The translations under genes were made by a program, and so were the position numbers. The notes under the pieces were generated by a model. The model had not been told where the DNA came from, made no database searches, and saw nothing but the letters and a program-made list of their open reading frames with translations. Shown in pieces: positions 1 through 64,000 of a stretch of 64,000 nt of DNA (positions are counted from its first letter, which is position 1; each line of letters starts with the position of its first letter). Origin of the DNA: Alkalimonas sp. Lineage in GTDB: Bacteria; Pseudomonadota; Gammaproteobacteria; Enterobacterales; Alteromonadaceae. Location of the stretch: the NCBI RefSeq assembly GCF_020831925.1, contig NZ_JAFIFQ010000011.1, positions 1 through 64,000 on the forward strand. Direction: 5' to 3'.

Positions 1-9
1 TGGGTGCGA

Positions 10-38
10 ATTCTAGTAGAATGATTTGGCAGGCGCAA
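10..38 (-). promoter_or_regulatory. Predicted sigma-70 promoter with GC-rich discriminator, reading out of the window
   Basis: Read on the minus strand there is TTGCGC, a 17-nt spacer, TAGAAT, then a C/G-rich stretch (TCGCACCC). The -10 matches consensus at 5 of 6 bases. A GC-rich discriminator is typical of stringently controlled stable-RNA promoters. In many gammaproteobacteria the genes after birA/coaX are a tRNA cluster and tuf, so this may drive a tRNA operon just outside the window. The target is inferred; only the promoter elements are visible. Confidence 0.5.
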
Positions 39-110
39 CAGAAAAAAAGCGAAAAGTGCAATTAAATGCATTGAATGCCCAATTCTTAGCCAAAAGCGAC
101 AAAGACCACA

Positions 111-806
111 TTAACTGTCAATAAAACGACTGAGGCCATAAAACAATAAGTCAGGCTCCAACCGAAGTGGATATTGTTTCAAGTAAGGCGCCAGAAACTG
201 AGTATCGCCACCTGTCAGCAACAACTGCTGCATTGGCTGCAACTCCCAGGCTTGCTGAATTGCGCCCAGCACCGCCGCCAAACAGCCATTCTGTAAACAG
301 GACACGGTATCATCACCGAGCTGCAACCGTGCTTGATGGGTATCGGCATTGAAAACCTTAGCGGTTTTTTGCACCACACTTTGTTGCTGCAACTTCAGGC
401 CAGGCAGGATCCAGCCGCCCTGATGCTCACCGTCTGCACCCAGCCAATCCAGTGTCACCGCAGTGCCAGCATCCACCACTAGCACATCCGTGCTTGGTTG
501 CAGCCAATTGGCACCCAGCATGCCCAACCAACGGTCCACCCCGAGCAGGTGCGGTTGGCTGTAACAATTACGTACACCAAAACTGTAGGCATCGCTTTCA
601 ATTTGCCGCCAGGGTTTGTCTTGCAACTGCAACTGTTTTTTCAAGGCTTGAACCTTGTCCTGGCCCGCCACCGCTGCATAATAAACGGCTTGCACAGCGG
701 ATAAATCCGTTGTGTTACTTTGCAAGTCCAGCCGCTGCATGCTACCAGCACAACTTGCCAGCATGGCTTTACTACGAGTATTACCAATATCAAGCAACAA
801 ATACAT
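111..806 (-). CDS. coaX: Type III pantothenate kinase CoaX
   Basis: Cytosolic kinase that phosphorylates pantothenate, the first step of coenzyme A synthesis. The 231-residue length fits the family. The N-terminus has the ASKHA phosphate loop (LDIGNTRSK), followed by GVDRWLGMLGA near residue 90 and VDAGTAVTLDW near residue 112, all CoaX hallmarks. It begins only 3 nt after the birA stop, so it is almost certainly co-transcribed and translationally coupled in murB-birA-coaX. CoaX lacks feedback inhibition by CoA in characterised members. No terminator is obvious in the 110 bases downstream. Confidence 0.95.
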   Translation of the reverse strand: MYLLLDIGNTRSKAMLASCAGSMQRLDLQSNTTDLSAVQAVYYAAVAGQDKVQALKKQLQLQDKPWRQIESDAYSFGVRNCYSQPHLLGVDRWLGMLGANWLQPSTDVLVVDAGTAVTLDWLGADGEHQGGWILPGLKLQQQSVVQKTAKVFNADTHQARLQLGDDTVSCLQNGCLAAVLGAIQQAWELQPMQQLLLTGGDTQFLAPYLKQYPLRLEPDLLFYGLSRFIDS

Positions 807-809
807 GGT

Positions 810-1799
810 TCAGTTCTCCGCCCTCAGGCTCAATTCACCACCGTGAAACAATTGCCTTTTACCCTGAGATTCAATCACCAGATTACCCTGCGCATCCACG
901 CCATGACAAATACCACGAACCACCTGCTGGCCCTGAGTTAAACGTACCGGCTGCTGCAAAAACAATTGCCGACGATTAAACGCCGCCTGAAAGGCCGCAA
1001 AACCCGACTGCTCAAAACGCTGCAAATGCTCAACACAACTGGCCTGCAGCCTGGCGACCAGCCGGTTTCTATCCAACGACCCTAATGCAGTGGTTAAGTC
1101 AATCCAGGGTTGATCAATGCGCTGCGCGGCCTGTGCTGCTGATAACTGAACATTGATGCCGATGCCAATCACCAATTGGCAGCGGCCATCACTCTGGCCG
1201 GATAACTCAATCAACACGCCCGCCAGTTTCTTGCCCTGTAGATAGATATCATTGGGCCATTTCAGTGCCACCGGCAGCTGGTAGTCCTGCTCCAGCAGTT
1301 CGGAGACCGCTACCCCGATCACCAGGCTAAGGCCCATCGCCGCCTGTATGCCCTGCTCCAGTTGCCACACCATCGAAAACGACAAACTAGCGGCAAAGGG
1401 CGAGTACCAGGCCCTGCCATGACGCCCGCGCCCCGCGGTCTGGGCTTCGGCTACCAATACCAATCCCTTAGGCAGGGTTTCGCCTCGCTGCAATCGCTGC
1501 ATCAGCTGCAGATTGGTTGAATCGGTAATCGACAGCACTTCAATCGGGGTGCTATCGCTGCTTTGCCACTGCCGGATAGCTGCGCCATCGAGCAGTTGCA
1601 GCGGGCTGGCTAACCGGTACCCTTTGCCTTTGACACTGAAAATATCCAGCCCCAGCTGTTGCAGCTGCTGCATATGATTGGCAATGGCGGTACGGCTTAG
1701 ACTCAGCTGCTCGCCCAGCCAACTACCGGAATAAAACTGACCATCGCTTAAATACTGCAACAACTGCCGCTGTATTTGCCAGCTGCTTTGCTCGCTCAT
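810..1799 (-). CDS. birA: Bifunctional biotin--protein ligase / biotin operon repressor BirA
   Basis: Activates biotin as biotinyl-AMP and transfers it to the biotin carboxyl carrier protein; in the long (class II) form it also represses biotin genes. At 329 residues this is the long form. Residues 1-65 form a winged helix (LSRTAIANHMQQLQQLG). The adenylate-binding loop GRGRHGRAW follows near residue 123, then KWPNDIYLQGKKLAGVLIE near 200, and a C-terminal SH3-like domain. It lies between murB (34 nt upstream) and coaX (3 nt downstream), a classic gammaproteobacterial order. Confidence 0.95.
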   Translation of the reverse strand: MSEQSSWQIQRQLLQYLSDGQFYSGSWLGEQLSLSRTAIANHMQQLQQLGLDIFSVKGKGYRLASPLQLLDGAAIRQWQSSDSTPIEVLSITDSTNLQLMQRLQRGETLPKGLVLVAEAQTAGRGRHGRAWYSPFAASLSFSMVWQLEQGIQAAMGLSLVIGVAVSELLEQDYQLPVALKWPNDIYLQGKKLAGVLIELSGQSDGRCQLVIGIGINVQLSAAQAAQRIDQPWIDLTTALGSLDRNRLVARLQASCVEHLQRFEQSGFAAFQAAFNRRQLFLQQPVRLTQGQQVVRGICHGVDAQGNLVIESQGKRQLFHGGELSLRAEN

Positions 1800-1833
1800 C
1801 GCAAGTTACCCGGTACTTTGCTTAGCACTTTGC

Positions 1834-2853
1834 TCATAACGAAAGATCCGCCGGATGGCTTAACTGACCGACCAATTGCACTTCCGGTTCCAGCGCGACA
1901 CCAAACCGGGCCTGTACCTGCAGTTGAATGGCTTCAATCAGCTGCAACAATTGTTCGGCCGTACCGCTACCATAATTGACCAATACCAGTGGCTGGCGGC
2001 TGTAACAGCCAATATCACCCAGCTTTTTGCCCTTAAAGCCGGCCTGATCAATCAACCAGGCGGCCGATAATTTGCTCCGACCATTGCCCTGGACAAAGAC
2101 CGGCATCGCCGGATAACGCAGCTGCAACGCCTGGGCAGTTTTGTCCGGCAGCACAGGGTTTTTAAAAAAACTGCCGCAATTGGCCAGTTCATTAGGATCC
2201 GGCAGCTTGGACTGTCGAATGGCCACCACCGTATCCAATACCTGTTGCAAAGAACAGCTCGCAGATAATTGATTCAGCCCCTGATAGCTAAGCACCCGAC
2301 GCGGGCTTTTCGATAAGGTAAGCCCAACCGCGACGATCACCCCCTGTCCGGCCAGCTGATGTTTAAACACGCTGTCACGGTAAGCAAAAGCACAATCGTT
2401 TACATCAAGTCGTTGCAGTTGCTGGCTCTCCCAGTGAAAAAAATCAACATAGCAACATCGATCGGCCAGCTCAACGCCATAGGCACCTATGTTTTGCACC
2501 GGAGCAGCGCCAACGGAGCCTGGGATTAACGCCAGGTTTTCCAGCCCCCACAAGCCTTGCTCAACCGTCCAGCACACCAGCTGGTGCCAGTTGTGTCCTG
2601 CTTCTACATGCAGCAGGGCACGGTCATCATCCAACCAGTTTAACTCTTTAGTCGATGCAACAAAACGACACAGCGGTGGCAATTCATCGCCAATAAAAAT
2701 AGTATTGCTGCCCTCTCCCTGCACCCGCGGTTTAGGCTCTAAAGGCACCTGGCGCAAATCATCCAATTGCTGACATTGGTAAACGATCGCTAACCGTGCA
2801 GGCAAGCGAAAGGTGGAGTAATCGCGTCCATCCTGCTGTACAAGGATTTCCAT
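1834..2853 (-). CDS. murB: UDP-N-acetylenolpyruvoylglucosamine reductase MurB
   Basis: FAD-dependent cytosolic reductase that converts UDP-GlcNAc-enolpyruvate to UDP-MurNAc in peptidoglycan synthesis. The 339 residues match the type I (E. coli-like) enzyme. Visible hallmarks are the FAD-binding GEGSNTIF near residue 46, the ALIPGSVGAAPVQNIGAYG block near 108, the YRDSVFK segment, and GSFFKNP with the catalytic serine near 228. First gene of the murB-birA-coaX cluster. The start ATG at 2853 is the only sensible one; the region upstream is the divergent gap with the YkgJ-type gene. Confidence 0.95.
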   Translation of the reverse strand: MEILVQQDGRDYSTFRLPARLAIVYQCQQLDDLRQVPLEPKPRVQGEGSNTIFIGDELPPLCRFVASTKELNWLDDDRALLHVEAGHNWHQLVCWTVEQGLWGLENLALIPGSVGAAPVQNIGAYGVELADRCCYVDFFHWESQQLQRLDVNDCAFAYRDSVFKHQLAGQGVIVAVGLTLSKSPRRVLSYQGLNQLSASCSLQQVLDTVVAIRQSKLPDPNELANCGSFFKNPVLPDKTAQALQLRYPAMPVFVQGNGRSKLSAAWLIDQAGFKGKKLGDIGCYSRQPLVLVNYGSGTAEQLLQLIEAIQLQVQARFGVALEPEVQLVGQLSHPADLSL

Positions 2854-2948
2854 GGCTGGCTCAGAAGCTAAATCATGGCGCTATTCTAAACAAAGAGAGC
2901 TGGAAACACTACGCAGTTCGTTCAGCGCTATGCCGGATGAAAATTCTG

Positions 2949-2977
2949 TTGCTGGATTTTTATCCACCGCATACAAT
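2949..2977 (+). promoter_or_regulatory. Predicted sigma-70 promoter for the cysteine-cluster protein gene
   Basis: TTGCTG, a 17-nt spacer and TACAAT (5 of 6 to the -10 consensus) lie about 75 bases ahead of the start at 3052. This is the best promoter-like pair in the divergent gap with murB. Only sequence similarity supports it. Confidence 0.4.
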
Positions 2978-3051
2978 AGCCACGCCAACAAGCCGTTGGT
3001 TTCTGAGTACCTACGTTTCTTACTTTATTTGCTTTTTCGTTCGGAGTCTTT

Positions 3052-3657
3052 ATGCAACGACTGCGTGAATTGTCGCGTCGTGTTGAGGCTGTGTATGGCG
3101 AAATGGCGGACATCTATGCCGGTTACCAACAAGCACGCGGTCTTCATTGCCGCAGTGGGTGTGGTGCCTGCTGCCTGCACCCGGAGATTGAAGCCACGGT
3201 GCTGGATATGTTGCCGCTGGCAATGCACCTGTTTGATCAGGGCACGGCCGAATCCACACTGGCACAACTAGAAGCGGCCCCAGCTGGCAACAGCTGCCCG
3301 ATGTACCAAGCCTTGTCCTTCGATGGTAAACAGGGCCAATGCCGTATTTATCAATGGCGCCCTACCCTGTGCCGTACCTTTGGTGCTGCCGGTTACCGGG
3401 ATAAGCATGGCAAAACCGCGTTATCTACCTGTAAAACCATTAAAGAGGATCGCAGCAGCGCCTATGCCGACACCCTGATCGCGATGGAGTCCGATCCACC
3501 GCCCATGCTCAGCCATGCCCGCCAGCAGGTGGATCAACTGGACTACGAACTCAGCCGCAGCAGCCTACCGATCGCAGAAGCAATGCAGCTGGCTTTGCGC
3601 AAAGTGCTGTTTCAGGCCTGCTATTCCGACGTAGATAGTGATCAACAGATTGCCTGA
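3052..3657 (+). CDS. YkgJ/UPF0153-type cysteine-cluster protein
   Basis: 201-residue cytosolic protein with the YkgJ-type cysteine pattern: CRSGCGACC near residue 35, a single Cys near residue 82 (SCPMYQ), then a C-x10-C pair (QCRIYQWRPTLCRTFG) near 100-112. The family is thought to bind zinc or an iron-sulfur cluster, and its biochemical role is unsettled. The ATG at 3052 is preceded by a GGAGT ribosome site 5-9 nt upstream. It is transcribed alone, divergently from murB, and is followed by a stem-loop before the next gene. Confidence 0.8.
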   Translation: MQRLRELSRRVEAVYGEMADIYAGYQQARGLHCRSGCGACCLHPEIEATVLDMLPLAMHLFDQGTAESTLAQLEAAPAGNSCPMYQALSFDGKQGQCRIYQWRPTLCRTFGAAGYRDKHGKTALSTCKTIKEDRSSAYADTLIAMESDPPPMLSHARQQVDQLDYELSRSSLPIAEAMQLALRKVLFQACYSDVDSDQQIA

Positions 3658-3680
3658 GCCTTGCCTCATTATCACTGCTT

Positions 3681-3711
3681 GTGTCAGGCTAAACAGATAA
3701 CAGCCTGACAC
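3681..3711. repeat. Inverted repeat (10-bp perfect stem) between two co-oriented genes
   Basis: GTGTCAGGCT and AGCCTGACAC form a perfect 10-bp stem with an 11-nt loop. No T-run follows, so it is not a canonical intrinsic terminator. It could still stabilise the upstream mRNA end or attenuate read-through into the alkyltransferase-like gene, whose start lies 11 nt downstream. Confidence 0.6.
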
Positions 3712-3722
3712 GACAAAGCCTG

Positions 3723-4067
3723 ATGACAATAGCCAATCCCTACTATGCCCGTATCTGGGATACGGTGCTGCAAATACCCACTGGTAAGGTTGCCAGCTAT
3801 GGTCAGATTGCTGATTTGGCTGGCCTGCCCGGGCGCGCCCGGCTAGTCGGCAAAGCACTGGGGTATGCTCCGAAAGAGTTGGCCCTGCCCTGGCACCGGG
3901 TGCTACGCAGTGATCGTAGCCTCGCTTTCCCAACCGGCTCTGATACCGCCCAGCGCCAGCGCCAGCTGCTGCAGGATGAAGGGGTGCTACTGAAAAACAA
4001 CCGGGTGCGCAAAGACGATCTCTGGCAACCCGATCTAATGGAGTTGTTGTTTAAGTTGAAGTATTAG
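3723..4067 (+). CDS. Alkyltransferase-like protein (ATL, MGMT family)
   Basis: 114-residue protein matching the DNA-binding domain of O6-alkylguanine-DNA alkyltransferases, with the helix-turn-helix (VASYGQIADLAGLPGRAR) and arginine-finger region. The active-site PCHR motif reads PWHRV: tryptophan replaces the alkyl-accepting cysteine. That defines ATL proteins, which bind O6-alkylguanine, flip it out and recruit nucleotide excision repair instead of repairing it directly. No strong Shine-Dalgarno is visible; the start ATG follows the hairpin at 3681-3711. It ends convergently against the YhiN-type gene. Confidence 0.85.
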   Translation: MTIANPYYARIWDTVLQIPTGKVASYGQIADLAGLPGRARLVGKALGYAPKELALPWHRVLRSDRSLAFPTGSDTAQRQRQLLQDEGVLLKNNRVRKDDLWQPDLMELLFKLKY

Positions 4068-4084
4068 AAGTATTAGAAGTATTA
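4058..4084. repeat. Three tandem copies of a 9-bp unit (GAAGTATTA)
   Basis: The unit GAAGTATTA occurs three times in a row, spanning the stop codons of both convergent genes; both use stops created inside the repeat. Slippage could change the C-terminal ends. Confidence 0.8.
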
Positions 4085-5266
4085 ACAATACTGGCCAGCA
4101 ACCCAACCCGAGCTCCAGGCCCACTGGAAATTGTAACCACCCAGCCAGCCGGTGACATCGACCACCTCACCGATAAAGTACAAACCAGGCTGATTTTTCG
4201 CTGCCATGGTTTTTGACGACAGTTCATTGGTATCCACCCCGCCTAGTGTAACTTCAGCGGTACGGTAGCCTTCGGTACCATTGGGTTTAAACACGTAGCG
4301 GGTAAGGCTGTCGCAAAGCCGTTCGATGCTTTTCAGGTTCAGCGCTTTTAACGGCTGGTTCTGAAACACCTTCAGCGTCAGCAGTGTTTCTACCAGCCGT
4401 TTTGGCAATACACGCCCCAAGGTGGTTTTTAGCTCCTGCGCTGGGTGTTGCTGCTGTTGAGTAGTTAAAAACGCAGCCAGGTCCTGGCCCGGTGTTAAAT
4501 TCACCAGCAGCTCATCGCCTGGCTGCCAGTAGCTGGAGATTTGCAAAATGGCCGGGCCACTTAAACCCCTGTGGGTAAAGAGCATGTCTTCCGCGAAAAG
4601 GGTGTGGTTCGCTTCTGCGGTGACCGGCAAGGAAACACCACTGATTTCTTCAAATACCGCTTTATCACTGGGTTGCCAGGTCAGTGGTACCAAGCCAGCC
4701 CGCACCGGTAATACCTTAAGGCCAAATTGCTCGGCCAGCTGATAGCCAAAGGCACTCGCGCCCAGATTGGGCAAGCTCAGGCCACCACTGGCCACCACCA
4801 AGCTCTGACACTGCAGCTGATGGGTCGCTGTTCGCAGCAGATAGCCCGTCCCTTCGGAGCTCACAGCAATAATCTGCTGCGATAAAGCAATCTCAACACC
4901 GGCCTGCTCGCACTCCTGCGCCAGCATGGCCACGATGTCTTTGGCGCTGTCGTCGCAAAACAACTGGCCTAAAGTTTTCTCGTGATAAGGGATCTGATAG
5001 CGCTGCACCAGGTCGATAAAATCCCACTGACTGTAACGGCTGAGCGCCGACTTGCAAAAATGCGGGTTGTGCGAAATAAAGTTGTCCGGGCTGGCGTAGA
5101 TATTGGTGAAATTGCAGCGGCCACCACCTGACATCAGAATTTTACGACCAATGCGCTTGCCATTATCAAGCACCAGCACCTTACGACCACGCTTGCCAGC
5201 CTCGATGGCACAAAACAGGCCAGCAGCACCAGCCCCAACCACGATCACATCCCAATCAAGCTGCAC
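4082..5266 (-). CDS. NAD(P)/FAD-dependent oxidoreductase, YhiN/HI0933 family
   Basis: Flavoprotein of the HI0933-like family with no firmly assigned substrate. From a GTG start at 5266 it begins with the Rossmann dinucleotide motif (VIVVGAGAAGLFCA), giving 394 residues, which fits the family. The ORF-track start at 5440 adds 58 residues that overlap the upstream kinase and precede the FAD motif, so I reject it. Other hallmarks are GRKILMSGGGRCNFTN near residue 45 and a C-terminal GEVVDVTGWLGGYNFQWAWSSG. It overlaps the end of the waaA-kdkA gene by 11 nt, implying translational coupling. Confidence 0.85.
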   Translation of the reverse strand: MQLDWDVIVVGAGAAGLFCAIEAGKRGRKVLVLDNGKRIGRKILMSGGGRCNFTNIYASPDNFISHNPHFCKSALSRYSQWDFIDLVQRYQIPYHEKTLGQLFCDDSAKDIVAMLAQECEQAGVEIALSQQIIAVSSEGTGYLLRTATHQLQCQSLVVASGGLSLPNLGASAFGYQLAEQFGLKVLPVRAGLVPLTWQPSDKAVFEEISGVSLPVTAEANHTLFAEDMLFTHRGLSGPAILQISSYWQPGDELLVNLTPGQDLAAFLTTQQQQHPAQELKTTLGRVLPKRLVETLLTLKVFQNQPLKALNLKSIERLCDSLTRYVFKPNGTEGYRTAEVTLGGVDTNELSSKTMAAKNQPGLYFIGEVVDVTGWLGGYNFQWAWSSGWVAGQYC

Positions 5267-7262
5267 TTGATTGCTCCTGTAGTTGCTCCTGATAACCCGC
5301 CAGCAATGGCTGCCAATCCGATGCTTGCCAATGAAAAGGGCTGAGCTTGCTCTTTTCTTTGTTGAAAGAACGCAGCAAACGATCGAGGTTCTGCTGTTTC
5401 CAGCGGCCTTCGCTGCGCGGTCCACATTTATCAAAGTCAATCAACCACACCTTACCGGCTTTATCCAGCAAGATATTGTGGCAATTCAGATCCGAGTGAA
5501 AAATCTGTTGTTGGTGCAACCGGGCAATCACCCGACCAACTTCACGCCATTCGTCGGCGCTAAGCGCCCGCTCTTTATGCAGTAGCTGGGCCAAATCGGT
5601 ACTGTTCGGGATCCGCTCCACCAGAATATCCGCACTGTAAAACAAACCATGCCGTCGCATGCGGGCAGCGGCCGGGCGTGGTACCGGTAACCCCTGGGCA
5701 TGCAAATCCGCCAGCAAACGAAACTCCCGAATTGCCCGGCTGGCCAAGGTAGGCTCGCACAGGAACTTGTCTTTGTTCAGCTTGCCAATCAGGCCGCCAC
5801 GGTAATAATGGCGTAGCACCAGCTCGTGTTCGCCCTGGCGCACAAACCATACGGTGCTGCGGCCATTGGCCTGGCCCAGCGCTGCTTGCTGTTGCTGCCA
5901 GTAGGCTGGCTCAAACTGCTCAGCATCAATGTGCTGGAAAAAATCCGGGTTAAACCAATAGCGGTTCTGCTTATCCTGATGTTGTTTCATCGGAATATTC
6001 ACTCCTGCCAGGTGGGAGCCTATCAACGCTACACTGCGCCTGGCTGCACCACTGTGCTCTCTGAAAAATTGCTGCGCGCGCAGCCCGGCCTGAAGCCTGC
6101 ATTCATCATTGGCAAACTGTTGCCGTACTTGTTGCTCAAGCTCAACTGCTGTACTGGCAAAAGACACCAACTGTTGACGCTCTAATTGCTTGAACAAGCT
6201 GCTAAAATTAAATACATGGGGTCCACTGAGCACGCTTTTGCCAAAGGCCATCGCCTCAAGCGGGTTGTGGCCGCCGCGTTCAATCAGACTCCCACCTATA
6301 AAAACCACATCGGCCAACGCATACCAGTGCAACAACTCGCCCATGCTATCTGCCAAAAACACCTGACTATCGGCAGCTGGCAGCCGCTGCACGCTGCGCC
6401 GGCTCAAGCGCAAGCCGTGTTTTTGCACCAGATTAGCGACCTGACTGAAGCGATCCGGATGCCGAGGCACCAGCACCAGCAGCAGCTCTGGCAATTGTGG
6501 CTGCAGGGCCTGGTAGGCTTGCACCATCAGTTCGTCTTCACCCGCATGGGTGCTGGCTGCGACCCAAACCTTGCGGCCGCTAAAAGCTGGGGAGAAGTGC
6601 GCTTGCTGGATGGCAAAATCGGCCGGCAACTGCATCTCGTATTTCAGGTTGCCTGCCAGCGCCCCGGCTGTAGCATCCAAGCCAAGCGCCCGAAAACGGC
6701 GCAAACTGGCTCTGTCTTGAGCCAACAACAAGCGAATGGCCGGCAACAATAAGCGGGTCAGCCAGTAAAAGCGGCGATAGCCTTTGGCTGAGCGCTTCGA
6801 TAAGCGGGCATTAGCCACCACCAGCGGGATCTGCTGCTGCCTGGCTGCTGTGAGCAGGTTGGGCCACAGCTCGGTTTCCATCACCACCAACAACCTGGGC
6901 TGCAGGCGCTGCAAAAATCGGCGGTTGCTAAAAGGCAGATCAAATGGCAGGTAGCAGTGCTGCACCCGGCCGCCGAATTGCTGCAACAAGCGCGCAGAGC
7001 CGGTAGGCGTAGTGCAGGTAACGGTAAGCGGCAAGGCCGGATAGCTGCTTAGCAACTGTTCAATCAGTGGAGCCGCTGCCACCACTTCGCCGACCGAGAC
7101 CGCATGCAGCACGATGCCACCTGGCTGCATGCCAGCAGGAACAACGCCAAAACGCTCGCCCCAGCGCTTCAGATAGTCACTGTCGTGACGGGCCCGCCAG
7201 ACAAAGCTGAGCAATACCAACGGCAGCGCCAGCAACAGCAACAGGGTATAAAGCCAGCGCAT
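5256..7262 (-). CDS. waaA-kdkA: Fused Kdo transferase (WaaA/KdtA) and Kdo kinase (KdkA)
   Basis: One 668-residue reading frame. Residues 1-424 are WaaA: an N-terminal membrane anchor, then HAVSVGEVVAAAPL and the C-terminal GGSLIERGGHNPLEA motif; it transfers 3-deoxy-D-manno-octulosonic acid to lipid IVA. Residues 425-668 are KdkA, a kinase-fold protein with HSDLNCHNILL (catalytic loop) and LIDFDKCG (metal loop), which phosphorylates Kdo. The start ATG at 7262 has AAGGA upstream; the ORF-track start at 7328 is inside the previous gene. An AGGAG site lies 11 nt before the internal ATG at 5990, so KdkA might also be made alone. Normally these are two genes. Confidence 0.9.
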   Translation of the reverse strand: MRWLYTLLLLLALPLVLLSFVWRARHDSDYLKRWGERFGVVPAGMQPGGIVLHAVSVGEVVAAAPLIEQLLSSYPALPLTVTCTTPTGSARLLQQFGGRVQHCYLPFDLPFSNRRFLQRLQPRLLVVMETELWPNLLTAARQQQIPLVVANARLSKRSAKGYRRFYWLTRLLLPAIRLLLAQDRASLRRFRALGLDATAGALAGNLKYEMQLPADFAIQQAHFSPAFSGRKVWVAASTHAGEDELMVQAYQALQPQLPELLLVLVPRHPDRFSQVANLVQKHGLRLSRRSVQRLPAADSQVFLADSMGELLHWYALADVVFIGGSLIERGGHNPLEAMAFGKSVLSGPHVFNFSSLFKQLERQQLVSFASTAVELEQQVRQQFANDECRLQAGLRAQQFFREHSGAARRSVALIGSHLAGVNIPMKQHQDKQNRYWFNPDFFQHIDAEQFEPAYWQQQQAALGQANGRSTVWFVRQGEHELVLRHYYRGGLIGKLNKDKFLCEPTLASRAIREFRLLADLHAQGLPVPRPAAARMRRHGLFYSADILVERIPNSTDLAQLLHKERALSADEWREVGRVIARLHQQQIFHSDLNCHNILLDKAGKVWLIDFDKCGPRSEGRWKQQNLDRLLRSFNKEKSKLSPFHWQASDWQPLLAGYQEQLQEQSSAA
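6002..6006 (-). promoter_or_regulatory. Internal Shine-Dalgarno ahead of the kdkA portion
   Basis: On the minus strand AGGAG lies 11 nt before an in-frame ATG (5990) where the KdkA homology begins (MKQHQ). It looks like a relic or working start of a separate kdkA gene. Confidence 0.5.
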
Positions 7263-7276
7263 AGCGGGTCCGTTCC

Positions 7277-8029
7277 TTAGCCCCACATGTCCTTCACCCA
7301 CTGCACCGGCAATACCCGGCGATACCATTTGCCACTGATACCCGCGATGGCATCCGGTGGATTTGGCTTACCATGAAAAGCGACAATTTTAGCGCCAGCA
7401 GGAATAGTAGCTGGTTTAAACCAGCTCATGATACCTTTCGGTAGGCAATGACGCTTAAAGCTAACACACCACTCTTCTGGCCAGTATTGCAGTTTGCCTT
7501 GCGCCGCCAGGTTTTGCGTGACAAACTCCTGCTCGTTGCGCACCTTGGCTAGCTCACGCTCTTTGTGGTTTTTCAGCAGCTCAATTAAATCGCTGTGCGC
7601 CCCTATGGTGTAGCGATAAACCGAGGTATTGCCAGTTGCGTCGGACTTATCCCATTCTTTAATAACAAAGAACTCGCCTTCGGGCTCGAAAAAGCAATTG
7701 ATGTTATCGACAATTACCACATCCAAATCAATAAACAGCGTTGGGCCGGTCAAGTCATACAAAGGGTCGGCAAAGCTGGTGACTTTTAACCAGCCGTGGC
7801 CAAAACTCCAAGGCTGACGCTCGTCAAAATCTTTAAATCCCACCATGGGGATCTCTTTGACTTCGATATTGGCATCGATGCCATCTGCGTCATCGGTTAA
7901 ACAAACAAAACGGTGTGGCAAGGTCAGATTGCGCTGCACCATCGCATGCAGCTTATTCACGTAATCGGGGCCATATTTCTTGCCCCATTTGATACAAAGA
8001 ACATTCACGGTTTGCTGAGTTGTTGGCAT
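7277..8029 (-). CDS. Putative glycosyltransferase (GT8-like) upstream of waaA
   Basis: 250-residue cytosolic protein with no signal peptide. It has an early VLCIKWGKKYG strand, FVCLTDD near residue 41, and a DLD motif inside LFIDLDVVIVD at residues 101-103, typical of nucleotide-sugar/Mn2+ binding in GT-A fold glycosyltransferases. A late histidine block (IVAFHGKPNP) is also typical of GT8. It sits 14 nt upstream of waaA-kdkA on the same strand, so a role in lipopolysaccharide core assembly is the natural inference. The exact sugar and acceptor cannot be read from the sequence. Confidence 0.7.
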   Translation of the reverse strand: MPTTQQTVNVLCIKWGKKYGPDYVNKLHAMVQRNLTLPHRFVCLTDDADGIDANIEVKEIPMVGFKDFDERQPWSFGHGWLKVTSFADPLYDLTGPTLFIDLDVVIVDNINCFFEPEGEFFVIKEWDKSDATGNTSVYRYTIGAHSDLIELLKNHKERELAKVRNEQEFVTQNLAAQGKLQYWPEEWCVSFKRHCLPKGIMSWFKPATIPAGAKIVAFHGKPNPPDAIAGISGKWYRRVLPVQWVKDMWG

Positions 8030-8084
8030 AGCGCGGTCACCATCAGAAAAGAGAGCTTTATCATACCAGTTCAGTGGCAGAAAT

Positions 8085-8116
8085 GAAAAAAGGGAAGCGC
8101 CATGGCCTCCCCTTTG
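8085..8116 (-). terminator. Predicted intrinsic terminator of the peroxiredoxin gene
   Basis: On the minus strand a GGGGAGGCC...GGCGCTTCCC imperfect hairpin is followed by TTTTTT, beginning 13 nt after the peroxiredoxin stop. It separates that gene from the lipopolysaccharide cluster. Confidence 0.65.
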
Positions 8117-8128
8117 TTTAGCAAAGCA

Positions 8129-8602
8129 TCAAAGGGCCGCTAAGATGGTTTCCGCTTTACTGACTTCAAACGATTTGGGCGGCTCGACATTCAACAAACT
8201 GACCTTGCCATCGTCAACAATCATAGCGTAACGCTGCGAGCGCACACCACCAAAATCTCCGGTATCCATAGTCAGGCCGGTAGCTTTATGAAAAGCACCA
8301 CCGCCATCCGCCAGAAAGGTAATTTCTTCGGAGTTTTGTGTCTCGGCCCAGGCCGCCATCACAAAAGCATCGTTCATCGAGGTACAAACAATGCTGTCTA
8401 CACCTTTGGCCTTGATTTGGTCCGCCAACGCAATATAGTCTGGTAGATGGGCTTCTGAGCAGGTCGGTGTAAAAGCACCGGGCACAGCGAAGAGCACTAC
8501 TTTTTTGCCTTTAAAAATATCAGCAGTACTTGGGTTTTTCATGCCGTCGCTGGTCAGTTGCGAAAAGCTCACTTCGGGTAAGGTATCGCCTGGTTTGATC
8601 AT
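8129..8602 (-). CDS. Peroxiredoxin, Prx5-like (redoxin family)
   Basis: 157-residue thiol peroxidase. The peroxidatic cysteine is C48 in PGAFTPTCSEAHLP, the signature of the Prx5/type II subfamily. A second cysteine, C73 in SIVCTSMND, sits where the resolving cysteine of atypical two-Cys members is found. It reduces hydrogen peroxide and alkyl hydroperoxides using glutathione/glutaredoxin or thioredoxin. I choose the ATG at 8602, which has TAGGAA upstream and begins MIKPGD; the ORF-track start at 8659 adds 19 unrelated residues. No glutaredoxin domain is fused. Confidence 0.9.
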   Translation of the reverse strand: MIKPGDTLPEVSFSQLTSDGMKNPSTADIFKGKKVVLFAVPGAFTPTCSEAHLPDYIALADQIKAKGVDSIVCTSMNDAFVMAAWAETQNSEEITFLADGGGAFHKATGLTMDTGDFGGVRSQRYAMIVDDGKVSLLNVEPPKSFEVSKAETILAAL

Positions 8603-8672
8603 AAGTAGGTTCCTATGGCTGATGAATGGGCTTGAATGAGTGTAGCTGAAAAATACCATCTGGCTGCCAGTT

Positions 8673-9452
8673 TCAGATGGCAGCTTTTACATAAACATCA
8701 AAACGGTTGTTCTTTCCTTTGACCTCATGGCTGGGTTTGGTTCCCGCCAAAGGCGGCGCATACGCCGGACGCTTCACCACCACGCGTTTGCTGGCCAGCG
8801 CCAAAGCCGCTGGTAACAAGGCATCCGCGTCCGGGTCTTCCCCAACCACCTGATGAAAGGCTCGCATTTCTTTTTTTACCAGGGCCGACTTTTGCCGTTC
8901 AGGAAACATCGGGTCCAAATACACCACTTCGACGGTATCTAACTGGCTGAGTGCCTGCTGGGCAGGCGCAAAATGCAATTGCATGCGCTCAGGCAGCCAA
9001 TCCGAAAGGTCCGGGTGTTCACTGGCCCGACGCAGCCCGTCCGCCAGCAAAGCCGCTACCAACGGATTGCGTTCCACCAAAGTCAGCTTGGCTCCAAGGC
9101 TTGCCAGCACAAAAGCATCCCGACCCAGCCCGGCGGTAGCATCAATCACAGTCAGATCTCGCTTTTTGTTCAAACCCACCGCCTTGGCGATGGCTTCGCC
9201 CATGCCGCCACCATGCTGACGACGATAGCTAGCACTACCGCTGGCAAAATCCACCACAATATCACTTTGTTTGAGTAGATCGGTATGACGAAGCACCAAT
9301 GCCTGCAAGTGCCAGGCCAGATGCCAGCCTTCAGCTTGCTCTGTAAGGATTAAGCCAAAACGCTGACTTAACCCATCAAGATAGGCTTGGTCAGCAGCAC
9401 TTAGTACGCTACCTGGCAACACAATCATCCGGAGCGGCTCCAAAAAGCGCAC
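8673..9452 (-). CDS. rsmJ: 16S rRNA (guanine1516-N2)-methyltransferase RsmJ
   Basis: S-adenosylmethionine-dependent methyltransferase of 259 residues (E. coli RsmJ is about 250). Visible motifs are the SAM loop VIDATAGLGRDAFVLASLG near residue 100 and the catalytic VVYLDPMFPERQKSALVKKEM near residue 175, followed by the C-terminal VVVKRPAYAPPL. It modifies G1516 in helix 45 of 16S rRNA. It lies 70 nt upstream of the peroxiredoxin on the same strand. In related genomes rsmJ is also close to prlC, as here. Confidence 0.93.
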   Translation of the reverse strand: MRFLEPLRMIVLPGSVLSAADQAYLDGLSQRFGLILTEQAEGWHLAWHLQALVLRHTDLLKQSDIVVDFASGSASYRRQHGGGMGEAIAKAVGLNKKRDLTVIDATAGLGRDAFVLASLGAKLTLVERNPLVAALLADGLRRASEHPDLSDWLPERMQLHFAPAQQALSQLDTVEVVYLDPMFPERQKSALVKKEMRAFHQVVGEDPDADALLPAALALASKRVVVKRPAYAPPLAGTKPSHEVKGKNNRFDVYVKAAI

Positions 9453-9495
9453 AGTGTAACCTGCTGTCTGTCAACACACCAGCTGACCTGCGGCC

Positions 9496-9984
9496 TTACA
9501 TTACCTCTTGTTTGGGCGTGCCCGTTATCTTGCACTGTCCACCCACCAGACTTACCGCCGGCTCTGGCACTATGGCGCAATCCGACATCCGGCCAAGCCG
9601 GATATTTTCCGCTTCCGCCGCCTTGTTGTAACTGGCTATTTTTTGCTGCAGCACGGTTTCATTCAAACCCTTGGTAGAGTAGGCAATGTATTCCGCAGGC
9701 CCACCACAAGGTTTATGGCCAAAGCCTATCACCCGGCATTGCTGCACATCATCGGCTTCTGCCTGACCAATCATGCTAAGAATATCTGCCCGCATTTTCT
9801 GTAAATCAGGATGATCTCGCATTTGTCGCTCCCGCTCTTTTACCGCTGCTCTGGGGTTAGTGACCGGATCAATCGGCTCTATCAATGGCTCAGGAGCCAG
9901 TCGCTCCCCCCCAGCCTGGCCCTGCTGACAAGCACCAAGTAAGGTCACTGCAACCATAGCCATTAGCCAATTCAGTTTTCGCAT
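9496..9984 (-). CDS. Small lipoprotein of unknown function
   Basis: 162 residues. A basic N-terminus and hydrophobic stretch end in a lipobox (TLLGAC, Cys near residue 19), so the mature protein is a lipid-anchored periplasmic or outer-membrane protein. The mature part is charged, starting with a proline-rich linker (PEPLIEPIDPVTNP). It has paired cysteines (QQCRVIGFGHKPCGG, and DCAIV...GGQCKI) that could form disulfides. I do not recognise a family. It is divergent from the traT pair and has a good AGGAG ribosome site before ATG 9984. Confidence 0.7.
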   Translation of the reverse strand: MRKLNWLMAMVAVTLLGACQQGQAGGERLAPEPLIEPIDPVTNPRAAVKERERQMRDHPDLQKMRADILSMIGQAEADDVQQCRVIGFGHKPCGGPAEYIAYSTKGLNETVLQQKIASYNKAAEAENIRLGRMSDCAIVPEPAVSLVGGQCKITGTPKQEVM

Positions 9985-10022
9985 TCACATCTCCTGTTGA
10001 TTCACCATGCTTTCTACTAAAA

Positions 10023-10072
10023 TTAAGCACCCGTTAAGCTTAGCAGATTAAGCTTGCAGTTGTTGAGCTTAA
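10023..10072. promoter_or_regulatory. Cluster of TTAAGC repeats ahead of traT pair
   Basis: TTAAGC appears in direct orientation at 10023, 10034 and 10048 and inverted (GCTTAA) at 10067, all inside the divergent gap with the small lipoprotein gene. This could be a regulator binding array; no known regulator is identified. Confidence 0.35.
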
Positions 10073-10091
10073 GTTACTACAGGACACCAAA

Positions 10092-10823
10092 ATGAAACAT
10101 ACCCTTTGGCTGGCGGCAATTATTGTCAGTTTATCGCTAAGTGGCTGCGGTGCCATTCATACTTCGGTCGCCAAACGCAATCTGGATGTACAAACGCAGA
10201 TGAGTTCTACCATCTTCCTGGATCCGGTTGAACCGGAGCAGCGCACCATCTTTGTCGATATCCGCAATACTTCGGATAAGCCCGAGTTTGATATTCGCCC
10301 TATGGTCATTCAATCCCTGCAGCAACGCGGCTATCAGGTCATCGATAGCCCATCACAGGCAACCTACTGGCTGCAAGCCAATGTGCTGCAAGTCGGTCGT
10401 ACCAATGCCAGAGCCGCTAATAGTGCGATGAATGCTGGCTATGGTGCTGCTGGTGGCGCCGTGCTGGGTCATACTGTACACAGAGCAACTGGCGGCTCTT
10501 CCGGCAGCGCCGCTACCGGTGCGGCCATTGCCGGTGCGGTGGCAGGCACTGTGTTCGATGCTCTGATTGAAGATGTGTATTACAGCGTCATTACCGACAT
10601 TCAGATTATGGAGCGTTTTGATGGCGTGGTACGAGAGCGCTCCGAGCATGTGCTGGTGCAAGGAGACAGTGGCAGCACAACCTCCAGCTATCAGCGCCAA
10701 AGCGATCAACGCCGCTATCAAAGTCGGGTCATCAGCTACGCTAATCAGTCCAATCTGAAATGGGAAGATGCAGCGCCGGATCTGCAGATGGGTCTGGTAC
10801 GGGCTCTAGCAGGTTTATTCTGA
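10092..10823 (+). CDS. TraT-like complement-resistance lipoprotein, copy 1
   Basis: 243-residue outer-membrane lipoprotein. The signal peptide ends in the lipobox LSGC (Cys near 19). The following AIHTSVAKRNLDVQTQMSSTIFLDPV block, the Gly/Ala-rich hydrophobic middle (AGYGAAGGAVLG... GAAIAGAVAGT) and the C-terminal ALAGLF ending are characteristic of TraT. TraT on F-type plasmids gives surface exclusion and serum resistance; chromosomal homologues occur in environmental gammaproteobacteria and have no settled role. No conjugation genes are nearby. It overlaps the next TraT-like gene by one base (TGATG). Confidence 0.85.
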   Translation: MKHTLWLAAIIVSLSLSGCGAIHTSVAKRNLDVQTQMSSTIFLDPVEPEQRTIFVDIRNTSDKPEFDIRPMVIQSLQQRGYQVIDSPSQATYWLQANVLQVGRTNARAANSAMNAGYGAAGGAVLGHTVHRATGGSSGSAATGAAIAGAVAGTVFDALIEDVYYSVITDIQIMERFDGVVRERSEHVLVQGDSGSTTSSYQRQSDQRRYQSRVISYANQSNLKWEDAAPDLQMGLVRALAGLF

Positions 10824-11677
10824 TGCATAAGGCCGGTGTTAGCCTCTGCTTGATGCTTTTGTTGTTGCAGCTAACAGGCTGCACGGCCATTCACCGATCC
10901 ATCGCCAAGGGCGAGCTGGATGTGCAAACCCGGATGAGCCAGACCATCTATCTTGATCCGGTCGAGCCGGAATTACGCACTGTGTTTCTGGATTTTCGCA
11001 GCACGGCCGCGGAATTCCAGCAACCACTGGATCAGGCAGTGATCGACTTTTTGCAACAACGTGGTTATCAGGTCACCAATAGCCCGGCGCAGGCGCAGTT
11101 CTGGCTGCAAGTGAATGTTCGCACTGTGCTCAAGCAAGCGCCGGAAAAAGTGCTAGCCCAGGCTGAGTTCGGCATGAGTGAGACAGAGATTGAGCAACTG
11201 ATGAACCCGGCCTTGCTGGCGGTGCCCGCACTTTTGCCGGACGACGCCACTGAACAGCCAAGCAGGCAGCGTCGCTCCAACCGGTCATCGGGTAGCAATG
11301 TCTATGTTGGGTATTCGGATAGTGTGGATGTGAGTAGCCGGGATCTGCGCAACGCAGCCATAGCATTGGCCATCATCGCCGGTACCGAATATGCCGGCCG
11401 GCAGTTGGTGAAAGATGTCTACTACACCATGGTCACCGACTTGCAAGTGGCAGAGCGCATTGCTGCCGACAGCGATGAACTGGTGCTTGAGTACAGTCAG
11501 CATTTGCTGCTGCAAGGCGATAGTGGTAGCACGGATACGCTGTGGGAGCGCGCGACCGATCGCCGTAAGTATCAGGCCAGAGTGATTAGCTTTGCCAATC
11601 AAGCCAATCTACGCTGGGAAGATGCTGAACCAGGACTGCAATCAGGCCTGATCCGCTCACTGGCAGGTATCTTCTAA
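10823..11677 (+). CDS. TraT-like lipoprotein, copy 2 (diverged)
   Basis: 284 residues from the ATG at 10823, which sits in the TGATG overlap with copy 1; the ORF-track start at 10760 lies inside copy 1 and precedes the signal peptide. The lipobox is LTGC. Mature start AIHRSIAKGELDVQTRMSQTIYLDPVEPE and the end SLAGIF align with copy 1. The middle differs: in place of the Gly-rich hydrophobic segment it has an Arg/Ser-rich insert (PSRQRRSNRSSGSN) and a shorter Ala/Ile segment. This suggests duplication followed by specialisation; the two may form a hetero-oligomer. Confidence 0.8.
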   Translation: MHKAGVSLCLMLLLLQLTGCTAIHRSIAKGELDVQTRMSQTIYLDPVEPELRTVFLDFRSTAAEFQQPLDQAVIDFLQQRGYQVTNSPAQAQFWLQVNVRTVLKQAPEKVLAQAEFGMSETEIEQLMNPALLAVPALLPDDATEQPSRQRRSNRSSGSNVYVGYSDSVDVSSRDLRNAAIALAIIAGTEYAGRQLVKDVYYTMVTDLQVAERIAADSDELVLEYSQHLLLQGDSGSTDTLWERATDRRKYQARVISFANQANLRWEDAEPGLQSGLIRSLAGIF

Positions 11678-11686
11678 CCTGCCAGT
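11659..11686. repeat. Inverted repeat overlapping the second traT stop
   Basis: ACTGGCAGGT and ACCTGCCAGT form a 10-bp perfect stem with an 8-nt loop, lying across the stop codon and between convergent traT-2 and prlC. No T-run follows on either strand. Possible weak bidirectional terminator. Confidence 0.55.
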
Positions 11687-11704
11687 CAGCCAACGCCCAC
11701 CTAG

Positions 11705-13753
11705 TTAGCTGGCAATTCCCATATGCCGCAGTAAGGCTTCATTGGATGGCTCACGACCGCGGAAGCCTTTAAACAGCTCCATCGGCTCGGCGCTGCCACC
11801 GCGCTCTAAAATCCATTGCAGGAAGTCACGCCCGGTTTGCGGATTAAACACCCCTTCTTCTTCAAAGCGTCCGAATGCATCGGATGACAACACCTCGGCC
11901 CACAGATAACTGTAATACCCAGCGGCATAACCACCAGCAAAGATATGGCTAAAGCCATGCTGGAAACGATTAAAACGTGGTGGAATAATCACCGACACCT
12001 GCTGCCGGACCTCATCGAGCAAAGCTTGCGCCTGACCACCGAGCTCTGGCTGGTACTCGGCGTGCAATCTGAAATCGAACAGCGCAAATTCCAGCTGACG
12101 CACCAAAAACATGGCCGACTGGAAGTTTTTCGCTGCCAGCATCTTATCCAGCAAGTCCTGCGGCAGGGCCTCGCCGGTTTCGTAATGGCCGGAAATCAGC
12201 TGTAACGCTTCCGGCTGCCAGCACCAGTTCTCCAGAAACTGACTGGGCAACTCGACCGCATCCCAGGCCACACCGTTGATACCAGCGACCGCTGCCGCAT
12301 CGACCTGTGTCAGCATATGGTGCAAACCATGACCAAACTCATGGAACAAGGTCACCACTTCGTCGTGGGTAAAAAGTGCAGGCTTGCCGCCGACCGGCTT
12401 ATTGAAGTTGCAGGTTAAATAGGCCACCGGGCTTTGCAATGTGCCATCTGGCAATAAGCGCCGGCCCCGGCAGTCATCCATCCAGGCACCACCGCGCTTT
12501 TTCGCCCGGGCGTATAAATCCAGGTAGAAGCTGCCACGCAGGGCCCCTGAACCATCAAAAATATCGTAAAAACGCACATCCGGATGCCAGACATCCACCC
12601 CGGCTCGCTCACGTACCGTCATGCCAAACAGCTTTTCAATCACCGCAAACAGGCCCGGCACCACCTTGGTTTCCGGGAAATAAGGCCGCAGCTGTTCATC
12701 GGAAATAGCATAGCGGGCTTGCTTTAGCTTATCTGAGTAATAGGCAATATCCCAGGCTTGCAAATCACTGTGCTGGTACTCGCTTTGGGCAAAGTCTTTC
12801 AACTCGGCCAGCTCTTTTTCGGCCTGCGGCTTAGCGCGGCGGGCTAAATCCTGCAAGAAATTCAGCACCTGGGCCGGGGACTCGGCCATCTTGGTAGCCA
12901 GCGACTCTTCGGCCGCATTGGCAAAGTCCAGCAACTGTGCCAACTCGTGCTTCAGCGCCAGGGTTTCTTCGATAATGGCGCTGTTGTCGAATTGACCGGC
13001 ATGCGGCCCCTGATCGGAGGCCCGGGTGCAATAAGCTTGGTACACTTCCTCACGCAAAGCGCGATCGTCGGCATAGGTCATCACCGGCAAATAACTTGGA
13101 AACTCCAGTGTCAGTACCCAGCCATCGAGTTCACGACTTTTTGCTTCCTCGGCCGCCGCCGCTTTGGCATCATCCGGCAAGCCGGCTAACTGGCTTTCGT
13201 CGGTCAGGTGCTTGTGCCAGGCCTGGGTGGCATCCAGGGTATGATTGGAAAAGCTGGATGACAGCTCAGACAGGCGGCTTTGAATCTCACCGTAACGTTG
13301 CTTTTTCTCCGCTGGCAAACCAATACCGGATAATTTGAAATCACGCAGCGCATTTTGAATCACTTTTTGCTGAGCCGGGCTAAGTTTCGCGTAAGCTTTA
13401 CTTGCAGCCAACTGACGATAGGCCTGATACAAACCTTCGTGCTGTCCCAGCCAGGTACTGAACTCCGATAACAGTGGCAGGCAGCTCTCGTAGGCCTCTC
13501 GTAGCTCGGCGCTGTTGAGCACCGAGTTTAGATGAGACACCGGCGACCACAGTTTTCCTAATCTGTCACTGCCATCTTCCAACGCCACCACCAGATTATC
13601 CCAGCTGAAAGTGCTTTGCGTAAGCACCTGCTCCACACTGTCCCTGGCTTTGGCGATGGCCGTTTCCACGGCAGGTTTCACCTGCTCGGGCTTGATGAGC
13701 GAAAATGGCGGTAAATCGGTAAATTCAAGCAAGGGGTTGTGCACTGTGGTCAT
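11705..13753 (-). CDS. prlC: Oligopeptidase A (M3 metallopeptidase PrlC)
   Basis: 682-residue cytosolic zinc peptidase that degrades signal peptides and short oligopeptides. The M3 active site VTLFHEFGHGLHHML (HExxH) lies near residue 470, with the downstream glutamate block after it. Length and the C-terminal EPSNEALLRHMGI ending match the E. coli enzyme. It is divergent from gor across about 150 bases; a prlC-gor neighbourhood is common in this part of the gammaproteobacteria. A good AGGAA ribosome site precedes ATG 13753. Confidence 0.95.
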   Translation of the reverse strand: MTTVHNPLLEFTDLPPFSLIKPEQVKPAVETAIAKARDSVEQVLTQSTFSWDNLVVALEDGSDRLGKLWSPVSHLNSVLNSAELREAYESCLPLLSEFSTWLGQHEGLYQAYRQLAASKAYAKLSPAQQKVIQNALRDFKLSGIGLPAEKKQRYGEIQSRLSELSSSFSNHTLDATQAWHKHLTDESQLAGLPDDAKAAAAEEAKSRELDGWVLTLEFPSYLPVMTYADDRALREEVYQAYCTRASDQGPHAGQFDNSAIIEETLALKHELAQLLDFANAAEESLATKMAESPAQVLNFLQDLARRAKPQAEKELAELKDFAQSEYQHSDLQAWDIAYYSDKLKQARYAISDEQLRPYFPETKVVPGLFAVIEKLFGMTVRERAGVDVWHPDVRFYDIFDGSGALRGSFYLDLYARAKKRGGAWMDDCRGRRLLPDGTLQSPVAYLTCNFNKPVGGKPALFTHDEVVTLFHEFGHGLHHMLTQVDAAAVAGINGVAWDAVELPSQFLENWCWQPEALQLISGHYETGEALPQDLLDKMLAAKNFQSAMFLVRQLEFALFDFRLHAEYQPELGGQAQALLDEVRQQVSVIIPPRFNRFQHGFSHIFAGGYAAGYYSYLWAEVLSSDAFGRFEEEGVFNPQTGRDFLQWILERGGSAEPMELFKGFRGREPSNEALLRHMGIAS

Positions 13754-13901
13754 GGTTGTTCCTGTTGAGCTTTGTCAATACTCTTCAATGTTGGGGCGAA
13801 TGCCGCACAAGTCAAGGCAGCTGTTTAGTCCATAGCTCTTGTGATTCCACTCACCGGGCCTTATATAGAAGCTAATACGCCTCAAAAAAACAGGATTTTT
13901 T

Positions 13902-15257
13902 ATGACCCGACATTACGATTACCTGGCCATTGGCGCCGGCAGTGGCGGCATTGCCTCCGCTAACCGGGCCGCCATGCGTGGCGCCAAAGCCGCTGTGATA
14001 GAAGCCAAAGCGGTCGGCGGTACCTGCGTGAATGTCGGCTGCGTACCGAAAAAAGTCATGTGGTACGGCGCTCATATTGCCGAAGCCATCAAGTACAGCC
14101 CGGCTTATGGTTTTGATATGCAGCAGCAAGGGTTTGACTGGGCCACCCTGGTGCGCAACCGTGAGGCTTATATTGAGCGCATTCATGCGGCTTATCAGCG
14201 CGGCTTTGCCAGCAATGGCGTTGAGCTGATTGAAGGCTTTGCCACTTTTGTTGATAAAAACACGGTGGAAGTGAATGGCGAGCGCATCAGTGCCGATCAT
14301 ATCACCATTGCCGTCGGTGGCCGGCCAAGCCGGCCGGATATTCCAGGCGCAGAGCTTGGCATCGACTCGGATGGCTTTTTTGCCCTCACCGAGCAGCCGA
14401 AAAAAGCCGTGGTGGTTGGTGCTGGCTACATCGCAGTAGAAATCGCCGGTGTGCTGCATGCGCTTGGCAGTGATACCCACCTGCTGGTTCGCAAAGACAG
14501 ACCGCTACGCAACTTTGATACCGATATCACCGATGCGCTGCTGGAGCGGATGAAACAGGATGAACTGCAACTGCACACTCAGACCGAAGTTAGCAAAGTA
14601 GAAGCAGGCAGTGATGGCCGTCTGATCGTGTATCTAAGCGATGGCGGCATGCTGCTGAATGTTGATTGCCTGATCTGGGCCATTGGCCGCGAACCTGCCA
14701 CCGATGCCATAAAGCTTGAAGCCGCTGGCGTCACCACCGATGAGCAAGGCTATATCCGCACCGATGCTTACCAAAACACCAATGTGCCAGGCATCTATGC
14801 AGTCGGGGATATCACCGGCGAAGCCCAACTCACTCCGGTGGCGGTAAAAGCCGGCCGTATGCTGGCCGAACGGCTGTTTAACAAGGCCATGCCGGATGCC
14901 AAAATGGACTACCGGCTGATTCCGACGGTGGTGTTCAGCCATCCGCCAATTGGTACCATCGGCCTGACCGAAGCAGAAGCTAAAGCTGAATTCGGCGAAG
15001 CCAACATCAAGGTCTATCGCTCCAGCTTTGCTGCCATGTACAACGCCATCACACCGCACCGCGCCATGAGCACCTTTAAGCTGGTGTGCGCCGGCAAAGA
15101 GGAAAAAGTGGTTGGCCTGCATGGCATCGGCGAAGGCATGGATGAAGTGCTGCAAGGCTTTGCCGTGGCGTTGAAAATGGGTGCTACCAAGGCCGATTTT
15201 GACGCCACAGTAGCGCTGCACCCCACCAGTGCGGAAGAGTTTGTTACCATGCGCTAA
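13902..15257 (+). CDS. gor: Glutathione-disulfide reductase
   Basis: 451-residue flavoprotein that reduces glutathione disulfide with NADPH. The FAD Rossmann motif [11 protein letters not shown] starts near residue 9. The redox disulfide is [13 protein letters not shown] (C42, C47). The NADPH-binding region [14 protein letters not shown] is near residue 170, and the C-terminal [14 protein letters not shown] supplies the catalytic His-Glu pair. The leader carries CAGGA before the ATG. It keeps glutathione reduced and may support the nearby Prx5-like peroxiredoxin indirectly. Confidence 0.95.
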
Positions 15258-15306
15258 ACTCTGCCTACAGCGTTTTTTTATACCCCTGCATCAAAGGAGC
15301 CAAAGC

Positions 15307-16050
15307 ATGCGCACTCTGCTAACACTGCTGGGGTATTTGCTGGCCGGTTATGGGCTGCTGTGCCTGCTGCTGTATCTGTTGCAGCGCCAGCTGATTTATT
15401 TTCCGGTACCGGCGGCCTTTCCACCGGAACAGCCGCTTGTATTGCAGCAAGGCCAGCATCAGCTGCTGGTCAGTCAGCAGTCTCGCTCCGGGCCACAGGC
15501 TCTGCTGTACTTTGGTGGCAATGCCGAGGATGTCAGTGTCAACCTGCCTGAGTTCAGCGCCGCTTTTCCCGAGCACGCTATTTATCTGATGCATTACCGC
15601 GGCTATGGCGGCAGTGAAGGCAGGCCATCTGAGCAAGCACTGGTCAGCGATGCACTGGCCTTGTTTGATAAGGTAGCGACACAGCACAGCGACATCACCG
15701 TGATTGGCCGCAGCCTTGGCTCGGGCGTGGCGGTGCAACTGGCGGCCAAGCGCCCGCTGCAGCAGTTGGTGTTGATCACCCCTTTTGATAGCCTGACAAA
15801 ATTGGCCCAACAGCAGTTCCCTGTAGTGCCGGTGCGCTGGTTATTAAAAGATCGCTACGAATCCGCCCGCTACGCCAGTCAGATTGACACCCCCACCCTG
15901 CTGCTGGTCGCCGAGCAGGATGAAATCATTGACCGGGCACGCAGCAAAGCACTGTATCAGGCTTTTGCCCCCGGCATTGCCCGGCTGCAGCTTTACCCTG
16001 GCGGACACAACAGCTATCTGCCCGCCCAGCACATCAAAAACTCGCTTTAA
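15307..16050 (+). CDS. Membrane-anchored alpha/beta hydrolase
   Basis: 247 residues from ATG 15307 (AAAGGAG ribosome site 10 nt upstream); the ORF-track start at 15229 lies within gor. An N-terminal hydrophobic helix (about residues 4-22) anchors it. The hydrolase core has YFGGNAEDV, MHYRGYGGSEG, nucleophile elbow IGRSLGSGVA (Ser near 141), a late acid (AEQDEII) and PGGHNSYL with the catalytic histidine. It resembles the YfhR/Bem46-type family, substrate unknown. Its stop overlaps the convergent M20 gene's stop by 4 bp. Confidence 0.8.
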   Translation: MRTLLTLLGYLLAGYGLLCLLLYLLQRQLIYFPVPAAFPPEQPLVLQQGQHQLLVSQQSRSGPQALLYFGGNAEDVSVNLPEFSAAFPEHAIYLMHYRGYGGSEGRPSEQALVSDALALFDKVATQHSDITVIGRSLGSGVAVQLAAKRPLQQLVLITPFDSLTKLAQQQFPVVPVRWLLKDRYESARYASQIDTPTLLLVAEQDEIIDRARSKALYQAFAPGIARLQLYPGGHNSYLPAQHIKNSL

Positions 16051-17333
16051 CCAGCGCCCGGGTAATCAAACACCCAGTTAATAAACAGATTGGTGCCCAC
16101 TTTTAATGCCCGCTCATCGGCATAGAAAAATGGTGAGTGATTGGCTGGCATGCTGGCCGGGTCTCTATCTGGCGGCGCTACCCCCAAGAATACAAACATG
16201 CCGGGCACTTCCAGCGCGTAATAGGAAAAATCCTCCGCGCCGGTCACCAGTGGGCTTTCCTGCACCATCTGCTCACCAGCCACCGCCTTGGTGGTTGGCA
16301 ACATCCGCGCCACCAGCTCCGGATTGTTGATGGTCACCGGGTAGCCTTCAATAATGGTAACCTCTGCAGTGGCACCAGTGACATGAGCTGAAGCCTCTGC
16401 CGCCTGGGTTAGCTGGCGGAAAATTTGCTGGCGAATGTCCATATCAAAGTTACGAATGGTGCCTTCCAGATAGACCTCATCCGGAATAATGTTGTTGCGC
16501 ACCCCGCCTTCGACAATACCAAAGCTCACTACGGCCGGTGCCCTGGTAATGTTGATTTGCCGGCTAACGATGGTTTGCACGTTATTGATAATTTGCGCGG
16601 CCGCCACGATAGGATCGACCCCGGCCCAGGGCGAGGAGCCATGGGTCTGCTGACCTTTGACCCGGATCTCAAAGCGATCAGACGATGCCATCAAAGGTCC
16701 CTTACGGTAGCCAATGGCGCCAAGCGGAGCCTGGCCCCAGACATGAATACCAAAAATAGCATCCGGCTTCAGTTCAGCAAATAAGCCTTCACGCAGCATC
16801 AGCTCAGCGCCGCCTTCTTCTCCGGGCGGCGCACCTTCTTCCGCTGGCTGGAAGATAAACATCACGGTACCAGCTAGCTGCTGGCGATGCTCAGCCAGGT
16901 ACTCAGCTGCCCCCATCAGCATAGCGACATGCAAGTCATGGCCACAGGCATGCATGACCCCGACTTCGTTGCCGCGGTACTCGCCAATCACTGTTGAGCG
17001 AAAAGGCACATCGGTTTGTTCTGTGACCGGCAGGGCATCCATATCGGCCCGCAGTGCTATCACAGGGCCAGGCTTGCCACCACGCAGCACCCCAACCACA
17101 CCGGTATGGGCAATTTCGGTTTGCACCTCCATACCCAGCTCGCGCAGATGCGCTGCTACCAAAGCAGCTGTGCGAAACTCGCGATTGCTCAGCTCCGGGT
17201 GCTGGTGGATGTCCCGCCGCCAGGCAATCACCTTTTGCTCCAGTTCGGCGCTGATGGCTGGTCGTGCTGACTGTTCTGCCAAGAGCCCGGCAGGCACACA
17301 AAGAAAAATGACCAATAATGAAATTCGAAGCAT
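16047..17333 (-). CDS. Periplasmic M20 family amidohydrolase
   Basis: 428 residues from ATG 17333, which has AAGGGG at the right distance; the ORF-track start 42 bases further upstream is not needed. Residues 1-19 form a Sec signal peptide ending in LLAEQ. The mature part has M20D hallmarks: RRDIHQHPELSNREF, ALRADMDALPV, the metal ligands HACGHDLH near residue 120 and HVWGQ later. Family members hydrolyse N-acyl or indole amino-acid conjugates or hippurate; the substrate here is unknown. It follows the MFS transporter by 63 nt on the same strand, so the two may be co-expressed. Confidence 0.85.
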   Translation of the reverse strand: MLRISLLVIFLCVPAGLLAEQSARPAISAELEQKVIAWRRDIHQHPELSNREFRTAALVAAHLRELGMEVQTEIAHTGVVGVLRGGKPGPVIALRADMDALPVTEQTDVPFRSTVIGEYRGNEVGVMHACGHDLHVAMLMGAAEYLAEHRQQLAGTVMFIFQPAEEGAPPGEEGGAELMLREGLFAELKPDAIFGIHVWGQAPLGAIGYRKGPLMASSDRFEIRVKGQQTHGSSPWAGVDPIVAAAQIINNVQTIVSRQINITRAPAVVSFGIVEGGVRNNIIPDEVYLEGTIRNFDMDIRQQIFRQLTQAAEASAHVTGATAEVTIIEGYPVTINNPELVARMLPTTKAVAGEQMVQESPLVTGAEDFSYYALEVPGMFVFLGVAPPDRDPASMPANHSPFFYADERALKVGTNLFINWVFDYPGAG

Positions 17334-17396
17334 GCTATTCCCCTTTTGCATCAATGGCTTTGAGCTTAGCTGCAATTTCAGCCGGTAGCAATGCGC

Positions 17397-18638
17397 TTAA
17401 TCCTGGCTGTCCTGTTGTTTTTCCAGCCCTTCTTTGATCATGCTTTCCGATGATTGAGTGGGCAGCATCACCGTAGCACTGGCACGGCGTTGCCGCTGCC
17501 GACGGTCAAAAAAGCGTAAGTACAGTGCCATACAGCCCACCACCACCGGCAAACTGCCAATAAACCAGAAAAATACCTGAGTCCCGACAAAGTGCATCAA
17601 CAGGCCTGAAATCAATAAACCACAAATCGCGCCCTGGCCATTGGCTCGCACCAGAGCACTGCTGGCACCTACCATTTGCTCTTTACTCAGATAATCATTG
17701 GTGTAGGCCACCACCATAGAGAAAATAGGCAGCATCACGGCACCAAACACAAAGTAGCTGACATAGAGCAGCAGAATTTGCGAGTTATCCAGGCTGGAAA
17801 TCCATAGTGCCATGGCACAGGAAGCAAAAGCACAGCTGGCAATCACCAGTCGCCGGTCGAAACGATCAGACAGCTTACCCAGTTGAAACTGGAAGCAGAG
17901 CGAGCCAAAAATCAGGCAGGCCACCAGGTTGGCGATTTGTGTTAACTCCAGACCAAGGCGGGAAAAATACACGGGCCCAAGACCGAATAAAGAGGCATAA
18001 GCAAACTGCATTAAGAAACAGCCAATAATGCCCAGGGGGGCGACCCGCATCAACTCACCAGCACGCATTTTTTGCGGTGGTCCAAAAGAAGGTGTTGTGG
18101 TGGGCGTAATCAGCAGTGGGATCACGGCTGCACTAATTAAAATAGACACCAAAGTAAACTGAATAAAATCGCGGGGGTCACCGATGTAGAGCAAAAACTG
18201 CCCCAAGCCAATGCCACCAAACAACATCATGACGTACAGCGACATGAGTTTGCCACGATTTTGATTGGTAGCCCCGGCATTGATCCAGCTTTCCGCAATA
18301 ACAAAAATGGCGGAAAAACAAAAGCCCGATACCATACGAAGCACAAACCAGACGCCGGTATTCACCCAGATGGCATGCACCAGAATGCTGATCGATGCCA
18401 GCGCCGCCAAAGCGGCGAAAGCCCGGATATGCCCTACCCGATGGATCATTTTTGGCGCCCGGATAGCCCCCAGCAAAAAGCCAATGAAATAACCCGCCAA
18501 AATCATACCGGTACTAGCGCTGCTAAAGCCTTCCATTTCAGCCCGAATCGACAACAAGGTATTTTGCAGACCGGTAGTCATGCCAACAATCAGCATGCCC
18601 AGCAGCAATGGCCAGATGGTTCGTATCATCGCAAACAA
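17397..18638 (-). CDS. MFS transporter (YcaD-like)
   Basis: 413-residue inner-membrane carrier with about 12 hydrophobic helices. The N-terminal half has the GYFIGFLLGAIRAPKMIHRVGHIRAFA loop, the MFS motif-A region, and AESWINAGATNQNRGKLMSLY, which is characteristic of the YcaD branch. Substrate is unknown. The tail after the last helix is hydrophilic and rich in Arg/Gln. It heads an apparent two-gene unit with the M20 amidohydrolase, hinting at uptake or export of the substrate or product, which is inference only. Confidence 0.8.
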   Translation of the reverse strand: MFAMIRTIWPLLLGMLIVGMTTGLQNTLLSIRAEMEGFSSASTGMILAGYFIGFLLGAIRAPKMIHRVGHIRAFAALAALASISILVHAIWVNTGVWFVLRMVSGFCFSAIFVIAESWINAGATNQNRGKLMSLYVMMLFGGIGLGQFLLYIGDPRDFIQFTLVSILISAAVIPLLITPTTTPSFGPPQKMRAGELMRVAPLGIIGCFLMQFAYASLFGLGPVYFSRLGLELTQIANLVACLIFGSLCFQFQLGKLSDRFDRRLVIASCAFASCAMALWISSLDNSQILLLYVSYFVFGAVMLPIFSMVVAYTNDYLSKEQMVGASSALVRANGQGAICGLLISGLLMHFVGTQVFFWFIGSLPVVVGCMALYLRFFDRRQRQRRASATVMLPTQSSESMIKEGLEKQQDSQD

Positions 18639-18820
18639 AGCAAAGTCCTTGTAGTTAGCGCTGGAGCTTGAATTAACGCACTGATGTTCAATAAGATTAG
18701 CAAAAGCAGACCGGCCAGGCCAGCGTCCACTTTAACCACAAAAGGGTACGCACAATGCAGACTGGTGTTCTTTGCCAGTCTGTGGCAGGCTGCCAGAAAA
18801 CCAGGGAGTAAAAGCATAGC

Positions 18821-19195
18821 ATGAATCAACTTAGCCGCCTTTTGATCTTCGTCACTTTTGGCGTATTCGTAGCCGCCTGCTCCGATCCTGCCACCATCAC
18901 CGAAACAGCCAAACCTGATCCCTGGGCGGCCCTTTCCGACAGTGAACGTGAACTGCTGCGCCATGGCGAAGCCAGAGCCCGTAGCTGCGCCGCTTGCCAT
19001 GGTCCACAAGGCATTTCCCGCAACCGTATGTACCCCAGCATTGCCGGCATGAGCGCAAAGGATATGACAACTACTTTACAAGCTTATCGCAGTGGTGAAA
19101 TCGTCAATCCATTAATGTCACCTCAGGCCAGGGGGTTATCGGATGAGGACATCGCAGCACTGGCATTTTACTTTACTCATCTGCAAATTGATTGA
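18821..19195 (+). CDS. Monohaem c-type cytochrome lipoprotein
   Basis: 124 residues. The signal sequence ends in a lipobox (FVAAC, Cys near 20), so it is probably membrane-tethered on the periplasmic side. The haem site is CAACH near residue 56, and a late methionine (NPLMSPQARGLSDEDIAALAFYF) is the likely second axial ligand, as in class I cytochromes of the c4/c553 type. Likely electron carrier to a terminal oxidase or dehydrogenase; the partner is not in the neighbourhood. Divergent from the MFS gene. Confidence 0.85.
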   Translation: MNQLSRLLIFVTFGVFVAACSDPATITETAKPDPWAALSDSERELLRHGEARARSCAACHGPQGISRNRMYPSIAGMSAKDMTTTLQAYRSGEIVNPLMSPQARGLSDEDIAALAFYFTHLQID

Positions 19196-19263
19196 ATGCT
19201 TGCGAGTCAATGTAAGATGGATTAATTTAGTTGCTTACTCAACGTTAATTCATGTGAACAAAT

Positions 19264-20427
19264 ATGCGTAGCGCTACGGTATTTATATTTTTCAGCTTTT
19301 TGATGTTAACTGCCTGCGGTGGCAATGAATCAGCACAGTCATTGCCTCCAGTGTCTAATCCTATCCCGGAGCCTGAGCCGGAACCTGCACCTTTTAGTAT
19401 CCAGTTGACCGGCTTGAACGGCCTTATCGTGGCAGAATTACAACTAAGCGACCAGTATCTGTTTGCCTTGACCAATGCCGGACTGTTCCGAGCTGAGCTA
19501 AGCACCATGGAGTGGCAGCAACTTGGCTTTAACGATGAACAGGTCCTATCCCTGGCTCGCTTTGCCGATCATCACATGCTCGCTGGTGTACAGCAACTGG
19601 ATGATGAGGGTTACCCTATCTTCAGCCTGTATGAAACCACAGATGCTGGTTCCAGTTGGCAGGAAATTAAACACAATTTCGGACATTACGAGACAGAGTA
19701 CGAGGACGGCAAAAGTCAGACATTTCGCGCCGAACCACCCTTTGCGTTGATCTATGAAGCCGATAGCGCCACCCTTTACGGCTCTGGCTACGACGTGGTA
19801 GCCCGTTCCACCAATTATGGCCTGAGCTGGCAACCACTGCATGGTGGCTGGGGCATGTTCAGCCAACCCAACACTGCTCTTGCCATCAACCCGGCAAAAA
19901 CTGAGATCTGGTCTGGTGGTCAGGGCTTGATCGAAAACCCCTTACTGTATCAATTCAAACTGCAGACCGATGAACTGACTGAGCACCATACCGCTATCCA
20001 CCAGGTGTTGAGTAATCCAAACAACTTAGGCCCGGCCGTGGTTTATTCAGTCCGCTTTTTTGCTGACCAACCAAACGCTGTCTTTGTCACCGGCGAAGGA
20101 GGCATTGCTATAAGTGAAAACGGAGGTGAGGATTGGCGAAGCTTATTGGGTGATGTGGATTTTCGTTTTTACTACGATGTGTTGCAAGATCCTAACTCCT
20201 CTCGCTTATACACCGCAGGCTGGAACAAAGAGTTCGATTTACCTCAGCCTCTAATCATCGAGTGGTCTGATGACCATGGGCAAAGCTGGCAAAGCTTCCA
20301 ATACCCATCCAGCAATTTGTATGGAGGCGTTCGTAGCATGGTGATACATCAGGAACAAGGAGAGCTCATGCTGTTTCTTGGTCTTTATAAAGGAGGTGTT
20401 GCCCAAGTCAGACCAATACTGCCCTGA
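19264..20427 (+). CDS. Lipoprotein with Asp-box (BNR-type) beta-propeller repeats
   Basis: 387 residues. The lipobox LTAC (Cys18) is followed by a Pro/Glu linker (PEPEPEPAP). The mature part repeats Asp-box-like turns: ETTDAGSSWQEI, STNYGLSWQPL, SENGGEDWRSL and WSDDHGQSWQSF, spaced as in sialidase- or Vps10/HCF136-type propellers. I see no sialidase catalytic set, so binding or scaffold function is more likely than glycosidase. Start ATG 19264 has no strong ribosome site. It may be read with the cytochrome gene 68 nt upstream, but no shared function is evident. Confidence 0.65.
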   Translation: MRSATVFIFFSFLMLTACGGNESAQSLPPVSNPIPEPEPEPAPFSIQLTGLNGLIVAELQLSDQYLFALTNAGLFRAELSTMEWQQLGFNDEQVLSLARFADHHMLAGVQQLDDEGYPIFSLYETTDAGSSWQEIKHNFGHYETEYEDGKSQTFRAEPPFALIYEADSATLYGSGYDVVARSTNYGLSWQPLHGGWGMFSQPNTALAINPAKTEIWSGGQGLIENPLLYQFKLQTDELTEHHTAIHQVLSNPNNLGPAVVYSVRFFADQPNAVFVTGEGGIAISENGGEDWRSLLGDVDFRFYYDVLQDPNSSRLYTAGWNKEFDLPQPLIIEWSDDHGQSWQSFQYPSSNLYGGVRSMVIHQEQGELMLFLGLYKGGVAQVRPILP

Positions 20428-20510
20428 AATAGACAGCTGACTTTGACAGAGCCAGTCTACTTTGCCAAGATAACGGCACTTTCAGCCTCGACCGCCCACA
20501 GGAATCCGTT

Positions 20511-21398
20511 ATGTTGCAAAAATCTATCCTGCCTAGCCTGCTCATCGTGTTTGGCTTGATACTGAGCGGCTGTTCTCCAGAGCCAGGAGTCACACAAAGT
20601 ACGATTGGGCAAGACCGTGGCGATAGCTTTCAACTAGCACAGCAACAAGGACGTGCCAACCTGACCGTGCTATATGTACCAGCAGAAGGCTTTGCTTACA
20701 CCAATGCCGACGGTGAACTTACTGGCGTCAGTGTTGAGATTATGCGGGATTTTGCTCGCTGGGCTGAGCGTCATCATCGCATACAGCTGCAACTTAACTT
20801 TGAAGCCGAGACCAACTGGCAGCATTTTTATCAACGGGTGATGCAGGCAGAGGGTGGTGTCTTTGGCCTGGGTAATGTCACTATTACCGAAGCACGCAAA
20901 CAAGAACTGCAATTCTCGCCCCCTTACATGAACAATGTCGCAGCCCTGATCACCCATCAGGATATTGCTGAGCTTGAGGACTGGGCTGATTTTTCCAGTC
21001 AGTTTGCTGAATTAGAGCCACTGGCATTTTCCGGCACCTTACACGAAGTGCGCATTCGCCGCATTCGAGACAACTATCAGCCGGACCTGGCCATTCAGCG
21101 CGTTACATCCAACCCAGATTTGTTGGAGTTAGTCGCATCGGGTGCCTTTTACAGCTACGTTGATGCCTACAATTACTGGCGCGCCCGTCAAGCTGGCATG
21201 CCGCTACGGGATCATCCACTAGCCGCAGAAACCGATGAAACCTTTGGTTTTATTATGCCGCTCAACAGTGACTGGACGCAGTTTATGCAGGCTTTTTTCG
21301 CAGCAGAAGGGGGCTATCGCAACAGTGCCAGCTACCGTCAGATCATGCAGCAGCATTTGGGTCAGGAATTGGCTGAGCTGTTGCTTGGTCACGAATAA
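20511..21398 (+). CDS. Family-3 solute-binding-protein-like lipoprotein
   Basis: 295 residues; the lipobox LSGC (Cys near 21) marks a lipoprotein. The mature sequence has the SBP_bac_3 pattern (LTVLYVPAEGFAYTNADGELTGVSVEIMRDF; GLGNVTITEARKQELQFSPPYM; the FSGTLHEVRIRRIR strand). This resembles the N-terminal ligand domain of MltF lytic transglycosylase, but no lysozyme-like domain follows. No ABC permease or ATPase is nearby, so it is probably not a normal transport receptor. AGGAA precedes the ATG. Confidence 0.75.
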   Translation: MLQKSILPSLLIVFGLILSGCSPEPGVTQSTIGQDRGDSFQLAQQQGRANLTVLYVPAEGFAYTNADGELTGVSVEIMRDFARWAERHHRIQLQLNFEAETNWQHFYQRVMQAEGGVFGLGNVTITEARKQELQFSPPYMNNVAALITHQDIAELEDWADFSSQFAELEPLAFSGTLHEVRIRRIRDNYQPDLAIQRVTSNPDLLELVASGAFYSYVDAYNYWRARQAGMPLRDHPLAAETDETFGFIMPLNSDWTQFMQAFFAAEGGYRNSASYRQIMQQHLGQELAELLLGHE

Positions 21399-21419
21399 GT
21401 GATACAGGAGTCAATCCGA

Positions 21420-23471
21420 ATGATGTCGATGAAAACCTCTGTCAGCCATTGGCTTGGTTTAATTATACTTTGCTGCTGGCTGCCGCTGGCGCAGGCTGAG
21501 CTAGCGCACTTTAGTGCCGAGGATATTTTTGAACTGGAGTTTGCCAGTGATGTGCAAATTTCGCCGGATGGCCAGCACATCGTGTATGTTCGGAACAGCA
21601 ATAATATCCAGCAGGATAATACCCAGCAGCGGCTGTGGATTGTCGATACCAATACTGGTCAGCATTGGCCACTGCTGGACGATGAATTTCAATACAGTCA
21701 ACCGCGCTGGGCGCCCGATAGCAATCGCATCGCTTTTCTCTCCAACCGAAGTGGCAGCGACCAAATTCATGTGCATTGGCTCACTCAACGCCGTACCGCC
21801 CGTATCAGCAACTTAACGAACCGCCCAGAACAGCTGGCCTGGTCGCCGGATGGCCAACATCTGGCGTTTCTGATGGAGGTACCTGCTGAGCCGACCGAAT
21901 TTGCCCGTAGTGTATACCGACCAAAAGTGCCGAAAGACGCTGTTTGGGCCGACACACCCATCATTGTAGAGCGCACTTATTACCAGCAAGATGGCCGAGG
22001 CTTACTGGAATCGGCTTACCGCCAGGTCTTTGTACTGCCAGCTTCTGGAGGCAGCGCCCGTCAGCTGACTGAAGGCCCTTACCTGCACCAGGGGCCTCTG
22101 GCCTGGGCACCAGATAGCCAGCGCTTAGTCTTCTCTGCCAACCGCAACACCGATTGGGAGTATCAACCACGTCAAGCCGATTTGTATCAAGTGCAGCTTA
22201 AAGACGGCAGAGTTCAATCACTGCTGAGTGGGGCTGGCCAACACTACCATCCGGTATTCTCGCCGGATGGCTTGCAACTGGCTTTTTTGTTTGCCTCAGA
22301 TAAGCCTGTCGCTTACCGCAACAGCAAGTTGCAGTTGCTGGATCTCCGTAACAACGAAGTGCAGCCGCTACTAAAAGAGCTGGACCGCTCGGTAGAAAAC
22401 CCGATCTGGCAGGACAATCAACAACTGGTGTTTCAATACGAAGACCGAGGCCTGACCAAAGTGGCCCGGGTAAGCCTGCGTAACCGGATGGCGGATCTGG
22501 TCAGTGACCTATCCGGTGCAAACTCGGGCCGGCCCTATTTAAGCGGCATGTTCAGCCTGTCGGATAAAGGCCAGCTGGCTTATACCCGCGGCTCCTCGCA
22601 GCGGCTGGCCGATGTCGCTCTTTGGCAACATGGTCAGGTGCGCAATCTGACCAAACTGAATGAAGATCTGCTGGGCCAGCGCCAGTTGGGCAAGGTGCAC
22701 GAATTTATCTACCGCTCAAAGCTGGATGATGAAGAAATTCATGCATGGTACATCACACCACCGGGGTTTGACCCCAGTAAAAAATACCCGCTGATCTTGG
22801 AAATTCATGGCGGCCCTCACCTGCCTTATGGCCCGCACTTTTCCGCCGAGCTGCAGCGCTATGCCGCCGAAGGTTATGTGGTGCTGTACAACAATTACCG
22901 TGGCAGCATTTCCTATGGTGAGCGCTTTGCGCTCTTGTTGCAAAACAAATACGCTTCCACCGATGACTTTGCCGATCATATGTCTGGCATCGATGCGATG
23001 ATTGCCAAAGGCTTTATTGATGAAAATAATTTGTTTATTGCCGGCGGCTCGGCTGGTGGCATTGCCACTGCGTACGCGATTGGACTAACCGATCGCTTTA
23101 ATGCCGCAGCAGCCACCAATCCGGTGATCAACTGGGTCAGCAAAGTGCTGACCGCCGACAGTTACATGGCGCAAATTCAGAATCAATTCCCGGGCATGCC
23201 TTGGGAACAGCATGAGCATTACTGGCAGCGCTCGCCACTGTCGCTGGTAGGTAATGTGACGACACCCACCCTGCTCTTTACCGGTGAGCTGGATCGCCGT
23301 ACGCCCATGGCTGAGACCGAGCAGTTTTATCAGGCCCTTCGGCTGCGGCAAGTGGATACCGCTATGGTAAGGGTGCCTGGTGCTTATCATGGTGTATCCA
23401 ATCGCCCCAGCCGAATGATTGCCAAGGTCGAGCACACCCTGGCCTGGTTTGCCCGTTACCGTAAGGAGTAA
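21420..23471 (+). CDS. S9 family peptidase (dipeptidyl/acylaminoacyl peptidase type)
   Basis: 683 residues from ATG 21420, placed 9 nt after AGGAG; the GTG at 21399 in the ORF track is upstream of that site. It has a Sec signal peptide (ending AQAELAHF), then a PD40-type propeller with SPDGQHIVYVR, APDSNRIAFLS, SPDGQHLAFLM and SPDGLQLAFLF repeats. The C-terminal hydrolase domain has GGSAGGIATAYA (catalytic Ser), GELDRRTPM (Asp) and PGAYHGV (His). It is a periplasmic serine exopeptidase removing or cleaving short peptides. It begins 21 nt after the binding-protein-like gene, so a two-gene unit is likely. Confidence 0.9.
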   Translation: MMSMKTSVSHWLGLIILCCWLPLAQAELAHFSAEDIFELEFASDVQISPDGQHIVYVRNSNNIQQDNTQQRLWIVDTNTGQHWPLLDDEFQYSQPRWAPDSNRIAFLSNRSGSDQIHVHWLTQRRTARISNLTNRPEQLAWSPDGQHLAFLMEVPAEPTEFARSVYRPKVPKDAVWADTPIIVERTYYQQDGRGLLESAYRQVFVLPASGGSARQLTEGPYLHQGPLAWAPDSQRLVFSANRNTDWEYQPRQADLYQVQLKDGRVQSLLSGAGQHYHPVFSPDGLQLAFLFASDKPVAYRNSKLQLLDLRNNEVQPLLKELDRSVENPIWQDNQQLVFQYEDRGLTKVARVSLRNRMADLVSDLSGANSGRPYLSGMFSLSDKGQLAYTRGSSQRLADVALWQHGQVRNLTKLNEDLLGQRQLGKVHEFIYRSKLDDEEIHAWYITPPGFDPSKKYPLILEIHGGPHLPYGPHFSAELQRYAAEGYVVLYNNYRGSISYGERFALLLQNKYASTDDFADHMSGIDAMIAKGFIDENNLFIAGGSAGGIATAYAIGLTDRFNAAAATNPVINWVSKVLTADSYMAQIQNQFPGMPWEQHEHYWQRSPLSLVGNVTTPTLLFTGELDRRTPMAETEQFYQALRLRQVDTAMVRVPGAYHGVSNRPSRMIAKVEHTLAWFARYRKE

Positions 23472-23567
23472 CGGGACGAACAGCTCAAAAGCAGTGTCGA
23501 CATGGATTCGATTCCAACGACTTTATAGGCTACACTGACTCTTCATCTGCTTGACAGGAAAAGAGAT

Positions 23568-25883
23568 TTGGCCAAACTGCGGCAAAACATCTGGTTTCTC
23601 TTTGCACTGCTTTTTCTCGGTAGCTGTGTGCTGCTGGTTTTTTTCCTGCATCAGCGCTGGCAGTTGGTGGTGCAAGAGCATAGTCAACAACAACATACTC
23701 AGGTGCAGCAACTGGCGTCCTCAGTACAGTCGCTGCTCTCAGTACAGCAAGTGTTGGCCGACTTGTACCACGATCAGTTGGTACAACTGGTCAAGGCCGA
23801 GCAATTGGATATCGAGCAAGGCACCCGGTTGCTTGATCATCTGATGCAAAATAACCGCTATGCCACCGCCTATGCTATTTCACGCCTGGATGGTGAGCTT
23901 TTATGGGTAAGCTCTAATCGCACGATTGCTGCCTTGGGAAATCTAAAGGATTTAAATGAATCACTGTTTAATCAGGCATTGCAGGCAAACCAACTTACTC
24001 TGGGGCCAACCTATTACATCCCCAGCATGGATGCCTGGACCATCCCGGTCAGACAGGCGCTGCGCCTTTCAGAGCATGAACCCCTTGCCATGATGGCATT
24101 AGGGATCTCGTTAAAAGAGGAACTGAATTCTTTTATTGCCCCGTTATTACTACCGAAAATGAACAGCGTTGCCCTGATCCGGCAACAAGATGGCTACTAC
24201 CAGTTTTTTGCAGGTGAAGCTTCAAGTTCAGCAGAGCGTTACGAAACACCGGTCGCGCTGACTGTATTGCAACAGCTGCAAGCCAGACTAAAAGCCAACA
24301 CCGGCCTGAGTCTGCAACAACTGCGGCAGTCCGAAGAAGCCTACAACATCCGACTTACACTACCCGAAGGCCAGATTCAGACTGTGATCCGCTATTTGCC
24401 GGAATATCAGCTGTGGGCCGTATCTAAATTGCATAGCCGGGTGATGCAACAGGTATTTTGGCACAACTCCTGGCGTTACCTCGGCGTGTTCCTGCTTAGC
24501 CAGTTGCTGTTGTTTTTTCTGGTGCGCACCATTGCCCACGCCGACCGTTCACGGCGCGCCGAGTTGATGTTTGAAGCCACCCACGATCAATTGACCGGGC
24601 TACCAAATCGAAACTACCTCCGCCAACATAACAGTAAATTGCTTGGTTCAGCCGAAAGTGGCTGCTATTTGCTGTTTCTGGATTTAGACAACTTCAAAAC
24701 CATCAATGATTCCTTTGGTCATGAGTTGGGCGATGTTGTTCTGAAGGAAGTAACCCGCAGATTGAAAGTGCAGGCCGGTCACTCGGGTTCCATTGTGCGC
24801 CACGGTGGCGATGAGTTCCTGATTTTTCTGCCCGCCGCTTCCGAGCAGGCAGCGATGCAACTTGCCAGCCAGCTTGTGCAGCAATTATCCAGCCCGTACC
24901 AGGTGGAAAAGCTACGCTTTGTGCTGGGTGCCAGTATTGGCATTGCGCACTACCCCAGTCATGCCAGTCAATTGGATGATTTGGTGCGAGCAGCGGACAT
25001 CGCCATGTACGAGGCAAAGAAAACCAAAAACAATATCTCTCTGTACAGCAAGCCGCTGGATGCACGTTACCAGCGCCGCTTTGCAATCGAGCAACGCCTG
25101 AGAACGGCCATTGAGCAACAGCATTTATTTATGGTGTACCAGCCGCAAATTGATAGCCGAGGTCAGCTGCATGGGGTGGAAGCCCTGGTTCGCTGGCAGG
25201 ATCCGGTCGATGGTTTTATCCCACCGGATCAGTTTGTGCCAGTAGCTGAAGACAGCGGCCAGATGCCTTTGCTTGGTCAATTTATTATGCAGCAAGCCTT
25301 TGCCGACATCAGCAGGATCCAGCAACAGCTTGGGCAACGTTTTCAGCTTTCTCTGAATATCTCGGTTCGCCAACTGCTGCAAAGCGACTTTCTGACGCAG
25401 CTGAGTCAACACATTCAACAATTCAGTCTTGCCGCGGAGCAACTCACCTTAGAGCTGACGGAAAGCATCCTGATTGAGGACCATGATCATGTTTGTCAGC
25501 TGCTGGGCAGCATCAAACAGTTGGGCTGCAAAGTGTCCATGGATGATTTTGGTACCGGTTACTCATCCTTAAGCATGTTGCGCTCGTTGCCGGTAGATGA
25601 GCTTAAAATCGATAAGAGCTTTATTGATTGCATGCGTGATGACGAGACCTGCCGCAATATGACCGCCAGCATTATTGCCATTGGCCAGCGCATGAAATTA
25701 CTGACCATTGCCGAAGGCGTCGAGCACAGCCATGAACGAGATCTGCTGCTGCAAATGGGGTGTGAGCTGTATCAGGGCTACTTCTTTGCCAAGCCGATGC
25801 CGGCAGAGCAACTACGGAGTTATTTGCAACAAATGAAAGCTGACCAGCCCATAGAAGGAGCAAACTTTAATCCAGGACAATAA
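23568..25883 (+). CDS. Membrane GGDEF-EAL c-di-GMP enzyme
   Basis: 771 residues from a TTG start at 23568 with AGGAAAAGAG just upstream. TM1 is about residues 9-28, a periplasmic sensory region of about 270 residues follows, and TM2 is around 305-325. The diguanylate cyclase domain has RHGGDEFLIF with no RxxD inhibitory site at the usual place. The EAL domain keeps EALVRW, ELTES, DDFGTGYSS and DELKIDKSFID, so phosphodiesterase activity is expected. Net direction of activity cannot be judged from sequence. The signal sensed by the periplasmic domain is unknown. It stands alone between the peptidase and the DUF3083-type gene. Confidence 0.92.
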   Translation: MAKLRQNIWFLFALLFLGSCVLLVFFLHQRWQLVVQEHSQQQHTQVQQLASSVQSLLSVQQVLADLYHDQLVQLVKAEQLDIEQGTRLLDHLMQNNRYATAYAISRLDGELLWVSSNRTIAALGNLKDLNESLFNQALQANQLTLGPTYYIPSMDAWTIPVRQALRLSEHEPLAMMALGISLKEELNSFIAPLLLPKMNSVALIRQQDGYYQFFAGEASSSAERYETPVALTVLQQLQARLKANTGLSLQQLRQSEEAYNIRLTLPEGQIQTVIRYLPEYQLWAVSKLHSRVMQQVFWHNSWRYLGVFLLSQLLLFFLVRTIAHADRSRRAELMFEATHDQLTGLPNRNYLRQHNSKLLGSAESGCYLLFLDLDNFKTINDSFGHELGDVVLKEVTRRLKVQAGHSGSIVRHGGDEFLIFLPAASEQAAMQLASQLVQQLSSPYQVEKLRFVLGASIGIAHYPSHASQLDDLVRAADIAMYEAKKTKNNISLYSKPLDARYQRRFAIEQRLRTAIEQQHLFMVYQPQIDSRGQLHGVEALVRWQDPVDGFIPPDQFVPVAEDSGQMPLLGQFIMQQAFADISRIQQQLGQRFQLSLNISVRQLLQSDFLTQLSQHIQQFSLAAEQLTLELTESILIEDHDHVCQLLGSIKQLGCKVSMDDFGTGYSSLSMLRSLPVDELKIDKSFIDCMRDDETCRNMTASIIAIGQRMKLLTIAEGVEHSHERDLLLQMGCELYQGYFFAKPMPAEQLRSYLQQMKADQPIEGANFNPGQ

Positions 25884-25945
25884 AATGATCACCTGCATGA
25901 TCTAGACTTAGCGCCATTGCATTCAGGATTTCAAGGAGTCCCATT

Positions 25946-27010
25946 ATGGCGTCGCACAACCCGCATCGCGTTTACATTCCAACCAATGCCCATTCCAACC
26001 AGTATCTGTTGGCCGAAATCAAACTGGATGATGGCTTTTACAGCCACTATGCCAGCAGCGAAGATTGCTATCAGGGGCTGGCACAGCAGCTGTTTAACCT
26101 GGCCGATGCGCTGGAGCTGCGCAATGTGCACTTGATTGCCAACGATAAGCTGCCGGTAGTGCGCTTTCATACCGAGTCCTACACTTTTCAAACCGAGAAG
26201 CAAATTCTGTTTTTCTACAATCCTAGATACCATGAAGGCCAGAATCTGTTTGTCACTCCAGGCTATCAGGCGCGGAAAATCCGTTTGCTGTTTCTGGCCA
26301 CCGGTGAAGAACTGCGTAGCCAGGCCGCCAGCTTCCATGGCAAAGTGGTGCAATTGCTTAAGCAGTTAAAAAGCCAATTGGCCGAGCCCTGTGCCATGAA
26401 ACTGCGCGACCATCAGCATTTATCCTACGATCTTTTTGCTAAAACCAAAGGCCATAAAGAAAGTTACGGTTACAAACTGCGTGGTCTGTACCCGCGCTAT
26501 CAGGCCAGGCAATGCGAGCTGCCAGCCGAGCACAGTGAAATTACCTACGTGACTGTGACGCTGCCGCTCAGCCGAGCGCTGAAACAGCAGTTGCTGCATG
26601 AACGAAGTGAAGACTTCAGCCCACTGTACCAAAGCCTGCAGGATAAATTCCAGCAAGCCTGTGCTGGTAAGAAGCTGGACCGGTTGGCGATGGTCGCCAA
26701 TGGCCTGACCCCTCTGGTGCGTAACAGCAAATGGGACCAGCACGATAAAAACCGCGAGCTGCAGAAAATCAGCTTCAACCCTGACTGCAGTGAGCCGCAG
26801 TACCTGACCTTCTGGCAGGCTGATAATTTGGTAGAAAGCGCGCATTTTGTGCTGGTAGCCAGCAAGGAAGACAATACCGAAATGGGCTATGGCCGCTTTA
26901 TGAACCAGGTAGAAGATGCGCTACGTAGCTTCGCCAAAAGCATTGGCTTTGATGGCAACCATCAGAACCTGACAGTGCGGTTTTTCCAGCATATCAGTTA
27001 CGTGCTGTAA
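25946..27010 (+). CDS. DUF3083-like protein of unknown function
   Basis: 354-residue soluble protein with no signal peptide. The start VYIPTNAHSNQYLLAEIKL and the general layout recall the DUF3083 family, known from Shewanella, Vibrio and relatives, whose function is not established. I match it from memory of that family, not from a search. No catalytic motif stands out. Ribosome site AAGGAG lies 8 nt before ATG 25946. A strong intrinsic terminator follows, so it is a single-gene unit. Confidence 0.55.
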   Translation: MASHNPHRVYIPTNAHSNQYLLAEIKLDDGFYSHYASSEDCYQGLAQQLFNLADALELRNVHLIANDKLPVVRFHTESYTFQTEKQILFFYNPRYHEGQNLFVTPGYQARKIRLLFLATGEELRSQAASFHGKVVQLLKQLKSQLAEPCAMKLRDHQHLSYDLFAKTKGHKESYGYKLRGLYPRYQARQCELPAEHSEITYVTVTLPLSRALKQQLLHERSEDFSPLYQSLQDKFQQACAGKKLDRLAMVANGLTPLVRNSKWDQHDKNRELQKISFNPDCSEPQYLTFWQADNLVESAHFVLVASKEDNTEMGYGRFMNQVEDALRSFAKSIGFDGNHQNLTVRFFQHISYVL

Positions 27011-27033
27011 GCTGTGCTAGCATGAAGATTCAG

Positions 27034-27060
27034 GGTGCGGCAGACTGTCGCACCTTTTTT
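27034..27060 (+). terminator. Intrinsic terminator after the DUF3083-like gene
   Basis: GGTGCG and CGCACC pair around a 9-nt loop and are followed by TTTTTT, beginning 24 nt after the stop codon. Confidence 0.9.
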
Positions 27061-27099
27061 CGTTATACTCATATCCTTTGCTAAAACGTTCCATTTGAA

Positions 27100-27335
27100 A
27101 TGCAAAGCTATACCATTTTGACCGCTCCAGTCGAACATCGCATCAGTGAGAAAAACAGCGACTTTCTGACCTTTTTGCAGCCGGTGCAAAACCGTGATGA
27201 AGCTATGCATTGGGTAGAGCAGTACCGCAACCGTTACCGCGATGCCATCCATGTCTGCTGGGCCTTTGTGATTGGCCATACCCGCCAACCAGAGGCACAA
27301 GCCTTTAGCGATGATGGCGAACCGAGCGGCACCGC
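27100..27335 (+). repeat. Direct repeat, left copy (yigZ 5' segment)
   Basis: 236-bp segment matching 28605-28840 in the same orientation with no indels; similarity stops abruptly after AGCGGCACCGC. A weaker match (TTTTTTC-G-TAT...ACTCA) continues into the leader of both copies. Confidence 0.85.
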
Positions 27336-27345
27336 AGAGTTGTAA
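27100..27345 (+). pseudogene. Truncated, diverged copy of the yigZ 5' region
   Basis: 81 codons that align without gaps to the first 79 codons of the intact yigZ at 28605, then run into a stop after GTAEL. By hand I count about 38 mismatches in 236 bases. Most are synonymous in the second half, where the protein is almost identical (QPVQNRDEAMHWVEQYRNRY); the first 16 codons differ more. The IMPACT-domain N-terminal half is incomplete and the C-terminal domain is missing. It is a remnant of a second allele rather than a working gene, although the frame is still open. Confidence 0.85.
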
Positions 27346-27413
27346 CCAGTCATTTGGCGGCCAGCAATCAATTGGTGAAGGCTGTGTTATTATCCCTTAA
27401 TATCTCATAGTTC

Positions 27414-27444
27414 ACTATCAGGCACGACGTGCCTGATAGTTTTT
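27414..27444 (+). terminator. Perfect 12-bp stem-loop with T-run ahead of the HExxH lipoprotein
   Basis: ACTATCAGGCAC and GTGCCTGATAGT form a perfect stem with a 3-nt loop followed by TTTTT. It lies 68 nt after the yigZ-fragment stop and only 11 nt before the next ATG. So it either terminates transcription entering from the left or sits in the leader as an attenuator. Confidence 0.85.
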
Positions 27445-27455
27445 AGAGCGAGCCA

Positions 27456-28523
27456 ATGACCACCATAAAGAAAACGCTGCTGTTAAGCCTGATAATGCTC
27501 ACAACCGGTTGTAGCAGTGCCTCGCAACTTGAAAACTGGCTGGCACAGAAACATTCTAATAGGGTGTATCAGAACAATCCGGGTACCATTTCGGCTGCTA
27601 TCGTTATGCGTGAAAGTAACCATTCACCGTATAGCAAAAACGGTTATAACCTGTGGCTAAGAACACTAGCCCATTACCGAGCACAGCCAAATGCGCTGAC
27701 CGGCAGACAATTAACAGCATTGGATTATCTTCCGCTAACAAGCATTCAAACGGACAGCATGCAGTTAACTTTCAGTTACGACAGTCGGTTAAACTGCCCG
27801 GAAGCAGATATCAATTCATGGCAGGAATTTCTTGCAAGCTCTTTTCCTGAACTTTTGTTTCAACAGTTCCAGTTGCCTTATGATGTCAGGGTACGCTTTG
27901 TCTCCAAACAATCGTTTCATTTTATGCATCGGATTGATCCAGTTGTCGCACAACTAAACTTTTACTTTCCGGCCGATTGCCAGGACATCCAGCAAGAAGA
28001 ATGGCGCGCTAGGCAGCTCGCCACCATCATCCATGAAATCACGCATATCGAACAGTTTTGGATTTTTGACAGATACAGCAGGCTCGTCCAGTTTCCCGAG
28101 GTCATTACGAAGTCGCCCCCAGACCCATACCGCCTCTTAGATGAGTACATTGCACATAAAATGGATATTTGTGCGATGCTTATCAGCGTGACGGATAGCT
28201 CCATTCCAGACAAGCCGATAATGCGATTTATTGTTAATCTGCCTACAGATTTCTCAGAAGACTATACACTACAAAATTTAGGGGTACGGGAAGTACTTAG
28301 CACTGATTACGATACTGCAAACTTTTCTGAAGGCGGTGGGCTTTACTCCACTCTCGGAGAGTTGCTGGCGAATGACTGGCTGGCAAAGTACGCCGATGAT
28401 GAGGGCTTTATCTTCCACAGTAGCACGATGGATGATAATTTTATCGGCGCTTGCCAAAGCATTTTAAGCGCGGAGGCTATCATTGAAGCTGGCCAGGAAA
28501 TTAAGCAATTACTGACAAAGTAA
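27456..28523 (+). CDS. Lipoprotein with a zincin-like HExxH motif
   Basis: 355 residues. The lipobox LTTGC (Cys19) marks a lipoprotein. HEITH at residues 193-197, inside IIHEITHIEQFW, has the zincin form, and E230 in LLDEYIAHK could be the third zinc ligand. I do not recognise a named peptidase family. Base composition is visibly richer in A/T than the neighbours. It lies between the two yigZ copies with a stem-loop just upstream, which suggests arrival by horizontal transfer or recombination. A metallopeptidase role is inferred from the motif only. Confidence 0.65.
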   Translation: MTTIKKTLLLSLIMLTTGCSSASQLENWLAQKHSNRVYQNNPGTISAAIVMRESNHSPYSKNGYNLWLRTLAHYRAQPNALTGRQLTALDYLPLTSIQTDSMQLTFSYDSRLNCPEADINSWQEFLASSFPELLFQQFQLPYDVRVRFVSKQSFHFMHRIDPVVAQLNFYFPADCQDIQQEEWRARQLATIIHEITHIEQFWIFDRYSRLVQFPEVITKSPPDPYRLLDEYIAHKMDICAMLISVTDSSIPDKPIMRFIVNLPTDFSEDYTLQNLGVREVLSTDYDTANFSEGGGLYSTLGELLANDWLAKYADDEGFIFHSSTMDDNFIGACQSILSAEAIIEAGQEIKQLLTK

Positions 28524-28604
28524 CCACCGCTCAAACAAGTTCGGCACGATACGCTCTGTTTTTTCCGCTATGATACTCAGCCAACTATCCTAAATGCATT
28601 ATCT

Positions 28605-28840
28605 ATGAGTCACTTTACCATTCTTGCCGCCCCGCTTGAGCACCAGCTGTCGGAAAAAAACAGCGACTTCCTGACCTTTCTGCAGCCGGTGCAAAACCGC
28701 GACGAAGCCATGCATTGGGTAGAACAGTACCGCAACCGTTACCGCTATGCCAGTCATGTCTGCTGGGCCTTTGTGATTGGCAATACCCGCCAACCAGAGG
28801 CACAAGCCTTTAGCGATGATGGTGAGCCCAGCGGCACCGC
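28605..28840 (+). repeat. Direct repeat, right copy (inside intact yigZ)
   Basis: Counterpart of 27100-27335; about 84 percent identical by hand alignment, same orientation, no indels, and part of a continuous yigZ frame. Confidence 0.85.
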
Positions 28841-29216
28841 CGGCCGACCGATGCTGCATGTGCTGACGGAACGAGAACTTGGCAACAGCCTGGCGGTGGT
28901 GGTGCGTTATTTTGGTGGTGTCAAACTCGGTGCCGGTGGCCTGGTGCGAGCCTATTCTGCTGCCGTATCGCAAGCGGCTAGTCTGGCTGAACTGAGTACA
29001 ATAAGCCCGCAGACAGAGCTAAGCATTCAACTCGGTTTTGCCGATGAAAGCAAAGTACGGCAACTGCTTTGTGAGCATCAGGGCGAGCTATTAAACAGCG
29101 ATTACAGCCACCTGGTCACTCTAACCATCCGGCTGCCACAAAACGCTGAAGCAGTATTTTGCCAGCAACTGAGCAATCTAACTGCAGGCAGCGCCGTAAT
29201 TGACGGTCACGACTGA
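28605..29216 (+). CDS. yigZ: IMPACT/YigZ family protein (intact copy)
   Basis: 203 residues, the full family length. The N-terminal IMPACT domain has FSDDGEPSGTAGRPML and VVRYFGGVKLGAGGLVRAYS; the C-terminal half is the ferredoxin-like domain of the YigZ type. The cellular role is not settled; relatives bind nucleotides or act near translation control. Here it is the right-hand copy of a partial duplication, and the region between the copies carries a lipoprotein gene. No close operon partner; the condensin-like operon begins 103 nt downstream. Confidence 0.9.
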   Translation: MSHFTILAAPLEHQLSEKNSDFLTFLQPVQNRDEAMHWVEQYRNRYRYASHVCWAFVIGNTRQPEAQAFSDDGEPSGTAGRPMLHVLTERELGNSLAVVVRYFGGVKLGAGGLVRAYSAAVSQAASLAELSTISPQTELSIQLGFADESKVRQLLCEHQGELLNSDYSHLVTLTIRLPQNAEAVFCQQLSNLTAGSAVIDGHD

Positions 29217-29319
29217 TTTCCTCTTTGGCATTTGCTGCCAATCTGTGGATAATAACCGCCATAACACGACACAAAAATGACACCATGGCAGCAACAGCGT
29301 GCTGCCGACAGGATGCGCT

Positions 29320-32300
29320 ATGTCTCAATTACTTCGTATTGTGCTGATCCACACCCACCTGCCTGGTGTGGTGGAATTGCAGCTGGACCAGCACACCAAT
29401 ATTTGTGGCACCAATGCTTCGGGCAAAACCACCCTGCAGCGGCTGGTGCCGGTGTTTTACGGCGAGCAGCCGAACCGGGTGGTGCCCAAAACACGCAAAA
29501 AGTTTGATGAATTTTACCTGCCCTACTCCAACAGCTATCTGGTGTACGAGTACCGGCGTGAAAATGATGAGATCTGCCAGGTGGTGCTGACCAAGAAAAG
29601 CGATGGCGGTGTCGAGTACCGTTTTGTCGGCGCGCCTTACCAGAGCGATTTCTACCTGCAGCAAAGTGACGAAGGGGTCAAGGCGCTGAGCTACAGCGAC
29701 TGGGCCAGCGCCATGCGGGCCCGGCCCGATGTGCAGGTGTCGGCCAAAATCAGTGCCACTAGCGAGTACCGCAGTATTATTCAGAACGATGCTGCTGCGC
29801 TGCGCGGCAACAATGCCGACAGCGTCAAGTTGCGCCGGCTGGCAGCCAGTTTCAGCCTGGTGGCCAGTGGCCATAAGCTGCGCCATATTGAAAAGCTGGT
29901 CAGCGCCGTTCATGCCAAAGAAGGCAAAATGGACACCTTAAAAGCCATGCTGGCGGCCATTTTTGAAGAAGATGGTGTGACCCTGCCGACCACCAAGGTA
30001 AAAAACACCAAGGCGCGGGACTGGATCCAGCAAATGCGCCAATCGATGCGGCTGGACCGGCTGCAGCAGGATTTCGAGCGGCTGCAGCAACTAGCACTGC
30101 AACTGGATGGTGCCGAAGCCCAGCTGGCGGCTTTGCTGCCCCTGCTCGAACAGGATGAGCAGCAATTAAAGCAACAGCGCGCCGATGCCGAGCAGCAGGT
30201 GCAGAGCCTGCGCCAGCAACTGCAAAGTGCCAAAGAGCTGTATCAGCAGCAACAGCTGGAACACAACAGCCAGCTGGCCAAAGTCGAAGCCGATCTGCAT
30301 GAAACCTCGGCCCGGCTGGATCGCCTGCAGCAGCAGTTTGATGACTTTGACAGCAAAGACATGCCGAAGCTGCAGCGCGATACCGATGCGCTGCCGCTGT
30401 GGCGTGAAACCCTGCAAGAGCTGGCCGAACAGTACCAGTTGATGGTGGAGCAGCACGGCGATATGGAGCGTCAGCTGGAGCAGCGTAAAGCCAAACTGGC
30501 CGAATCCTTTAACCGCTTAAGCGAGCAGCACAGAGCCAAAGCCAAGCAGCTGCAGCAGCAAAAAGATCAGACCCGCGAGCAGCAGGACAACAAACTGGCC
30601 ACACTGGAACAGGCCTTTCAAAGCCGCTTGCACGAGCAACAACAAACCTTCGCCACTCAGCTAAGCGACTGCCACAGTGCCATCGCCGTGCTGCAAAGCC
30701 AGCTCAGCGCCTCGCCGCTGACCGAAGCCGAGCACGACGAGCTGCGCGCCGCCGAACTGCGGCTGGAACAAGCTCAGCAGCAGGCCCAGCAGCAGGCCCG
30801 CCAGCTGCAGCAGTTGCAAAAGCAGCATCAGCAAGCGCAGCAACAACGTGAGCAGGCCGATCAGCAGCTCGAGTCCAGCCGTAAAGCCCAGCACAGCGCC
30901 GAGCAGCAGCTGCACAGCCTTGAGCGCCAGTTAAGCCCAGAGCAAGGCAGTTTGCGCCATTTCCTGCGGCTTCATTACAACGGCTGGGAGCAAAAGCTGG
31001 GCAAGGTGCTGGACGAGCGGCTGCTGGAGCGGCACGATCTTCAGCCGCATCTGCTGGATCTGACCGACAGCCTCTATGGCCTGCAGCTGGATTTAGCAGC
31101 CATCGACACGCCGGATTACGCCCAGGACGAAGCCGCCATTCGTCACCGCCTGCACAGTGCCGGGCAACAGCTGGAGCAAGCCAACACCAACAAAGCCGCC
31201 GCCGAGAAGGCATTAAAAGACAAGTACGAGCAGGCCGAACTGGCCCGGGCCCAGCTGGAGCAGGCCGAATGGCAACTGACCCAGTACGAGCAAAACATCG
31301 ACTACGCCCGCGATGCCCGCAACCGCTTAGACGCTCAGCAGCGCGAGCTGGTGAAACAACGTCAGGCCTCTGTGCGCTCGGAGCTTGGCGCCCGTCAGCA
31401 GCAACTGGAAAAACTGCAGCATCAGCAGCAACAGGACTTGAATGGCCTGAAAGACGACCATAACAGCCAGAAAATGGAACTGAAAGCCGACTGGCAGGCC
31501 GAGCTGCAAGTGTTCGACGAGCAAATGGATGAGCTGGAGCGCCAGCTGGAGCGTAAGCGCGAAGACAACAAAAGCCAGCTGCGCGAGCTGCAGCTGGCCT
31601 TTGCCGAAGAACTGTCGGCCAAAGGCATCGATCCACGCCGTCTGGCGGAGCTGCGGCAAAAGCAGGACCAGCTCAAAGCCGATATTCAGGCCGTCACCGG
31701 GCGTCAGAATGAACTAAGCGCCTGGCAAAGCTTTATGCAACTGGACTGGCAGCAACTGCGCCCGCAACTGCTGGAGCAGGAAACCACGCTGAAACAGCAA
31801 CAGCGCAGCAGCCGTCAGGCGCTGGAGCAATTAAAAGCCGATTACAGCCAGCAGCAAAAGCAGCTGGATGCACAAAAGCAGCAGCATCAGGAGCAGATGC
31901 AACACGCCGAGCAGCGGCTGGCGCAATTAAAGCCGTGTTTAAGCAAGCTGGCCGAGCTGCACCTGAGCACCGTGAAGCCAGCCAGTCTGGCGGCCTGCGC
32001 CGATGTGATCGAGCGACTGTCCCGCACCAACGAAGCCCTGGAGCAGCGCAGCAAGCTCGATAGCGCACTGAAGCAGGCGATGGAGCAGTTTGAAAGCATG
32101 CTGAGTAAAGATGCCGGTCCTGAGTTTCTCGATCGGCTGGAGCATGAAAAACGCAAACTGCCCGACTACGCCGGCAAGCGCGAGCAGTTGCCCATCCTGT
32201 CCGATTTGCTGCGCATTTTAAAAGATGCCCAGCAACAGCTGCTGGAAATGGGCGAGAACATTGGCGGCGATCTGAAAAAGTTTTTCACCGTCTTTAGCGA

Positions 32301-32985
32301 CATCAACCGCCGTATTGCCCTGCAAAGCCGCCGCTTAAGCGAAGCCGTAGCCGACGATTTGGTGCTGGAAGGCATCAGCCGCTCGGAAGTACGCATTCTA
32401 TCCACCATCGACGAGCTGGGTTTCTGGCAGCCGCTGAAGCACTTCGCCAAGCTGTACGATGACTGGGGAGCTTCCGGCAAAGCCCTGCCCTCAGAGCAGT
32501 ACTTAAACGCCCTGGCCGATGTGGTCGAGCTGCTGCGCGCCGACGAGCAATACAGCATCGAATCGCTGCTGCGGCTGGAGCTGCATTTAAGCGAAGGCGG
32601 CTCCGAGCTGGTGATTAAAAACGACCGCCAGCTGCTGGAGTCGTCCAGCCATGGCATGGCGTACCTTATTCTGTGCAAATACCTACTGGCCTTTACCCGC
32701 TTGCTACGCGGCGATGCCAAGGTCAGCATTCATTGGCCGATTGATGAAATCGGCACCCTGGCGTACCACAACGTGGAAAAACTGTTCCAGGCTTGCAGCA
32801 GCAACAACATCGTGATTGTTGGCGCCTTCCCGAACCCGGAATCCGATGTGCTGATGCTGTTCCAGCACCGCTATCTGATTGAGCCAAGCCAGCAGGATCC
32901 GAGCAAACGTCAGCTTAAACGCATTCAACCCAAAGTCAGCCGCCTTGCTGAGCGACTGGCGCAGAAACAGCAGGAGGCCAGCTGA
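29320..32985 (+). CDS. mksB: SMC-like ATPase of an MksBEFG/Wadjet-type complex
   Basis: 1221 residues from ATG 29320 (ACAGGA ribosome site); the ORF-track start 21 bases earlier has no such site. Walker A GTNASGKTT is at 30-38. Long Gln/Glu/Leu coiled coils follow, with a globular hinge near 545-615 (HYNGWEQKLGKVLDERLL). The C-terminal head has a signature-like SSHGMAYLI near 1108 and Walker B PIDEIG near 1140. This N-head, coil, hinge, coil, C-head plan is that of MukB/MksB/JetC. First gene of a four-gene operon with one-base overlaps. It probably loops or extrudes DNA with its partners. The sequence is clearly diverged from textbook MukB, so exact family assignment needs a profile search. 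Confidence 0.78.
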   Translation: MSQLLRIVLIHTHLPGVVELQLDQHTNICGTNASGKTTLQRLVPVFYGEQPNRVVPKTRKKFDEFYLPYSNSYLVYEYRRENDEICQVVLTKKSDGGVEYRFVGAPYQSDFYLQQSDEGVKALSYSDWASAMRARPDVQVSAKISATSEYRSIIQNDAAALRGNNADSVKLRRLAASFSLVASGHKLRHIEKLVSAVHAKEGKMDTLKAMLAAIFEEDGVTLPTTKVKNTKARDWIQQMRQSMRLDRLQQDFERLQQLALQLDGAEAQLAALLPLLEQDEQQLKQQRADAEQQVQSLRQQLQSAKELYQQQQLEHNSQLAKVEADLHETSARLDRLQQQFDDFDSKDMPKLQRDTDALPLWRETLQELAEQYQLMVEQHGDMERQLEQRKAKLAESFNRLSEQHRAKAKQLQQQKDQTREQQDNKLATLEQAFQSRLHEQQQTFATQLSDCHSAIAVLQSQLSASPLTEAEHDELRAAELRLEQAQQQAQQQARQLQQLQKQHQQAQQQREQADQQLESSRKAQHSAEQQLHSLERQLSPEQGSLRHFLRLHYNGWEQKLGKVLDERLLERHDLQPHLLDLTDSLYGLQLDLAAIDTPDYAQDEAAIRHRLHSAGQQLEQANTNKAAAEKALKDKYEQAELARAQLEQAEWQLTQYEQNIDYARDARNRLDAQQRELVKQRQASVRSELGARQQQLEKLQHQQQQDLNGLKDDHNSQKMELKADWQAELQVFDEQMDELERQLERKREDNKSQLRELQLAFAEELSAKGIDPRRLAELRQKQDQLKADIQAVTGRQNELSAWQSFMQLDWQQLRPQLLEQETTLKQQQRSSRQALEQLKADYSQQQKQLDAQKQQHQEQMQHAEQRLAQLKPCLSKLAELHLSTVKPASLAACADVIERLSRTNEALEQRSKLDSALKQAMEQFESMLSKDAGPEFLDRLEHEKRKLPDYAGKREQLPILSDLLRILKDAQQQLLEMGENIGGDLKKFFTVFSDINRRIALQSRRLSEAVADDLVLEGISRSEVRILSTIDELGFWQPLKHFAKLYDDWGASGKALPSEQYLNALADVVELLRADEQYSIESLLRLELHLSEGGSELVIKNDRQLLESSSHGMAYLILCKYLLAFTRLLRGDAKVSIHWPIDEIGTLAYHNVEKLFQACSSNNIVIVGAFPNPESDVLMLFQHRYLIEPSQQDPSKRQLKRIQPKVSRLAERLAQKQQEAS

Positions 32986-33605
32986 TGCTGCAACACGGCC
33001 CTTTACTGGAACGGCTGCTGGCCGGTGACTTTATCTGTCAAATCAGCGACGAAGATGCCTTTCGCCACCTCGGCAATGAGCAAACCCAGCAGGACATCAA
33101 CCACTACCTGCGGCCACTGAACCGCCGGTTGGTTAGCAACGACGATGGCTCGGTGTTTTACCTGGGTTACCATGAGCTGACCAAAGAAGCCCGCGAGCAT
33201 TTAAGCAGCCAGTTTGCGCTCACCGTGCAATCCTTGCTGCCGCTGTTGGAGTGGCTGCAACTGGTGCAGGAAACCCTGGGCCGCGACAGCGCCCTGACCG
33301 CCGGTGATACCATCAAGCTGCAGGAGTTTGTGCTGCGCACCGAAGACAACCAAAGCCTGCGCCAGCGTCTGAACGCCCTTGCCAGCGACCGCTTTTTTAA
33401 CAGCCAGAGCGAGCAGCTGGACAGCCAGGTCAAACTGATTTTCCGCCGCTTAAAAGAGCACGGCTATCTGTTGCAACCGCACAGCGAACGCCAGTACTAC
33501 ATTGTCACCGGCAAAATTGACCATCTGCTGGATGTGATCCGCTTTATCCGCGATGAAGAGCAGCTGCCGGTGGACGATACCCCCAGCCAGGAGGCGCTGC
33601 TCTGA
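32985..33605 (+). CDS. mksE: MukE/MksE-like accessory subunit (JetB position)
   Basis: 206 residues; the start overlaps the upstream stop as TGATG. Predicted largely helical, with an N-terminal block (LLERLLAGDFICQISDEDAFRHL), a winged-helix-like centre and a basic end (SQVKLIFRRLKEHGYLLQPHSERQYYIVTGKID) of the kind seen in MukE/JetB wing domains. Identification rests on size, fold impression and its place between an SMC ATPase and a kleisin-like gene. It lacks the recognisable LLKGVLYR-type start of common JetB proteins, so it belongs to a divergent branch. Confidence 0.62.
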   Translation: MLQHGPLLERLLAGDFICQISDEDAFRHLGNEQTQQDINHYLRPLNRRLVSNDDGSVFYLGYHELTKEAREHLSSQFALTVQSLLPLLEWLQLVQETLGRDSALTAGDTIKLQEFVLRTEDNQSLRQRLNALASDRFFNSQSEQLDSQVKLIFRRLKEHGYLLQPHSERQYYIVTGKIDHLLDVIRFIRDEEQLPVDDTPSQEALL

Positions 33606-34846
33606 TGGCCCCGCTCGACTCACAGCTGACGTCCAATTTATTCAGCATCGGTGCCGAGCGTCTGGCCTTGCTTGGCAAGCACCACAAAGCCCTGATGCAG
33701 GGCTATCTGGATGGTCAGGTCGATGAAACGGCCTTTAGCGAAGGGGCGCTGAAAAAACTGATCGCCGCCCGGATTTTATGGCGACCAGACGAGCAACAGC
33801 CTTTGGCACTGCGGCCTTTGGTCAGTGAACTGATTGCCAGTATGGTGGCCGATGAAAACCGCCGCCAAATCAACGCCGATGTCGCCGAAAAGCTGGAACA
33901 AATCCGCAACCGGGTGCAGGCCTACCGCGATGCGCAGTACAAAGGCGATTACAGCGTGGCCGAGCTGCAGCTGCAGCGCCTGACCGAGCATGTGCACGAC
34001 TTAAGCGGCCAGTTTGAAGAGGCCATTGACAGCCTCTGGCACCGGCTGAACAGCGACTTTGGTTTTGTCAGTAGCCTGGATGATAAAATCCGCGAAAACG
34101 AACGGGCACAAAAGCAACTACGCCGTTTGCTGGATGGCCTGGATTTGCTCGATTTCAACGAACTGATTGAGCTGTCCGAAGGCAATAACCACCTGCGTAA
34201 ACTGCTGGTTAGTCAGCTGCAAAACCAGCTGAGCTCGCACCACAGCAGCTTGCTGGAAGTGCAAAAACGGCTGGTGCAGCTGCTGGCCAAGTTCCGTCAG
34301 CAGCAGGCCCGCTCGATGCTGATTGCCAATATGGCGGCCTTTTTGCGCCAGCATCCAAAATACCAGCCGGCCGATTACCCCAACCGCTCCGAGCTACCGT
34401 CGTTGTTCAATCAGGCGGCGGCCATCCGGCCACAAGCCGCCATCGCCCTGGATAAAGCCAGCGAGCGGGCGGTACTGGCCGAACTGGTGCGTGCCCTGCC
34501 ACGGCCAGGCAGCATCGAACTGCCCGAGCAGCACAGCGCCAGCTTTGCTGAGCTACTGGCCGATGAAGAAATCACCGCCCGCCAGCAGGCGCTGAAAACC
34601 GATGTGGAAAACTTCTACCTGAGGGTGATCGATCAGGGCGGCAAACTGAGTGCGCTGGATTATTTGGCCCAACAGCAACTGAGTTGGGACAGCGAGATCT
34701 GGCTGTATCAGATCCTGGCTGAATACCAGGCGCTGCCGTTGGAGGAAAAGCAGATGTTTGCCATTCGCCGCGAAGAAGCCCCGGCCAGCTCGGTTAACCA
34801 GCTGCTGCTGATCCGCGATATTCAGCTGACCCTGCGGGCGGCATAA
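33605..34846 (+). CDS. mksF: MukF/MksF-like kleisin subunit (JetA position)
   Basis: 413 residues, starting in a TGATG overlap with mksE. The N-terminal part looks like a winged helix (ALLGKHHKALMQGYLDG... LKKLIAARILWRP). A long helical middle follows (about 110-270, with EEAIDSLWHRLNSDFGF and a basic LRRLLDGLDLLDF segment), then a C-terminal winged-helix-like part ending in a helix. This is the layout of a kleisin that bridges the two SMC heads. Assignment is from architecture and operon position rather than clear sequence signatures. Confidence 0.6.
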   Translation: MAPLDSQLTSNLFSIGAERLALLGKHHKALMQGYLDGQVDETAFSEGALKKLIAARILWRPDEQQPLALRPLVSELIASMVADENRRQINADVAEKLEQIRNRVQAYRDAQYKGDYSVAELQLQRLTEHVHDLSGQFEEAIDSLWHRLNSDFGFVSSLDDKIRENERAQKQLRRLLDGLDLLDFNELIELSEGNNHLRKLLVSQLQNQLSSHHSSLLEVQKRLVQLLAKFRQQQARSMLIANMAAFLRQHPKYQPADYPNRSELPSLFNQAAAIRPQAAIALDKASERAVLAELVRALPRPGSIELPEQHSASFAELLADEEITARQQALKTDVENFYLRVIDQGGKLSALDYLAQQQLSWDSEIWLYQILAEYQALPLEEKQMFAIRREEAPASSVNQLLLIRDIQLTLRAA

Positions 34847-35712
34847 TGCTGCCGGTATTAAGCCCGGCAGCCTGCCGCTTTTTGCGTCAACTATCGCCTA
34901 AGGTGCTTGCCGCAGGCCGGCTGAAAAAATCAACCCGGCAAAAGTCTGTGCAGGAAGTCCTTTGCTGGTGTCTGGCGCATCAGCTGGAGCAGGTGCCCGG
35001 CAACTGTCTGCAGCGGCCGGATTTTTACTTCGAGCCAGCCCTGCTACAGCAAATTGCTGCGGTGCAACAGGCATTGGGGCACCCCGATTATCGGCTGGAT
35101 TTCTCGAACCAGAGCCGGCCGGATGCGGCCTTGCAAAGCCAGATTGAGCAAAAAAGTATTGGCATCAAACCACGGCAAGCAAGGATCTTACTGCGACTGC
35201 CTCAGCCCCAAAGGCTGGCTGGTATTGCCGTACAAGAACTTGATCTGGACTGGCAGCAGCTGTCGTTGCCCGACTATGAAGCCCTGCTGGTGGTGGAAAA
35301 CCTGGATTGCTTTTATCAGCTGGAGCGCTTTGCGATCGAGCTGCCTTACCAGCACATCCTGATCGTCTATCGCGGTGACCGCCACTACAGCAGCGGCTGC
35401 AAAGCACTTAAAGCCGCCTGGTTAAGTTTGCAAAAACCAACCATCTATTTTGGCGACTTTGATGGCAAAGGTGTCAGCATCGCCTTGCACGAAGGCTATC
35501 AGGCCATGCTGTTGCCAGCTTTTGCCGAGCTGCAACAACAGGTCAGTGCAGCCATGCTGCCCGATAAACAGCTAAAATTCCTGCCCGCGACCGAACAACA
35601 CCCGACCAGCCCAGCTTTTCAACCTTACCAACAATTGCTTTGCCAGCAACTCAAGGGACTGCGGCAGCAACAGATGCAGGGGATGGCGCTAGCGCCTGTC
35701 TTGTTGAGCTAA
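34846..35712 (+). CDS. mksG: Toprim-type nuclease subunit (MksG/JetD-like)
   Basis: 288 residues, starting in a TAATG overlap with mksF. The C-terminal half is a Toprim fold: Glu151 in LLVVENLDCF and the DxD pair D204/D206 in YFGDFDGKG, the metal-binding set of topoisomerase VI-type and JetD nucleases. JetD cuts plasmid DNA in Wadjet systems. The N-terminal region is short, with basic patches (LKKSTRQKSVQEV). Its presence as last gene of the operon argues for plasmid defence over a purely structural condensin. Confidence 0.68.
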   Translation: MLPVLSPAACRFLRQLSPKVLAAGRLKKSTRQKSVQEVLCWCLAHQLEQVPGNCLQRPDFYFEPALLQQIAAVQQALGHPDYRLDFSNQSRPDAALQSQIEQKSIGIKPRQARILLRLPQPQRLAGIAVQELDLDWQQLSLPDYEALLVVENLDCFYQLERFAIELPYQHILIVYRGDRHYSSGCKALKAAWLSLQKPTIYFGDFDGKGVSIALHEGYQAMLLPAFAELQQQVSAAMLPDKQLKFLPATEQHPTSPAFQPYQQLLCQQLKGLRQQQMQGMALAPVLLS

Positions 35713-35753
35713 ACTTCCTTCAATCAGCTGCATGCTTGCCAGCAAGCGGCATC

Positions 35754-35782
35754 TTGACAACCAGTTCGTTTCTACCTAGTAT
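35754..35782 (+). promoter_or_regulatory. Orphan sigma-70-like promoter facing into the Abi gene
   Basis: TTGACA (perfect -35), a 17-nt spacer and TAGTAT; a TATAAT lies 3 bases further on. It reads toward the 3' end of the convergent Abi_2 gene and has no sense gene downstream. TTGACAA and TTGTCAA form an inverted repeat around it (35754-35791). It could drive an antisense RNA. Confidence 0.45.
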
Positions 35783-35829
35783 AATTGTCAATATGCCCGG
35801 CGCCTCTGCATCACTGCACGCGTCGGTTC

Positions 35830-36792
35830 TCATTTCTGACACAGCGAAAGCCATAGCTCCCTCCAGTGAGAGTTCAGGCCTAAATCATCCAACACCAAAG
35901 CCCCATTGTTCGTTTCGGGGAAGTCCTCTAAAAGCTCCATTAGCCGTTTCCCCCAACTGGAGTTCGGACATATGACTGCCATCATTTTTTGCATGATACA
36001 AAAGTACATGAATGGCTTGGCATTATCTAAACCAAGCCATTCCTGAGGCAATGGAGAACGCTCCAGCACATTGATATTCCATAGTCGACTGTGATGGGCT
36101 GCTACATTTCGAATGAAGTTAAGACTGCGCAACCACCTCGCCAAAACATCTCCACTGGCTAAGCCATACTTATTGGCGATTTGATTTTTATCGTGGTACT
36201 TCATGCCGGCAAACAACCGGGATAGTAAGCCAAAATCCCAAACTTCGATAGCAACCCAAATCGGTAAATGCCCTTGATACTTTGCACTATGATGCTCGAT
36301 AAAAGGCTCCTTCCTGGCACGCCAAACCATGGTTTCGAATTTTTCAAGCCACAGTTGGTGATCTGTCTTTCCTTGATGGGGCCCTCTACGATTGGCTCTT
36401 TTGGCGAAGTTTCCATGCAGACACTCAGGATTTTGGTGCGCACAAGGGTCCTTTGCACCCAACAAATAGGCCACATCTACACGGATCGCCATTTCAATCC
36501 GCTCCAACGCATCAAGCGCTAATAGCCTTAGCCTCTTATCAAACACATAAAGTTGAACCACATCTTCAAAGTGACTGTCTGGCACAAAGTTATCGGAACG
36601 AACTGGACGGCGTTGCGTTGCAGTATGAGCATGGTCGATGGCACGAAGTGGATACCAGTAACCGCTGAGTCGGTAATAGCCAATTCTGGAAAGATAGTTT
36701 AATGCAGCAGCCTCGTGGTCTACTTTCAGACCGCGTTGCTGCAGAATGTTCAGTTGCTCTTCCATTGAGCGCCAAGGTTTTAATTCAGGCAT
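35830..36792 (-). CDS. Abi_2 (AbiD/AbiF-type) abortive-infection protein with HEPN motif
   Basis: 320 residues. The family start (QLNILQQRGLKVDHEAAALNYLSRIGYYRLSGYWYPLR) and middle (LYVFDKRLRLLALDALERIEMAIR) match Abi_2 proteins. The RNase-type HEPN motif RNVAAHHSRLWN (R-x4-H) lies near residue 240. Members cause abortive phage infection in lactococci and are thought to cut RNA. The GC content is low compared with the genes outside the islet. It lies 86 nt downstream of the nuclease-like gene on the same strand, so they could be one transcript. The usual toxin partner is not obvious. Confidence 0.85.
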   Translation of the reverse strand: MPELKPWRSMEEQLNILQQRGLKVDHEAAALNYLSRIGYYRLSGYWYPLRAIDHAHTATQRRPVRSDNFVPDSHFEDVVQLYVFDKRLRLLALDALERIEMAIRVDVAYLLGAKDPCAHQNPECLHGNFAKRANRRGPHQGKTDHQLWLEKFETMVWRARKEPFIEHHSAKYQGHLPIWVAIEVWDFGLLSRLFAGMKYHDKNQIANKYGLASGDVLARWLRSLNFIRNVAAHHSRLWNINVLERSPLPQEWLGLDNAKPFMYFCIMQKMMAVICPNSSWGKRLMELLEDFPETNNGALVLDDLGLNSHWRELWLSLCQK

Positions 36793-36878
36793 TAATTAGA
36801 TTCCAGCTCATGAAATCATGATGAAAAAAACCGCAAACAACCACTGAAAATTAACTATCAACACTTCGAGCCCACACC

Positions 36879-38753
36879 TCAAATACTTTTTGCGATTAAA
36901 TCGGCTTTCAGCAACCCGCCTTTGGTTAGTAAACGAGCGGAGAAATTTGGTTTGCGTTTACTCCGATAGGCATCATAAATTTGCTTTAGCCCATCCGCTG
37001 TGAGTAAAGAGATATTCACCTCGGTATCCATCTCAGCTGACTCAATAAAATCCTGCGAAAAACTTGGAGCAATAATCAGCACCTGTGCGACACGTTTTCC
37101 CTGATTTTCGCATCGTTTAACATAGGCCTTTATCTGCCGTGAAGTGCTGGAGTATTTTGCAAAATCACCATTCTTGCAGGTTTTGGCCTCACCAATAATA
37201 ATATCGTCATCGCTAATGGACAGGATAATATCAGCTTTATCTTTAGCCGTGTTTATCGACTTGCGAAGCTCTTCATCCACATTCAAATCCATCTGCTCCA
37301 GGATAGTTTTGGTGGCCTCCTCAAATTTCAGACCAAGATCTGCCTCGGAGACATCAATACCTGATTCTTTAAGCCCCATCAGATCACGTCGAGCTAAAGC
37401 AGCAAAATTTTCAATCAATTTATCATTTGCGCTGGCGAATACATCAAGCAGATGAAATCTTGGGTTACCCTTTTTGGGAAGATTCATCGTATCCCGCAAC
37501 TCTCTCATTTCATCGTTGCTAATTAAATAAAGCAGGTCATGTGGGGTGATGCTCAAAGCTCGTAACCGCTCGACATTGATTTCTTCAGTATCTTCAAGCT
37601 CAAACTCTCTTTTGAGACGTTGTGAAAGTGACTCTTGGCGGCCATCAGGATCTTTGCCATGGAAGCTCTCCTCCAGCGCATCGAACATTTCTTTATAGCC
37701 TGTTGCGCTCATGGCATTAAATTCACGATCAGTAGCTGTATTCAAACTATCCAGAATGACATCTATCCGCTCATCGACTGTTTGCCCTATTCGCTCAGCT
37801 TCAATATCCAGATCTGTGATCAGCTGCTTCAAGCGCTCTTTGCGTTTATTTTGACTTTCATTTTCGTCATACAGATCCCTTCCTAGCATATCCCTGACAG
37901 AAATACCGGAATGCATGATGGTTGAAATTCTCTCACTGCGGGAAACCCCACGAATTCGCTTACCATAACTTTTAAGAATGTTGGCAAGTTCAGCGTCGGA
38001 TAGCACCCGTAATATCCTTAACAAATGCTTATCCGCCAACTCTTTATGTTGAATTTGGTTAAGTATGGCAACGACTTCGTCAGGAATCAGTACTTCTGAG
38101 CGCTTCCGGTTGATGAAAATCACCCCCATCTCGCGTAAGTCCTGCAAACAATTTTCGACTGTTTCCTTCCCCGCTTTTATCGGATCAGACAGATGCTCAA
38201 TAGCTACGACTTCATCGTGAGAAATTTTCAGGTGCTGGGCGAGGACATTGAGAATACTTCGTTCATCATCAGAGATATTGGCTTGCCTGTTCGTTTTAAG
38301 ATCGTTGGAGTAGGCAATTTTAAGGCAGTCATTAAAAATCTTAAGTCGATGTTCACGACAGTAGTTATCCGCTGTACAGCTGTTTACCTCTTGCTGTATT
38401 TGCCTCGAAAGCGAGTCCAGCACCTCCCATTCCCGACTATATAATTGCTCTAGCCAACTAATTCGGGCTACGCCATTACCATCACGGCTTAGTATATTAA
38501 CCAGCAAAGCCATAGAGGCATCACAGAGTGTCAGCCGTTCTTCAATCGCAGCTTTGTAGTGACTGGAAACTGCCGCAAATAGCTGTGAGATTTCGCTACC
38601 TGATGCATCTTTGATTTGACGGTTGACCTTATTCAAGGTTTTGTCGATAACTGAATCATAAGCCGCAGCATTGCTGCACAACTTGTCCAGACAGGTAATG
38701 AACTTAGATTTTTCAATTTGATTTAGCGCAGACAGAACTTGGTTCAACTTCAT
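36879..38753 (-). CDS. Large protein with C-terminal PD-(D/E)XK-like nuclease core
   Basis: 624 residues; I do not recognise a named family. Helical N-terminal part, then a winged-helix-like stretch near 170-240. Two short SAP-like helix-extended-helix segments (SDAELANILKSYGKR; SNDEMRELRDTMNLPKKGNPRF) may bind DNA. The last 150 residues carry a restriction-nuclease-like core: KADIIL with D508, and IIIGEAKT with E522-x-K524, followed by a helix and VAQVLIIAPSF. All three catalytic positions are present, so an active nuclease is plausible. Next to Abi_2 and the MksBEFG operon it is a good candidate defence effector. That role is inference. Confidence 0.6.
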   Translation of the reverse strand: MKLNQVLSALNQIEKSKFITCLDKLCSNAAAYDSVIDKTLNKVNRQIKDASGSEISQLFAAVSSHYKAAIEERLTLCDASMALLVNILSRDGNGVARISWLEQLYSREWEVLDSLSRQIQQEVNSCTADNYCREHRLKIFNDCLKIAYSNDLKTNRQANISDDERSILNVLAQHLKISHDEVVAIEHLSDPIKAGKETVENCLQDLREMGVIFINRKRSEVLIPDEVVAILNQIQHKELADKHLLRILRVLSDAELANILKSYGKRIRGVSRSERISTIMHSGISVRDMLGRDLYDENESQNKRKERLKQLITDLDIEAERIGQTVDERIDVILDSLNTATDREFNAMSATGYKEMFDALEESFHGKDPDGRQESLSQRLKREFELEDTEEINVERLRALSITPHDLLYLISNDEMRELRDTMNLPKKGNPRFHLLDVFASANDKLIENFAALARRDLMGLKESGIDVSEADLGLKFEEATKTILEQMDLNVDEELRKSINTAKDKADIILSISDDDIIIGEAKTCKNGDFAKYSSTSRQIKAYVKRCENQGKRVAQVLIIAPSFSQDFIESAEMDTEVNISLLTADGLKQIYDAYRSKRKPNFSARLLTKGGLLKADLIAKSI

Positions 38754-38806
38754 TGGATATCCCTTTCTTATTGTTTTGATATTGCTTGCAGCAACGGCTA
38801 TCTAAC

Positions 38807-38823
38807 TGGTTATCATTTAACCA
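38807..38823. promoter_or_regulatory. Palindrome upstream of the nuclease-like gene
   Basis: TGGTTATCATTTAACCA has 6-bp arms around a 5-nt centre and lies 54 bases before the start codon, a place where an operator would sit. No regulator gene is adjacent. Confidence 0.35.
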
Positions 38824-38944
38824 AATGAGTATTCATACCCAATCTAGAACATAAGCTGCTGTTTCGCAATTTAAAACAGAATTTAGAACGTTCAGATATC
38901 ACACTGAACAGGCTTTACCATAAGCTTTGTCTGTTACGCCCCAA

Positions 38945-39490
38945 TCACTCAGGCCACACCCGCGCCAGCACAGTAACTGGCTCGGTTAGCGGCAAGGCGA
39001 TCAGCAGGCCTTCGCCGGAGGCGGGGAAAATACCGGTTAGAGCGGTGATATTGACCTGATGGCTGATCAGCACAGTGGGTGAGCTAAAGGGAGCCTGCGC
39101 CAGAAAGGCTCTTAATGCGCTGGTTTGTGCCTGGCCATCACCGCGGCCGGCAAAGAATGAATTCAGCAGTGGCAGGGGCTCAACCACTGAAAGCGCCATC
39201 AGCTGACCGGTTTCAAGGCAGCGACACCACTGACTGCTATAGATCTGCACGCTATCCTGTGTTTGCTGTTGCAGCAAACGCCCCCAAGCCTGGGCTTGCT
39301 GGCGGCCGCCTTCATTCAGATTACGCTGGGTGCTGCAGTCCTTCAGCACAAAACCTGCCGGGTCGCCGGTACCGGGGGCTAGGGCATGGCGCATCATCAA
39401 AATGGCATCGCCATCGCGCCAGGCTTGCCATGCACGCTCATCCGCCGACAGATTTAACGGGAACAGCAGTAAAAGCATCCACAGTTTCAC
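38945..39490 (-). CDS. Secreted histidine phosphatase family protein
   Basis: 181 residues with a short Sec signal peptide (MLLLLFPLNLSADE). The catalytic RHA lies in ILMMRHALAPGTGD near residue 35, with NLNEGGRQQA, the SSQWCRCLETGQ region and the second histidine in VLISHQVNITALTG. This is the branch-1 histidine phosphatase pattern. As an exported protein it is unlikely to be the cytosolic phosphohistidine phosphatase SixA; phosphate release from a small periplasmic substrate is more likely. Confidence 0.82.
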   Translation of the reverse strand: MKLWMLLLLFPLNLSADERAWQAWRDGDAILMMRHALAPGTGDPAGFVLKDCSTQRNLNEGGRQQAQAWGRLLQQQTQDSVQIYSSQWCRCLETGQLMALSVVEPLPLLNSFFAGRGDGQAQTSALRAFLAQAPFSSPTVLISHQVNITALTGIFPASGEGLLIALPLTEPVTVLARVWPE

Positions 39491-39551
39491 GCAGCAGCAC
39501 CCAAAGTCATCTTCACTTTAGTTGCAATACGCCATAAAGCAGCAAAAGGAT

Positions 39552-40352
39552 TTAGCTGGCGGGATAAAACCAGGCCTTTGTAATCAGACCGGCTTCGACC
39601 TGGTACACCACCGCCACCTCGGATGGCCTGTCGCTTAGGCCATGCACCCGCTCGTGGTCAATCACCTTGTTACCGACCACCATGCGGCTCAGTACTTCGG
39701 CCCGCAGCGCTGGTAGGGTAAAGCGCTCACTGGCATAGAACTGCCGCAGCGCGTCCAGGCCTTTTAGCGCAGGGCTGCTGGCTGGCATGCGGTAAATGGC
39801 GATATCCGGGTGATAGCAGCGACAAAATGCCGCTAAGTCTTTGGCATTGTAAGCCTCGAGCTGACGCTGCACCGGCTCAGCCATATCCGCTGGTACCAGT
39901 AAGTTTTTGTGCATAAAGCAGCTGTTATCATCTTCCTGGTAATCGGCAAAAGGGCCGCAAAACACAAAACCAGCGCTTTGGTACAAGCTACGGGCTGGCT
40001 TGAAAAAATCCATCGAACCGGTTTCCAGATAAAGATCGGTGATGCCGCTCGCAGCCGCTTCGGCCAGCACATGCTTGAGCAAAGCCCGGCCTACCCCTTT
40101 ACCCCTGGCTTCGGGAGCTGTTCGCATCGATTTAATCTCCCCCATGCCAGCACTGTGCTGCTTTAAGGCAACGCAGCCAAGCAATTGGCCGTCTTGCCAG
40201 GCGGTCCAAAAGCGAATATCCGCAGCTTTTAGTTTGCTTACATCCAGCGCATGCACACTCTCTGCCGGTGACGTGGCGTACATATCGGCCAGATGGCCTT
40301 GCAGTAACTGGATAACGGCTGGTGATTCAAGCGGATCAAGGAGGATCTTCAT
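39552..40352 (-). CDS. GNAT acetyltransferase fused to a SnoaL-like domain
   Basis: 266 residues. Residues 1-150 are a GNAT N-acetyltransferase: the acetyl-CoA loop is TAPEARGKGVGRALL, followed by LYLETGSMDFFKPARSLYQSAGF, close to PhnO/YjcF-type members. Residues 155-266 match an NTF2/SnoaL-like fold (QLEAYNAKDLAAFCRCYHPDIAIYRM... DHERVHGLSDRPSEVAVVYQVEAGLITKAWFY). Each normally occurs alone; together the second domain may bind the acceptor. Its substrate is unknown. Possible co-transcription with the phosphatase gene 61 nt downstream. Confidence 0.82.
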   Translation of the reverse strand: MKILLDPLESPAVIQLLQGHLADMYATSPAESVHALDVSKLKAADIRFWTAWQDGQLLGCVALKQHSAGMGEIKSMRTAPEARGKGVGRALLKHVLAEAAASGITDLYLETGSMDFFKPARSLYQSAGFVFCGPFADYQEDDNSCFMHKNLLVPADMAEPVQRQLEAYNAKDLAAFCRCYHPDIAIYRMPASSPALKGLDALRQFYASERFTLPALRAEVLSRMVVGNKVIDHERVHGLSDRPSEVAVVYQVEAGLITKAWFYPAS

Positions 40353-40433
40353 CAGAGTATGGTACTCGCGTCAGGGTCAGTCATCGTAGCATTGATTTGC
40401 TGGTCTAAAAAAGCAGGGTATTGCTAAAAAGCC

Positions 40434-43277
40434 TCAGACTTTCATCTTGCTGTGGTACAAGCACCAGGGGCGCTGTTCTGTCTTGCTTTGATACATAGCC
40501 GTGTCGGCTTGCTTGAGCAGGGTGGACGCTGATACCGGCTGCTGCGGTGAAAACAAAGCCACGCCAATGCTGCAAGAGACATCGATCGCCTGCCTGGCGT
40601 AGTGCTGACCACTGGTATTCAGCGCCTTGCTTAAGCGCGCAACGGCTTTTTCCAGTTCATCATCACTCTTGATTCGATCCAGGATCAACACAAACTCATC
40701 CCCTCCCAGCCTGGCTGCAAAATCCGTCGAACGGCTGGCTTGCTGCAACTTCATCGCGGTCTCAACCAGCAGCTGATCCCCGGCATCATGGCCATGCGTA
40801 TCATTCAGCTCTTTAAACTTATTCAGATCAAAATACATCAACGCCAAGCGGTGCTGATGCTTGCGTGCCAGCTGCAAACGCTGCTCCAGCTCTTTCGTGA
40901 AGAAGCGGCGGTTAGCCAGCTTGGTTAAATTGTCGTGATTGGCAATGTAAGATAGCTTTCGATTTCGTTTTAGCTGCAGCAAAGCACTGTAGCTAAGCAG
41001 CAAAAGCGCCCCCAGTAGGTAACTGAGCTTTGCTTGCCAGGTCCGCCACCAAGGGGAGATCACATTCAGCTGAATCCGCTTGCTGTCGGGATTCCAGATC
41101 CCATCCGCATTGGTCGAACGCACCTCCAGCTCGTACTGACCGTAAGGCAACTGACTTAAACTGAGCTGGTTGCCAGCCATGGCACGCCAGCTATTCACTA
41201 AGGGCTGCAGCCGGTATTGGTAGTGAATGCGCTCGGGGCTGAGAAACTCAAGCGCAGCAAATTCAAAGGCGTAATAACTCTGATCCGGCTGAATGGTGAG
41301 CTGCTCAATAAAAGCAGGCTGGCTTTGTGCCATCAACTGCACCGAGGTCAGGTGTAGCCTGGGGAAATCAGCATTGGCTGTCAACCGATCCGGGGCAAAC
41401 AACAACAGCCCCTGATTGCCACCAAACGCCAGCTCACTTGCCTTGGTGCGGCTGACCGCATTGGCATGAAACTCCATATCCAGCCAGTGCAGATGGCGGG
41501 ATAGAGCCGTAATCGTCAAGGTTTGCGGCTCAATACGACTCAGGGTCCGCATTCCCGTCAGCCAGATATCACCGTTCTCATCTTTGGCCAGGCCCCGTAA
41601 TTGATTCTCAGCCAGCCCCTGCTCTACCGTCAGATGGTGCTGCAATTGCCATTGCTGTTGTGCTTGTTGCCAGGCCAACACAAAAAGACCATGATCCTGG
41701 GTGGCCAGCCACAACCTGTCGGCGTCCAGTAGCAGGCTGGTAATATGGCGCTGTTTAAGTTCGGTAATACCGAGCTGCTCGGCCAGCTCCACCGCCTCCC
41801 CTTGCTGAACCAGCCACAAACCGCTTGAGCTGGCAAGCAGATAGCCCTGGGCAACAGGCTGAATATCGGTAATGTAGCCACGGGAAATCGGTGGATGCTC
41901 CATCAAGAGTGTGCGGTCTGCAAGATCCATCACCGCAAAACCACCATCATAAAAGCCAATCAAGAGGTGCTGCTGATCCTGCCGCAGGCTATAAACTTCC
42001 CGCTCGGCAATCAGAGTTTCCACCTGAGCACTGCCGGGATCAAAGCCAAGCAGTCCAACATTGGTGCCAAGCAGCACCTGTTCTTGCCATGGCAACAAAC
42101 TCCAAATCACTGTACGTGGCAAAGTCCCAGCTTCACCGGAAGCCGGGAAAGTAGTTAGCTGCTGGCTGCTTCTGTCGAAATGGTTTAAACCACTTTCCGT
42201 GCCAAACCAGACCTCCTGCTCGGTCGCAGCCACAGACCATACATGCTTATTGGTAATATTCTGATATTCCCCCAGATGGACTATGGCGGCATCAACCGGA
42301 TTCGCCACCGCCAGGCCATTGGTGGTCGCAACCCATAATTGCTCTGCCTGATCAAACAGCAACTGGCTGATGTTGTTATGAGGAATGCTGTATTGGATCT
42401 GAGGATGATGGCTGTAATGACGAATGCTATGATCCGGCAAGGATAAAACAGCAATGCCATCGTAAAAATACCCAAGCCAGAGTTCATTATTGCTAAGGGC
42501 CAACGACCAGATGCTATTGGATGCCAGCCTATCCGCGGTCAGTAATTGCTGATCCAGCTGCTTAGAATGGGTATCCAGAACCAACAAACCATCCCGCTGT
42601 GTTGCCAGATACAGCTTTTCGCCAACCAGAATGCCATCAAAAATGCGTTGGTGCCGAACATCAAAACCAGGCTGCTGCATCAGATCAATAAAGACCGGAG
42701 TCTGCTGCTGCTGTCGGTAATACAAACCTTGCTTGGTGCCGATCCACAAATTACCTGCCTGCTCAGCCAGAAATTTCACCTCCACCTCAGGCAAAATGAG
42801 CGTAAACTCTGACTGGCCATCCGCCAACAGGTACAAACCCACATCGGTGCCAACCCAGAGCCCCTGCTCTGCATCCTGATGCAAGGTCAGAATGGTTGCT
42901 TCGGGTTTGGGCAAAGATTGCAGCGCAAATAACTCCAACGTCTGATCAAACAGATACAAGCCTTTTTCTGTGCCAACCCAAAAGCGCTGCTGTCTGTCTT
43001 CCAACAAAGACAAAATATCATTGCTGCCAAGGCCTGTGTGCTCAGACAAGGGGTAATGCACAAAGCGCAAGCCATCAAAACGTGCCAATCCCCCTTTGGT
43101 ACCGAGCCAGATAAAGCCATCACGACGTTGCAAAAGGACATTGATGTAGGCCGAGGGTAGACCGTCTCTGACCGACAGACGGCGAAAGTGCAATTGTTCG
43201 GCGTCTAACTGGTAGCTGGCTGTGATGCCAGTTACAGGAAACACACATAGAGCCAAAATAATCAATAACTTAATCAT
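40434..43277 (-). CDS. Periplasmic two-component-type propeller diguanylate cyclase
   Basis: 947 residues with a Sec signal peptide. Repeated Reg_prop blades (RRDGFIWLGTKGGLARFDG, DRQQRFWVGTEKGLYLFD, EQGLWVGTDVGLYLL and so on) make two propellers up to about 640. A Y_Y_Y domain (YQYRLQPLVNSWRAM) follows near 690, then one TM helix near 770, and a cytosolic GGDEF domain with RLGGDEFVLIL. RSTD sits five residues before GGDEF, the canonical inhibitory RxxD site. So an external, probably polysaccharide-type, signal sets c-di-GMP synthesis. No EAL domain or DNA-binding output is present. Confidence 0.92.
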   Translation of the reverse strand: MIKLLIILALCVFPVTGITASYQLDAEQLHFRRLSVRDGLPSAYINVLLQRRDGFIWLGTKGGLARFDGLRFVHYPLSEHTGLGSNDILSLLEDRQQRFWVGTEKGLYLFDQTLELFALQSLPKPEATILTLHQDAEQGLWVGTDVGLYLLADGQSEFTLILPEVEVKFLAEQAGNLWIGTKQGLYYRQQQQTPVFIDLMQQPGFDVRHQRIFDGILVGEKLYLATQRDGLLVLDTHSKQLDQQLLTADRLASNSIWSLALSNNELWLGYFYDGIAVLSLPDHSIRHYSHHPQIQYSIPHNNISQLLFDQAEQLWVATTNGLAVANPVDAAIVHLGEYQNITNKHVWSVAATEQEVWFGTESGLNHFDRSSQQLTTFPASGEAGTLPRTVIWSLLPWQEQVLLGTNVGLLGFDPGSAQVETLIAEREVYSLRQDQQHLLIGFYDGGFAVMDLADRTLLMEHPPISRGYITDIQPVAQGYLLASSSGLWLVQQGEAVELAEQLGITELKQRHITSLLLDADRLWLATQDHGLFVLAWQQAQQQWQLQHHLTVEQGLAENQLRGLAKDENGDIWLTGMRTLSRIEPQTLTITALSRHLHWLDMEFHANAVSRTKASELAFGGNQGLLLFAPDRLTANADFPRLHLTSVQLMAQSQPAFIEQLTIQPDQSYYAFEFAALEFLSPERIHYQYRLQPLVNSWRAMAGNQLSLSQLPYGQYELEVRSTNADGIWNPDSKRIQLNVISPWWRTWQAKLSYLLGALLLLSYSALLQLKRNRKLSYIANHDNLTKLANRRFFTKELEQRLQLARKHQHRLALMYFDLNKFKELNDTHGHDAGDQLLVETAMKLQQASRSTDFAARLGGDEFVLILDRIKSDDELEKAVARLSKALNTSGQHYARQAIDVSCSIGVALFSPQQPVSASTLLKQADTAMYQSKTEQRPWCLYHSKMKV

Positions 43278-43417
43278 ATTATTTGGCAGCAGCTATAGGG
43301 TAATTTCAGCCTAGCAAATGCTCACAGAATATACAAAAGAAACGACCAGATTCCCGCTTTGAGGGGCAAGCAACTCGAGCCGCTCTCTAATCACGTCAAG
43401 CTGCCATAAGCAGTCAC

Positions 43418-45010
43418 TCAGGTTTGCTGGCAACAGTCGTCCAGTACTTGCTGAATCGAACTGCACAGCGTCTGTTCGGTAAATGCGGGGCTATTTAAAG
43501 CCAGCAAACGCTGCTGTAGCTCTTCGTCATCTAACAGCAAACGAGGCCGCAGCTTTTTTTGCTGTAATTTCTGTAGCATGTCTTCGATGGCAAAGACGGC
43601 AGTTAAATCCATGTAGTGCACACCGCGACAATCCAGCACAATGTCTTTGGTTTGCATCACCTGGTCGACCTTATCCATCCGATCCAGCATCTGCGCCATC
43701 GAGCCAAAAAACAACGGGCCGCTTAAGCGTACCAACCGCACGCCAGGGTGTCCGGGCTCATTCGGTACATCCAACAGTTCGTCCTCTTCCAAATGAATGT
43801 GGGCGGTTTTGGCCATGCGCCAGGTCACCAGCCCCATCGCCAGCACCACGCCAACCCCGACGGCAATCACCAGATCGACCAACACCGTCAGTGCAAACAC
43901 ACTGAGCATAATGATCACTTCTGGCTTGGGCGTGCCCTGTATACGCTTTAACAGGCGATAATCGAGAATATCAATACCAACCTTCACCAGAATGCCGGCC
44001 AGCACTGCCAGTGGGATCTGGGCTGCCAGCGGCGCCAGTCCCAGCAGCAAGGCCAGTAAGAACACCGCATGCACCATGCCACTGATCCGGGTACGGCCAC
44101 CGGCATTGACATTGACCACAGTGCGCATGGTGGCACCAGCACCAGGCAAGCCACCGATAAAGGCGCAGAGCATATTGCCAAGGCCCTGGCCAATCAGCTC
44201 TTTATTGGGTTTATGCCGGGTGCGGGTTATGGAGTCTGCTACCAGCGAGGTCAGCAAACTATCGATGGTGCCAAGCAACGCCAGCGTCAGCCCCAGGGTA
44301 AAAATCAGGCTCCATTGCGACAAGCTAAACTGTGGCAGATGAAACTCCGGCAAACCGGTTGGGATCTCACCAATCACCGGTACCTGCCAGCCCAGCAGTA
44401 CAGCAGCCAGGGTGCAAAGACAAAGCGCCAGCAATGGCGATGGCAAATAGCGGCTAATGCGCATTGGGGTAAACCAGACAATGGCAAAGGTCATCAAACC
44501 CAGTGCCAGCGCCTGCAGATTAAGCTCTGCCAGCGTATCGGGAAGCTTGGCCAATGCCTGCAGCGGCGAAGGGGATGGAGAAGCGCCAAGCAAGGGGGCG
44601 AGCTGCAACAAAATAATAATCACCCCAATGCCGCTCATAAAGCCGGAGATCACCGGATAGGGAATGTAGCGCACCAGGCCACCTACTTTGAGCAGGCCTA
44701 AAGCAATTTGCAATACCCCACCGACCAACACCACCGCCAGCGCCATCTGGAAGCTGCCGCCAAGGGCAGCAATGGCCGAGGCAAACACCACCGTCATCGG
44801 GCCTGTTGGGCCGGAAATCTGCACCCTGGTGCCACCAAAAAGCGCTGCCACTAATCCCAGCGCGATGGCACCATACAAACCTGCCGCTGCCCCGGCACCA
44901 GAAGCAACCCCAAAAGCCAGCGCCAATGGCAAAGCTACGATGCCAGCGGTCAGGCCACCAAAGAGATCGCCACGCAAGGTGGCGGCAGAATAAGTGTGAT
45001 GTGCTGCCAT
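43418..45010 (-). CDS. SulP family inorganic anion transporter
   Basis: 530-residue inner-membrane carrier with 10-14 hydrophobic helices (GDLFGGLTAGIVALPLALAFGVASG at the start; QISGPTGPMTVVFAS; GLGNMLCAFIGGLPGAGATMRT). A cytosolic C-terminal STAS domain starts near 430 (VRLVRLSGPLFFGSMAQMLDR... DCRGVHYMDLTAVFAIEDM). Bacterial members carry sulfate, bicarbonate or dicarboxylates. The presence of sulfur genes 8 kb away does not decide the substrate. No carbonic anhydrase is fused or adjacent. Confidence 0.92.
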   Translation of the reverse strand: MAAHHTYSAATLRGDLFGGLTAGIVALPLALAFGVASGAGAAAGLYGAIALGLVAALFGGTRVQISGPTGPMTVVFASAIAALGGSFQMALAVVLVGGVLQIALGLLKVGGLVRYIPYPVISGFMSGIGVIIILLQLAPLLGASPSPSPLQALAKLPDTLAELNLQALALGLMTFAIVWFTPMRISRYLPSPLLALCLCTLAAVLLGWQVPVIGEIPTGLPEFHLPQFSLSQWSLIFTLGLTLALLGTIDSLLTSLVADSITRTRHKPNKELIGQGLGNMLCAFIGGLPGAGATMRTVVNVNAGGRTRISGMVHAVFLLALLLGLAPLAAQIPLAVLAGILVKVGIDILDYRLLKRIQGTPKPEVIIMLSVFALTVLVDLVIAVGVGVVLAMGLVTWRMAKTAHIHLEEDELLDVPNEPGHPGVRLVRLSGPLFFGSMAQMLDRMDKVDQVMQTKDIVLDCRGVHYMDLTAVFAIEDMLQKLQQKKLRPRLLLDDEELQQRLLALNSPAFTEQTLCSSIQQVLDDCCQQT

Positions 45011-45063
45011 GAAATCGTCTTGTTGAAGTTATTTTCAGCAGACTTTGCGGATAATTGCAGCAA

Positions 45064-45083
45064 AGCCACAGTAAAGTGTGGCT
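45064..45083. promoter_or_regulatory. Inverted repeat in the leader of the SulP gene
   Basis: AGCCACA and TGTGGCT form a 7-bp stem with a 6-nt loop about 55 bases upstream of the sulP start. It could be an operator or an mRNA hairpin in the leader; there is no T-run. Confidence 0.35.
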
Positions 45084-45232
45084 AAGTTACCGGTTTAAGG
45101 CCTCAATAACAAGGCGGATCAGTTTGGTCTGTGGCTTGTAACATGGCCTGCAACACTGTGCTGCGCTCTCGCACTTGACTGGAGTAAGGCCAGACTTGCT
45201 ATGCTTACTAAAATTGGTAAGGTGCCCCTGGT

Positions 45233-45679
45233 ATGGAAAAGAAAGTCCCTCCGCTGTTGTTGTTTGTTGGCTTTGCCGGGCTGATTTGGCTCACAGCCAG
45301 CTGGCCAGCGCCCTGGCCGCTTTGGTTCAGCCAGTTGCTGGCCGTTTTACTGATGCTGGATGGAACTATCTTCTGTGGTTGGGCCTTCTGGCAGTTTCGC
45401 CGCGCCAACACCACCGTTGATCCGCGCTACCCGGAGCGCAGCCGGCAACTGGTCACAGATGGTTTGTTTCAGTTTAGCCGCAACCCGATGTATCTGGGTT
45501 TTGTCTTGCTGCTGATAGCGCTTTGCTTCTGGTTGCATAGCTTAAGTGGTTTTCTGGGGCTGCCGCTGTTTGTGCTCTGGCTGCACTATTGGCAGATTGT
45601 GCCGGAAGAGCGGGCATTGTCTGAGCGATTTGGCGATGCCTGGCAGCACTATTGTCAGCAGACCCGGCGCTGGCTTTAG
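45233..45679 (+). CDS. Isoprenylcysteine-methyltransferase/PEMT-like membrane protein
   Basis: 148 residues with about four hydrophobic helices. The C-terminal SAM-binding block is FQFSRNPMYLGFVLLLIALCFWL followed by PEERALSERFGDAWQHYCQQTRRWL, the hallmark of the ICMT/PEMT group of bacterial membrane methyltransferases. Substrate unknown, likely a small lipid or thiol. Its last codons overlap the end of the convergent DUF1569 gene by 4 bp. Confidence 0.85.
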   Translation: MEKKVPPLLLFVGFAGLIWLTASWPAPWPLWFSQLLAVLLMLDGTIFCGWAFWQFRRANTTVDPRYPERSRQLVTDGLFQFSRNPMYLGFVLLLIALCFWLHSLSGFLGLPLFVLWLHYWQIVPEERALSERFGDAWQHYCQQTRRWL

Positions 45680-46197
45680 CGCACCAAAGCTATCTCTTGC
45701 AGATGATCCCTTAAGTGCAGCCAATGCGCATTGTAATACTGTGCCTTACTTAAGCGACCATAGGCAAAATGCGGTGCCAGCCTGCCCTGCCAGCGGATAA
45801 ACTGTTCCAGCTCCACGATGAGCTCGGCCTGAGCCACATCCACAGGTACCGATTTTCGCAACTTTGGCGCTCCAGGCAGAGGTTCGTTCAAAGGGTGCTG
45901 CATCTTACCGGCCGCACTAAAGGCAGCCAAAGCCGTCGAGCCTATCGTCAGTTGAAATAAGCGGGAGCGCGGCTCAGGATAGCCGATACGCGAGTAGCGC
46001 ACACTCTGGGCACAGTGCTGAAAGATCTCACTGACACTCCAGTCACCAAGTTGGGTCAATTGTCCGGCTGGTAATTGCTGCAGCTGGCTGGTCAGCGCCT
46101 GCAATGGCGGCCGGCGCAACATGGCACCAACATGGGTACCGGCCCAAAGCGCCACCGGAGTAGCGGCTACCAGGCCTAAAAAGGCTCTGCGTTTCAT
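45676..46197 (-). CDS. DUF1569 family protein with exported N-terminus
   Basis: 173 residues. The start MKRRAFLGLVAATPVALWAG looks like a Tat or Sec signal. The remainder (GDWSVSEIFQHCAQSVRYSR... LEQFIRWQGRLAPHFAYGRLSKAQYYNAHWLHLRDHLQEI) recalls DUF1569, a DinB-like four-helix family, here with the spaced His residues that could bind metal. Function is unknown. Convergent with the methyltransferase-like gene. Confidence 0.7.
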   Translation of the reverse strand: MKRRAFLGLVAATPVALWAGTHVGAMLRRPPLQALTSQLQQLPAGQLTQLGDWSVSEIFQHCAQSVRYSRIGYPEPRSRLFQLTIGSTALAAFSAAGKMQHPLNEPLPGAPKLRKSVPVDVAQAELIVELEQFIRWQGRLAPHFAYGRLSKAQYYNAHWLHLRDHLQEIALVR

Positions 46198-46331
46198 CAG
46201 TCACTCTGCTCTCTTTGCTCTCTTGTGTTCATTTTAACGTCATTTAGTTGTCAGATCGAATGCAGCTGTACCTTGCTGAAGGACAGCGCTGTGCTGTATG
46301 CTTGTTAACAAATAGGGCAAGGAGAGAAACT

Positions 46332-47072
46332 ATGCGTTGGTGGTGGTGGTTTACCTGCTTTAGTTCCGCCTTGTGGGCTGAGCCTGTACCCGATGAGATC
46401 AGGTTTTATACCGAGCATCTCCCCCCCTACAGCTATATGACTGACGATACTGTAGATGGCATCAATGTCGAATTGATACGCTTGCTGTGTCAACGTACTG
46501 AGCTGAACTGCCGAATTGAACTGCTACCCTGGCGCCGTGCCTTTGACAATGCGCAGCAACAACCCTACAGCGGTGTGTTTTCAACCTCCCGCACTGAAGA
46601 GCGTGAGTCCCTGTTTCAATGGGTGGGCCCTATTGCCTCGGATTGGGGGTATTTATTTCGCCTTAAAGGCCGTAACGACGTTAACCCGACCAACCTGGAA
46701 GAAGCCAAAGCCTATCGATTGGCCGTAGCGCGTGGTGATGTTTATGAAAGTTATTTCAAACGCCATGGTTTTGAATACGGCGTCAATATGCTGGATTTTA
46801 CCACCAAGCCGGAGCCGGTCCCTTTGTTTCTGGCCAAGCGGGTCGATTTATTGGTTGGCTCACCCCGCTCAGTCCGAAGCTGGCTGCAACAGTACGGTGC
46901 ACCGGAGGACAGTGCAGAGGCCTTATTTAAGTTGCGCAATGTAGGCGACAATTACCTGGCACTGCACCCCGCCTTTCCAACTGAGCTGGCAGCGCGGCTG
47001 CAGCAAGAGCTAGAACTGCTGCGCGAGCAGGGCGTGATTCAGGCCCTGATCGAGCAGTATACTCACCAGTAA
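46332..47072 (+). CDS. Periplasmic family-3 solute-binding protein
   Basis: 246 residues from ATG 46332, 6 nt after an AAGGAGAG ribosome site; the ORF-track start at TTG 46248 has none. The signal peptide MRWWWWFTCFSSALWA is short and Trp-rich. The mature protein has EIRFYTEHLPPYSYM, the arginine/arginine block LPWRRAFDNAQQQPYSGVFSTSRTEERE, and later WGYLFRLKGR, all SBP_bac_3-like. No ABC partner is adjacent, as for the lipoprotein at 20511. The stop is 8 nt from the convergent barrel gene. Confidence 0.82.
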   Translation: MRWWWWFTCFSSALWAEPVPDEIRFYTEHLPPYSYMTDDTVDGINVELIRLLCQRTELNCRIELLPWRRAFDNAQQQPYSGVFSTSRTEERESLFQWVGPIASDWGYLFRLKGRNDVNPTNLEEAKAYRLAVARGDVYESYFKRHGFEYGVNMLDFTTKPEPVPLFLAKRVDLLVGSPRSVRSWLQQYGAPEDSAEALFKLRNVGDNYLALHPAFPTELAARLQQELELLREQGVIQALIEQYTHQ

Positions 47073-47080
47073 TTTCAGGC

Positions 47081-47653
47081 TTAAAAACGGTAATTCAGGC
47101 CAAACAGCAAAGAGCCAAAAGATTTAAAGGTTTTACCAGAGCTATAGCTGACTTCGGTTTGAACACCCAGCCCATTGATAAACTGATACTGCCAGCCAAC
47201 GGCACCCATCACACCCAACTCAGTTTCACTAAAGCGACGAGACCGGTACTGCATCGCCACCCGATTTTGGCTAATGCCAAGCTTTGCGTACAACTGCTGC
47301 TGTTGCGTTACCGGGTAGCCGGCATATCCACTAATGCTGATGGCACGGTAATCGATGTCTTCTAGCTCACCAAAAAAAATATTGGAAATCGCACTACCGA
47401 TGCCCATAGAGCCGTGACGGTAAGCCAGCTCAACGCCATATTGAGGATCCCATTGGTAGCGATAAAACAGGTTGTAGCCATTAAAATCTGAGAGGTTTTG
47501 CTCCCGATCCAATTCAGGATCGGCTACCTTGGTTGAGCCCCAAAAGAGATTCGCACCAATTCGATGGCTGTTGTCTGGCTCGCTGGCCATAGCCGTTGTA
47601 GAGAATAATCCGGCCCCGAGAAAAGCCATTGTTAACATCACACTTCGTCGCAT
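47081..47653 (-). CDS. Small outer-membrane beta-barrel protein
   Basis: 190 residues from ATG 47653; AAAGGA is 9 nt upstream of it, whereas it abuts the alternative ATG at 47662, which decides the start. Signal peptide ends in TTAMASEP. The mature part alternates aromatic and polar residues (YNLFYRYQWDPQYGVELAYRHGS; VGWQYQFINGLGVQTEVSYSSG) and ends GLNYRF with a terminal Phe, the OMP signature. This is an eight-stranded OmpA-like/OmpW-like barrel type. Divergent from yheT. Confidence 0.82.
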   Translation of the reverse strand: MRRSVMLTMAFLGAGLFSTTAMASEPDNSHRIGANLFWGSTKVADPELDREQNLSDFNGYNLFYRYQWDPQYGVELAYRHGSMGIGSAISNIFFGELEDIDYRAISISGYAGYPVTQQQQLYAKLGISQNRVAMQYRSRRFSETELGVMGAVGWQYQFINGLGVQTEVSYSSGKTFKSFGSLLFGLNYRF

Positions 47654-47794
47654 ACTCAACATTCCTTTGATTTGACACAGCAACCATACAACAAAAAACA
47701 GACCAATTAAACAACAAGTGTAAATTAAGCGTGATGGCAATCTGGCAGGAATTTTGCTGTAAAAACAGGTACACTTTGTTGCAGAACACCATCA

Positions 47795-48802
47795 ATGACA
47801 AAACAAGGCTCCCTGAACTTGCGACACCCTACCTTCCAGCCGGCCTGGTGGCTACCCGGCGGTCATTTACAAACACTGGCGGCCAAATACCTGCACCCAC
47901 GCTATCAAGGCAGTTTAACCACTGAATGGCTGCCGCTGCCCGATGGCGATGAGTTGGAACTGTGCTGGAATCAAACCCTGAGCGCTGATTACCAGGGACC
48001 TTTGGTGCTGCTGTTGCACGGTCTGGCCGGCAATCAGCACAGCCATTATGTGCAGGGGATGTTTGCTGCTTTTCAGCAGCTGGATTGGCCTGTGGTGCTG
48101 ATGCATTTCCGTGGTTGTGGCAGCCGACCCAATCAGTTGCCACGCGCTTACCACTCAGGTGATACCGAAGATCTGCGTTTCGTGCTGCAACAATTGCAGC
48201 AGTGCTATCCCGCTAGCCAGCTGCTAGCCGTTGGTTTTTCGCTGGGTGGCAATGTACTGATGAAATACTGTGGCGAAGAAGGTGACAAGAACCCACTCTC
48301 GGCTGCTGTTGCCGTTTGTGCCCCACTAGCACTCGCCAGCAGCGCAAAACGGATCAACCAAGGCTTCAGCAAACTGTATCAACGCTATTTGCTGCGTCAG
48401 CTGAAACAAAGTGCGCTGCAAAAGCTGCAACGCTTTGACGACTTCCCTATTCCACTTTCACACCAGACCGTAAAGCGTATGCCCAGCATTGAAGCCTTCG
48501 ACGATGGCTTTACCGCACCCTTGCATGGCTTTTTGGGTGCCGCCGATTACTATCAGCGGGCCAGTGGCCGGCAGTTTTTGCCAGCGATCCGGGTGCCCAG
48601 CCTGATTATCCATGCAGCAGATGATCCTTTTCTAGCCCCTGACGTCGTACCAAACCAGGCAGAGCTACCGGACTTGGTGCGGCATGAGACCTGGCCTTCG
48701 GGTGGCCATGTTGGCTTTGTCGGCGGGCGCAATCCATTAAAGCCCATCTTCTGGCTGAACGAGCGGATCCCGCTATTTTTCCAAGAGGTACTGCAAAGGT
48801 GA
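47795..48802 (+). CDS. yheT: Alpha/beta hydrolase YheT
   Basis: 335 residues. The YheT/abhydrolase-1,3 start [20 protein letters not shown] is diagnostic, followed by [41 protein letters not shown], nucleophile elbow [13 protein letters not shown] (Ser near 149) and the late catalytic histidine in [11 protein letters not shown]. Substrate is unknown, probably an ester. Its stop overlaps the start of yheU by 4 bp (GTGA), as in E. coli where these genes are paired. Confidence 0.92.
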
Positions 48803-49020
48803 TTATTCCCTGGCAACAGCTTGAGGCAGAGACGCTGAACAATTTGATCGAATACTATGTACTGCGTGAGGGCACTGACTATGGCGAGCAGGAAATATCG
48901 CTAGCGCAAAAAGTAGCTCAGGTGCGTGCACAACTGCAGTCCGGTGAGGTCGTACTGGTGTTTTCTGAACTGCATGAAACCGTCAACTTGATGTCTAAAC
49001 AGCAGTTTCACGAGCAGTAA
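48799..49020 (+). CDS. yheU: YheU family protein (UPF0270)
   Basis: 73 residues, GTG start in a GTGA overlap with yhe[31 protein letters not shown] is the family signature. Small acidic cytosolic protein with unknown function; co-occurrence with yheT is conserved in gammaproteobacteria. Its stop codon lies inside a perfect inverted repeat. Confidence 0.9.
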
Positions 49021-49043
49021 GGGCAGCTGAGCTGCCCTTACTG
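49015..49043. terminator. Perfect 14-bp inverted repeat between convergent yheU and DUF6746-like gene
   Basis: CAGTAAGGGCAGCT, one G, then AGCTGCCCTTACTG. The stop codon of yheU sits in the left arm. No T-run follows, so a terminator role is plausible but not canonical; it would act in both directions. Confidence 0.55.
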
Positions 49044-49055
49044 TGATGGCTGTGA

Positions 49056-49427
49056 TTAAGGCACCAGCTGACGTGCTGTGTTCAGATACACCTGACCCCG
49101 GGCTTTCACTTTAGCAGCATCGCTGTACTCCGACGCGACATGCACTTCCTCCAGCACCTCGGCAAGTATGGCCAACTCGGCGCGCATTTTCTCCAGTGCA
49201 TTTTCCAGGGTGTAGGTCAGTTGATGCACTTCATGGAGCTGATGTGGGGTCAGGGTATCCTGCGCCACCAGCGCTGCCAGTTTGGCATTGTAGGCAGAAA
49301 AATTTTGCACGGCTTCAGTCAGCGTATTGGCTGGTAAACCAGCAAAATGATCGGGGCGATCGGAGTGGGCCATAGCCGCTGTAGATAAGCTTAGTAGTAC
49401 GGCGCACACAAATGTTTTGAGTCGCAT
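49056..49427 (-). CDS. Periplasmic DUF6746-like protein
   Basis: 123 residues from ATG 49427, with GAGGATTGAG upstream; the TTG at 49433 in the ORF track adds two residues. Signal peptide (LLSLSTAAMA) and a helical, acidic mature part (AVQNFSAYNAKLAALVAQDTLTPHQLHEVHQLTYTLENALEKMRAELAILAEVLEEVH). The pattern recalls DUF6746, of unknown function. Possibly coiled coil. Single gene between convergent yheU and the pspA operon. Confidence 0.65.
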   Translation of the reverse strand: MRLKTFVCAVLLSLSTAAMAHSDRPDHFAGLPANTLTEAVQNFSAYNAKLAALVAQDTLTPHQLHEVHQLTYTLENALEKMRAELAILAEVLEEVHVASEYSDAAKVKARGQVYLNTARQLVP

Positions 49428-49593
49428 TCTCAATCCTCATTGCTATAGATTCGGTTGCTTGAGGTCGCTGACATTGTCTTGCAGGTGAGTGTTCTGTGCC
49501 ACTCATCAAAATACAGTCACTCTGTCGGTGCTGTTGGTAGTCAGTATAACCCCAACTGACCTCAAGATGCGAGCATCAGTGCCGCTTGCCGGG

Positions 49594-49632
49594 AAAAAAA
49601 AGAGCCAGACCAGCGCAATGGCTGGTCTGGCT
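49594..49632 (-). terminator. Intrinsic terminator of the pspA operon
   Basis: On the minus strand AGCCAGACCAGC pairs with GCTGGTCTGGCT around a 6-nt loop and is followed by C and eight T residues. It lies 8 nt after the stop of the small membrane protein gene. Confidence 0.92.
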
Positions 49633-49639
49633 GGCGGGG

Positions 49640-49957
49640 TCAGGCCAAGCGGCGCGGTGAGCGGCTGCTCACCAGCCACACCAAGGCCAGCAGCAACAAC
49701 AAAGGCCAAAGCACACTAAAACCCACCACCAGCAGCACGGCACCGGCCAACACCACCCCAAGCAACAAGCTATTAAGCAGGATAGCACCCAGCAAATAGG
49801 CCAGGCCTGCCAGGCACAGCACTACCACGGCGGCCACCAAGACGTCGAACACCAACACCACACCGCCCACCAGGATAGCGCCGATAAAGGCCAGCAGCGC
49901 AGGCCCAAGCCAGACAATCGCCACCAGCAGGGCTAACGCAATCAATACATTACGCAT
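49640..49957 (-). CDS. Small hydrophobic membrane protein in the pspA operon
   Basis: 105 residues, almost entirely hydrophobic with three or four membrane helices and a basic tail (SSRSPRRLA). I do not recognise a named Psp partner (it does not look like PspB or PspC). It overlaps pspA by 8 bp, has a strong terminator right behind it, and would be made with PspA under membrane stress; a role at the membrane is inferred. Confidence 0.75.
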   Translation of the reverse strand: MRNVLIALALLVAIVWLGPALLAFIGAILVGGVVLVFDVLVAAVVVLCLAGLAYLLGAILLNSLLLGVVLAGAVLLVVGFSVLWPLLLLLALVWLVSSRSPRRLA

Positions 49958-50636
49958 GACTTGCCTCCTTGTTCGGGTGCTTTTGTTTCAGCGCAGCCAG
50001 GGCCTGCTCAATGGCTTCTTCTTGCTCCAGGCTTTTAAATTGCTGCTTGACAGAGCTGCTGCTGGCCGAGCGGCCCAAATCCATCGCTTCCAGCTGAGCT
50101 TCTAAACCATCGATTTTTTGCTCGTAACGCTCGAACTTGTGCAGCGCTTCGTTCACTTTGTGTTGATGCTGCTTACTATGCACCTGCAACCGCACCTCGG
50201 TGCAATCTGCCCGGCGTTGTGTTTGCTGATAACGCTGCCGTGCTTCATTCAGCTTGCTTTGCAACCGGCTGATATCGCCTTCAATATCGGCCAGCAGCGA
50301 CTGACTTTGCATTTCTTCCTGCTGCACGCTGCTGCGCTTTGTTTCAGCAGCCAACCGCTCGGCCAGCGCCGCCCGGGCTAAATCTTCTTTATCGTGCGCT
50401 AAGGCACGCTCGGCTTTTTGCTGCCAGTCCATAACCGACGCATCCAGCTGCTGCAGCTGGCGTTGCAACTGTTTGCGAGCCGCGATGTGTTCGGCAGCCA
50501 GGGTACGCAATTCAGCCAAAGAGTCTTCCATTTGCTGGACCAGCAAACGCAGCATCTTTTCTGGCTGCTCGGCTTTATCCAGCAGGGCGTGCAGATTGGC
50601 GTTGATAATATCGGTAAAACGGTTCAATGCATTCAT
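49950..50636 (-). CDS. pspA: PspA/IM30 family phage-shock protein
   Basis: 228 residues, an almost continuous helix and coiled coil, the ESCRT-III-like PspA fold. It starts MNALNRFTDIINANLHALLDKAEQPEKMLRLLVQQMEDSLAELR, typical of the family, and continues with QLQQLDASVMDWQQKAERALAHDKEDLARAAL. It binds and stabilises the stressed inner membrane and in E. coli inhibits the activator PspF. A sigma-54-type promoter lies about 65 bases upstream. No pspF, pspB or pspC is next to it here. Confidence 0.9.
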   Translation of the reverse strand: MNALNRFTDIINANLHALLDKAEQPEKMLRLLVQQMEDSLAELRTLAAEHIAARKQLQRQLQQLDASVMDWQQKAERALAHDKEDLARAALAERLAAETKRSSVQQEEMQSQSLLADIEGDISRLQSKLNEARQRYQQTQRRADCTEVRLQVHSKQHQHKVNEALHKFERYEQKIDGLEAQLEAMDLGRSASSSSVKQQFKSLEQEEAIEQALAALKQKHPNKEASHA

Positions 50637-50699
50637 GGGGTTTTCCTTGTGTCTGCGCCAGCTGTACTGGCTTGAAATAAGCGATTACACGAAAGCTAT

Positions 50700-50715
50700 T
50701 TCAAGAGCTGTGCCA
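50700..50715 (-). promoter_or_regulatory. Predicted sigma-54 promoter of pspA
   Basis: On the minus strand TGGCACAGCTCTTGAA matches TGGCACGNNNNTTGCW at all but two fixed bases, with correct GG to GC-position spacing. It lies 64 bases ahead of the pspA start. Phage-shock operons are classically sigma-54 dependent with the activator PspF. Confidence 0.75.
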
Positions 50716-50904
50716 GAACACCAAGGGAGAAATATATTAAATAAAAATCAAATAGTTATGACTTACACATTTTATGCATTTTCCACTTAAAGTACAAAAA
50801 AATAGAAAGGGGTTAGTGGTTTTCACCATTAATTGGTGAGTTTTTTAAGATATGTGCCAAGCTAATTTAGCCTACCAAGCCCGGCACATTCCTCGTATCT
50901 TTAG

Positions 50905-52515
50905 TTAGGTTTTAAACCGTTTACCGTAAGCCAGCAGATCCTGCGCCATGCGCTCAAGCTCGGCAGATGTGGCATCTGCTTGTTGCGATCGTTCTTTTGT
51001 CTCCGCAGTCAAGCTATTCACTTTAAGAAGGTTTTGGTCCATCTCCTGCACCACTGTGCTTTGCTGCTCTGTTGCACTAGCTATTTGCAACGTCATATCG
51101 GTGATGGAACTGACTGAGTGCATAATATCGTTTAATGCCGCACCAGCCTGGTCAGCCAGCTCAACCCCACTGCGCGCCTTTTCTACTCCGGCTTGCATGG
51201 TTGTCACTGCCGCACCAGAACTTTGCTGCAACCTATCAATCAGTGTTTTAATCTCTGTTGTCGACTGTTGGGTGCGCGCCGCTAAGGTTCGAACCTCGTC
51301 CGCAACTACTGCAAAACCCCGCCCTTGCTCACCGGCACGAGCTGCTTCAATAGCTGCATTGAGCGCCAGTAAGTTTGTTTGTTCAGCAATGGCCTGAATG
51401 GTATCCAGGATACCGCCAATGTTCGTGCTCTCTTGCTGCACGGCGCTAATGGTGCCAGACGCCAGCTCTACTTCTGAAGCAATTTCACTGATAGCGCCAA
51501 TCACACGTCGCACAATTTGCTGACCGTGCTCGGCATGCTGCTCTGAATCATTAGTTGCAGTTGAGGTGTTTTGTGCATGCTTCGCAACTTCCGCAATGGT
51601 CGCGGCCATTTCGTTCATGGCTGTGGCTAGCTGCTCGATTTCTGCCGCCTGACGCTGCAAGTCCTGATCGGTTTCATTGGTGATCACAGAAACCCTGGCT
51701 GCATGCTCAGCTACCTGATGCGCATTTTTAACCAAGCCTGCTACCAAGTCATGAAGCTGATGCTGCATATCATTAAATGCACTCGCAGCCATACCCACCT
51801 CATCCTGGCTGACCACAGGCAATTCAATACCTGTTAAATCACCAGCAGCAATTTGCTGAGCTCGATTTTTCAGGGCCTTCATGGGCTGAGCAATCAAACG
51901 ACGTAACAGGAAAATTAACCCAATGGCGGCTAAAATCGTCAATGCCATCGCCGACCAAACCACAGACATCGCCCGGCGATCAGAGCGCTCTGCTTTGGCT
52001 ATGATGCTGTCCCTTTCCGCTTGAAACAACTGTGCTACCTCAGCCAAGTAACCACGCATTTCACTGAGGTGTTGCAACGTTTGCTGTTGATAAATACGAA
52101 TTTGCTCGGCTGGATTTGCCGCCACGATAGCTTTGGCTGAAGCATGTAGTTCGCGATGTGGCTTATCCATAGCATCCAATGCACGCTTTAGTTCTGGGCT
52201 AGCTGTATGGTAAGCATCTGATGCTCGAAATGTGTCATACCAGCGACCAAAGTTGCATTGAGTGGGCTCTAGTTGACCACGAAACGGCTGTTGCAATAGC
52301 ATGCTACTGGCCAGCTCATTGGCCCAGTTAAGGTGGTCGATTTCGCGCTGCATCTGCAAAATGGAAAGCTCACGCTTCTCTGCAGCGGCAGCCCTGGCTT
52401 TACTCATGGTATTCTGTGCTAGTTGCACAATGATTGCGACGCAGATCATCAGTACAACAAGCAAACCAAAACTCAGCGTTAATTTTTTCCCTACCGAGAA
52501 CGCACTTTTTGCCAT
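50905..52515 (-). CDS. Methyl-accepting chemotaxis protein with periplasmic CZB-like zinc site
   Basis: 536 residues from ATG 52515 with GAGGTAGGC just upstream; ORF-track start adds 25 residues. TM1 about 12-33, TM2 about 184-206. Between them is a CZB-like pattern: H61-x-x-W64, C87 in TQCNFGRWY, and H120/H124 in PHRELH, a 3His-1Cys zinc site. A HAMP linker ([18 protein letters not shown]) and a signalling domain with [15 protein letters not shown] follow. CZB domains bind zinc and respond to zinc or hypochlorous acid. Here the site faces the periplasm. No CheW-type genes nearby. Confidence 0.9.
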
Positions 52516-52584
52516 GCCTACCTCATTCATTATTTTTACTAACTTACTATAATACATTGCAAAGTAGCATGCAGGCTTGTTCTT

Positions 52585-52621
52585 GAGCAAAAAAACGGCT
52601 TACAGGCCGTTTTTTTTGCTC
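52585..52621 (-). terminator. Terminator closing the cyd-rhodanese-DsrE operon
   Basis: An ACGG...CCGT core with flanking A7 and T8 tracts makes a stem that works in either direction (GAGCAAAAAAACGG / CCGTTTTTTTTGCTC). It lies 18 nt after the DsrE-like gene stop and isolates the chemoreceptor gene. Confidence 0.85.
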
Positions 52622-52639
52622 TTTCAAGAGATTTTTCGC

Positions 52640-53053
52640 TTAGAAGCTAAACACCTTCACCGCTGGATTTAGCATTTTTTCAGCAATGCGCGGCGGCTGG
52701 GCTGGCGTGACGCCTTCGAGCAGTGCGTCGGCTGTGGCAGGCTTGTTGGGTAAGTACAGCGCGCACACCTCAACACTGGCGCCACCGGCCATTAGTTGCT
52801 GCAGCAACTGAGCGGGCGTCACATCGCGCGGTTTTAATGTGGCGCTGGCATGGTCTTTTAACGCCAAATCGCCGGCGCCATCACACAACAGTACCGAGAC
52901 ACTGGCACCTTGCTGCTGCATTTGCCCGGCCAGTACCATGGCCATGCCCTGGGTTTGCAGTGATGAGCTGGTCAGATAAACAAAAACATCGTTATCAGCG
53001 TGAACGGCTGTGGTAAACAGAGCGGCACAAGCCAGGGTTTGCCATGTTTTCAT
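52640..53053 (-). CDS. Periplasmic DsrE-like sulfur-relay protein
   Basis: 137 residues; signal peptide MKTWQTLACAALFTTAVHA. DsrE/DsrF-type fold: FVYLTSSSLQTQGMAMVLAGQM, then SVLLCDGAGDLAL and VEVCALYLPN with candidate sulfur-carrying cysteines, one in each of these last two motifs. Last gene of the operon cydA-cydB-cydD-cydC-rhodanese-dsrE; its ATG overlaps the rhodanese stop by 4 bp. An exported DsrE-like protein beside an exported rhodanese suggests persulfide handling in the periplasm. Confidence 0.8.
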   Translation of the reverse strand: MKTWQTLACAALFTTAVHADNDVFVYLTSSSLQTQGMAMVLAGQMQQQGASVSVLLCDGAGDLALKDHASATLKPRDVTPAQLLQQLMAGGASVEVCALYLPNKPATADALLEGVTPAQPPRIAEKMLNPAVKVFSF

Positions 53054-53682
53054 GGGTGGTTCTCCTTTGCAGTTTTGGTATTAGTAGTTTCAGTAATAGG
53101 GGCTGTCCAGGCCACTTCAGCCGGAATGCGATAACTCCAGGGCAAGCCCGAGTTGCGCCAACCATCGACAGCGCGTACGCCTTTAGATGGCCCTTCCTGC
53201 AGGGTATTGCCTTCAAAACCATCGGTCACAGACCAGACATTGCTGTAGCCATAGCTGGCCAGTCGGTCTACCGCTGGCGCGCTGCGGGTTGCACCGCTGC
53301 GGCAGATCAGAATAATGGCATCGTCTTTTTGCACACCCAGTTGCTGTAACCGGCTCAGCAGTTGCTGATCAAAATCCAGGTTGGGTTGCATTGGCCAGGT
53401 CTGCTGGCCAACATGGAGTTGGCTTGTATCGGTCAGTAGCCAGGGCACATGAATTTTGGTCGGGCTGGCAAAGCCGGTAAATTTAACTTCCACCGGATCA
53501 CGCACATCCACCAACACAGCACGGCTGTCTTGCTGCAGCATTTGGTAGGCTTCTTTGGCGTTCACATAAAGCCCGAGGCTACTTTGGCTTGGATCACTCA
53601 TTGTACTTGAGTCGCTATTTGCTAGTAATACGGCACTCCATAGCAGGCAACTCAGTATGGTCATGCTTTGGAAAAGTTTCAT
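53050..53682 (-). CDS. Exported rhodanese-like sulfurtransferase
   Basis: 210 residues; signal peptide ends near LLANSDS. The rhodanese domain has VLVDVRDPVEVKFTGF and the active-site loop ICRSGATRSAPAVDRLASYGY with the catalytic cysteine, followed by VTDGFEGN. It transfers sulfane sulfur to thiol acceptors. Its ATG overlaps the cydC stop by 4 bp (ATGA), and its end overlaps the DsrE-like gene by 4 bp, so all are translationally coupled. C-terminal extension rich in Thr. Confidence 0.88.
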   Translation of the reverse strand: MKLFQSMTILSCLLWSAVLLANSDSSTMSDPSQSSLGLYVNAKEAYQMLQQDSRAVLVDVRDPVEVKFTGFASPTKIHVPWLLTDTSQLHVGQQTWPMQPNLDFDQQLLSRLQQLGVQKDDAIILICRSGATRSAPAVDRLASYGYSNVWSVTDGFEGNTLQEGPSKGVRAVDGWRNSGLPWSYRIPAEVAWTAPITETTNTKTAKENHP

Positions 53683-55370
53683 GGCTTACGCTCCAGCATT
53701 GTGGTTTCAGTGTTTAAAGATAGTTCTGGCCAGCTGTCTGCCAGGAAGTCTGGTCGGTGATGCAGCAACAACAGCACCATACGCCCTTGCAGCCAAGGTT
53801 GTATCGCCTGCCATATGCGAGCAGCCTGTGCCTGCTCCAGGCCGTAAAATGGTTCATCCAGAATCACCAGCTGTGGTGACCGCAGCAACCAGCGCGCCAG
53901 ATTAATGCGCCGTGCCTGGCCACCGGATACTTGCTGGCCACTATCGCCTAACCAAGTATCCAACTGCTGTGGCAGCGATTTAGCCCATTCATCCATTTCA
54001 ACCAGTGACAACACCTGCCATACCTGCTGCTCGGTCACATCGGCCAGCCCAACCGACAGGTTGGTCCAAAGCGTGTCGGCCAGCATACCGCTTTGTTGGC
54101 TTAAATAAGCAAGCTGCTGCTGTAACGCAGTTTGCTGCAACACTGACCGCACCCAACCATTCCATTCCAGTACAGCAGAGCTGGGAACTTCATCCGCTAG
54201 CAATAGCTCAGCAACGCTACTTTTGCCCATGCCGGAAGCCCCCGTGATTAACAAAACGGGCTGTTGAGACGATAGCTGTATCTCAAGTGGGCGCATCATG
54301 CTTATCGCAACGCGGCCATAGCCATACACTTGAACGCTCAAAGAATGCAGCTGTTCTTCGCTATCTAAAACCACCGGCTCATGCTGCGTTGCCAGCGGAT
54401 ACAAACGCTTTGCCGCAAACCAACTTCGGCCGGCACTGGCTAACTGGCCAGGCAGAGGTTGCAACAACTCGCCAAGCGCCAATACGGGCAGTACCAGCAT
54501 CACGGCAACCGGCCCAGAAAACCAAGCATGCTGATAACCAGAGATAACCAGTAATGCCGTACAAAGTACCAGACCACCGTGTAACAGTTGCAATAGTAAC
54601 TGAGCTAAAGCCTGTTGCTGGCTTACATGGCTTTGCCGCTGACTCAGGTTGGATAGCAGCTGCATGACTGGCTGCTGCTCTGCCAGCTGCCTTTTGGCTA
54701 CCCGCAGCTCATCCAGCCCTTCGAGCTGGGCAATGATCTGCTTCCTGCTGACATTGAGCATGGCGCTCAGTTGATAATTTAGGCCAACACTTTTCCGAGT
54801 AAAAACAATCAGTATTAGCAACAATATAGGCAACCCAAGCAGCAAAAAGCCCATAGCCAAAGGCAGCGACCACACCGCAAAAAAAGCGCTTAGCATCAAC
54901 CAGGCTAGCAGCAAACCCAGCGGCGGTAAAAGAAAGCGCAACAAGACTGTATCCAGCTGCTCTAAATCGGTGGTCAGGCGGTTTAACCAATCAGCGTCCT
55001 GCGCTTGCTGCAGCTCACTGTCTGGCAAGCGCGCCAAACCCTGAAACAATTGCACCCGCACCCTGGCCAGTTGCTGCAGCACCAGCTGATGGCTAAACAC
55101 CCGCTCGGAATAGCGGCTTACCGTACGACCCAGCGCAAAAAAACGGATCCCACTACCGGGCATGTACAGCTCTAAAAAAGCCGCGCCGCCGGCGAGCAGT
55201 ATGGCTCCAACCACAGCCGTGGCCGTAATAAACCAGCCAGACAAACCGAGCAATGCCAGGCCAAACAAAGTTGTTAGCAGTGTTAAAGCGACTGCCAGCA
55301 ACAAGCGACCACGATGCTGCCACACCAGTAAGGTAAACCAATACTGCAAAATAGCGCGATCGTCTCTCAT
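53679..55370 (-). CDS. cydC: Thiol reductant ABC exporter subunit CydC
   Basis: 563 residues: six-helix transmembrane domain then an ABC ATPase with Walker A GASGMGKSS near 385, signature VSGGQARRI and Walker B LVILDEPF. With CydD it exports glutathione and cysteine to the periplasm, needed for assembly of cytochrome bd. Overlaps cydD by 4 bp. Part of the six-gene cyd operon; the downstream rhodanese is coupled to it. Confidence 0.93.
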   Translation of the reverse strand: MRDDRAILQYWFTLLVWQHRGRLLLAVALTLLTTLFGLALLGLSGWFITATAVVGAILLAGGAAFLELYMPGSGIRFFALGRTVSRYSERVFSHQLVLQQLARVRVQLFQGLARLPDSELQQAQDADWLNRLTTDLEQLDTVLLRFLLPPLGLLLAWLMLSAFFAVWSLPLAMGFLLLGLPILLLILIVFTRKSVGLNYQLSAMLNVSRKQIIAQLEGLDELRVAKRQLAEQQPVMQLLSNLSQRQSHVSQQQALAQLLLQLLHGGLVLCTALLVISGYQHAWFSGPVAVMLVLPVLALGELLQPLPGQLASAGRSWFAAKRLYPLATQHEPVVLDSEEQLHSLSVQVYGYGRVAISMMRPLEIQLSSQQPVLLITGASGMGKSSVAELLLADEVPSSAVLEWNGWVRSVLQQTALQQQLAYLSQQSGMLADTLWTNLSVGLADVTEQQVWQVLSLVEMDEWAKSLPQQLDTWLGDSGQQVSGGQARRINLARWLLRSPQLVILDEPFYGLEQAQAARIWQAIQPWLQGRMVLLLLHHRPDFLADSWPELSLNTETTMLERKP

Positions 55371-57046
55371 AACGGTGCCTCGCCTGGTTCAAGGCAGCCA
55401 AAATAGCAGTGCTGATCGGCCAGTTGATGCATGGCCGGGTCGTGACTGGCAATCAGCAACCACTGGGTCTTTTTTCGCTCGGCCAATACAGCAAGCACCA
55501 GGCCTTTGCTTTGTTGATCCAATCTGGCAGAGGGCTCATCCAGCAGCAACACCGCAGCAGGGGCCAGCAAGGCCCTGGCTAACATCAAGCGTTGTAACTG
55601 GCCACCGGAAAGTGCGGTGTCAGCTGGGTTTAGCGGTGTCGCCAAGCCCTCAGCTTGCTCGGCCAGCAATGGAGCTAGTCCTAATTGGCCCAGCACGCTA
55701 TGTATCTGTGCCTCGCTTGCATCCGGTGCGTATAAGCGCAGATTATCAGCCCAACTGCCGGGCTTGAGCCAGGGCTGTTGCGGCAGGTAGACCATGTCTT
55801 CATAGTCTATTGGCCAGAAAAAGCCGCCGGCTTTGGCTGGCAGCAAGCCGGCCAGCGTTTTTAATGCGGTGGTTTTGCCGCTGCCTGAAGGCCCGGTCAG
55901 CAGCAAACACTGACCTTTTGGCAAACTGAGCGTCACGGGCGACTGCCTTACCTTTTGCTCCGGATAACCAGTGATAAGATCCGTCAGTTGCAAAGCGCTG
56001 CCCGGCTGGCGTTGTGCTGGCATATCAGCTTGCTCCAACCTGGCCAGCCAGGGCGCCAGCTGCACCGCGGCTGCCAGCGCTGCAGCTCTGTCGTGATAAG
56101 ACTGAGCAAACTGGCGGATCGGCTGGAAATACTCAGGCGCTAGCAACAAGATGATTAAACCACTGAATAAGCTTATGCTTGCTGCTGGCCCCCAGTCGAT
56201 AGCACCAAACAGCACAAAGCCAATGTAGATGGCGACCGAGGCAACAGCAACACTGGCAAAAAGCTCCAACACAGCGGACGATAAAAACGCGACTTTTAAA
56301 GTCGCCATCAGCAGATCACGATAACGCTCACTTTTGTCCGCAATTTGCTGACTGCTTTGCGCCACAGCGCCCAGTCGGCGCAATAAACGCAATTGCTTCA
56401 CCCGATTCAAAAAGTGCCCAGCCAAACGCTGACGCTCCAGCTGGTGTCGCCGGTTGATTTGTTCGGCTCCCAGGCCAACCAACACCATAAAAAGCGGGAT
56501 CAGTGGAGCCGCCAACAACAAAATCAGCGCCATCAGCCAGTTCAACCAGGCAATTAGCAGCACGATCACCAGTGGTGATAACAGGGCCAGATACTGCTGC
56601 GGCCAATAACGGGCTACATAACCATCCATCGACTCGACATTATCACTCCACTGACAAGCCCAGTCGGCTGCCGATAACCCTGAGATTTGCCAAGCAGGGC
56701 CTTCTCGCCACAAGTGCAATAAGCGCAGCCGAAGCTTTTCACGCACAGCCAGGCTGGCGCGGCAGGCACAGTGCTCTTGCCCCCAGGCTGCGCCAGCCCG
56801 AAGCACCAAAGCCAGCAGAAACATCAGCAAGCAGGGATAGGCCATAGCCAACTGCCAGCGCTCTGCAGGCAAAATGACCTCACTTAGCAACCAAGCCAGT
56901 GCCAGCCACTGGCCGATCAAGCCCAGCGTTGCCAGCAGCCCCAACAGCACAGCGGCAGTCAGCAGTGGCCGTTGCTGCTTTATGACCGCTTGCAGCAAAT
57001 CCTTACCCGCCTGAGTATCTGCTACATCGCCCTGCAAGCCTTGCAT
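55367..57046 (-). CDS. cydD: Thiol reductant ABC exporter subunit CydD
   Basis: 559 residues; transmembrane domain about 25-320 then an ATPase with Walker A GPSGSGKTT near 372, signature LSGGQLQRLM and Walker B VLLLDEPSA. Heterodimer partner of CydC. It starts one base after the cydB stop, showing that exporter and oxidase are made together. The order D then C matches E. coli. Confidence 0.93.
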   Translation of the reverse strand: MQGLQGDVADTQAGKDLLQAVIKQQRPLLTAAVLLGLLATLGLIGQWLALAWLLSEVILPAERWQLAMAYPCLLMFLLALVLRAGAAWGQEHCACRASLAVREKLRLRLLHLWREGPAWQISGLSAADWACQWSDNVESMDGYVARYWPQQYLALLSPLVIVLLIAWLNWLMALILLLAAPLIPLFMVLVGLGAEQINRRHQLERQRLAGHFLNRVKQLRLLRRLGAVAQSSQQIADKSERYRDLLMATLKVAFLSSAVLELFASVAVASVAIYIGFVLFGAIDWGPAASISLFSGLIILLLAPEYFQPIRQFAQSYHDRAAALAAAVQLAPWLARLEQADMPAQRQPGSALQLTDLITGYPEQKVRQSPVTLSLPKGQCLLLTGPSGSGKTTALKTLAGLLPAKAGGFFWPIDYEDMVYLPQQPWLKPGSWADNLRLYAPDASEAQIHSVLGQLGLAPLLAEQAEGLATPLNPADTALSGGQLQRLMLARALLAPAAVLLLDEPSARLDQQSKGLVLAVLAERKKTQWLLIASHDPAMHQLADQHCYFGCLEPGEAPL

Positions 57047-57047
57047 C

Positions 57048-58049
57048 TTAATGGTAACCGGTCGCCTTCACTTTGCCGCGAAACACCCAGTAGGTCCAGG
57101 CGGTGTAAGCGAGTACGATGGGGATCACAAACAAAAAACCGAGCAACAGGAACAGCTGCGATTCATAGGCAGAAGCGGCGTCCCACAGGGTGTAATCCGG
57201 CGGCACCATATAAGGCCATTTACTGGCCAGCAAGCCCAGATAGGTAAACAAAAACAAGCCCATGGTCGCCACAAAAGGCAAACCCTCCTGCTGCTTTTGC
57301 ACTGAGCGATAAATAGACCAGGCACAGTACAAAGCCAGTAGAGGCAACAACCAGATAAAGCTCAGGCCACTAAACCAGCGTTCCATTACTTTGGGATCAA
57401 CAAAAGGGGTATAGACACTGATCACAGCAAATACCACCAACACCGCCAACAATAAGCGAGGGGTCAGTTTGTAAGCCCACTGTTGCACCTCACCTTCGGA
57501 TTTCATAATCAGCCAGGTCGCACCTAGCAGGGCGTAGCCTGCCACCAGTCCCAGGCCGGTAATGACCGTAAAAGGCGTTAACCAATCAAAAGCACCACCG
57601 ACATAGCGGAAGTTCTCAGTAGCAAAGCCCTGGATATAAGCACCGACGACGGCACCCTGCGCAAAAGCCGCCACCGTTGAGCCACCGGCAAAAGCCCAGT
57701 TCCACAGATACCGGGATGTTTTGGCTTTAAAGCGAAACTCAAACGCCACACCACGGAAAATCAGGCCAGCTAGCAGCAGGAACACCCCTATGTAGAGTGC
57801 CGGCAGGAATACCGAATACACCAAGGGGAATGCCGCCAGTAAGCCAGCACCACCCAGCACCAGCCAGGTTTCATTACCATCCCACACCGGAGCTACCGAA
57901 TTCATCATCACATCGCGATAATGCTCGTCTGGCGCAAAGGGGAACAGTATGCCCTGCCCGAGGTCAAAACCATCCATTAGCACATACATCATCACCCCAA
58001 AAGCAATGATCACCGCCCAGATTAATGTCAGATCAAAAGGTTGTTCCAT
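57048..58049 (-). CDS. cydB: Cytochrome bd-type quinol oxidase subunit II
   Basis: 333 residues, about eight to nine helices. MEQPFDLTLIWAVIIAFGVMMYVLMDGFDLGQGILFPF is the CydB start and WDGNETWLVLGGAGLLAAFP the conserved loop. It is shorter than E. coli CydB (379) and fits the CIO (cyanide-insensitive) branch. Start overlaps the cydA stop by one base. No small CydX frame is seen after cydB. Confidence 0.93.
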   Translation of the reverse strand: MEQPFDLTLIWAVIIAFGVMMYVLMDGFDLGQGILFPFAPDEHYRDVMMNSVAPVWDGNETWLVLGGAGLLAAFPLVYSVFLPALYIGVFLLLAGLIFRGVAFEFRFKAKTSRYLWNWAFAGGSTVAAFAQGAVVGAYIQGFATENFRYVGGAFDWLTPFTVITGLGLVAGYALLGATWLIMKSEGEVQQWAYKLTPRLLLAVLVVFAVISVYTPFVDPKVMERWFSGLSFIWLLPLLALYCAWSIYRSVQKQQEGLPFVATMGLFLFTYLGLLASKWPYMVPPDYTLWDAASAYESQLFLLLGFLFVIPIVLAYTAWTYWVFRGKVKATGYH

Positions 58050-59446
58050 TAGTTTTCTCCTTCCAGGCTGGCATGAGCAGCAGAGAAAGGACGTTTGGCT
58101 CGTTCCACTTCATCCTGCTCGTGCGGCTGATTGGCCTTTTCCAGACCACCACGGAATACTTTCAGCAAGTAATAAACCCCGGCACTGAATACCAGGCTAT
58201 AGACCACCACATAGCCAATCAGGGTAAAAAGAGCCATACCGCCGGTGAGTGAAGGAGTCAGACCTTCGGCATGGGTCATTTGCTCGTAAATCAGCCAGGG
58301 TGCCCGGCCTGCTTCTGTCACAACCCAACCGGCCAGCACCGCAATAAAAGGGGTGAGGCTCATCCAGCGCAGACTTTGCAGGAACCAGCGACTTTGATGG
58401 TATTTCTGCCGATAGCGCAGCACCCAACCAGCCAGGCCAAAAAACACCATCAACAAGCCCATCGCAACCATGATGCGGAACGACCAGAACACCAGGAATA
58501 CCGGTGGCTGCATCTCTGGGGCGACTTCATTCAAACCCGGCACTTCGCCCTGCCAGTCGTGGGTTAAAATATAACTGGCCAGGTTTGGAATACCGACCTC
58601 AAAGTGATTGGTTTGTGCGGCTTGATCCGGGATAGCAAACAATAACAAAGGCACCCCGGTATCGGTTTGCCAATTGCCCTCCATAGCTGCCACCTTCATC
58701 GGTTGATGTTCCAGTGTATTCAGGCCATGGAAGTCCCCCACCACCACCTGCATCGGCGCCAGGATCAGCAGCATCCATAGCGCTATCGACAGCGCCTTGC
58801 GGTTGCTGTCAAACTCACGCTTTTGCAGAATAAACCAAGCACTGACCCCGGCCACAACCAGCGCAGCGGTTAAAAAGGATGCCAGCGCCATATGCAAAAA
58901 GCGGTAGCCAAAGGATGGGGTAAACAACGCCTGGGACCAGGACACCACATGGTACATGCCCTCACGCAGCTCCAAGCCACCCGGTGTTTGCATCAGCGAG
59001 TTGGCCGATAAAATCCAGAAGGAGGAAATAAAGGTCCCCAGAGCCACCATAATGGCAGCAAACAAATGCACCCCTTGCGGTACTTTGTCCCGACCAAACA
59101 GCAAGACACCCAAAAATGCAGCCTCAAGGAAAAATGCCGTCACCACTTCGTAGCTGAGCACAGGCCCGAGAAAGTTTGCGGTAGCATAAGAAAAATTGCT
59201 CCAGTTGGTACCGAACTGGAACGACATCACAATGCCAGACACCACCCCCATGCCAAACACCACGGCAAACACCTGGATCCAGAATTTCGACAGGCGCTGC
59301 CACACTGGCTGGCCGGTTTTGAATGAGAGTGCCTCCAGCACAGCAATAAAGCTGGCCAAACCTATGGTAAAGACGGGAAAAATCGCATGAAAGCACACCA
59401 CAAACGCGAATTGAATGCGCGATAGCAGCAGAGGATCTAACTCCAT
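58049..59446 (-). CDS. cydA: Cytochrome bd-type quinol oxidase subunit I
   Basis: 465 residues from ATG 59446, AGGAGAA 6-12 nt upstream; the ORF-track start at 59479 lacks this. MELDPLLLSRIQFAFVVCFHAIFP includes the haem-ligand histidine region. GRDKVPQGVHLFAAIMVALGTFISSFWI and the short Q-loop region (GDFHGLNTLEHQPMKVAAMEGNW) support a quinol oxidase of the short-Q-loop CIO type. It reduces oxygen to water with quinol and builds a proton gradient without pumping. First gene of the operon; a palindrome lies in its upstream region. Confidence 0.93.
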   Translation of the reverse strand: MELDPLLLSRIQFAFVVCFHAIFPVFTIGLASFIAVLEALSFKTGQPVWQRLSKFWIQVFAVVFGMGVVSGIVMSFQFGTNWSNFSYATANFLGPVLSYEVVTAFFLEAAFLGVLLFGRDKVPQGVHLFAAIMVALGTFISSFWILSANSLMQTPGGLELREGMYHVVSWSQALFTPSFGYRFLHMALASFLTAALVVAGVSAWFILQKREFDSNRKALSIALWMLLILAPMQVVVGDFHGLNTLEHQPMKVAAMEGNWQTDTGVPLLLFAIPDQAAQTNHFEVGIPNLASYILTHDWQGEVPGLNEVAPEMQPPVFLVFWSFRIMVAMGLLMVFFGLAGWVLRYRQKYHQSRWFLQSLRWMSLTPFIAVLAGWVVTEAGRAPWLIYEQMTHAEGLTPSLTGGMALFTLIGYVVVYSLVFSAGVYYLLKVFRGGLEKANQPHEQDEVERAKRPFSAAHASLEGEN

Positions 59447-59568
59447 AACCGTTCTCCTAACCTGAGCTGGTGCAACCAAGTACCTGCTCGGATTTGTCTA
59501 GCAAAAATACAACTCTGGACTAAAGTTATAGCATACACTGACTAAATTAATTTTTTCTTATTAAAGGC

Positions 59569-59585
59569 TGTGACATAGTGTCGCA
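59569..59585. promoter_or_regulatory. Palindromic operator candidate between the cyd and sqr operons
   Basis: TGTGACATAGTGTCGCA has 7-bp arms (one mismatch) around a 3-nt centre, at 123 bases from the cydA start and 94 bases from the divergent gene start. A site here could control both operons. It does not fit CRP spacing or the FNR box. The regulator is unknown; the small winged-helix gene of the sqr operon is a candidate. Confidence 0.4.
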
Positions 59586-59678
59586 GATCAAAAAAAAGCG
59601 AGTTTTCACGCTGGTGATCGCTCGCGTGCCAAGGTATTTTAAAGTTCAGTATATTCTAAACTACAGGGCGGTACGACT

Positions 59679-59870
59679 ATGAAAACCAATGTGGGCGGGC
59701 TGGATAAAGTGATACGTATGCTGGTAGGTATTGCACTGATCGTCTTAGCGGCAACGGGGGTAATCGGGATTTGGGGCTGGGTGGGCCTAGTGCCTTTACT
59801 TACCGGGTTACTGAATACCTGCCCGGCTTATAGCCTGCTTGGCATCTCAACGTGCAAGCCAAAGCCATGA
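59679..59870 (+). CDS. DUF2892 (YgaP-like) small membrane protein
   Basis: 63 residues with two hydrophobic helices. MKTNVGGLDKVIRMLVGIALIVLAATG and the CPAYSLLGISTC end are the DUF2892 hallmark, the membrane module often fused or adjacent to rhodaneses (as in YgaP). First gene of the operon divergent from cydA; ends in an ATGA overlap with the next gene. It fits the sulfane-sulfur theme of both operons. Confidence 0.88.
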   Translation: MKTNVGGLDKVIRMLVGIALIVLAATGVIGIWGWVGLVPLLTGLLNTCPAYSLLGISTCKPKP

Positions 59871-60205
59871 CCGCTAGAACTCTGCAGCTGTTCGACGCTT
59901 TGGTGTTGCTGGCTGTGCGCTATGCACTGGCAGATAGTGGTAAAGCCAACTTCGCTCAAGTGCAACAAGCTTTGGCCTATCTGCAGCCCCCTGGCGCAGA
60001 AGCTGCTGAAATAACCTCCGCACTGCAGCAGTTGCAAGGCGCCCGCTTACTTGCCTTCCGTGATCAGCATTATCGGTTCAGTGATCTGGCCGAGCATTAC
60101 TGGCAGCACAGTGGTGCCGACAAAGTCTGCGGCGCACGGGTGCAGTGGCAGCGTCTGTACCAGCAATTGCAGGGCATTGAATGTAAACCATCGGAGGCCT
60201 TATGA
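59867..60205 (+). CDS. Small winged-helix-like protein, possible regulator
   Basis: 112 residues from ATG 59867 in an ATGA overlap; the ORF-track start at 59852 is inside the upstream gene. The middle looks like a winged helix (ANFAQVQQALAYL... AEITSALQQLQGARLLAFRDQHYRFSDLAEHYW). There are two cysteines (VCGAR, IECKP). I do not recognise a family. As the second gene of the sqr operon it may sense sulfide or polysulfide through its cysteines, which is speculation. Confidence 0.55.
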   Translation: MTARTLQLFDALVLLAVRYALADSGKANFAQVQQALAYLQPPGAEAAEITSALQQLQGARLLAFRDQHYRFSDLAEHYWQHSGADKVCGARVQWQRLYQQLQGIECKPSEAL

Positions 60206-61518
60206 GCGCATCGCCCACACAGCCCTTACGACGTAAGTTATTGCTTGGCCTGGCGGCCGGAGCAGCCGTGACATCCCCCGCGGCTTTGCTGGCAAAACCA
60301 CTGCGAAGCCAGGCCCGCATTGTGATTCTGGGCGCTGGAGCCGCTGGTATCGCCATGGCCAACCGTTTACGCCGCAGCATTGCCGGCGCCCGCATTACGC
60401 TGGTGGGTGCCAGGGCCGAGCATCACTATCAACCGGGTTACACCATGATAGCCTCTGGTCTGTGGCGGCCAGAGCGGGTGTTATCCAGCACCCAGCAGTG
60501 GCTTGCCAACGACATTGACTGGCTGGCGCACGATGTCACCGCCATCAATGCACGCCAACAGTGGGTGCAGCTGAGTAACCAGCAGCAACTTGGTTACGAT
60601 CTTTTGGTCGTGGCGACCGGTTGCCAGCTCAATTACCACCAGATTGAAGGTTTTGAGACCAGCATGATTGGCCAGCACGGTATAGGCAGTGTCTACGCAA
60701 GCCCGGCCGCCGCTCAGGCAACCAGTACGCAAATTGATGCCCTCATCGCCAAAGGTGCAGGCCGGGCACTCTTTACCTTAAGCGACACACCGTTAAAGTG
60801 TGCCGGTGCGCCACTCAAGATGACCTTTACCACGGTATCCCGGCTGGAAAAAACCGGCCAGCGAGAGCGCTTCCAGGTGGACTTCTTTAGCCCTTATCAA
60901 AATCGGGTATTTGCCGTCCCCACCTACAATGAATTTGTGCTAAAACGCTGGCAGGAACAAAGCGTTGGCTTTTTTGATCAGCGACTGCTGACCGGTCTTG
61001 ATGCCCACAGCCGTCAGGCATTTTTCCGCCACAAGGACGGCAGCACCAGTAAGGAGGCCTATGACTTTATTCATGTTGTGCCGCCGATGAGTGCGCCAGA
61101 TGTAGTAAAAGCCTCGGATTTGGTGTGGCAGGATGGTCCATTTGCCGGCAACTGGCTGGAGGTCGATCAATACAGTTTACAGCACCGGCGTTATCCCAAC
61201 GTATTTGGGGTCGGCGATGTGATTGGCACGCCTTTTGGCAAAACAGCAGCCAGTGTAAAAATGCAGGCCCCGGTGGCCGAGCGAAATATTCTGGCTTTTT
61301 TGAGCAATCAGCCCCTGAACGCCCGTTACAACGGCTATACCTCCTGCCCACTGATTACTAGCATTGGCCGGGCTATTTTGTCGGAGTTTGGTTACGAGGG
61401 AAAACTGATGCCGTCCTTCGGTTTTATCAGCCCCACGGAGGAGTCCTGGCTGGTGTGGATGATGAAAGAACAAATGCTGCAACCGGCATACAACGCCATG
61501 CTGCATGGCAAAGTGTAA
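60202..61518 (+). CDS. sqr: Sulfide:quinone oxidoreductase (SQR) with N-terminal Tat-like signal
   Basis: 438 residues. The start (PLRRKLLLGLAAGAAVTSPAALLAKP) looks like a twin-arginine or Sec leader. The FAD motif is VILGAGAAGIAMANRL near 41. Three candidate redox cysteines are C141 (TGCQLNYH), C200 in PLKCAGAPLKMTF and C382 in YTSCPLITS; the last two motifs are diagnostic of SQR. It oxidises sulfide to polysulfide or persulfide and reduces quinone. ATGA overlap with the upstream gene. Its quinol product could be oxidised by the bd oxidase encoded divergently. Confidence 0.85.
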   Translation: MSASPTQPLRRKLLLGLAAGAAVTSPAALLAKPLRSQARIVILGAGAAGIAMANRLRRSIAGARITLVGARAEHHYQPGYTMIASGLWRPERVLSSTQQWLANDIDWLAHDVTAINARQQWVQLSNQQQLGYDLLVVATGCQLNYHQIEGFETSMIGQHGIGSVYASPAAAQATSTQIDALIAKGAGRALFTLSDTPLKCAGAPLKMTFTTVSRLEKTGQRERFQVDFFSPYQNRVFAVPTYNEFVLKRWQEQSVGFFDQRLLTGLDAHSRQAFFRHKDGSTSKEAYDFIHVVPPMSAPDVVKASDLVWQDGPFAGNWLEVDQYSLQHRRYPNVFGVGDVIGTPFGKTAASVKMQAPVAERNILAFLSNQPLNARYNGYTSCPLITSIGRAILSEFGYEGKLMPSFGFISPTEESWLVWMMKEQMLQPAYNAMLHGKV

Positions 61519-61530
61519 GGAGAAAGCCCT

Positions 61531-61842
61531 ATGAGCCTGGATGGTATCCTGATGATCCTTTGGTATGCTGCCAAGCCTTGGCTATGGTTTATAGCGCTGC
61601 TGGTATTGGCACTTGTCGCTAGTCTGTGGCTGGGGCGACACAAGCAGGGAAAACCGCATGGATTGCTTTGGCCTACAGCCATTGCAGCTGGCCTTGTGGC
61701 CATGCTAGTTGCCCCCATGCTTACACAATCGCAACTCGGTTATGTTACCACCTGGCCGGATCGGCTGGTGTTGCTGACAATTGGTATAGGTACCATGCTG
61801 TATGGCTGGTTGCTGCTAAAAAGTTGGTTTCGTCAGGCCTAA
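61531..61842 (+). CDS. Small three-helix membrane protein after sqr
   Basis: 103 residues, three hydrophobic segments separated by short basic loops (GRHKQGKPHG). It starts 12 nt after the sqr stop with AAGGAG upstream, so it is the last gene of that operon. No recognised family. It could anchor the oxidoreductase or move quinone or sulfur species, but nothing in the sequence proves this. Confidence 0.7.
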   Translation: MSLDGILMILWYAAKPWLWFIALLVLALVASLWLGRHKQGKPHGLLWPTAIAAGLVAMLVAPMLTQSQLGYVTTWPDRLVLLTIGIGTMLYGWLLLKSWFRQA

Positions 61843-61908
61843 TCTGCCTTGTTGTTAACCGATCTCCAGCTACACTGAAAGTAGCTTGCTGTAGTAAGGA
61901 GTTTGCCG

Positions 61909-63120
61909 TTGTACGCTTATATTGCCCGCCAGCCAATTTACGATGATGCAAAAGCACTTTACGGTTACGAACTGTTGTTTCGCGATGGCGAACAAAACAG
62001 CTTCCCCAATATTGATGGCGATGAAGCCACCTCACGGCTGCTGACCGAGCATCACTTGCTGGTCGGCGTTGAGCACATTGCTGCTGGCAAACTGGCCTTT
62101 ATTAACTTTTCGGCCGAAACCCTGATCCACCACTTCCCTACCTCGATCGATCCCACCACTACAGTGATTGAAATTCTGGAGACGGTACCAATCAGTATGG
62201 AATTGCTGCAAGCCTGCAAAGCCCTGCATAGTATGGGTTATGCGCTGGCACTGGATGATCACGACTTTGATGCCAAGTGGGATATCTTTTTGCCTTACAC
62301 CCGCTATCTGAAAGTGGATGTACAACAATTTAATCTGCTGCAAATCAGTAAGTTCATTCAACGTATCAGGCATCATCCGGTGACCTTATTGGCCGAGCGG
62401 GTCGAGACCGCTGAGCAGTTTGATAAGTTAAAACTGATGGGGTTTACCTTGTTTCAGGGGTACCTGTTTGCCCGTCCGGAAATGATGAAACATCGCCAGC
62501 TGAGCAGCAACAAGCTCAACCTGCTGGAGCTGATTGGCGAAGCTTGTGCCGAGCACCTCGATTTTGACCGGCTGAGTTCGATTGTCGAGCGTGATGTTGC
62601 GCTGTCCTTTAAATTGCTGCGTTTTATCAACAACTCCGCCTATGCCAAAGAACAGAGTATCCAATCGCTGAAACTTGCCATGGTTTATATGGGTGAAGCC
62701 GAGCTGAAAAAGTTTATTGCTCTGCTTGCTCTTTCAAACCTGGCTTCCGGCGAAGATGATGCCCGCATCATCCAATCTCTGGTTCGGGCCCGTTTTTGCG
62801 ATCAACTGGCCAGGCTCTGTCAGTTCCCGACCGATCCTCCCACCGCTTTCTTAACCGGCTTATTTTCCAAAGTTGATGAGTTGGTGGAAATGCCTATGGC
62901 CCAAGTACTGAGTCAACTGCCGTTGCCAGAGAGTATCCGCCAGGCTCTTTCCGGGCGTAGCGGTCGTCTCGGCCAATTTTTGGAGCTGATAGAAACCTAT
63001 GAGGCAGCCGACTGGAACCAGGCAGAACAAAAGGTCAACCAATTACCGGCCACCACCGATCTGGCCATGCTCTATCACGATGCTGTGCAGTGGGCACAGG
63101 GGATTTTACACCCCAGATAA
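61909..63120 (+). CDS. EAL-HDOD signalling protein (YuxH type)
   Basis: 403 residues from TTG 61909. AGGAG ends 7 nt before this codon but abuts the TTG at 61903 listed in the ORF track, so the ribosome site favours MYAYIARQPIYD. The first half is a degenerate EAL domain (YELLFRDGE, INFSAETL, IEILETVPI, LFQGYLFARP) in which the usual DDFGTG loop reads DDHDFDAKW. That implies c-di-GMP binding or no phosphodiesterase activity. The second half from about 200 is an HDOD domain (LLELIGEACAEHLDFDRLSSIVERDVALSFKLLRFINNSAYA). Followed by an HD-GYP gene 103 nt away, another c-di-GMP enzyme. Confidence 0.88.
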   Translation: MYAYIARQPIYDDAKALYGYELLFRDGEQNSFPNIDGDEATSRLLTEHHLLVGVEHIAAGKLAFINFSAETLIHHFPTSIDPTTTVIEILETVPISMELLQACKALHSMGYALALDDHDFDAKWDIFLPYTRYLKVDVQQFNLLQISKFIQRIRHHPVTLLAERVETAEQFDKLKLMGFTLFQGYLFARPEMMKHRQLSSNKLNLLELIGEACAEHLDFDRLSSIVERDVALSFKLLRFINNSAYAKEQSIQSLKLAMVYMGEAELKKFIALLALSNLASGEDDARIIQSLVRARFCDQLARLCQFPTDPPTAFLTGLFSKVDELVEMPMAQVLSQLPLPESIRQALSGRSGRLGQFLELIETYEAADWNQAEQKVNQLPATTDLAMLYHDAVQWAQGILHPR

Positions 63121-63223
63121 TGATCCAGCGCATGCCTGTGAATTCGTAGACCGCCTACACTTCCATCTGGCAAGCGAGCATTGAAATCACTGCTATCCAC
63201 TTAATGACAGACAGGAACAACCC

Positions 63224-64000
63224 GTGCCGGAAAAACTCAGCCCTGCTAAACTTCGAATTGGTCATGCCATTAAACTACCTCTTAGCTGGTTGCAACATCC
63301 CTTTATGTCCAACAAGCTGGTGATAGAAAATCAGCATCAAATTCGTATTATCCAGTCGCTTAAACTGGATTTTGTGTACTTTTACCCGGACAAAAGCCTG
63401 GCAGCACCTCCTGAGCCAAAACCAGCGTCTAATGAAGAAGTACTGCGACAGATTGATGAAGCTGCCGAATATCGTGCCACCTTACAGCAAAAAAAGTCGG
63501 CGCGTATCGAGGCTTCCAAAATGCGACGGCGCTCGATTCAAAAAACCGAAAAAGCATTTAACCAATCGTTTAAACAATTGCATGGCCTGATGAAAAAGCT
63601 CGGCAGCCAGCCAGTAACGGCCATTGAGGAAGCTACTCAACTGACCGCGCAAATGGCCGAACTGATTGCCCGCCCCGATGCGCTATCGCTGCATATGATT
63701 GCCACAGCGCAAAAAGATCAAGAAAACCTGTACTACCATGCGCTGAATGTGTCGACTTTATCGATGATGCTGGCAAAAAACATGCAGCTGACGGAACAGC
63801 AAATCCAACTGGTGGGCTTTGGCGCTTTGTTTCACGATATTGGCAAATTGCGTTTGCCAAGCCAAATAATGCGCAAAAAAGAGCCGCTGACAAAACCAGA
63901 GCAAAACCTGTTGAACCTACATACTCAGTATGGTGCCGAGCTGGCCGAGCGATTATCGGTGTTTCCACCAGAAGCGATTCCAATACTGATGCAGCACCAT
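63224..64000 (+). CDS. HD-GYP c-di-GMP phosphodiesterase, cut by window end
   Basis: Absent from the ORF track because it has no stop before base 64000; I read 259 codons from the GTG at 63224, which has GACAGGAAC upstream. The start (PEKLSPAKLRIGHAIKLPLSWLQHPFMSNKL) matches the DUF3391 region found before HD-GYP domains. A charged helical linker (about 60-130) follows. The catalytic domain begins near 165, with YYHALNVSTLSMMLAKNMQLTE and the metal site FHDIGKLRLP near 207-216, then a MQHHxE-like start at the edge. Expected to hydrolyse c-di-GMP; the GYP motif lies beyond the window. Confidence 0.9.
   Translation, partial: MPEKLSPAKLRIGHAIKLPLSWLQHPFMSNKLVIENQHQIRIIQSLKLDFVYFYPDKSLAAPPEPKPASNEEVLRQIDEAAEYRATLQQKKSARIEASKMRRRSIQKTEKAFNQSFKQLHGLMKKLGSQPVTAIEEATQLTAQMAELIARPDALSLHMIATAQKDQENLYYHALNVSTLSMMLAKNMQLTEQQIQLVGFGALFHDIGKLRLPSQIMRKKEPLTKPEQNLLNLHTQYGAELAERLSVFPPEAIPILMQHH

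Follow-up and report, generated by a model that had tools for sequence, protein, structure and literature searches.

Organization of the locus

The DNA analysed here, which we call the window, is a stretch of 64,000 nucleotides from a species of Alkalimonas, an alkaliphilic bacterium, with a 3.6-Mb genome (G000). Between a DUF3083 gene and an intact yigZ gene, it carries a truncated second copy of the yigZ 5' end, the probable tail of a lipoprotein gene (gene A), a stem-loop, and a complete gene for an orphan lipoprotein (gene B). The features are as follows, all on the plus strand.

25946 to 27010, plus: DUF3083 gene (Pfam PF11281, 3.5e-149)
27032 to 27056, plus: intrinsic terminator of the resident DUF3083-yigZ interval; G001 and G004 have it at their empty sites as well
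27100 to 27345, plus: left yigZ fragment (start MQSYTIL), nt 1 to about 236 of yigZ plus three foreign codons including the stop
27337 to 27400, plus: probable remnant of the 3' tail of lipoprotein gene A (ending EGCVIIP and stop), its 5' side cut off
27415 to 27445, plus: stem-loop with T-run (T5), probable gene A terminator, upstream of gene B (RNA fold)
27456 to 28523, plus: gene B, 355-aa lipoprotein with HEITH and a conserved downstream EYIA, putative zinc metallopeptidase of an orphan family
28524 to 28604, plus: spacer between B and yigZ, including the yigZ upstream region linked to the cassette; its homology is to A. collagenimarina, with none to the resident spacer
28605 to 28651, plus: cassette-linked beginning (MSHFTI) of the intact yigZ, as delimited by the max-chi break
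28605 to 29216, plus: intact yigZ, 203 aa, a mosaic of the cassette-linked 5' end and a resident-like body (Pfam PF01205, PF09186)

Of five congeners searched, four yielded the locus: G001 (L036), A. collagenimarina (G002, L002), G004 (L037) and G005 (L035). The fifth, G003, is 71% complete and gave no yigZ match. DUF3083 is the conserved left flank in all five Alkalimonas genomes with the locus, with a protein identity of 93 to 96% in the four congeners. Outside the genus, DUF3083 and mksB were both absent from the 1.5-kb yigZ flanks examined in 25 genomes.

Two of the congeners, G001 and G004, have an empty site, in which DUF3083 is followed by the terminator in a spacer of about 90 bp and by a yigZ gene starting with MQSYTIL. 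Terminator and spacer are clean and shared between the two sites, and there is no scar. In A. collagenimarina the order is DUF3083, a gene A tail of about 55 codons, the same stem-loop, gene B, yigZ with an MSHFTIL start, an inverted B2-A2 pair, and mksB. This locus shares with the window gene B (80% protein identity), the terminator, the yigZ upstream region and start, and the chromosomal slot. It differs in having no left yigZ fragment, in keeping about 55 codons of A instead of about 20, and in the extra complete inverted A-B pair beyond yigZ, whose B2 is 38% identical to B. That pair (L002 7851 to 9591, 38 to 43% GC) lies between yigZ and mksB and is convergent with yigZ. Of these genomes G005 is nearest overall, at about 90% DNA identity in dpp and mksB; it has an unrelated two-gene cargo in the same slot (L035 8932 to 10380, minus strand), encoding a 282-aa putative outer-membrane (OMP beta-barrel) lipoprotein and a 152-aa secreted YciI-like protein, and its yigZ start is divergent.

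Two copies of the yigZ 5' end

The two yigZ copies form a gap-free direct repeat (27100 to 27336 and 28605 to 28841, 1505 nt from start to start) with 37 mismatches in 237 nt. The likeness is far beyond chance, and the left open reading frame on its own matches Pfam UPF0029 at 4.6e-14. The mismatches are distributed unevenly, with 23 in the first 60 nt and 14 in the next 177 (per 20-nt step: 7, 8, 8, 2, 2, 2, 0, 3, 1, 0, 1, 3), and their density drops sharply at about nt 50. We read this abrupt change as the mark of a recombination breakpoint. Between the copies, codons 1 to 17 are near saturation, and codons 18 to 79 show about 11 synonymous and 3 nonsynonymous differences.

An earlier note, made by reading the same letters, had described two direct copies of the yigZ 5' region over 236 bp with no indels and about 38 mismatches counted by hand, the left one truncated, with changes that are largely synonymous toward the 3' half and with an AT-richer HExxH lipoprotein gene and a perfect stem-loop between the copies. 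Our measurements bear this description out, with 237 nt and 37 mismatches in place of 236 and 38. The note had missed the probable gene A tail before the stem-loop and the sudden fall in mismatch density. It had also proposed looking for the same lipoprotein beside an intact yigZ in other genomes, which A. collagenimarina provides, and for empty sites, which G001 and G004 provide.

The intact right copy is a mosaic. A max-chi analysis places a break between nt 47 and 63 of the gene (permutation p = 5e-5), and the first 50 nt or so resemble A. collagenimarina. At the sites that separate G001 (1) from A. collagenimarina (2), the right copy reads 2222222122221211111..., switching within the same interval. 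Topology tests point in the same direction. For nt 1 to 51, a grouping of the left and right copies is rejected (AU p = 0.003) and the right copy with A. collagenimarina is preferred; for nt 52 to 237, this latter grouping is rejected (AU < 1e-4), and the left, right and G001 bodies form a star in the tree, so that either body in the window may be the native one. The upstream spacer of the right copy aligns with that of A. collagenimarina (z = 15) but neither with the left spacer (z = 1.7) nor with the empty sites (z at most 3.7). Together, these comparisons indicate that the start of the right copy came with the cassette and that its body is resident-like. The A. collagenimarina yigZ gene has a break of its own at nt 11 to 21 (p = 3e-4), which joins a start like that of the right copy to a body like that of G004. 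Separate entries of the cassette-linked 5' end into the two lineages would produce such a pattern.

The left copy has the opposite affinity. Its spacer is collinear with the empty sites (upstream alignment z = 30 for G001 and z = 40 for G004), and its first 60 nt are 93% identical to G001. Because the fragment and the terminator and promoter upstream of it match the empty DUF3083-yigZ sites of these two congeners, the left copy appears to be of the resident type. It is an 81-codon open reading frame closed by a TAA stop at 27343 to 27345; at about nt 236, yigZ is fused directly to the unrelated tail of gene A, and a pattern search found this joint sequence only in this genome. Within codons 18 to 79, six of the seven left-specific changes are synonymous and one is nonsynonymous, compared to a neutral nonsynonymous fraction of about 0.73 (P about 0.002). 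By this measure the left copy was under selection, as a working gene, until recently and is not a long-standing decayed duplicate. We also considered a functional 81-aa product of the left open reading frame, as the promoter region and start are kept and there are few nonsynonymous changes, but recent truncation explains these features better.

Gene B and its probable partner A

Gene B has a lipobox-like TTGC motif and a GC content of 45.2%, compared to 52.8% for the window. Three sequences of the family are known here, including the 38% identical paralogue B2, and in all of them residues H193, E194, H197 and E230 are invariant. The family shares the HExxH motif with the zinc metallopeptidases of the MA clan and has a conserved glutamate 37 residues after the first histidine in an ExxA context (H193, H197, E230). 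In ligand spacing and context it is reminiscent of the gluzincin-like peptidases. It differs from MA-clan peptidases in matching none of their profiles or PDB sequences. There was no match for B in Pfam, NCBIfam, PADLOC, or the phage and plasmid sets, and no peptidase among the PDB sequences matched it. An AF2 model built from the three sequences reached a pLDDT of 41, which is too low for a fold search. On these results we do not assign B to any peptidase family. Its motifs make it probable that B is an exported lipoprotein with a His-His-Glu zinc site, by which it would cleave proteins or peptides at the envelope of the cell.

Searches of 395 genomes from the order and 369 from the class, and of viral contigs, plasmids and phages, gave no convincing relative of B beyond Alkalimonas. 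Two weak matches in the order (E 0.005 to 0.008, covering only the first 50 to 90 residues) were discounted, as they probably reflect the signal peptide. The B genes of the window and of A. collagenimarina differ at about 15% of DNA positions, with a dS of 0.44, whereas for DUF3083, mksB, dpp and GGDEF the dS between the same two genomes ranges from 1.27 up to saturation. A dS so far below that of the flanking genes argues that B moved horizontally. The divergence is uneven along the gene (dS 0.15 to 0.5 in the first two thirds and about 1 in the last third), and therefore B itself either recombined or came from an unsampled donor. The actual donor of the cassette was not found in the collections searched.

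The segment before the stem-loop (approximately 27337 to 27400) is probably what is left of the 3' end of another lipoprotein gene, A. Only the last 27 nt or so are near-identical to the A. collagenimarina tail (ending EQGCVIIP and stop) and the remainder has diverged, so that the upstream part of this 64-bp remnant is assigned to A by frame and a few matches only. In A. collagenimarina, the QGCVIIP ending follows about 55 codons of A (L002 5787 to 5951), and a complete A gene lies at L002 8971 to 9591. A search of the order gave no match for A. Gene A breaks off at a different point in each of the two genomes, so the two insertions would have been made, or trimmed, independently on their left side.

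The perfect stem-loop (27415 to 27439) lies in a region that folds with z = -4.5, and with its T-run it is probably the transcription terminator of gene A. Each genome has a single copy of it, which in A. collagenimarina occupies the corresponding position, and Rfam has no match in the region. The paralogous A2-B2 pair has an unrelated, stronger hairpin with a T-run in the same position (z = -6.7), and therefore A-terminator-B is probably the ancestral layout of the module. With this layout, less B than A would normally be produced.

Origin of the arrangement

We consider it probable (about 0.7) that the cassette came from another Alkalimonas lineage into a DUF3083-yigZ locus of the resident type, by a crossover within yigZ on the right and an illegitimate joint on the left. 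The cassette would consist of the 3' tail of gene A, the terminator, gene B, and an alternative yigZ upstream region and start. On the right side, the significant break shows that the join falls within conserved yigZ, between nt 47 and 63 of the gene. On the left side, we infer that a donor segment with its left end in gene A was attached to the resident yigZ at about nt 236, with no usable homology. In this way the promoter of the resident gene, and with it the first third of yigZ, would have been left behind upstream and nt 50 to 236 or thereabouts duplicated; the left fragment would then be a dying remnant without function. The empty sites of G001 and G004 represent the resident state. One homologous arm combined with one illegitimate joint would be the footprint of homology-facilitated illegitimate recombination. 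Alternatively, the same footprint would result if a circle with yigZ nt 1 to 236 had recombined by one crossover. B and lipoprotein A were probably produced together at one time, and the terminator between them would have set a lower level of B.

Homology-facilitated illegitimate recombination is known from transformation and conjugation (PMC3240628), and it has been proposed for displaced immunity genes of V. cholerae T6SS clusters and modules (PMC5361080). Our locus has in common with them a homologous exchange in a conserved gene at one end, a probable nonhomologous joint at the other, and a resident piece displaced beside the module. The present case differs from them in that a household gene, yigZ, acts as the anchor and has itself left the truncated copy that forms the remnant, in that an orphan lipoprotein makes up the cargo, and in that the joint is deduced from sequence.

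The earlier note had proposed, as one of two readings, import of the cassette with a foreign yigZ fragment by homologous recombination and had taken the truncated left copy, supposedly once a working gene in another lineage, as the foreign part. The import together with foreign yigZ sequence is borne out by the mosaic right copy and the low dS of B, and the left copy did work until recently, but the polarity has to be reversed: the 5' end and promoter of the left copy are of the resident type, and it is the right start that resembles A. collagenimarina.

A different history, which we regard as unlikely, is that a donor already had the whole arrangement of left fragment, A tail, B and yigZ, and that ordinary homologous recombination within DUF3083 and within yigZ or mksB transferred it, the joint having been formed elsewhere. 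Some tracts of the window do lean to G001 over the sister genome G005 (parts of DUF3083 nt 500 to 800 and the first 200 nt or so around the mksB start, up to 99%), so that imported tracts may extend on both sides. These signals are patchy, the distances in the yigZ body are equal for the left copy, the right copy and G001, and no such donor arrangement was seen in the other genomes of the genus that were searched. It is also improbable that Alkalimonas had the cassette from the outset and passed it on by vertical descent, with losses in G001, G004 and G005. The order DUF3083-B-yigZ is common to two distant congeners, as this would predict, but the dS of B is about a third or less of that of the flanking genes in the same genome pair, the empty sites are clean, and gene A is cut at different points.

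The possibility that yigZ was duplicated in tandem in this lineage, with the cassette placed between the copies and the left copy decaying afterward, was the alternative of the earlier note, and we consider it very improbable. The tree of nt 52 to 237, taken alone, allows the two copies to be sisters without favoring it (AU 0.28). A tandem duplication should make them closest relatives along the whole repeat, and this is largely refuted by the 5' segment, where their grouping is rejected and the upstream regions are unrelated. The fall in mismatches after the first 60 nt and the nearly complete restriction of left-copy changes to synonymous sites, despite a dS of 0.37, also argue against it. 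A discrete mobile element (an integron-type cassette or a transposon) with the yigZ repeat as its target-site duplication can practically be dismissed: the cargo at this site does differ between species, but the stem-loop occurs only once per genome, neither a recurrent terminal sequence nor an integrase or transposase was found (Pfam scan of the neighbouring proteins, 23.5 to 34.8 kb), and the repeat is not a target-site duplication because it is imperfect (84%) and 237 nt long.

Under entry through yigZ, the locus would be a compact and readable record of how a foreign gene comes in with a household gene serving as the homology arm, in which one can see the piece of yigZ left behind, the break within the right copy and the empty site of two congeners. 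In kind it would be ordinary horizontal exchange between species of one genus, with unusually legible breakpoints. It also brings to light a lipoprotein family, B, that had not been described, together with its partner A; the terminator that separates the two exists in two unrelated versions. Tentatively, and with less than even confidence, the DUF3083-yigZ interval may be a cargo slot of Alkalimonas where envelope-protein modules are swapped together with their own yigZ promoter and first codons. yigZ would then be a recurrent homology arm and the A-terminator-B pair a new exported peptidase module.

Downstream neighbourhood

Directly downstream of yigZ (29320 to 35712) lies a condensin operon resembling MksB-MksE-MksF (DUF3584, 1221 aa; MksE, 206 aa; and a protein of 413 aa). 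The region around the mksB start (29304 to 29504) is 95 to 99% identical to G001 and 89 to 90% identical to the sister genome G005, and this difference suggests a separate recombination tract. After the operon comes a protein of 288 aa, possibly MksG/JetD, in which a toprim-like stretch (IYFGDFDGKG) was recognized by eye; PADLOC matches to Jet proteins are weak. Beside the operon, on the minus strand, are genes for an Abi_2/AbiD-like protein (35830 to 36792, by eye) and a 624-aa protein of unknown type (36879 to 38753), which possibly form a small defence cluster.

Follow-up and report, generated by a model that had tools for sequence, protein, structure and literature searches.

Wadjet systems are the background for any reading in which an SMC complex restricts circular DNA (PMC10586767, PMC10123090), and MksBEF of Pseudomonas aeruginosa organises chromosomes (PMC7485682). 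How are the two related? According to reviews, MukBEF and MksBEF may descend from Wadjet by loss of the nuclease, a relationship that is left unresolved (PMC10586767). Type I Wadjet, or JetABCD, which is the MksBEFG of Corynebacterium glutamicum, has its genes in the order A-B-C-D, with the kleisin first and the nuclease last. The MukBEF genes stand in the order MukF-MukE-MukB, encode a MukB of about 1490 aa that carries PF04310 and include no nuclease. Lamassu consists of an SMC (LmuB) and an effector (LmuA), and has no kleisin. The founding MksBEF paper, by Petrushenko in 2011, reportedly described several subfamilies, and the B-E-F core discussed here may be among them.

The window analysed is a stretch of 64,000 nucleotides from Alkalimonas sp. 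(contig NZ_JAFIFQ010000011.1). At 29320-35712, on the forward strand, it carries an operon of four genes: B, an SMC-type ATPase with DUF3584 in the MksB/JetC position (29320-32985, 1221 aa); E, a KITE-like subunit in the MksE/JetB position (32985-33605, 206 aa); F, a kleisin-like subunit in the MksF/JetA position (33605-34846, 413 aa); and G, a Toprim nuclease in the JetD/MksG position (34846-35712, 288 aa). The reading frames, their lengths and the stop/start overlaps that join them (TGATG at B/E and at E/F, TAATG at F/G) are exactly as the initial annotation gave them. An alternative GTG start for B lies seven codons upstream of the ATG at 29320; the ATG is taken as the start because it yields the same length as in the congener L049.

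Relatives were gathered from whole genomes with a profile and from GTDB genomes with a pattern, a non-random sample from which 57 loci, non-redundant and with B, E and F all complete, were kept. The order B-E-F is found in all 57 of them, and G is last in each of the 32 that have it. The ATPase-first order, pointed out at the outset as unusual, is thus a shared trait of the family. In nearly all relatives, neighbouring genes overlap or directly adjoin. Chance is not a plausible source of the operon, as its gene order recurs throughout, B matches PF12128 with 809 bits over its whole length in a Pfam profile search, and G matches PF23947 (DUF7281) with 65 bits.

The ATPase has the Walker A motif GTNASGKTT and the Walker B motif PIDEIG (context HWPIDEIG) that had been read from the sequence, together with a signature motif, ESSSHGMAYL. 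These motifs are invariant, and G16, N32, G35, K36, T37, S1109, S1110, G1112, D1142 and E1143 are unchanged among 13 divergent homologues. The copy in another Alkalimonas sp. (L069) is 91% identical. In a tree of the ATPase heads, the B-E-F(-G) ATPases form one clade (support 100/100) that is apart from JetC, MukB and SMC and adjoins a group of short ATPases (97/96); some of the type I JetC sequences in the tree are partial, and the B-E-F(-G) clade is independent of them. By hhalign, the N-terminal head of B reaches 97.7% against the short group, 97.3% against type I JetC and 68% against MukB. Matches to the PADLOC models are slight: 13 bits for JetC1, 15 bits for JetC3, with its best stretch in the coiled coil, and 10.7 bits for LmuB. 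No match to PF04310, the MukB N-terminal domain, is present in B or elsewhere in the window's genome.

Are the small subunits as devoid of the usual sequence marks as the initial annotation had them? This is true of F, but not of E, which matches the MksE family PF21980 above its cut-off (29.1 bits against 27), as does the E homologue of a cyanophage (28.8 bits). In hhalign, E gives 66% with the short-type MksE, 9% with JetB and 1% with MukE; its PADLOC matches are 19 bits at most. F and 35 homologues (36 sequences in total) matched no Pfam or PADLOC family. PDB sequence searches with each of the four proteins, and with profiles of all but B, gave nothing usable except TopoVI-A for G (E 0.04), and fold comparison was therefore needed. 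The AlphaFold2 model of F (pLDDT 79, pTM 0.44) has winged-helix-like N- and C-terminal ends around long helices. Its top PDB matches are JetA of the E. coli Wadjet, MukF of MukE-MukF and MukF of MukBEF; these are weak (E 0.002-0.02), and every named, non-designed protein at the top is a kleisin entry of MukBEF or Wadjet. F is thus weakly assigned, by these structural matches of its model, as a kleisin-like subunit.

The nuclease is better marked. Besides DUF7281, G matches the JetD_C family PF09983 above its cut-off (25.2 bits against 22), and the predicted Toprim set E151, D204 and D206 is in place and, with N152, G177 and G209, invariant over 22 homologues. The PDB entries closest to the model of G (pLDDT 91) are TopoVI-A (4e-5) and P. 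aeruginosa JetD (8e-5, prob 0.98), and in the alignment E151 and D204xD206 fall on the Glu and DxD of JetD. By hhalign, G gives 95% with the short group and 89% with JetD; PADLOC scores reach 24 bits at most, and the JetD3 match (22.7 bits) covers the Toprim core only. G lacks the DUF3322 arm and, at 288 vs about 390 aa, has some 100 residues fewer than JetD, so its regulation may differ from that of JetD. DUF7281 is not mentioned in the literature searched, and the few papers on DUF3584 look unrelated by title.

Where, then, does the operon belong? In gene content it is Wadjet-like, with SMC, kleisin, KITE and Toprim nuclease in one operon, the kleisin being recognized by weak fold matches; the functional class proposed initially is supported by the profiles and by the fold matches of F and G. 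It has in common with type I Wadjet the four subunit classes, the nuclease gene in last place and the Toprim Glu and DxD. It differs in that the ATPase gene comes first (C-B-A(-D) in Jet letters), the DUF3375 kleisin and the DUF3322 arm are missing, B falls in a clade of its own and many operons have no nuclease. SMC, kleisin and KITE are common to MukBEF also, and the F model matches MukF. The kleisin-like and KITE-like subunits set the operon apart from Lamassu. Nearest to it are short-ATPase MksBEF loci (e.g. L063, L067), the best hhalign partners for all four subunits, although that comparison draws on some small reference sets and on JetC C-heads that are in part truncated. These loci share with the operon a PF21980-type E, a DUF7281 Toprim G and sister ATPase clades; they differ in their order F-E-B-G and in an ATPase of 917-956 aa, as against about 1220 aa with DUF3584 here, and F is not confidently alignable between the two (hhalign 23%, compared with 0.1% and 3% for the type I and Muk counterparts). 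The name P. aeruginosa-type MksBEF for loci such as L063 comes from PF21980 (121 bits) and not from a named PAO1 sequence. Five of the loci (L063, L064, L065, L067, L068) are MksBEF-like in their short ATPase and F-E-B-G order and include a DUF7281 nuclease; an MksBEF with its own Toprim subunit thus exists outside type I Wadjet.

The operon might belong to one of the described Wadjet types (I, II or III) and have diverged so far that profile libraries miss it, and the faint PADLOC resemblance of G to JetD1 and JetD3 and of E to JetB1 could be taken as a trace of such an origin. This is most improbable, however, given that all four subunits are nearer to the short MksBEF than to type I by hhalign, that the B clade is fully supported and apart from JetC, and that the gene order differs. 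Against the PADLOC Wadjet models, B reaches 15 bits at best, E 19 and G 24, and F has no match, compared with hundreds of bits for type I control subunits; DUF3375, DUF4194 and DUF3322 each exceed 100 bits in those controls (510 for DUF3375) but not in these proteins. Types II and III were compared through PADLOC models only; the type II subunit models matched none of the window's proteins, and genome scans with JetD2 (weak matches) and JetC3 (mostly coiled coils) yielded no operon for a direct tree. The JetA-D, MukBEF and Mks profiles place the four proteins neither in type I Wadjet nor in MukBEF. The separate subtype first suggested thus stands as a distinct, unlabelled lineage, with one refinement, that its nearest kin are the short-ATPase MksBEF group and not type I Wadjet. 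From the hhalign results and the head tree, B-E-F(-G) appears to stand with MksBEF, as a lineage of its own with Wadjet-like parts, a distinct clade by sequence beside the short-ATPase MksBEF.

The host genome has SMC and ScpA, and MukB was not found in it; the operon is thus an extra condensin-type system. By analogy with known relatives, B-E-F would assemble into an ATP-driven, DNA-loop-extruding SMC complex of the Mks/Wadjet kind, built of ATPase, KITE and kleisin, and G would be a Toprim (TopoVI-A-like) endonuclease, delivered and activated by this complex. Where the host has G, completion of extrusion on small or medium circular DNA would lead to double-strand cleavage, so that plasmids would be restricted and the chromosome spared; the sensing of DNA size and shape that this implies is likewise modelled on the relatives. 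G would be an accessory that is gained, lost or exchanged, and the core without it would most likely act as a second condensin on the chromosome. We consider it probable that the operon encodes a loop-extruding SMC complex of this kind, which restricts circular DNA when G is present, with condensin work possible when it is not.

The operon is found in Halomonas, Vreelandella, Alteromonas, Paraglaciecola, Shewanella, Stutzerimonas, Azotobacter, Idiomarina, Ferrimonas and Photobacterium, among other genera. B-E-F-G sets are also carried by large plasmids, where F was matched on records from 107 kb up to 1.17 Mb in size; in a Vibrio campbellii plasmid copy, B and F are each annotated in two pieces. 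The plasmids with full sets are at least 107 kb, which fits reports of Wadjet sparing large DNA (PMC10586767), but such plasmids might carry the set just because they are large. On a Raoultella plasmid (L161, 6995-7660) there is a fragment of the B head interrupted by an IS630 element, and the same short B-head match is found on several other enterobacterial plasmids. A complete B-E-F-G set is present in the Dolichospermum phage Dfl-JY45 (209 kb; L158, PP438435.1, 85224-98438), where each of the four genes is labelled hypothetical and the Glu and DxD of G are intact. A predicted SMC-type restriction machine borne by a cyanophage is unusual. A scan of viral_contigs with the B alignment found no relative.

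Next to G, on the opposite strand, the window has a gene for an Abi_2 family protein (35830-36792, 320 aa; PF07751, 187.7 bits), which adjoins G in the congeners L049 and L055 also. Comparison of the window with L049 reveals a sharp discontinuity. Identity is 87-95% across B, E and F, falls at the F/G junction (alignment end 34849) to 55-77% across G and the Abi_2 gene, and is again 91% from 36861. Synonymous divergence follows the same pattern: dS is 0.47 for B, 0.28 for E, 0.54 for F and 0.40 for a 624-aa gene further on, as opposed to 1.69 for G (bootstrap 1.15 to saturated) and saturation for Abi_2. Rapid evolution of the proteins would not by itself increase dS, so the sequence comparison is better explained by recombination: G and Abi_2, a diverged block at 34846-36861, were probably replaced together, in one lineage.

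Does the Abi_2 gene point to a defence against phage or other replicating DNA, rather than plasmids, with the two genes as an abortive-infection pair? Their adjacency in the genus and common diverged block would suit such a role, as would a phage that carries the set, possibly against competitors. Yet Abi_2 is unlinked to the operon outside the genus and lies on the other strand, and the known relatives act on circular DNA; a phage-directed function is, we think, quite improbable. Abi_2 as a fixed partner of the system was rejected, as no downstream family recurs across loci. Other features surround the operon. The 624-aa protein (36879-38753, reverse strand) borders the diverged block in low-GC DNA; it has no Pfam match above cut-off and is 97% identical in L049, and the sequence of its C-terminal part is reminiscent of a PD-(D/E)xK nuclease (DIILSISDDDIIIGEAKT). 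Upstream of the operon are a truncated start of yigZ (IMPACT family, 27100-27345) and a complete yigZ (28605-29216), separated by a gene for 355 aa with an HExxH motif (27456-28523). The arrangement suggests an insertion that duplicated part of its neighbour.

G is optional: it is present in 32 of the 57 loci and absent from 25, with B, E and F intact throughout. On the tree of B heads, E and F, there are at least 10 changes between presence and absence of G among the starred branches, and the tree is compatible with either gain or loss. In L050, the nearest relative from outside the genus, B, E and F are present and G is missing. Of particular interest is a Shewanella site where a G-bearing operon (L079) and G-less ones (L082, L083, L096) occupy the same position; homology stops at the F stop codon and restarts before the same downstream gene. 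Degenerate G sequences were absent from the five G-less operons examined. A search of the 25 G-less genomes with the G profile, which finds G in G-bearing loci though this search held no internal positive, detected none elsewhere. An alternative fourth gene was considered and rejected; the genes checked downstream of G-less operons are unrelated and of housekeeping type (PhoU, aminotransferase, deacetylase, HDOD/EAL, MaoC). A broken remnant of a second G, without B, E or F neighbours, lies at 9473-9882 on the reverse strand of L057, in a genome that has a complete B-E-F-G set elsewhere (L056).

Might the system be mainly a chromosome condensin, a second MksBEF, with G as a maintenance enzyme such as a decatenase-like or repair nuclease? 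Operons without G are common and intact, and 7-9 flanking gene families are kept around the G-less operon in Alteromonas/Salinimonas. Two G-less Shewanella compared with each other give an omega of about 0.06 for B, E and F, consistent with purifying selection, and the fixed chromosomal sites in these genera look more housekeeping-like than defence-like. Known MksBEF also has a chromosomal role in P. aeruginosa (PMC7485682). No SMC, MukB or ScpA was found in G400, which has B-E-F-G, or in the possibly incomplete genome of Psychromonas sp. CD1 (G417), which has B-E-F, and this suggests that the B-E-F core can serve as the only condensin. The missing proteins alone are no proof of it, since G393 lacks all three and has no DUF3584 match either. 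A maintenance enzyme, however, would hardly behave as G does: it is often absent, travels on phage and plasmids, diverges with Abi_2 as if exchanged and shows faster protein evolution (omega about 0.11 vs 0.05 for its partners in Halomonadaceae pairs, where its dS equals theirs). A mainly chromosomal role for the whole operon is thus rather unlikely.

Plasmid restriction with G and condensin work without it is the reading that we prefer, and with G missing from 25 of 57 operons whose core is intact, plasmid defence and chromosome condensation may not be alternatives. We tentatively go further, in a proposal that falls somewhat short of probable: B-E-F may be a dual-use core that switches between condensin without G and plasmid restriction with it, over short evolutionary times and at fixed sites, with G as a cassette that in the genus includes Abi_2.

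The system escaped the defence models tried and may, in Shewanella, Halomonas, Alteromonas, Stutzerimonas and others, hinder plasmid transfer in a way that has gone unrecognised. Nearly identical operons, some with the nuclease and some without, are found side by side, in one case at a single Shewanella site, and this makes the question of descent between condensins and Wadjet testable by adding or removing one gene. Repeated absence or probable exchange of the nuclease offers a natural test of conversion between defence and chromosome organisation. If true, the dual-use reading would be direct evidence for the descent of MksBEF and MukBEF from nuclease-bearing defence complexes, or for the reverse.

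Follow-up and report, generated by a model that had tools for sequence, protein, structure and literature searches.

A predicted orphan type IIS-like nuclease of Alkalimonas and related bacteria, encoded ahead of an exchangeable slot for defence modules

Introduction

Members of the PD-(D/E)XK superfamily carry a D...(D/E)XK triad in an alpha-beta-beta-beta-alpha-beta core. Type IIS enzymes possess a head of several helix-turn-helix subdomains, are encoded alongside a cognate methyltransferase, and cleave at a fixed distance from their site. Methyltransferases are rare near the winged-helix fusion type IV endonucleases (PD-(D/E)XK-wH) (PMC11037411). The Cap controllers CapW/BrxR, CapH+CapP and CapK+CapS, which contain a DNA-binding domain, are located upstream of diverse interchangeable immune operons (PMC13373217). 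At the P2/P4 defence hotspots, conserved anchors flank defence modules that are unrelated to one another (PMC9122126).

The gene considered here lies in a 64,000-nucleotide stretch of an Alkalimonas sp. contig, which was analysed as a whole and is referred to as the window:

36879..38753, minus strand: orphan type IIS-like nuclease gene, complete ORF of 624 codons (60 full-length homologues aligned)

At about even odds (roughly 0.5), this gene encodes a stand-alone anti-invader nuclease of type IIS-like architecture and also opens a two-layer defence operon. Nucleases of this fold and defence hotspots both have precedents; their combination did not appear in the libraries and literature searched. 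Although the libraries used assign no function to the family, purifying selection on it is very strict and defence systems lie behind it.

Results and Discussion

Protein family

Many full-length relatives of the 624-residue protein are present in gammaproteobacterial genomes, and the alignment comprises 60 full-length relatives with 48-97% identity to the window protein. PHROG 34709 ("unknown function") matches the protein end to end (E 2e-252). Profile searches of Pfam, NCBIfam and PADLOC reveal no family covering the protein, which bears out the earlier note, made from the DNA letters of the window, that had left it unmatched to any named system. A sequence search of the PDB yields no related sequence, and homology to FokI or Nt./R.BspD6I is not detectable at the sequence level. 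The nuclease family is undescribed in the literature searched, which left out most subscription journals and preprints, and the combination of a nuclease with an exchange slot for immune systems is absent from the libraries and literature searched. The GC content at 37001-39000 is 43%, compared with mostly 50-58% in the surroundings, in agreement with the low GC recorded in the note.

The predicted cleavage domain and DNA-binding head

The C-terminal part of the protein contains the putative active site:

36882..37391, minus strand: C-terminal PD-(D/E)XK cleavage domain, residues 455-624 (alignment, AlphaFold, Foldseek)
37230-37232, minus strand: D508, in the KADI motif
37188-37190, minus strand: E522, in the IIIGEAKT motif
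37182-37184, minus strand: K524, in the IIIGEAKT motif

D508, E522 and K524 are invariant in the 60 aligned relatives at identities down to 48%, which indicates that their spacing is no chance motif; E470, E478, E479, Q540 and Y544 are likewise invariant. The nuclease-like spacing of KADI and IIIGEAKT had been pointed out from the window alone, and the positions given there are correct. Residues 455-624 have a mean column identity of 84% (44 rows), with the catalytic residues invariant.

The AlphaFold model of the whole protein, built with 55 aligned relatives, has a mean pLDDT of 89, and that of the C-terminal 170 residues alone has a pLDDT of 93. Helices and strands follow one another in the modelled C-terminus as in a PD-(D/E)XK domain. 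In a Foldseek search of the PDB, the whole model retrieves FokI first (E 1.6e-4, probability 1.00); the whole-chain superposition is poor (rmsd 21), as expected of multi-domain chains, which indicates that only the cleavage domain is well matched. The domain alone retrieves the type IIS nickase Nt.BspD6I first (E 6e-4), together with the R.BspD6I small subunit and FokI (query TM 0.59), and the nuclease has no significant match in the viral fold library. The invariant D508/E522/K524, the modelled element order and the Foldseek matches assign the domain to the PD-(D/E)XK superfamily, as previously suggested for this core, and the domain search assigns it to the FokI/BspD6I-like cleavage domains.

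Three segments of the head were compared with the model and with profiles:

38049..38288, minus strand: predicted winged helix-turn-helix, residues about 156-235 (HHH-EE in the model; weak HTH profiles)
37875..38033, minus strand: helical segment, first SAP-like segment of the earlier note, residues 241-293 (helices in the model, without a SAP profile)
37410..37544, minus strand: helical segment, second SAP-like segment, residues 404-448 (helices in the model, without a SAP profile)

The modelled head contains one clear winged helix-turn-helix pattern (H162-174/H179-189/H196-209/E213-215/E220-222) and further helical bundles; over the whole chain, the superposition with FokI is poor. Many weak, sub-threshold winged-helix profiles (RPA_C, TrmB, Crp and Lrs14 HTH) fall on the same residues, ~156-235, so that the winged-helix-like stretch proposed earlier gains support. 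The two SAP-like segments did not hold: the protein has no Pfam SAP match at E<=1, SAP is absent among the 25 Pfam families shown at E<=0.1 for the 60 relatives, and the model contains short helical bundles at these positions and nothing more specific. The SAP assignment was therefore dropped.

Leader and promoter

Upstream of the start codon, a short segment is conserved together with the gene:

38754..38878, minus strand: leader of about 125 bp, spanning the -35 region through to the start codon (upstream homology limits)
38841..38869, minus strand: conserved promoter core, TTGCGA (38864-38869), 17 nt, TAGATT (38841-38846) (window sequence)

The leader reads as a sigma-70-type promoter, judging by its sequence. 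The exact 19-mer TTATGTTCTAGATTGGGTA is common to the Alkalimonas, Arsukibacterium and Rheinheimera loci, in which the segment from TTGCG(A/C) via TTATGTTCTAGATTGGGTA to the start codon travels with the gene despite differing upstream DNA. In several pairs of the Rheinheimera/Alkalimonas group, upstream homology stops at 123-125 bp. The only exact match of the promoter core in its own genome is the nuclease locus. Alignment of the leader gave no consensus pairs for an RNA structure.

Genes behind the nuclease

Directly behind the nuclease, named defence domains are encoded at about 15 loci, and the known and candidate defence systems found there are of about a dozen kinds. The cargo genes are as follows (L numbers denote loci):

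35830..36792, minus strand, window: Abi_2/AbiD gene, 86 bp past the nuclease stop codon (Pfam PF07751 E 3e-55, PADLOC AbiD E 3e-62)
L011: putAbiC
L008: nSTAND
L021: cyclase + AGS_C (Pycsar-like), last gene of a four-gene stretch
L023, L057: KAP NTPases
L027: SIR2 + HerA-like helicase; L068 likewise by annotation and homology
L043: another SIR2
L032: AAA_15 + DUF4435, as in PARIS
L069: metallophosphatase + ORC-CDC6-like ATPase
L049: PDC-S06
L061: retron RT + NDT partner
Less specific cargo: PLD, NERD, HATPase and ion-channel genes

At L006:11897-13045, L022:11888-13207 and L055:11954-12913, the gene immediately past the nuclease has no defence match in Pfam or PADLOC. These three are strong candidates for new defence systems, for which the nuclease gene serves as a practical marker. 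The PADLOC counts (201 families for 55 downstream genes and 99 for 38 upstream genes) were rejected as a statistic, because they count models and not proteins.

In the window, a Mks/Jet-like operon (29299-35712) converges on the Abi_2 gene. Members of the large Mks ATPase cluster were found in the vicinity of just 3 of the approximately 70 loci, and two of these 3 belong to Alkalimonas; this linkage is not conserved, so a Mks/Wadjet partnership was rejected, and the Mks operon beside the nuclease is incidental. The earlier argument for a defence role from Abi_2 and MksBEFG is therefore retained in part: Abi_2 and the swapped defence modules of the relatives support it, whereas MksBEFG does not, as most relatives have no Mks neighbour. 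The neighbourhood survey suggested at that time revealed diverse defence genes downstream of the relatives and no conserved linkage to the Mks condensin.

The Mks/Jet operon of the window is itself divergent: the PADLOC JetC match is weak (E 8e-4), the JetD-like protein carries DUF7281, and Pfam gives nothing meaningful for the MksF-like protein of 413 aa. Compared with A. amylolytica (L004), the JetD/MksG-like protein of the window (34846-35712) is 58% identical, its operon partners 95-97% and Abi_2 70%. Given the 58% against 95-97% for its partners, the JetD-like allele was apparently exchanged along with Abi_2 next to it.

Exchange at the nuclease stop codon

None of the neighbouring genes is conserved as a partner across about 70 loci. 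Close relatives that occupy one chromosomal site have up to 10 kb of upstream sequence in common, and their homology stops altogether at the nuclease stop codon; such groups are found in Rheinheimera (L011/L031/L032/L055 and L006/L007/L021), Pseudoalteromonas (L022/L023/L027/L069/L070) and Methylophaga (L012/L013). In 45 pairs with a CDS identity of at least 78%, the median shared sequence is 162 bp upstream versus 8 bp downstream, and a few longer downstream values may represent over-extension by the simple scoring or shared cargo. Many pairs share hundreds of upstream bases and only 0-10 bp past the stop codon.

In Pseudoalteromonas, the slot also has a right-hand anchor, a convergent helicase of ~1050 aa (L022:13217-16429, L023:13340-16492, L069:15747-18899) that is annotated as DUF3427 or DEAD/DEAH helicase in plasmid records, and the cargo at these three loci ends 3-9 bp before the helicase stop codon. 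On the left of the same slot is a 366-aa gene annotated as an HNH endonuclease.

Neighbours on the same strand account for 42/57 downstream and 34/46 upstream genes (74% on each side); because the shares are equal, orientation alone does not prove an operon, and a directional cargo bias was discarded. The first downstream gene of at least 100 aa is on the opposite strand at 15/57 loci, which indicates that the nuclease can stand alone. The upstream neighbours are mostly ordinary chromosomal genes, some being TA-like or restriction-like.

The island is precisely absent in relatives. An att site at the 3' end of the gene was rejected, as codon identity there (0.36-0.43) shows no excess over that elsewhere (0.31-0.46). 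At the island flanks of L011, no convincing integron cassettes or terminal repeats were found.

Loci without the nuclease

In nuclease-less Rheinheimera, the promoter core is kept in 5 genomes with at most one mismatch, one genome having two copies. In one nuclease-less Rheinheimera genome, leader copies at L156:6010 and 7420 are 1.4 kb apart, with a MNT-HEPN-like pair between them. Judged by eye, the genes behind the orphaned Rheinheimera leaders include a KAP-like NTPase, a PIN-like gene with a small membrane protein, and a MNT-HEPN-like pair. At these loci, homology to the nuclease loci stops -1 to +24 nt from the start codon; the relics were found via the leader pattern, which biases them toward leader retention, and not all breakpoints are independent. 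The clustering of the breakpoints is notable because larger nuclease remnants are absent from those genomes. Replacement driven by repeats was rejected, since the 24-mer at the relic junction is not dispersed (0-2 copies per genome).

In Alkalimonas sp. CSBr16 (L067:5479-5544), the nuclease is gone after 22 codons and Abi_2 is intact. The leader of this locus is 96% like that of the window and its Abi_2 is 99.7% like that of A. amylolytica, which identifies the locus as a recombinant. In another Alkalimonas genome (G448), a Fic-like gene follows the core promoter. Cargo can thus persist without the nuclease, and the relic loci that keep the leader or cargo indicate that leader, nuclease and cargo are separable units.

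These loci bear on two alternative functions. The protein may be a controller, with the winged-helix head repressing the operon at the promoter core and foreign or damaged DNA on the nuclease-like domain releasing the module. The position of the gene ahead of many unrelated immune modules follows the Cap-controller pattern (PMC13373217), and the core's conservation across genera, its uniqueness to the locus in its own genome, the modelled winged-helix head and the very strong purifying selection are all consistent with this function. We nevertheless consider it unlikely: a repressor would not need the invariant catalytic residues, the nuclease often stands alone, and cargo persists behind the same leader where the nuclease is missing.

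Alternatively, cutting by the nuclease may promote replacement of the cargo, or the spread of leader, nuclease and cargo to new sites. Swap junctions often lie 0-10 bp past the stop codon or, in the relics, no more than 24 nt from the start codon; leader and ORF form a unit with recurrent edges, and the island is absent from relatives with precision. However, ordinary recombination with selection for an intact promoter and ORF yields similar junctions, cargo also varies where the nuclease is absent, recognition of its own leader would mean self-cutting, and neither a transposase or integrase, nor a terminal repeat, nor a constraint on synonymous sites at the 3' end was found. This function appears improbable. 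Scarcely more probable is an immunity-exchange platform, in which a fixed leader and nuclease would actively drive or license the replacement of defence modules; if it existed, strains would replace entire immune systems and retain their controller and nuclease. A nuclease that controls or swaps its cargo would represent a novel kind of exchange platform or of controller for immune operons.

Distribution and selection

The nuclease is present in 10/31 Rheinheimera genomes, 22/199 genomes of the family, 3/369 of the class and 4/399 of the phylum, and it occurs at many different chromosomal sites. In the tree, genera are scattered, with Methylophaga, Marinomonas and Shewanella alongside Colwellia and Pseudoalteromonas, which indicates transfer of the gene. 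Three IMG/VR contigs (putative prophage) carry it. At L111:7980-9842, a single nuclease gene in opposite orientation lies amid Mu-like prophage structural genes, as judged by eye. No INPHARED phage genome encodes the nuclease; with only the 3 IMG/VR contigs, a phage-borne gene in the strict sense was rejected.

Six close pairs give dN/dS values of 0.02-0.04 for the nuclease, a sign of selection on the function of the protein; in three comparisons its dN/dS is the lowest or nearly the lowest among the neighbouring genes. So low a value, together with the mostly ordinary chromosomal genes upstream, would suit a nuclease that serves the host in repair or recombination and stands beside a passive insertion hotspot by chance. 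The patchy presence at many sites and in scattered genera, the IMG/VR contigs and the low GC argue against such a housekeeping role, which we regard as improbable.

Proposed function

The reading preferred here, a stand-alone anti-invader nuclease heading a two-layer operon, draws on the fold match, the invariant active site, the dN/dS, the defence context, the loci at which the nuclease stands alone, the patchiness and the swapping. In the predicted protein, a helical head with a winged helix precedes a PD-(D/E)XK cleavage domain that resembles those of FokI and BspD6I and has an invariant active site. The head may recognize a feature of incoming DNA, which the C-terminal domain would cut or nick, probably as a dimer; we infer, in accord with the earlier note, that the nuclease acts as a DNA-targeting effector. 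Its promoter may also serve the downstream defence module (Abi_2 in the window) by co-transcription, which would provide second-line protection. The downstream module is exchanged between strains and the promoter, usually with the nuclease, stays, a pattern that is observed among the loci.

Several observations weigh against the same reading. Selection as strict as a dN/dS of 0.03 is unusual in a defence gene, the full-length match to FokI superposes poorly, the same-strand bias is no stronger downstream, and no INPHARED phage encodes the nuclease. Additionally, an orphan nuclease needs a rule for self and non-self, and none is visible. As there is no cognate methyltransferase, selectivity must lie in the target feature or in tight expression, and the question raised by an orphan type IIS-like defence nuclease is how the host is spared.

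Comparison with known systems

As in FokI and Nt./R.BspD6I, the C-terminal PD-(D/E)XK domain follows a larger helical/winged-helix DNA-binding part. Unlike in type IIS restriction-modification, the nuclease has no methyltransferase partner nearby: the genes around the approximately 70 loci include no conserved family of methyltransferases, and a 199-aa methyltransferase is found a few genes away only in some Pseudoalteromonas and Idiomarinaceae loci. A classical restriction-modification system was rejected for lack of this partner.

The protein shares both domain types, and the rarity of methyltransferases nearby, with the PD-(D/E)XK-wH type IV enzymes (PMC11037411), but here the nuclease domain is C-terminal, behind a 450-residue head. 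A strong match to a Dam-type D12 methylase is present in the Alkalimonas genome of the window and in 15/19 other hosts, a weaker one in a sixteenth, and none in three. Because most hosts tested carry such a methylase, a Gm6ATC-dependent enzyme would attack its own host, which excludes a Gm6ATC-dependent type IV mode as a general rule; the type IV link drawn in the note is thus not supported.

Similarly to the Cap controllers, the nuclease gene lies upstream of diverse immune operons and its product has a predicted DNA-binding domain. It differs from them as a single 624-aa protein with a conserved nuclease active site, whose cargo also occurs without it; WYL, HTH+peptidase and kinase+STAS regulator domains were not found in the protein by Pfam/NCBIfam. 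Finally, in combining a conserved anchor with unrelated defence modules, the locus resembles the P2/P4 hotspots (PMC9122126); compared with these, the anchor here is itself an uncharacterised nuclease, and it is located at many different chromosomal sites.
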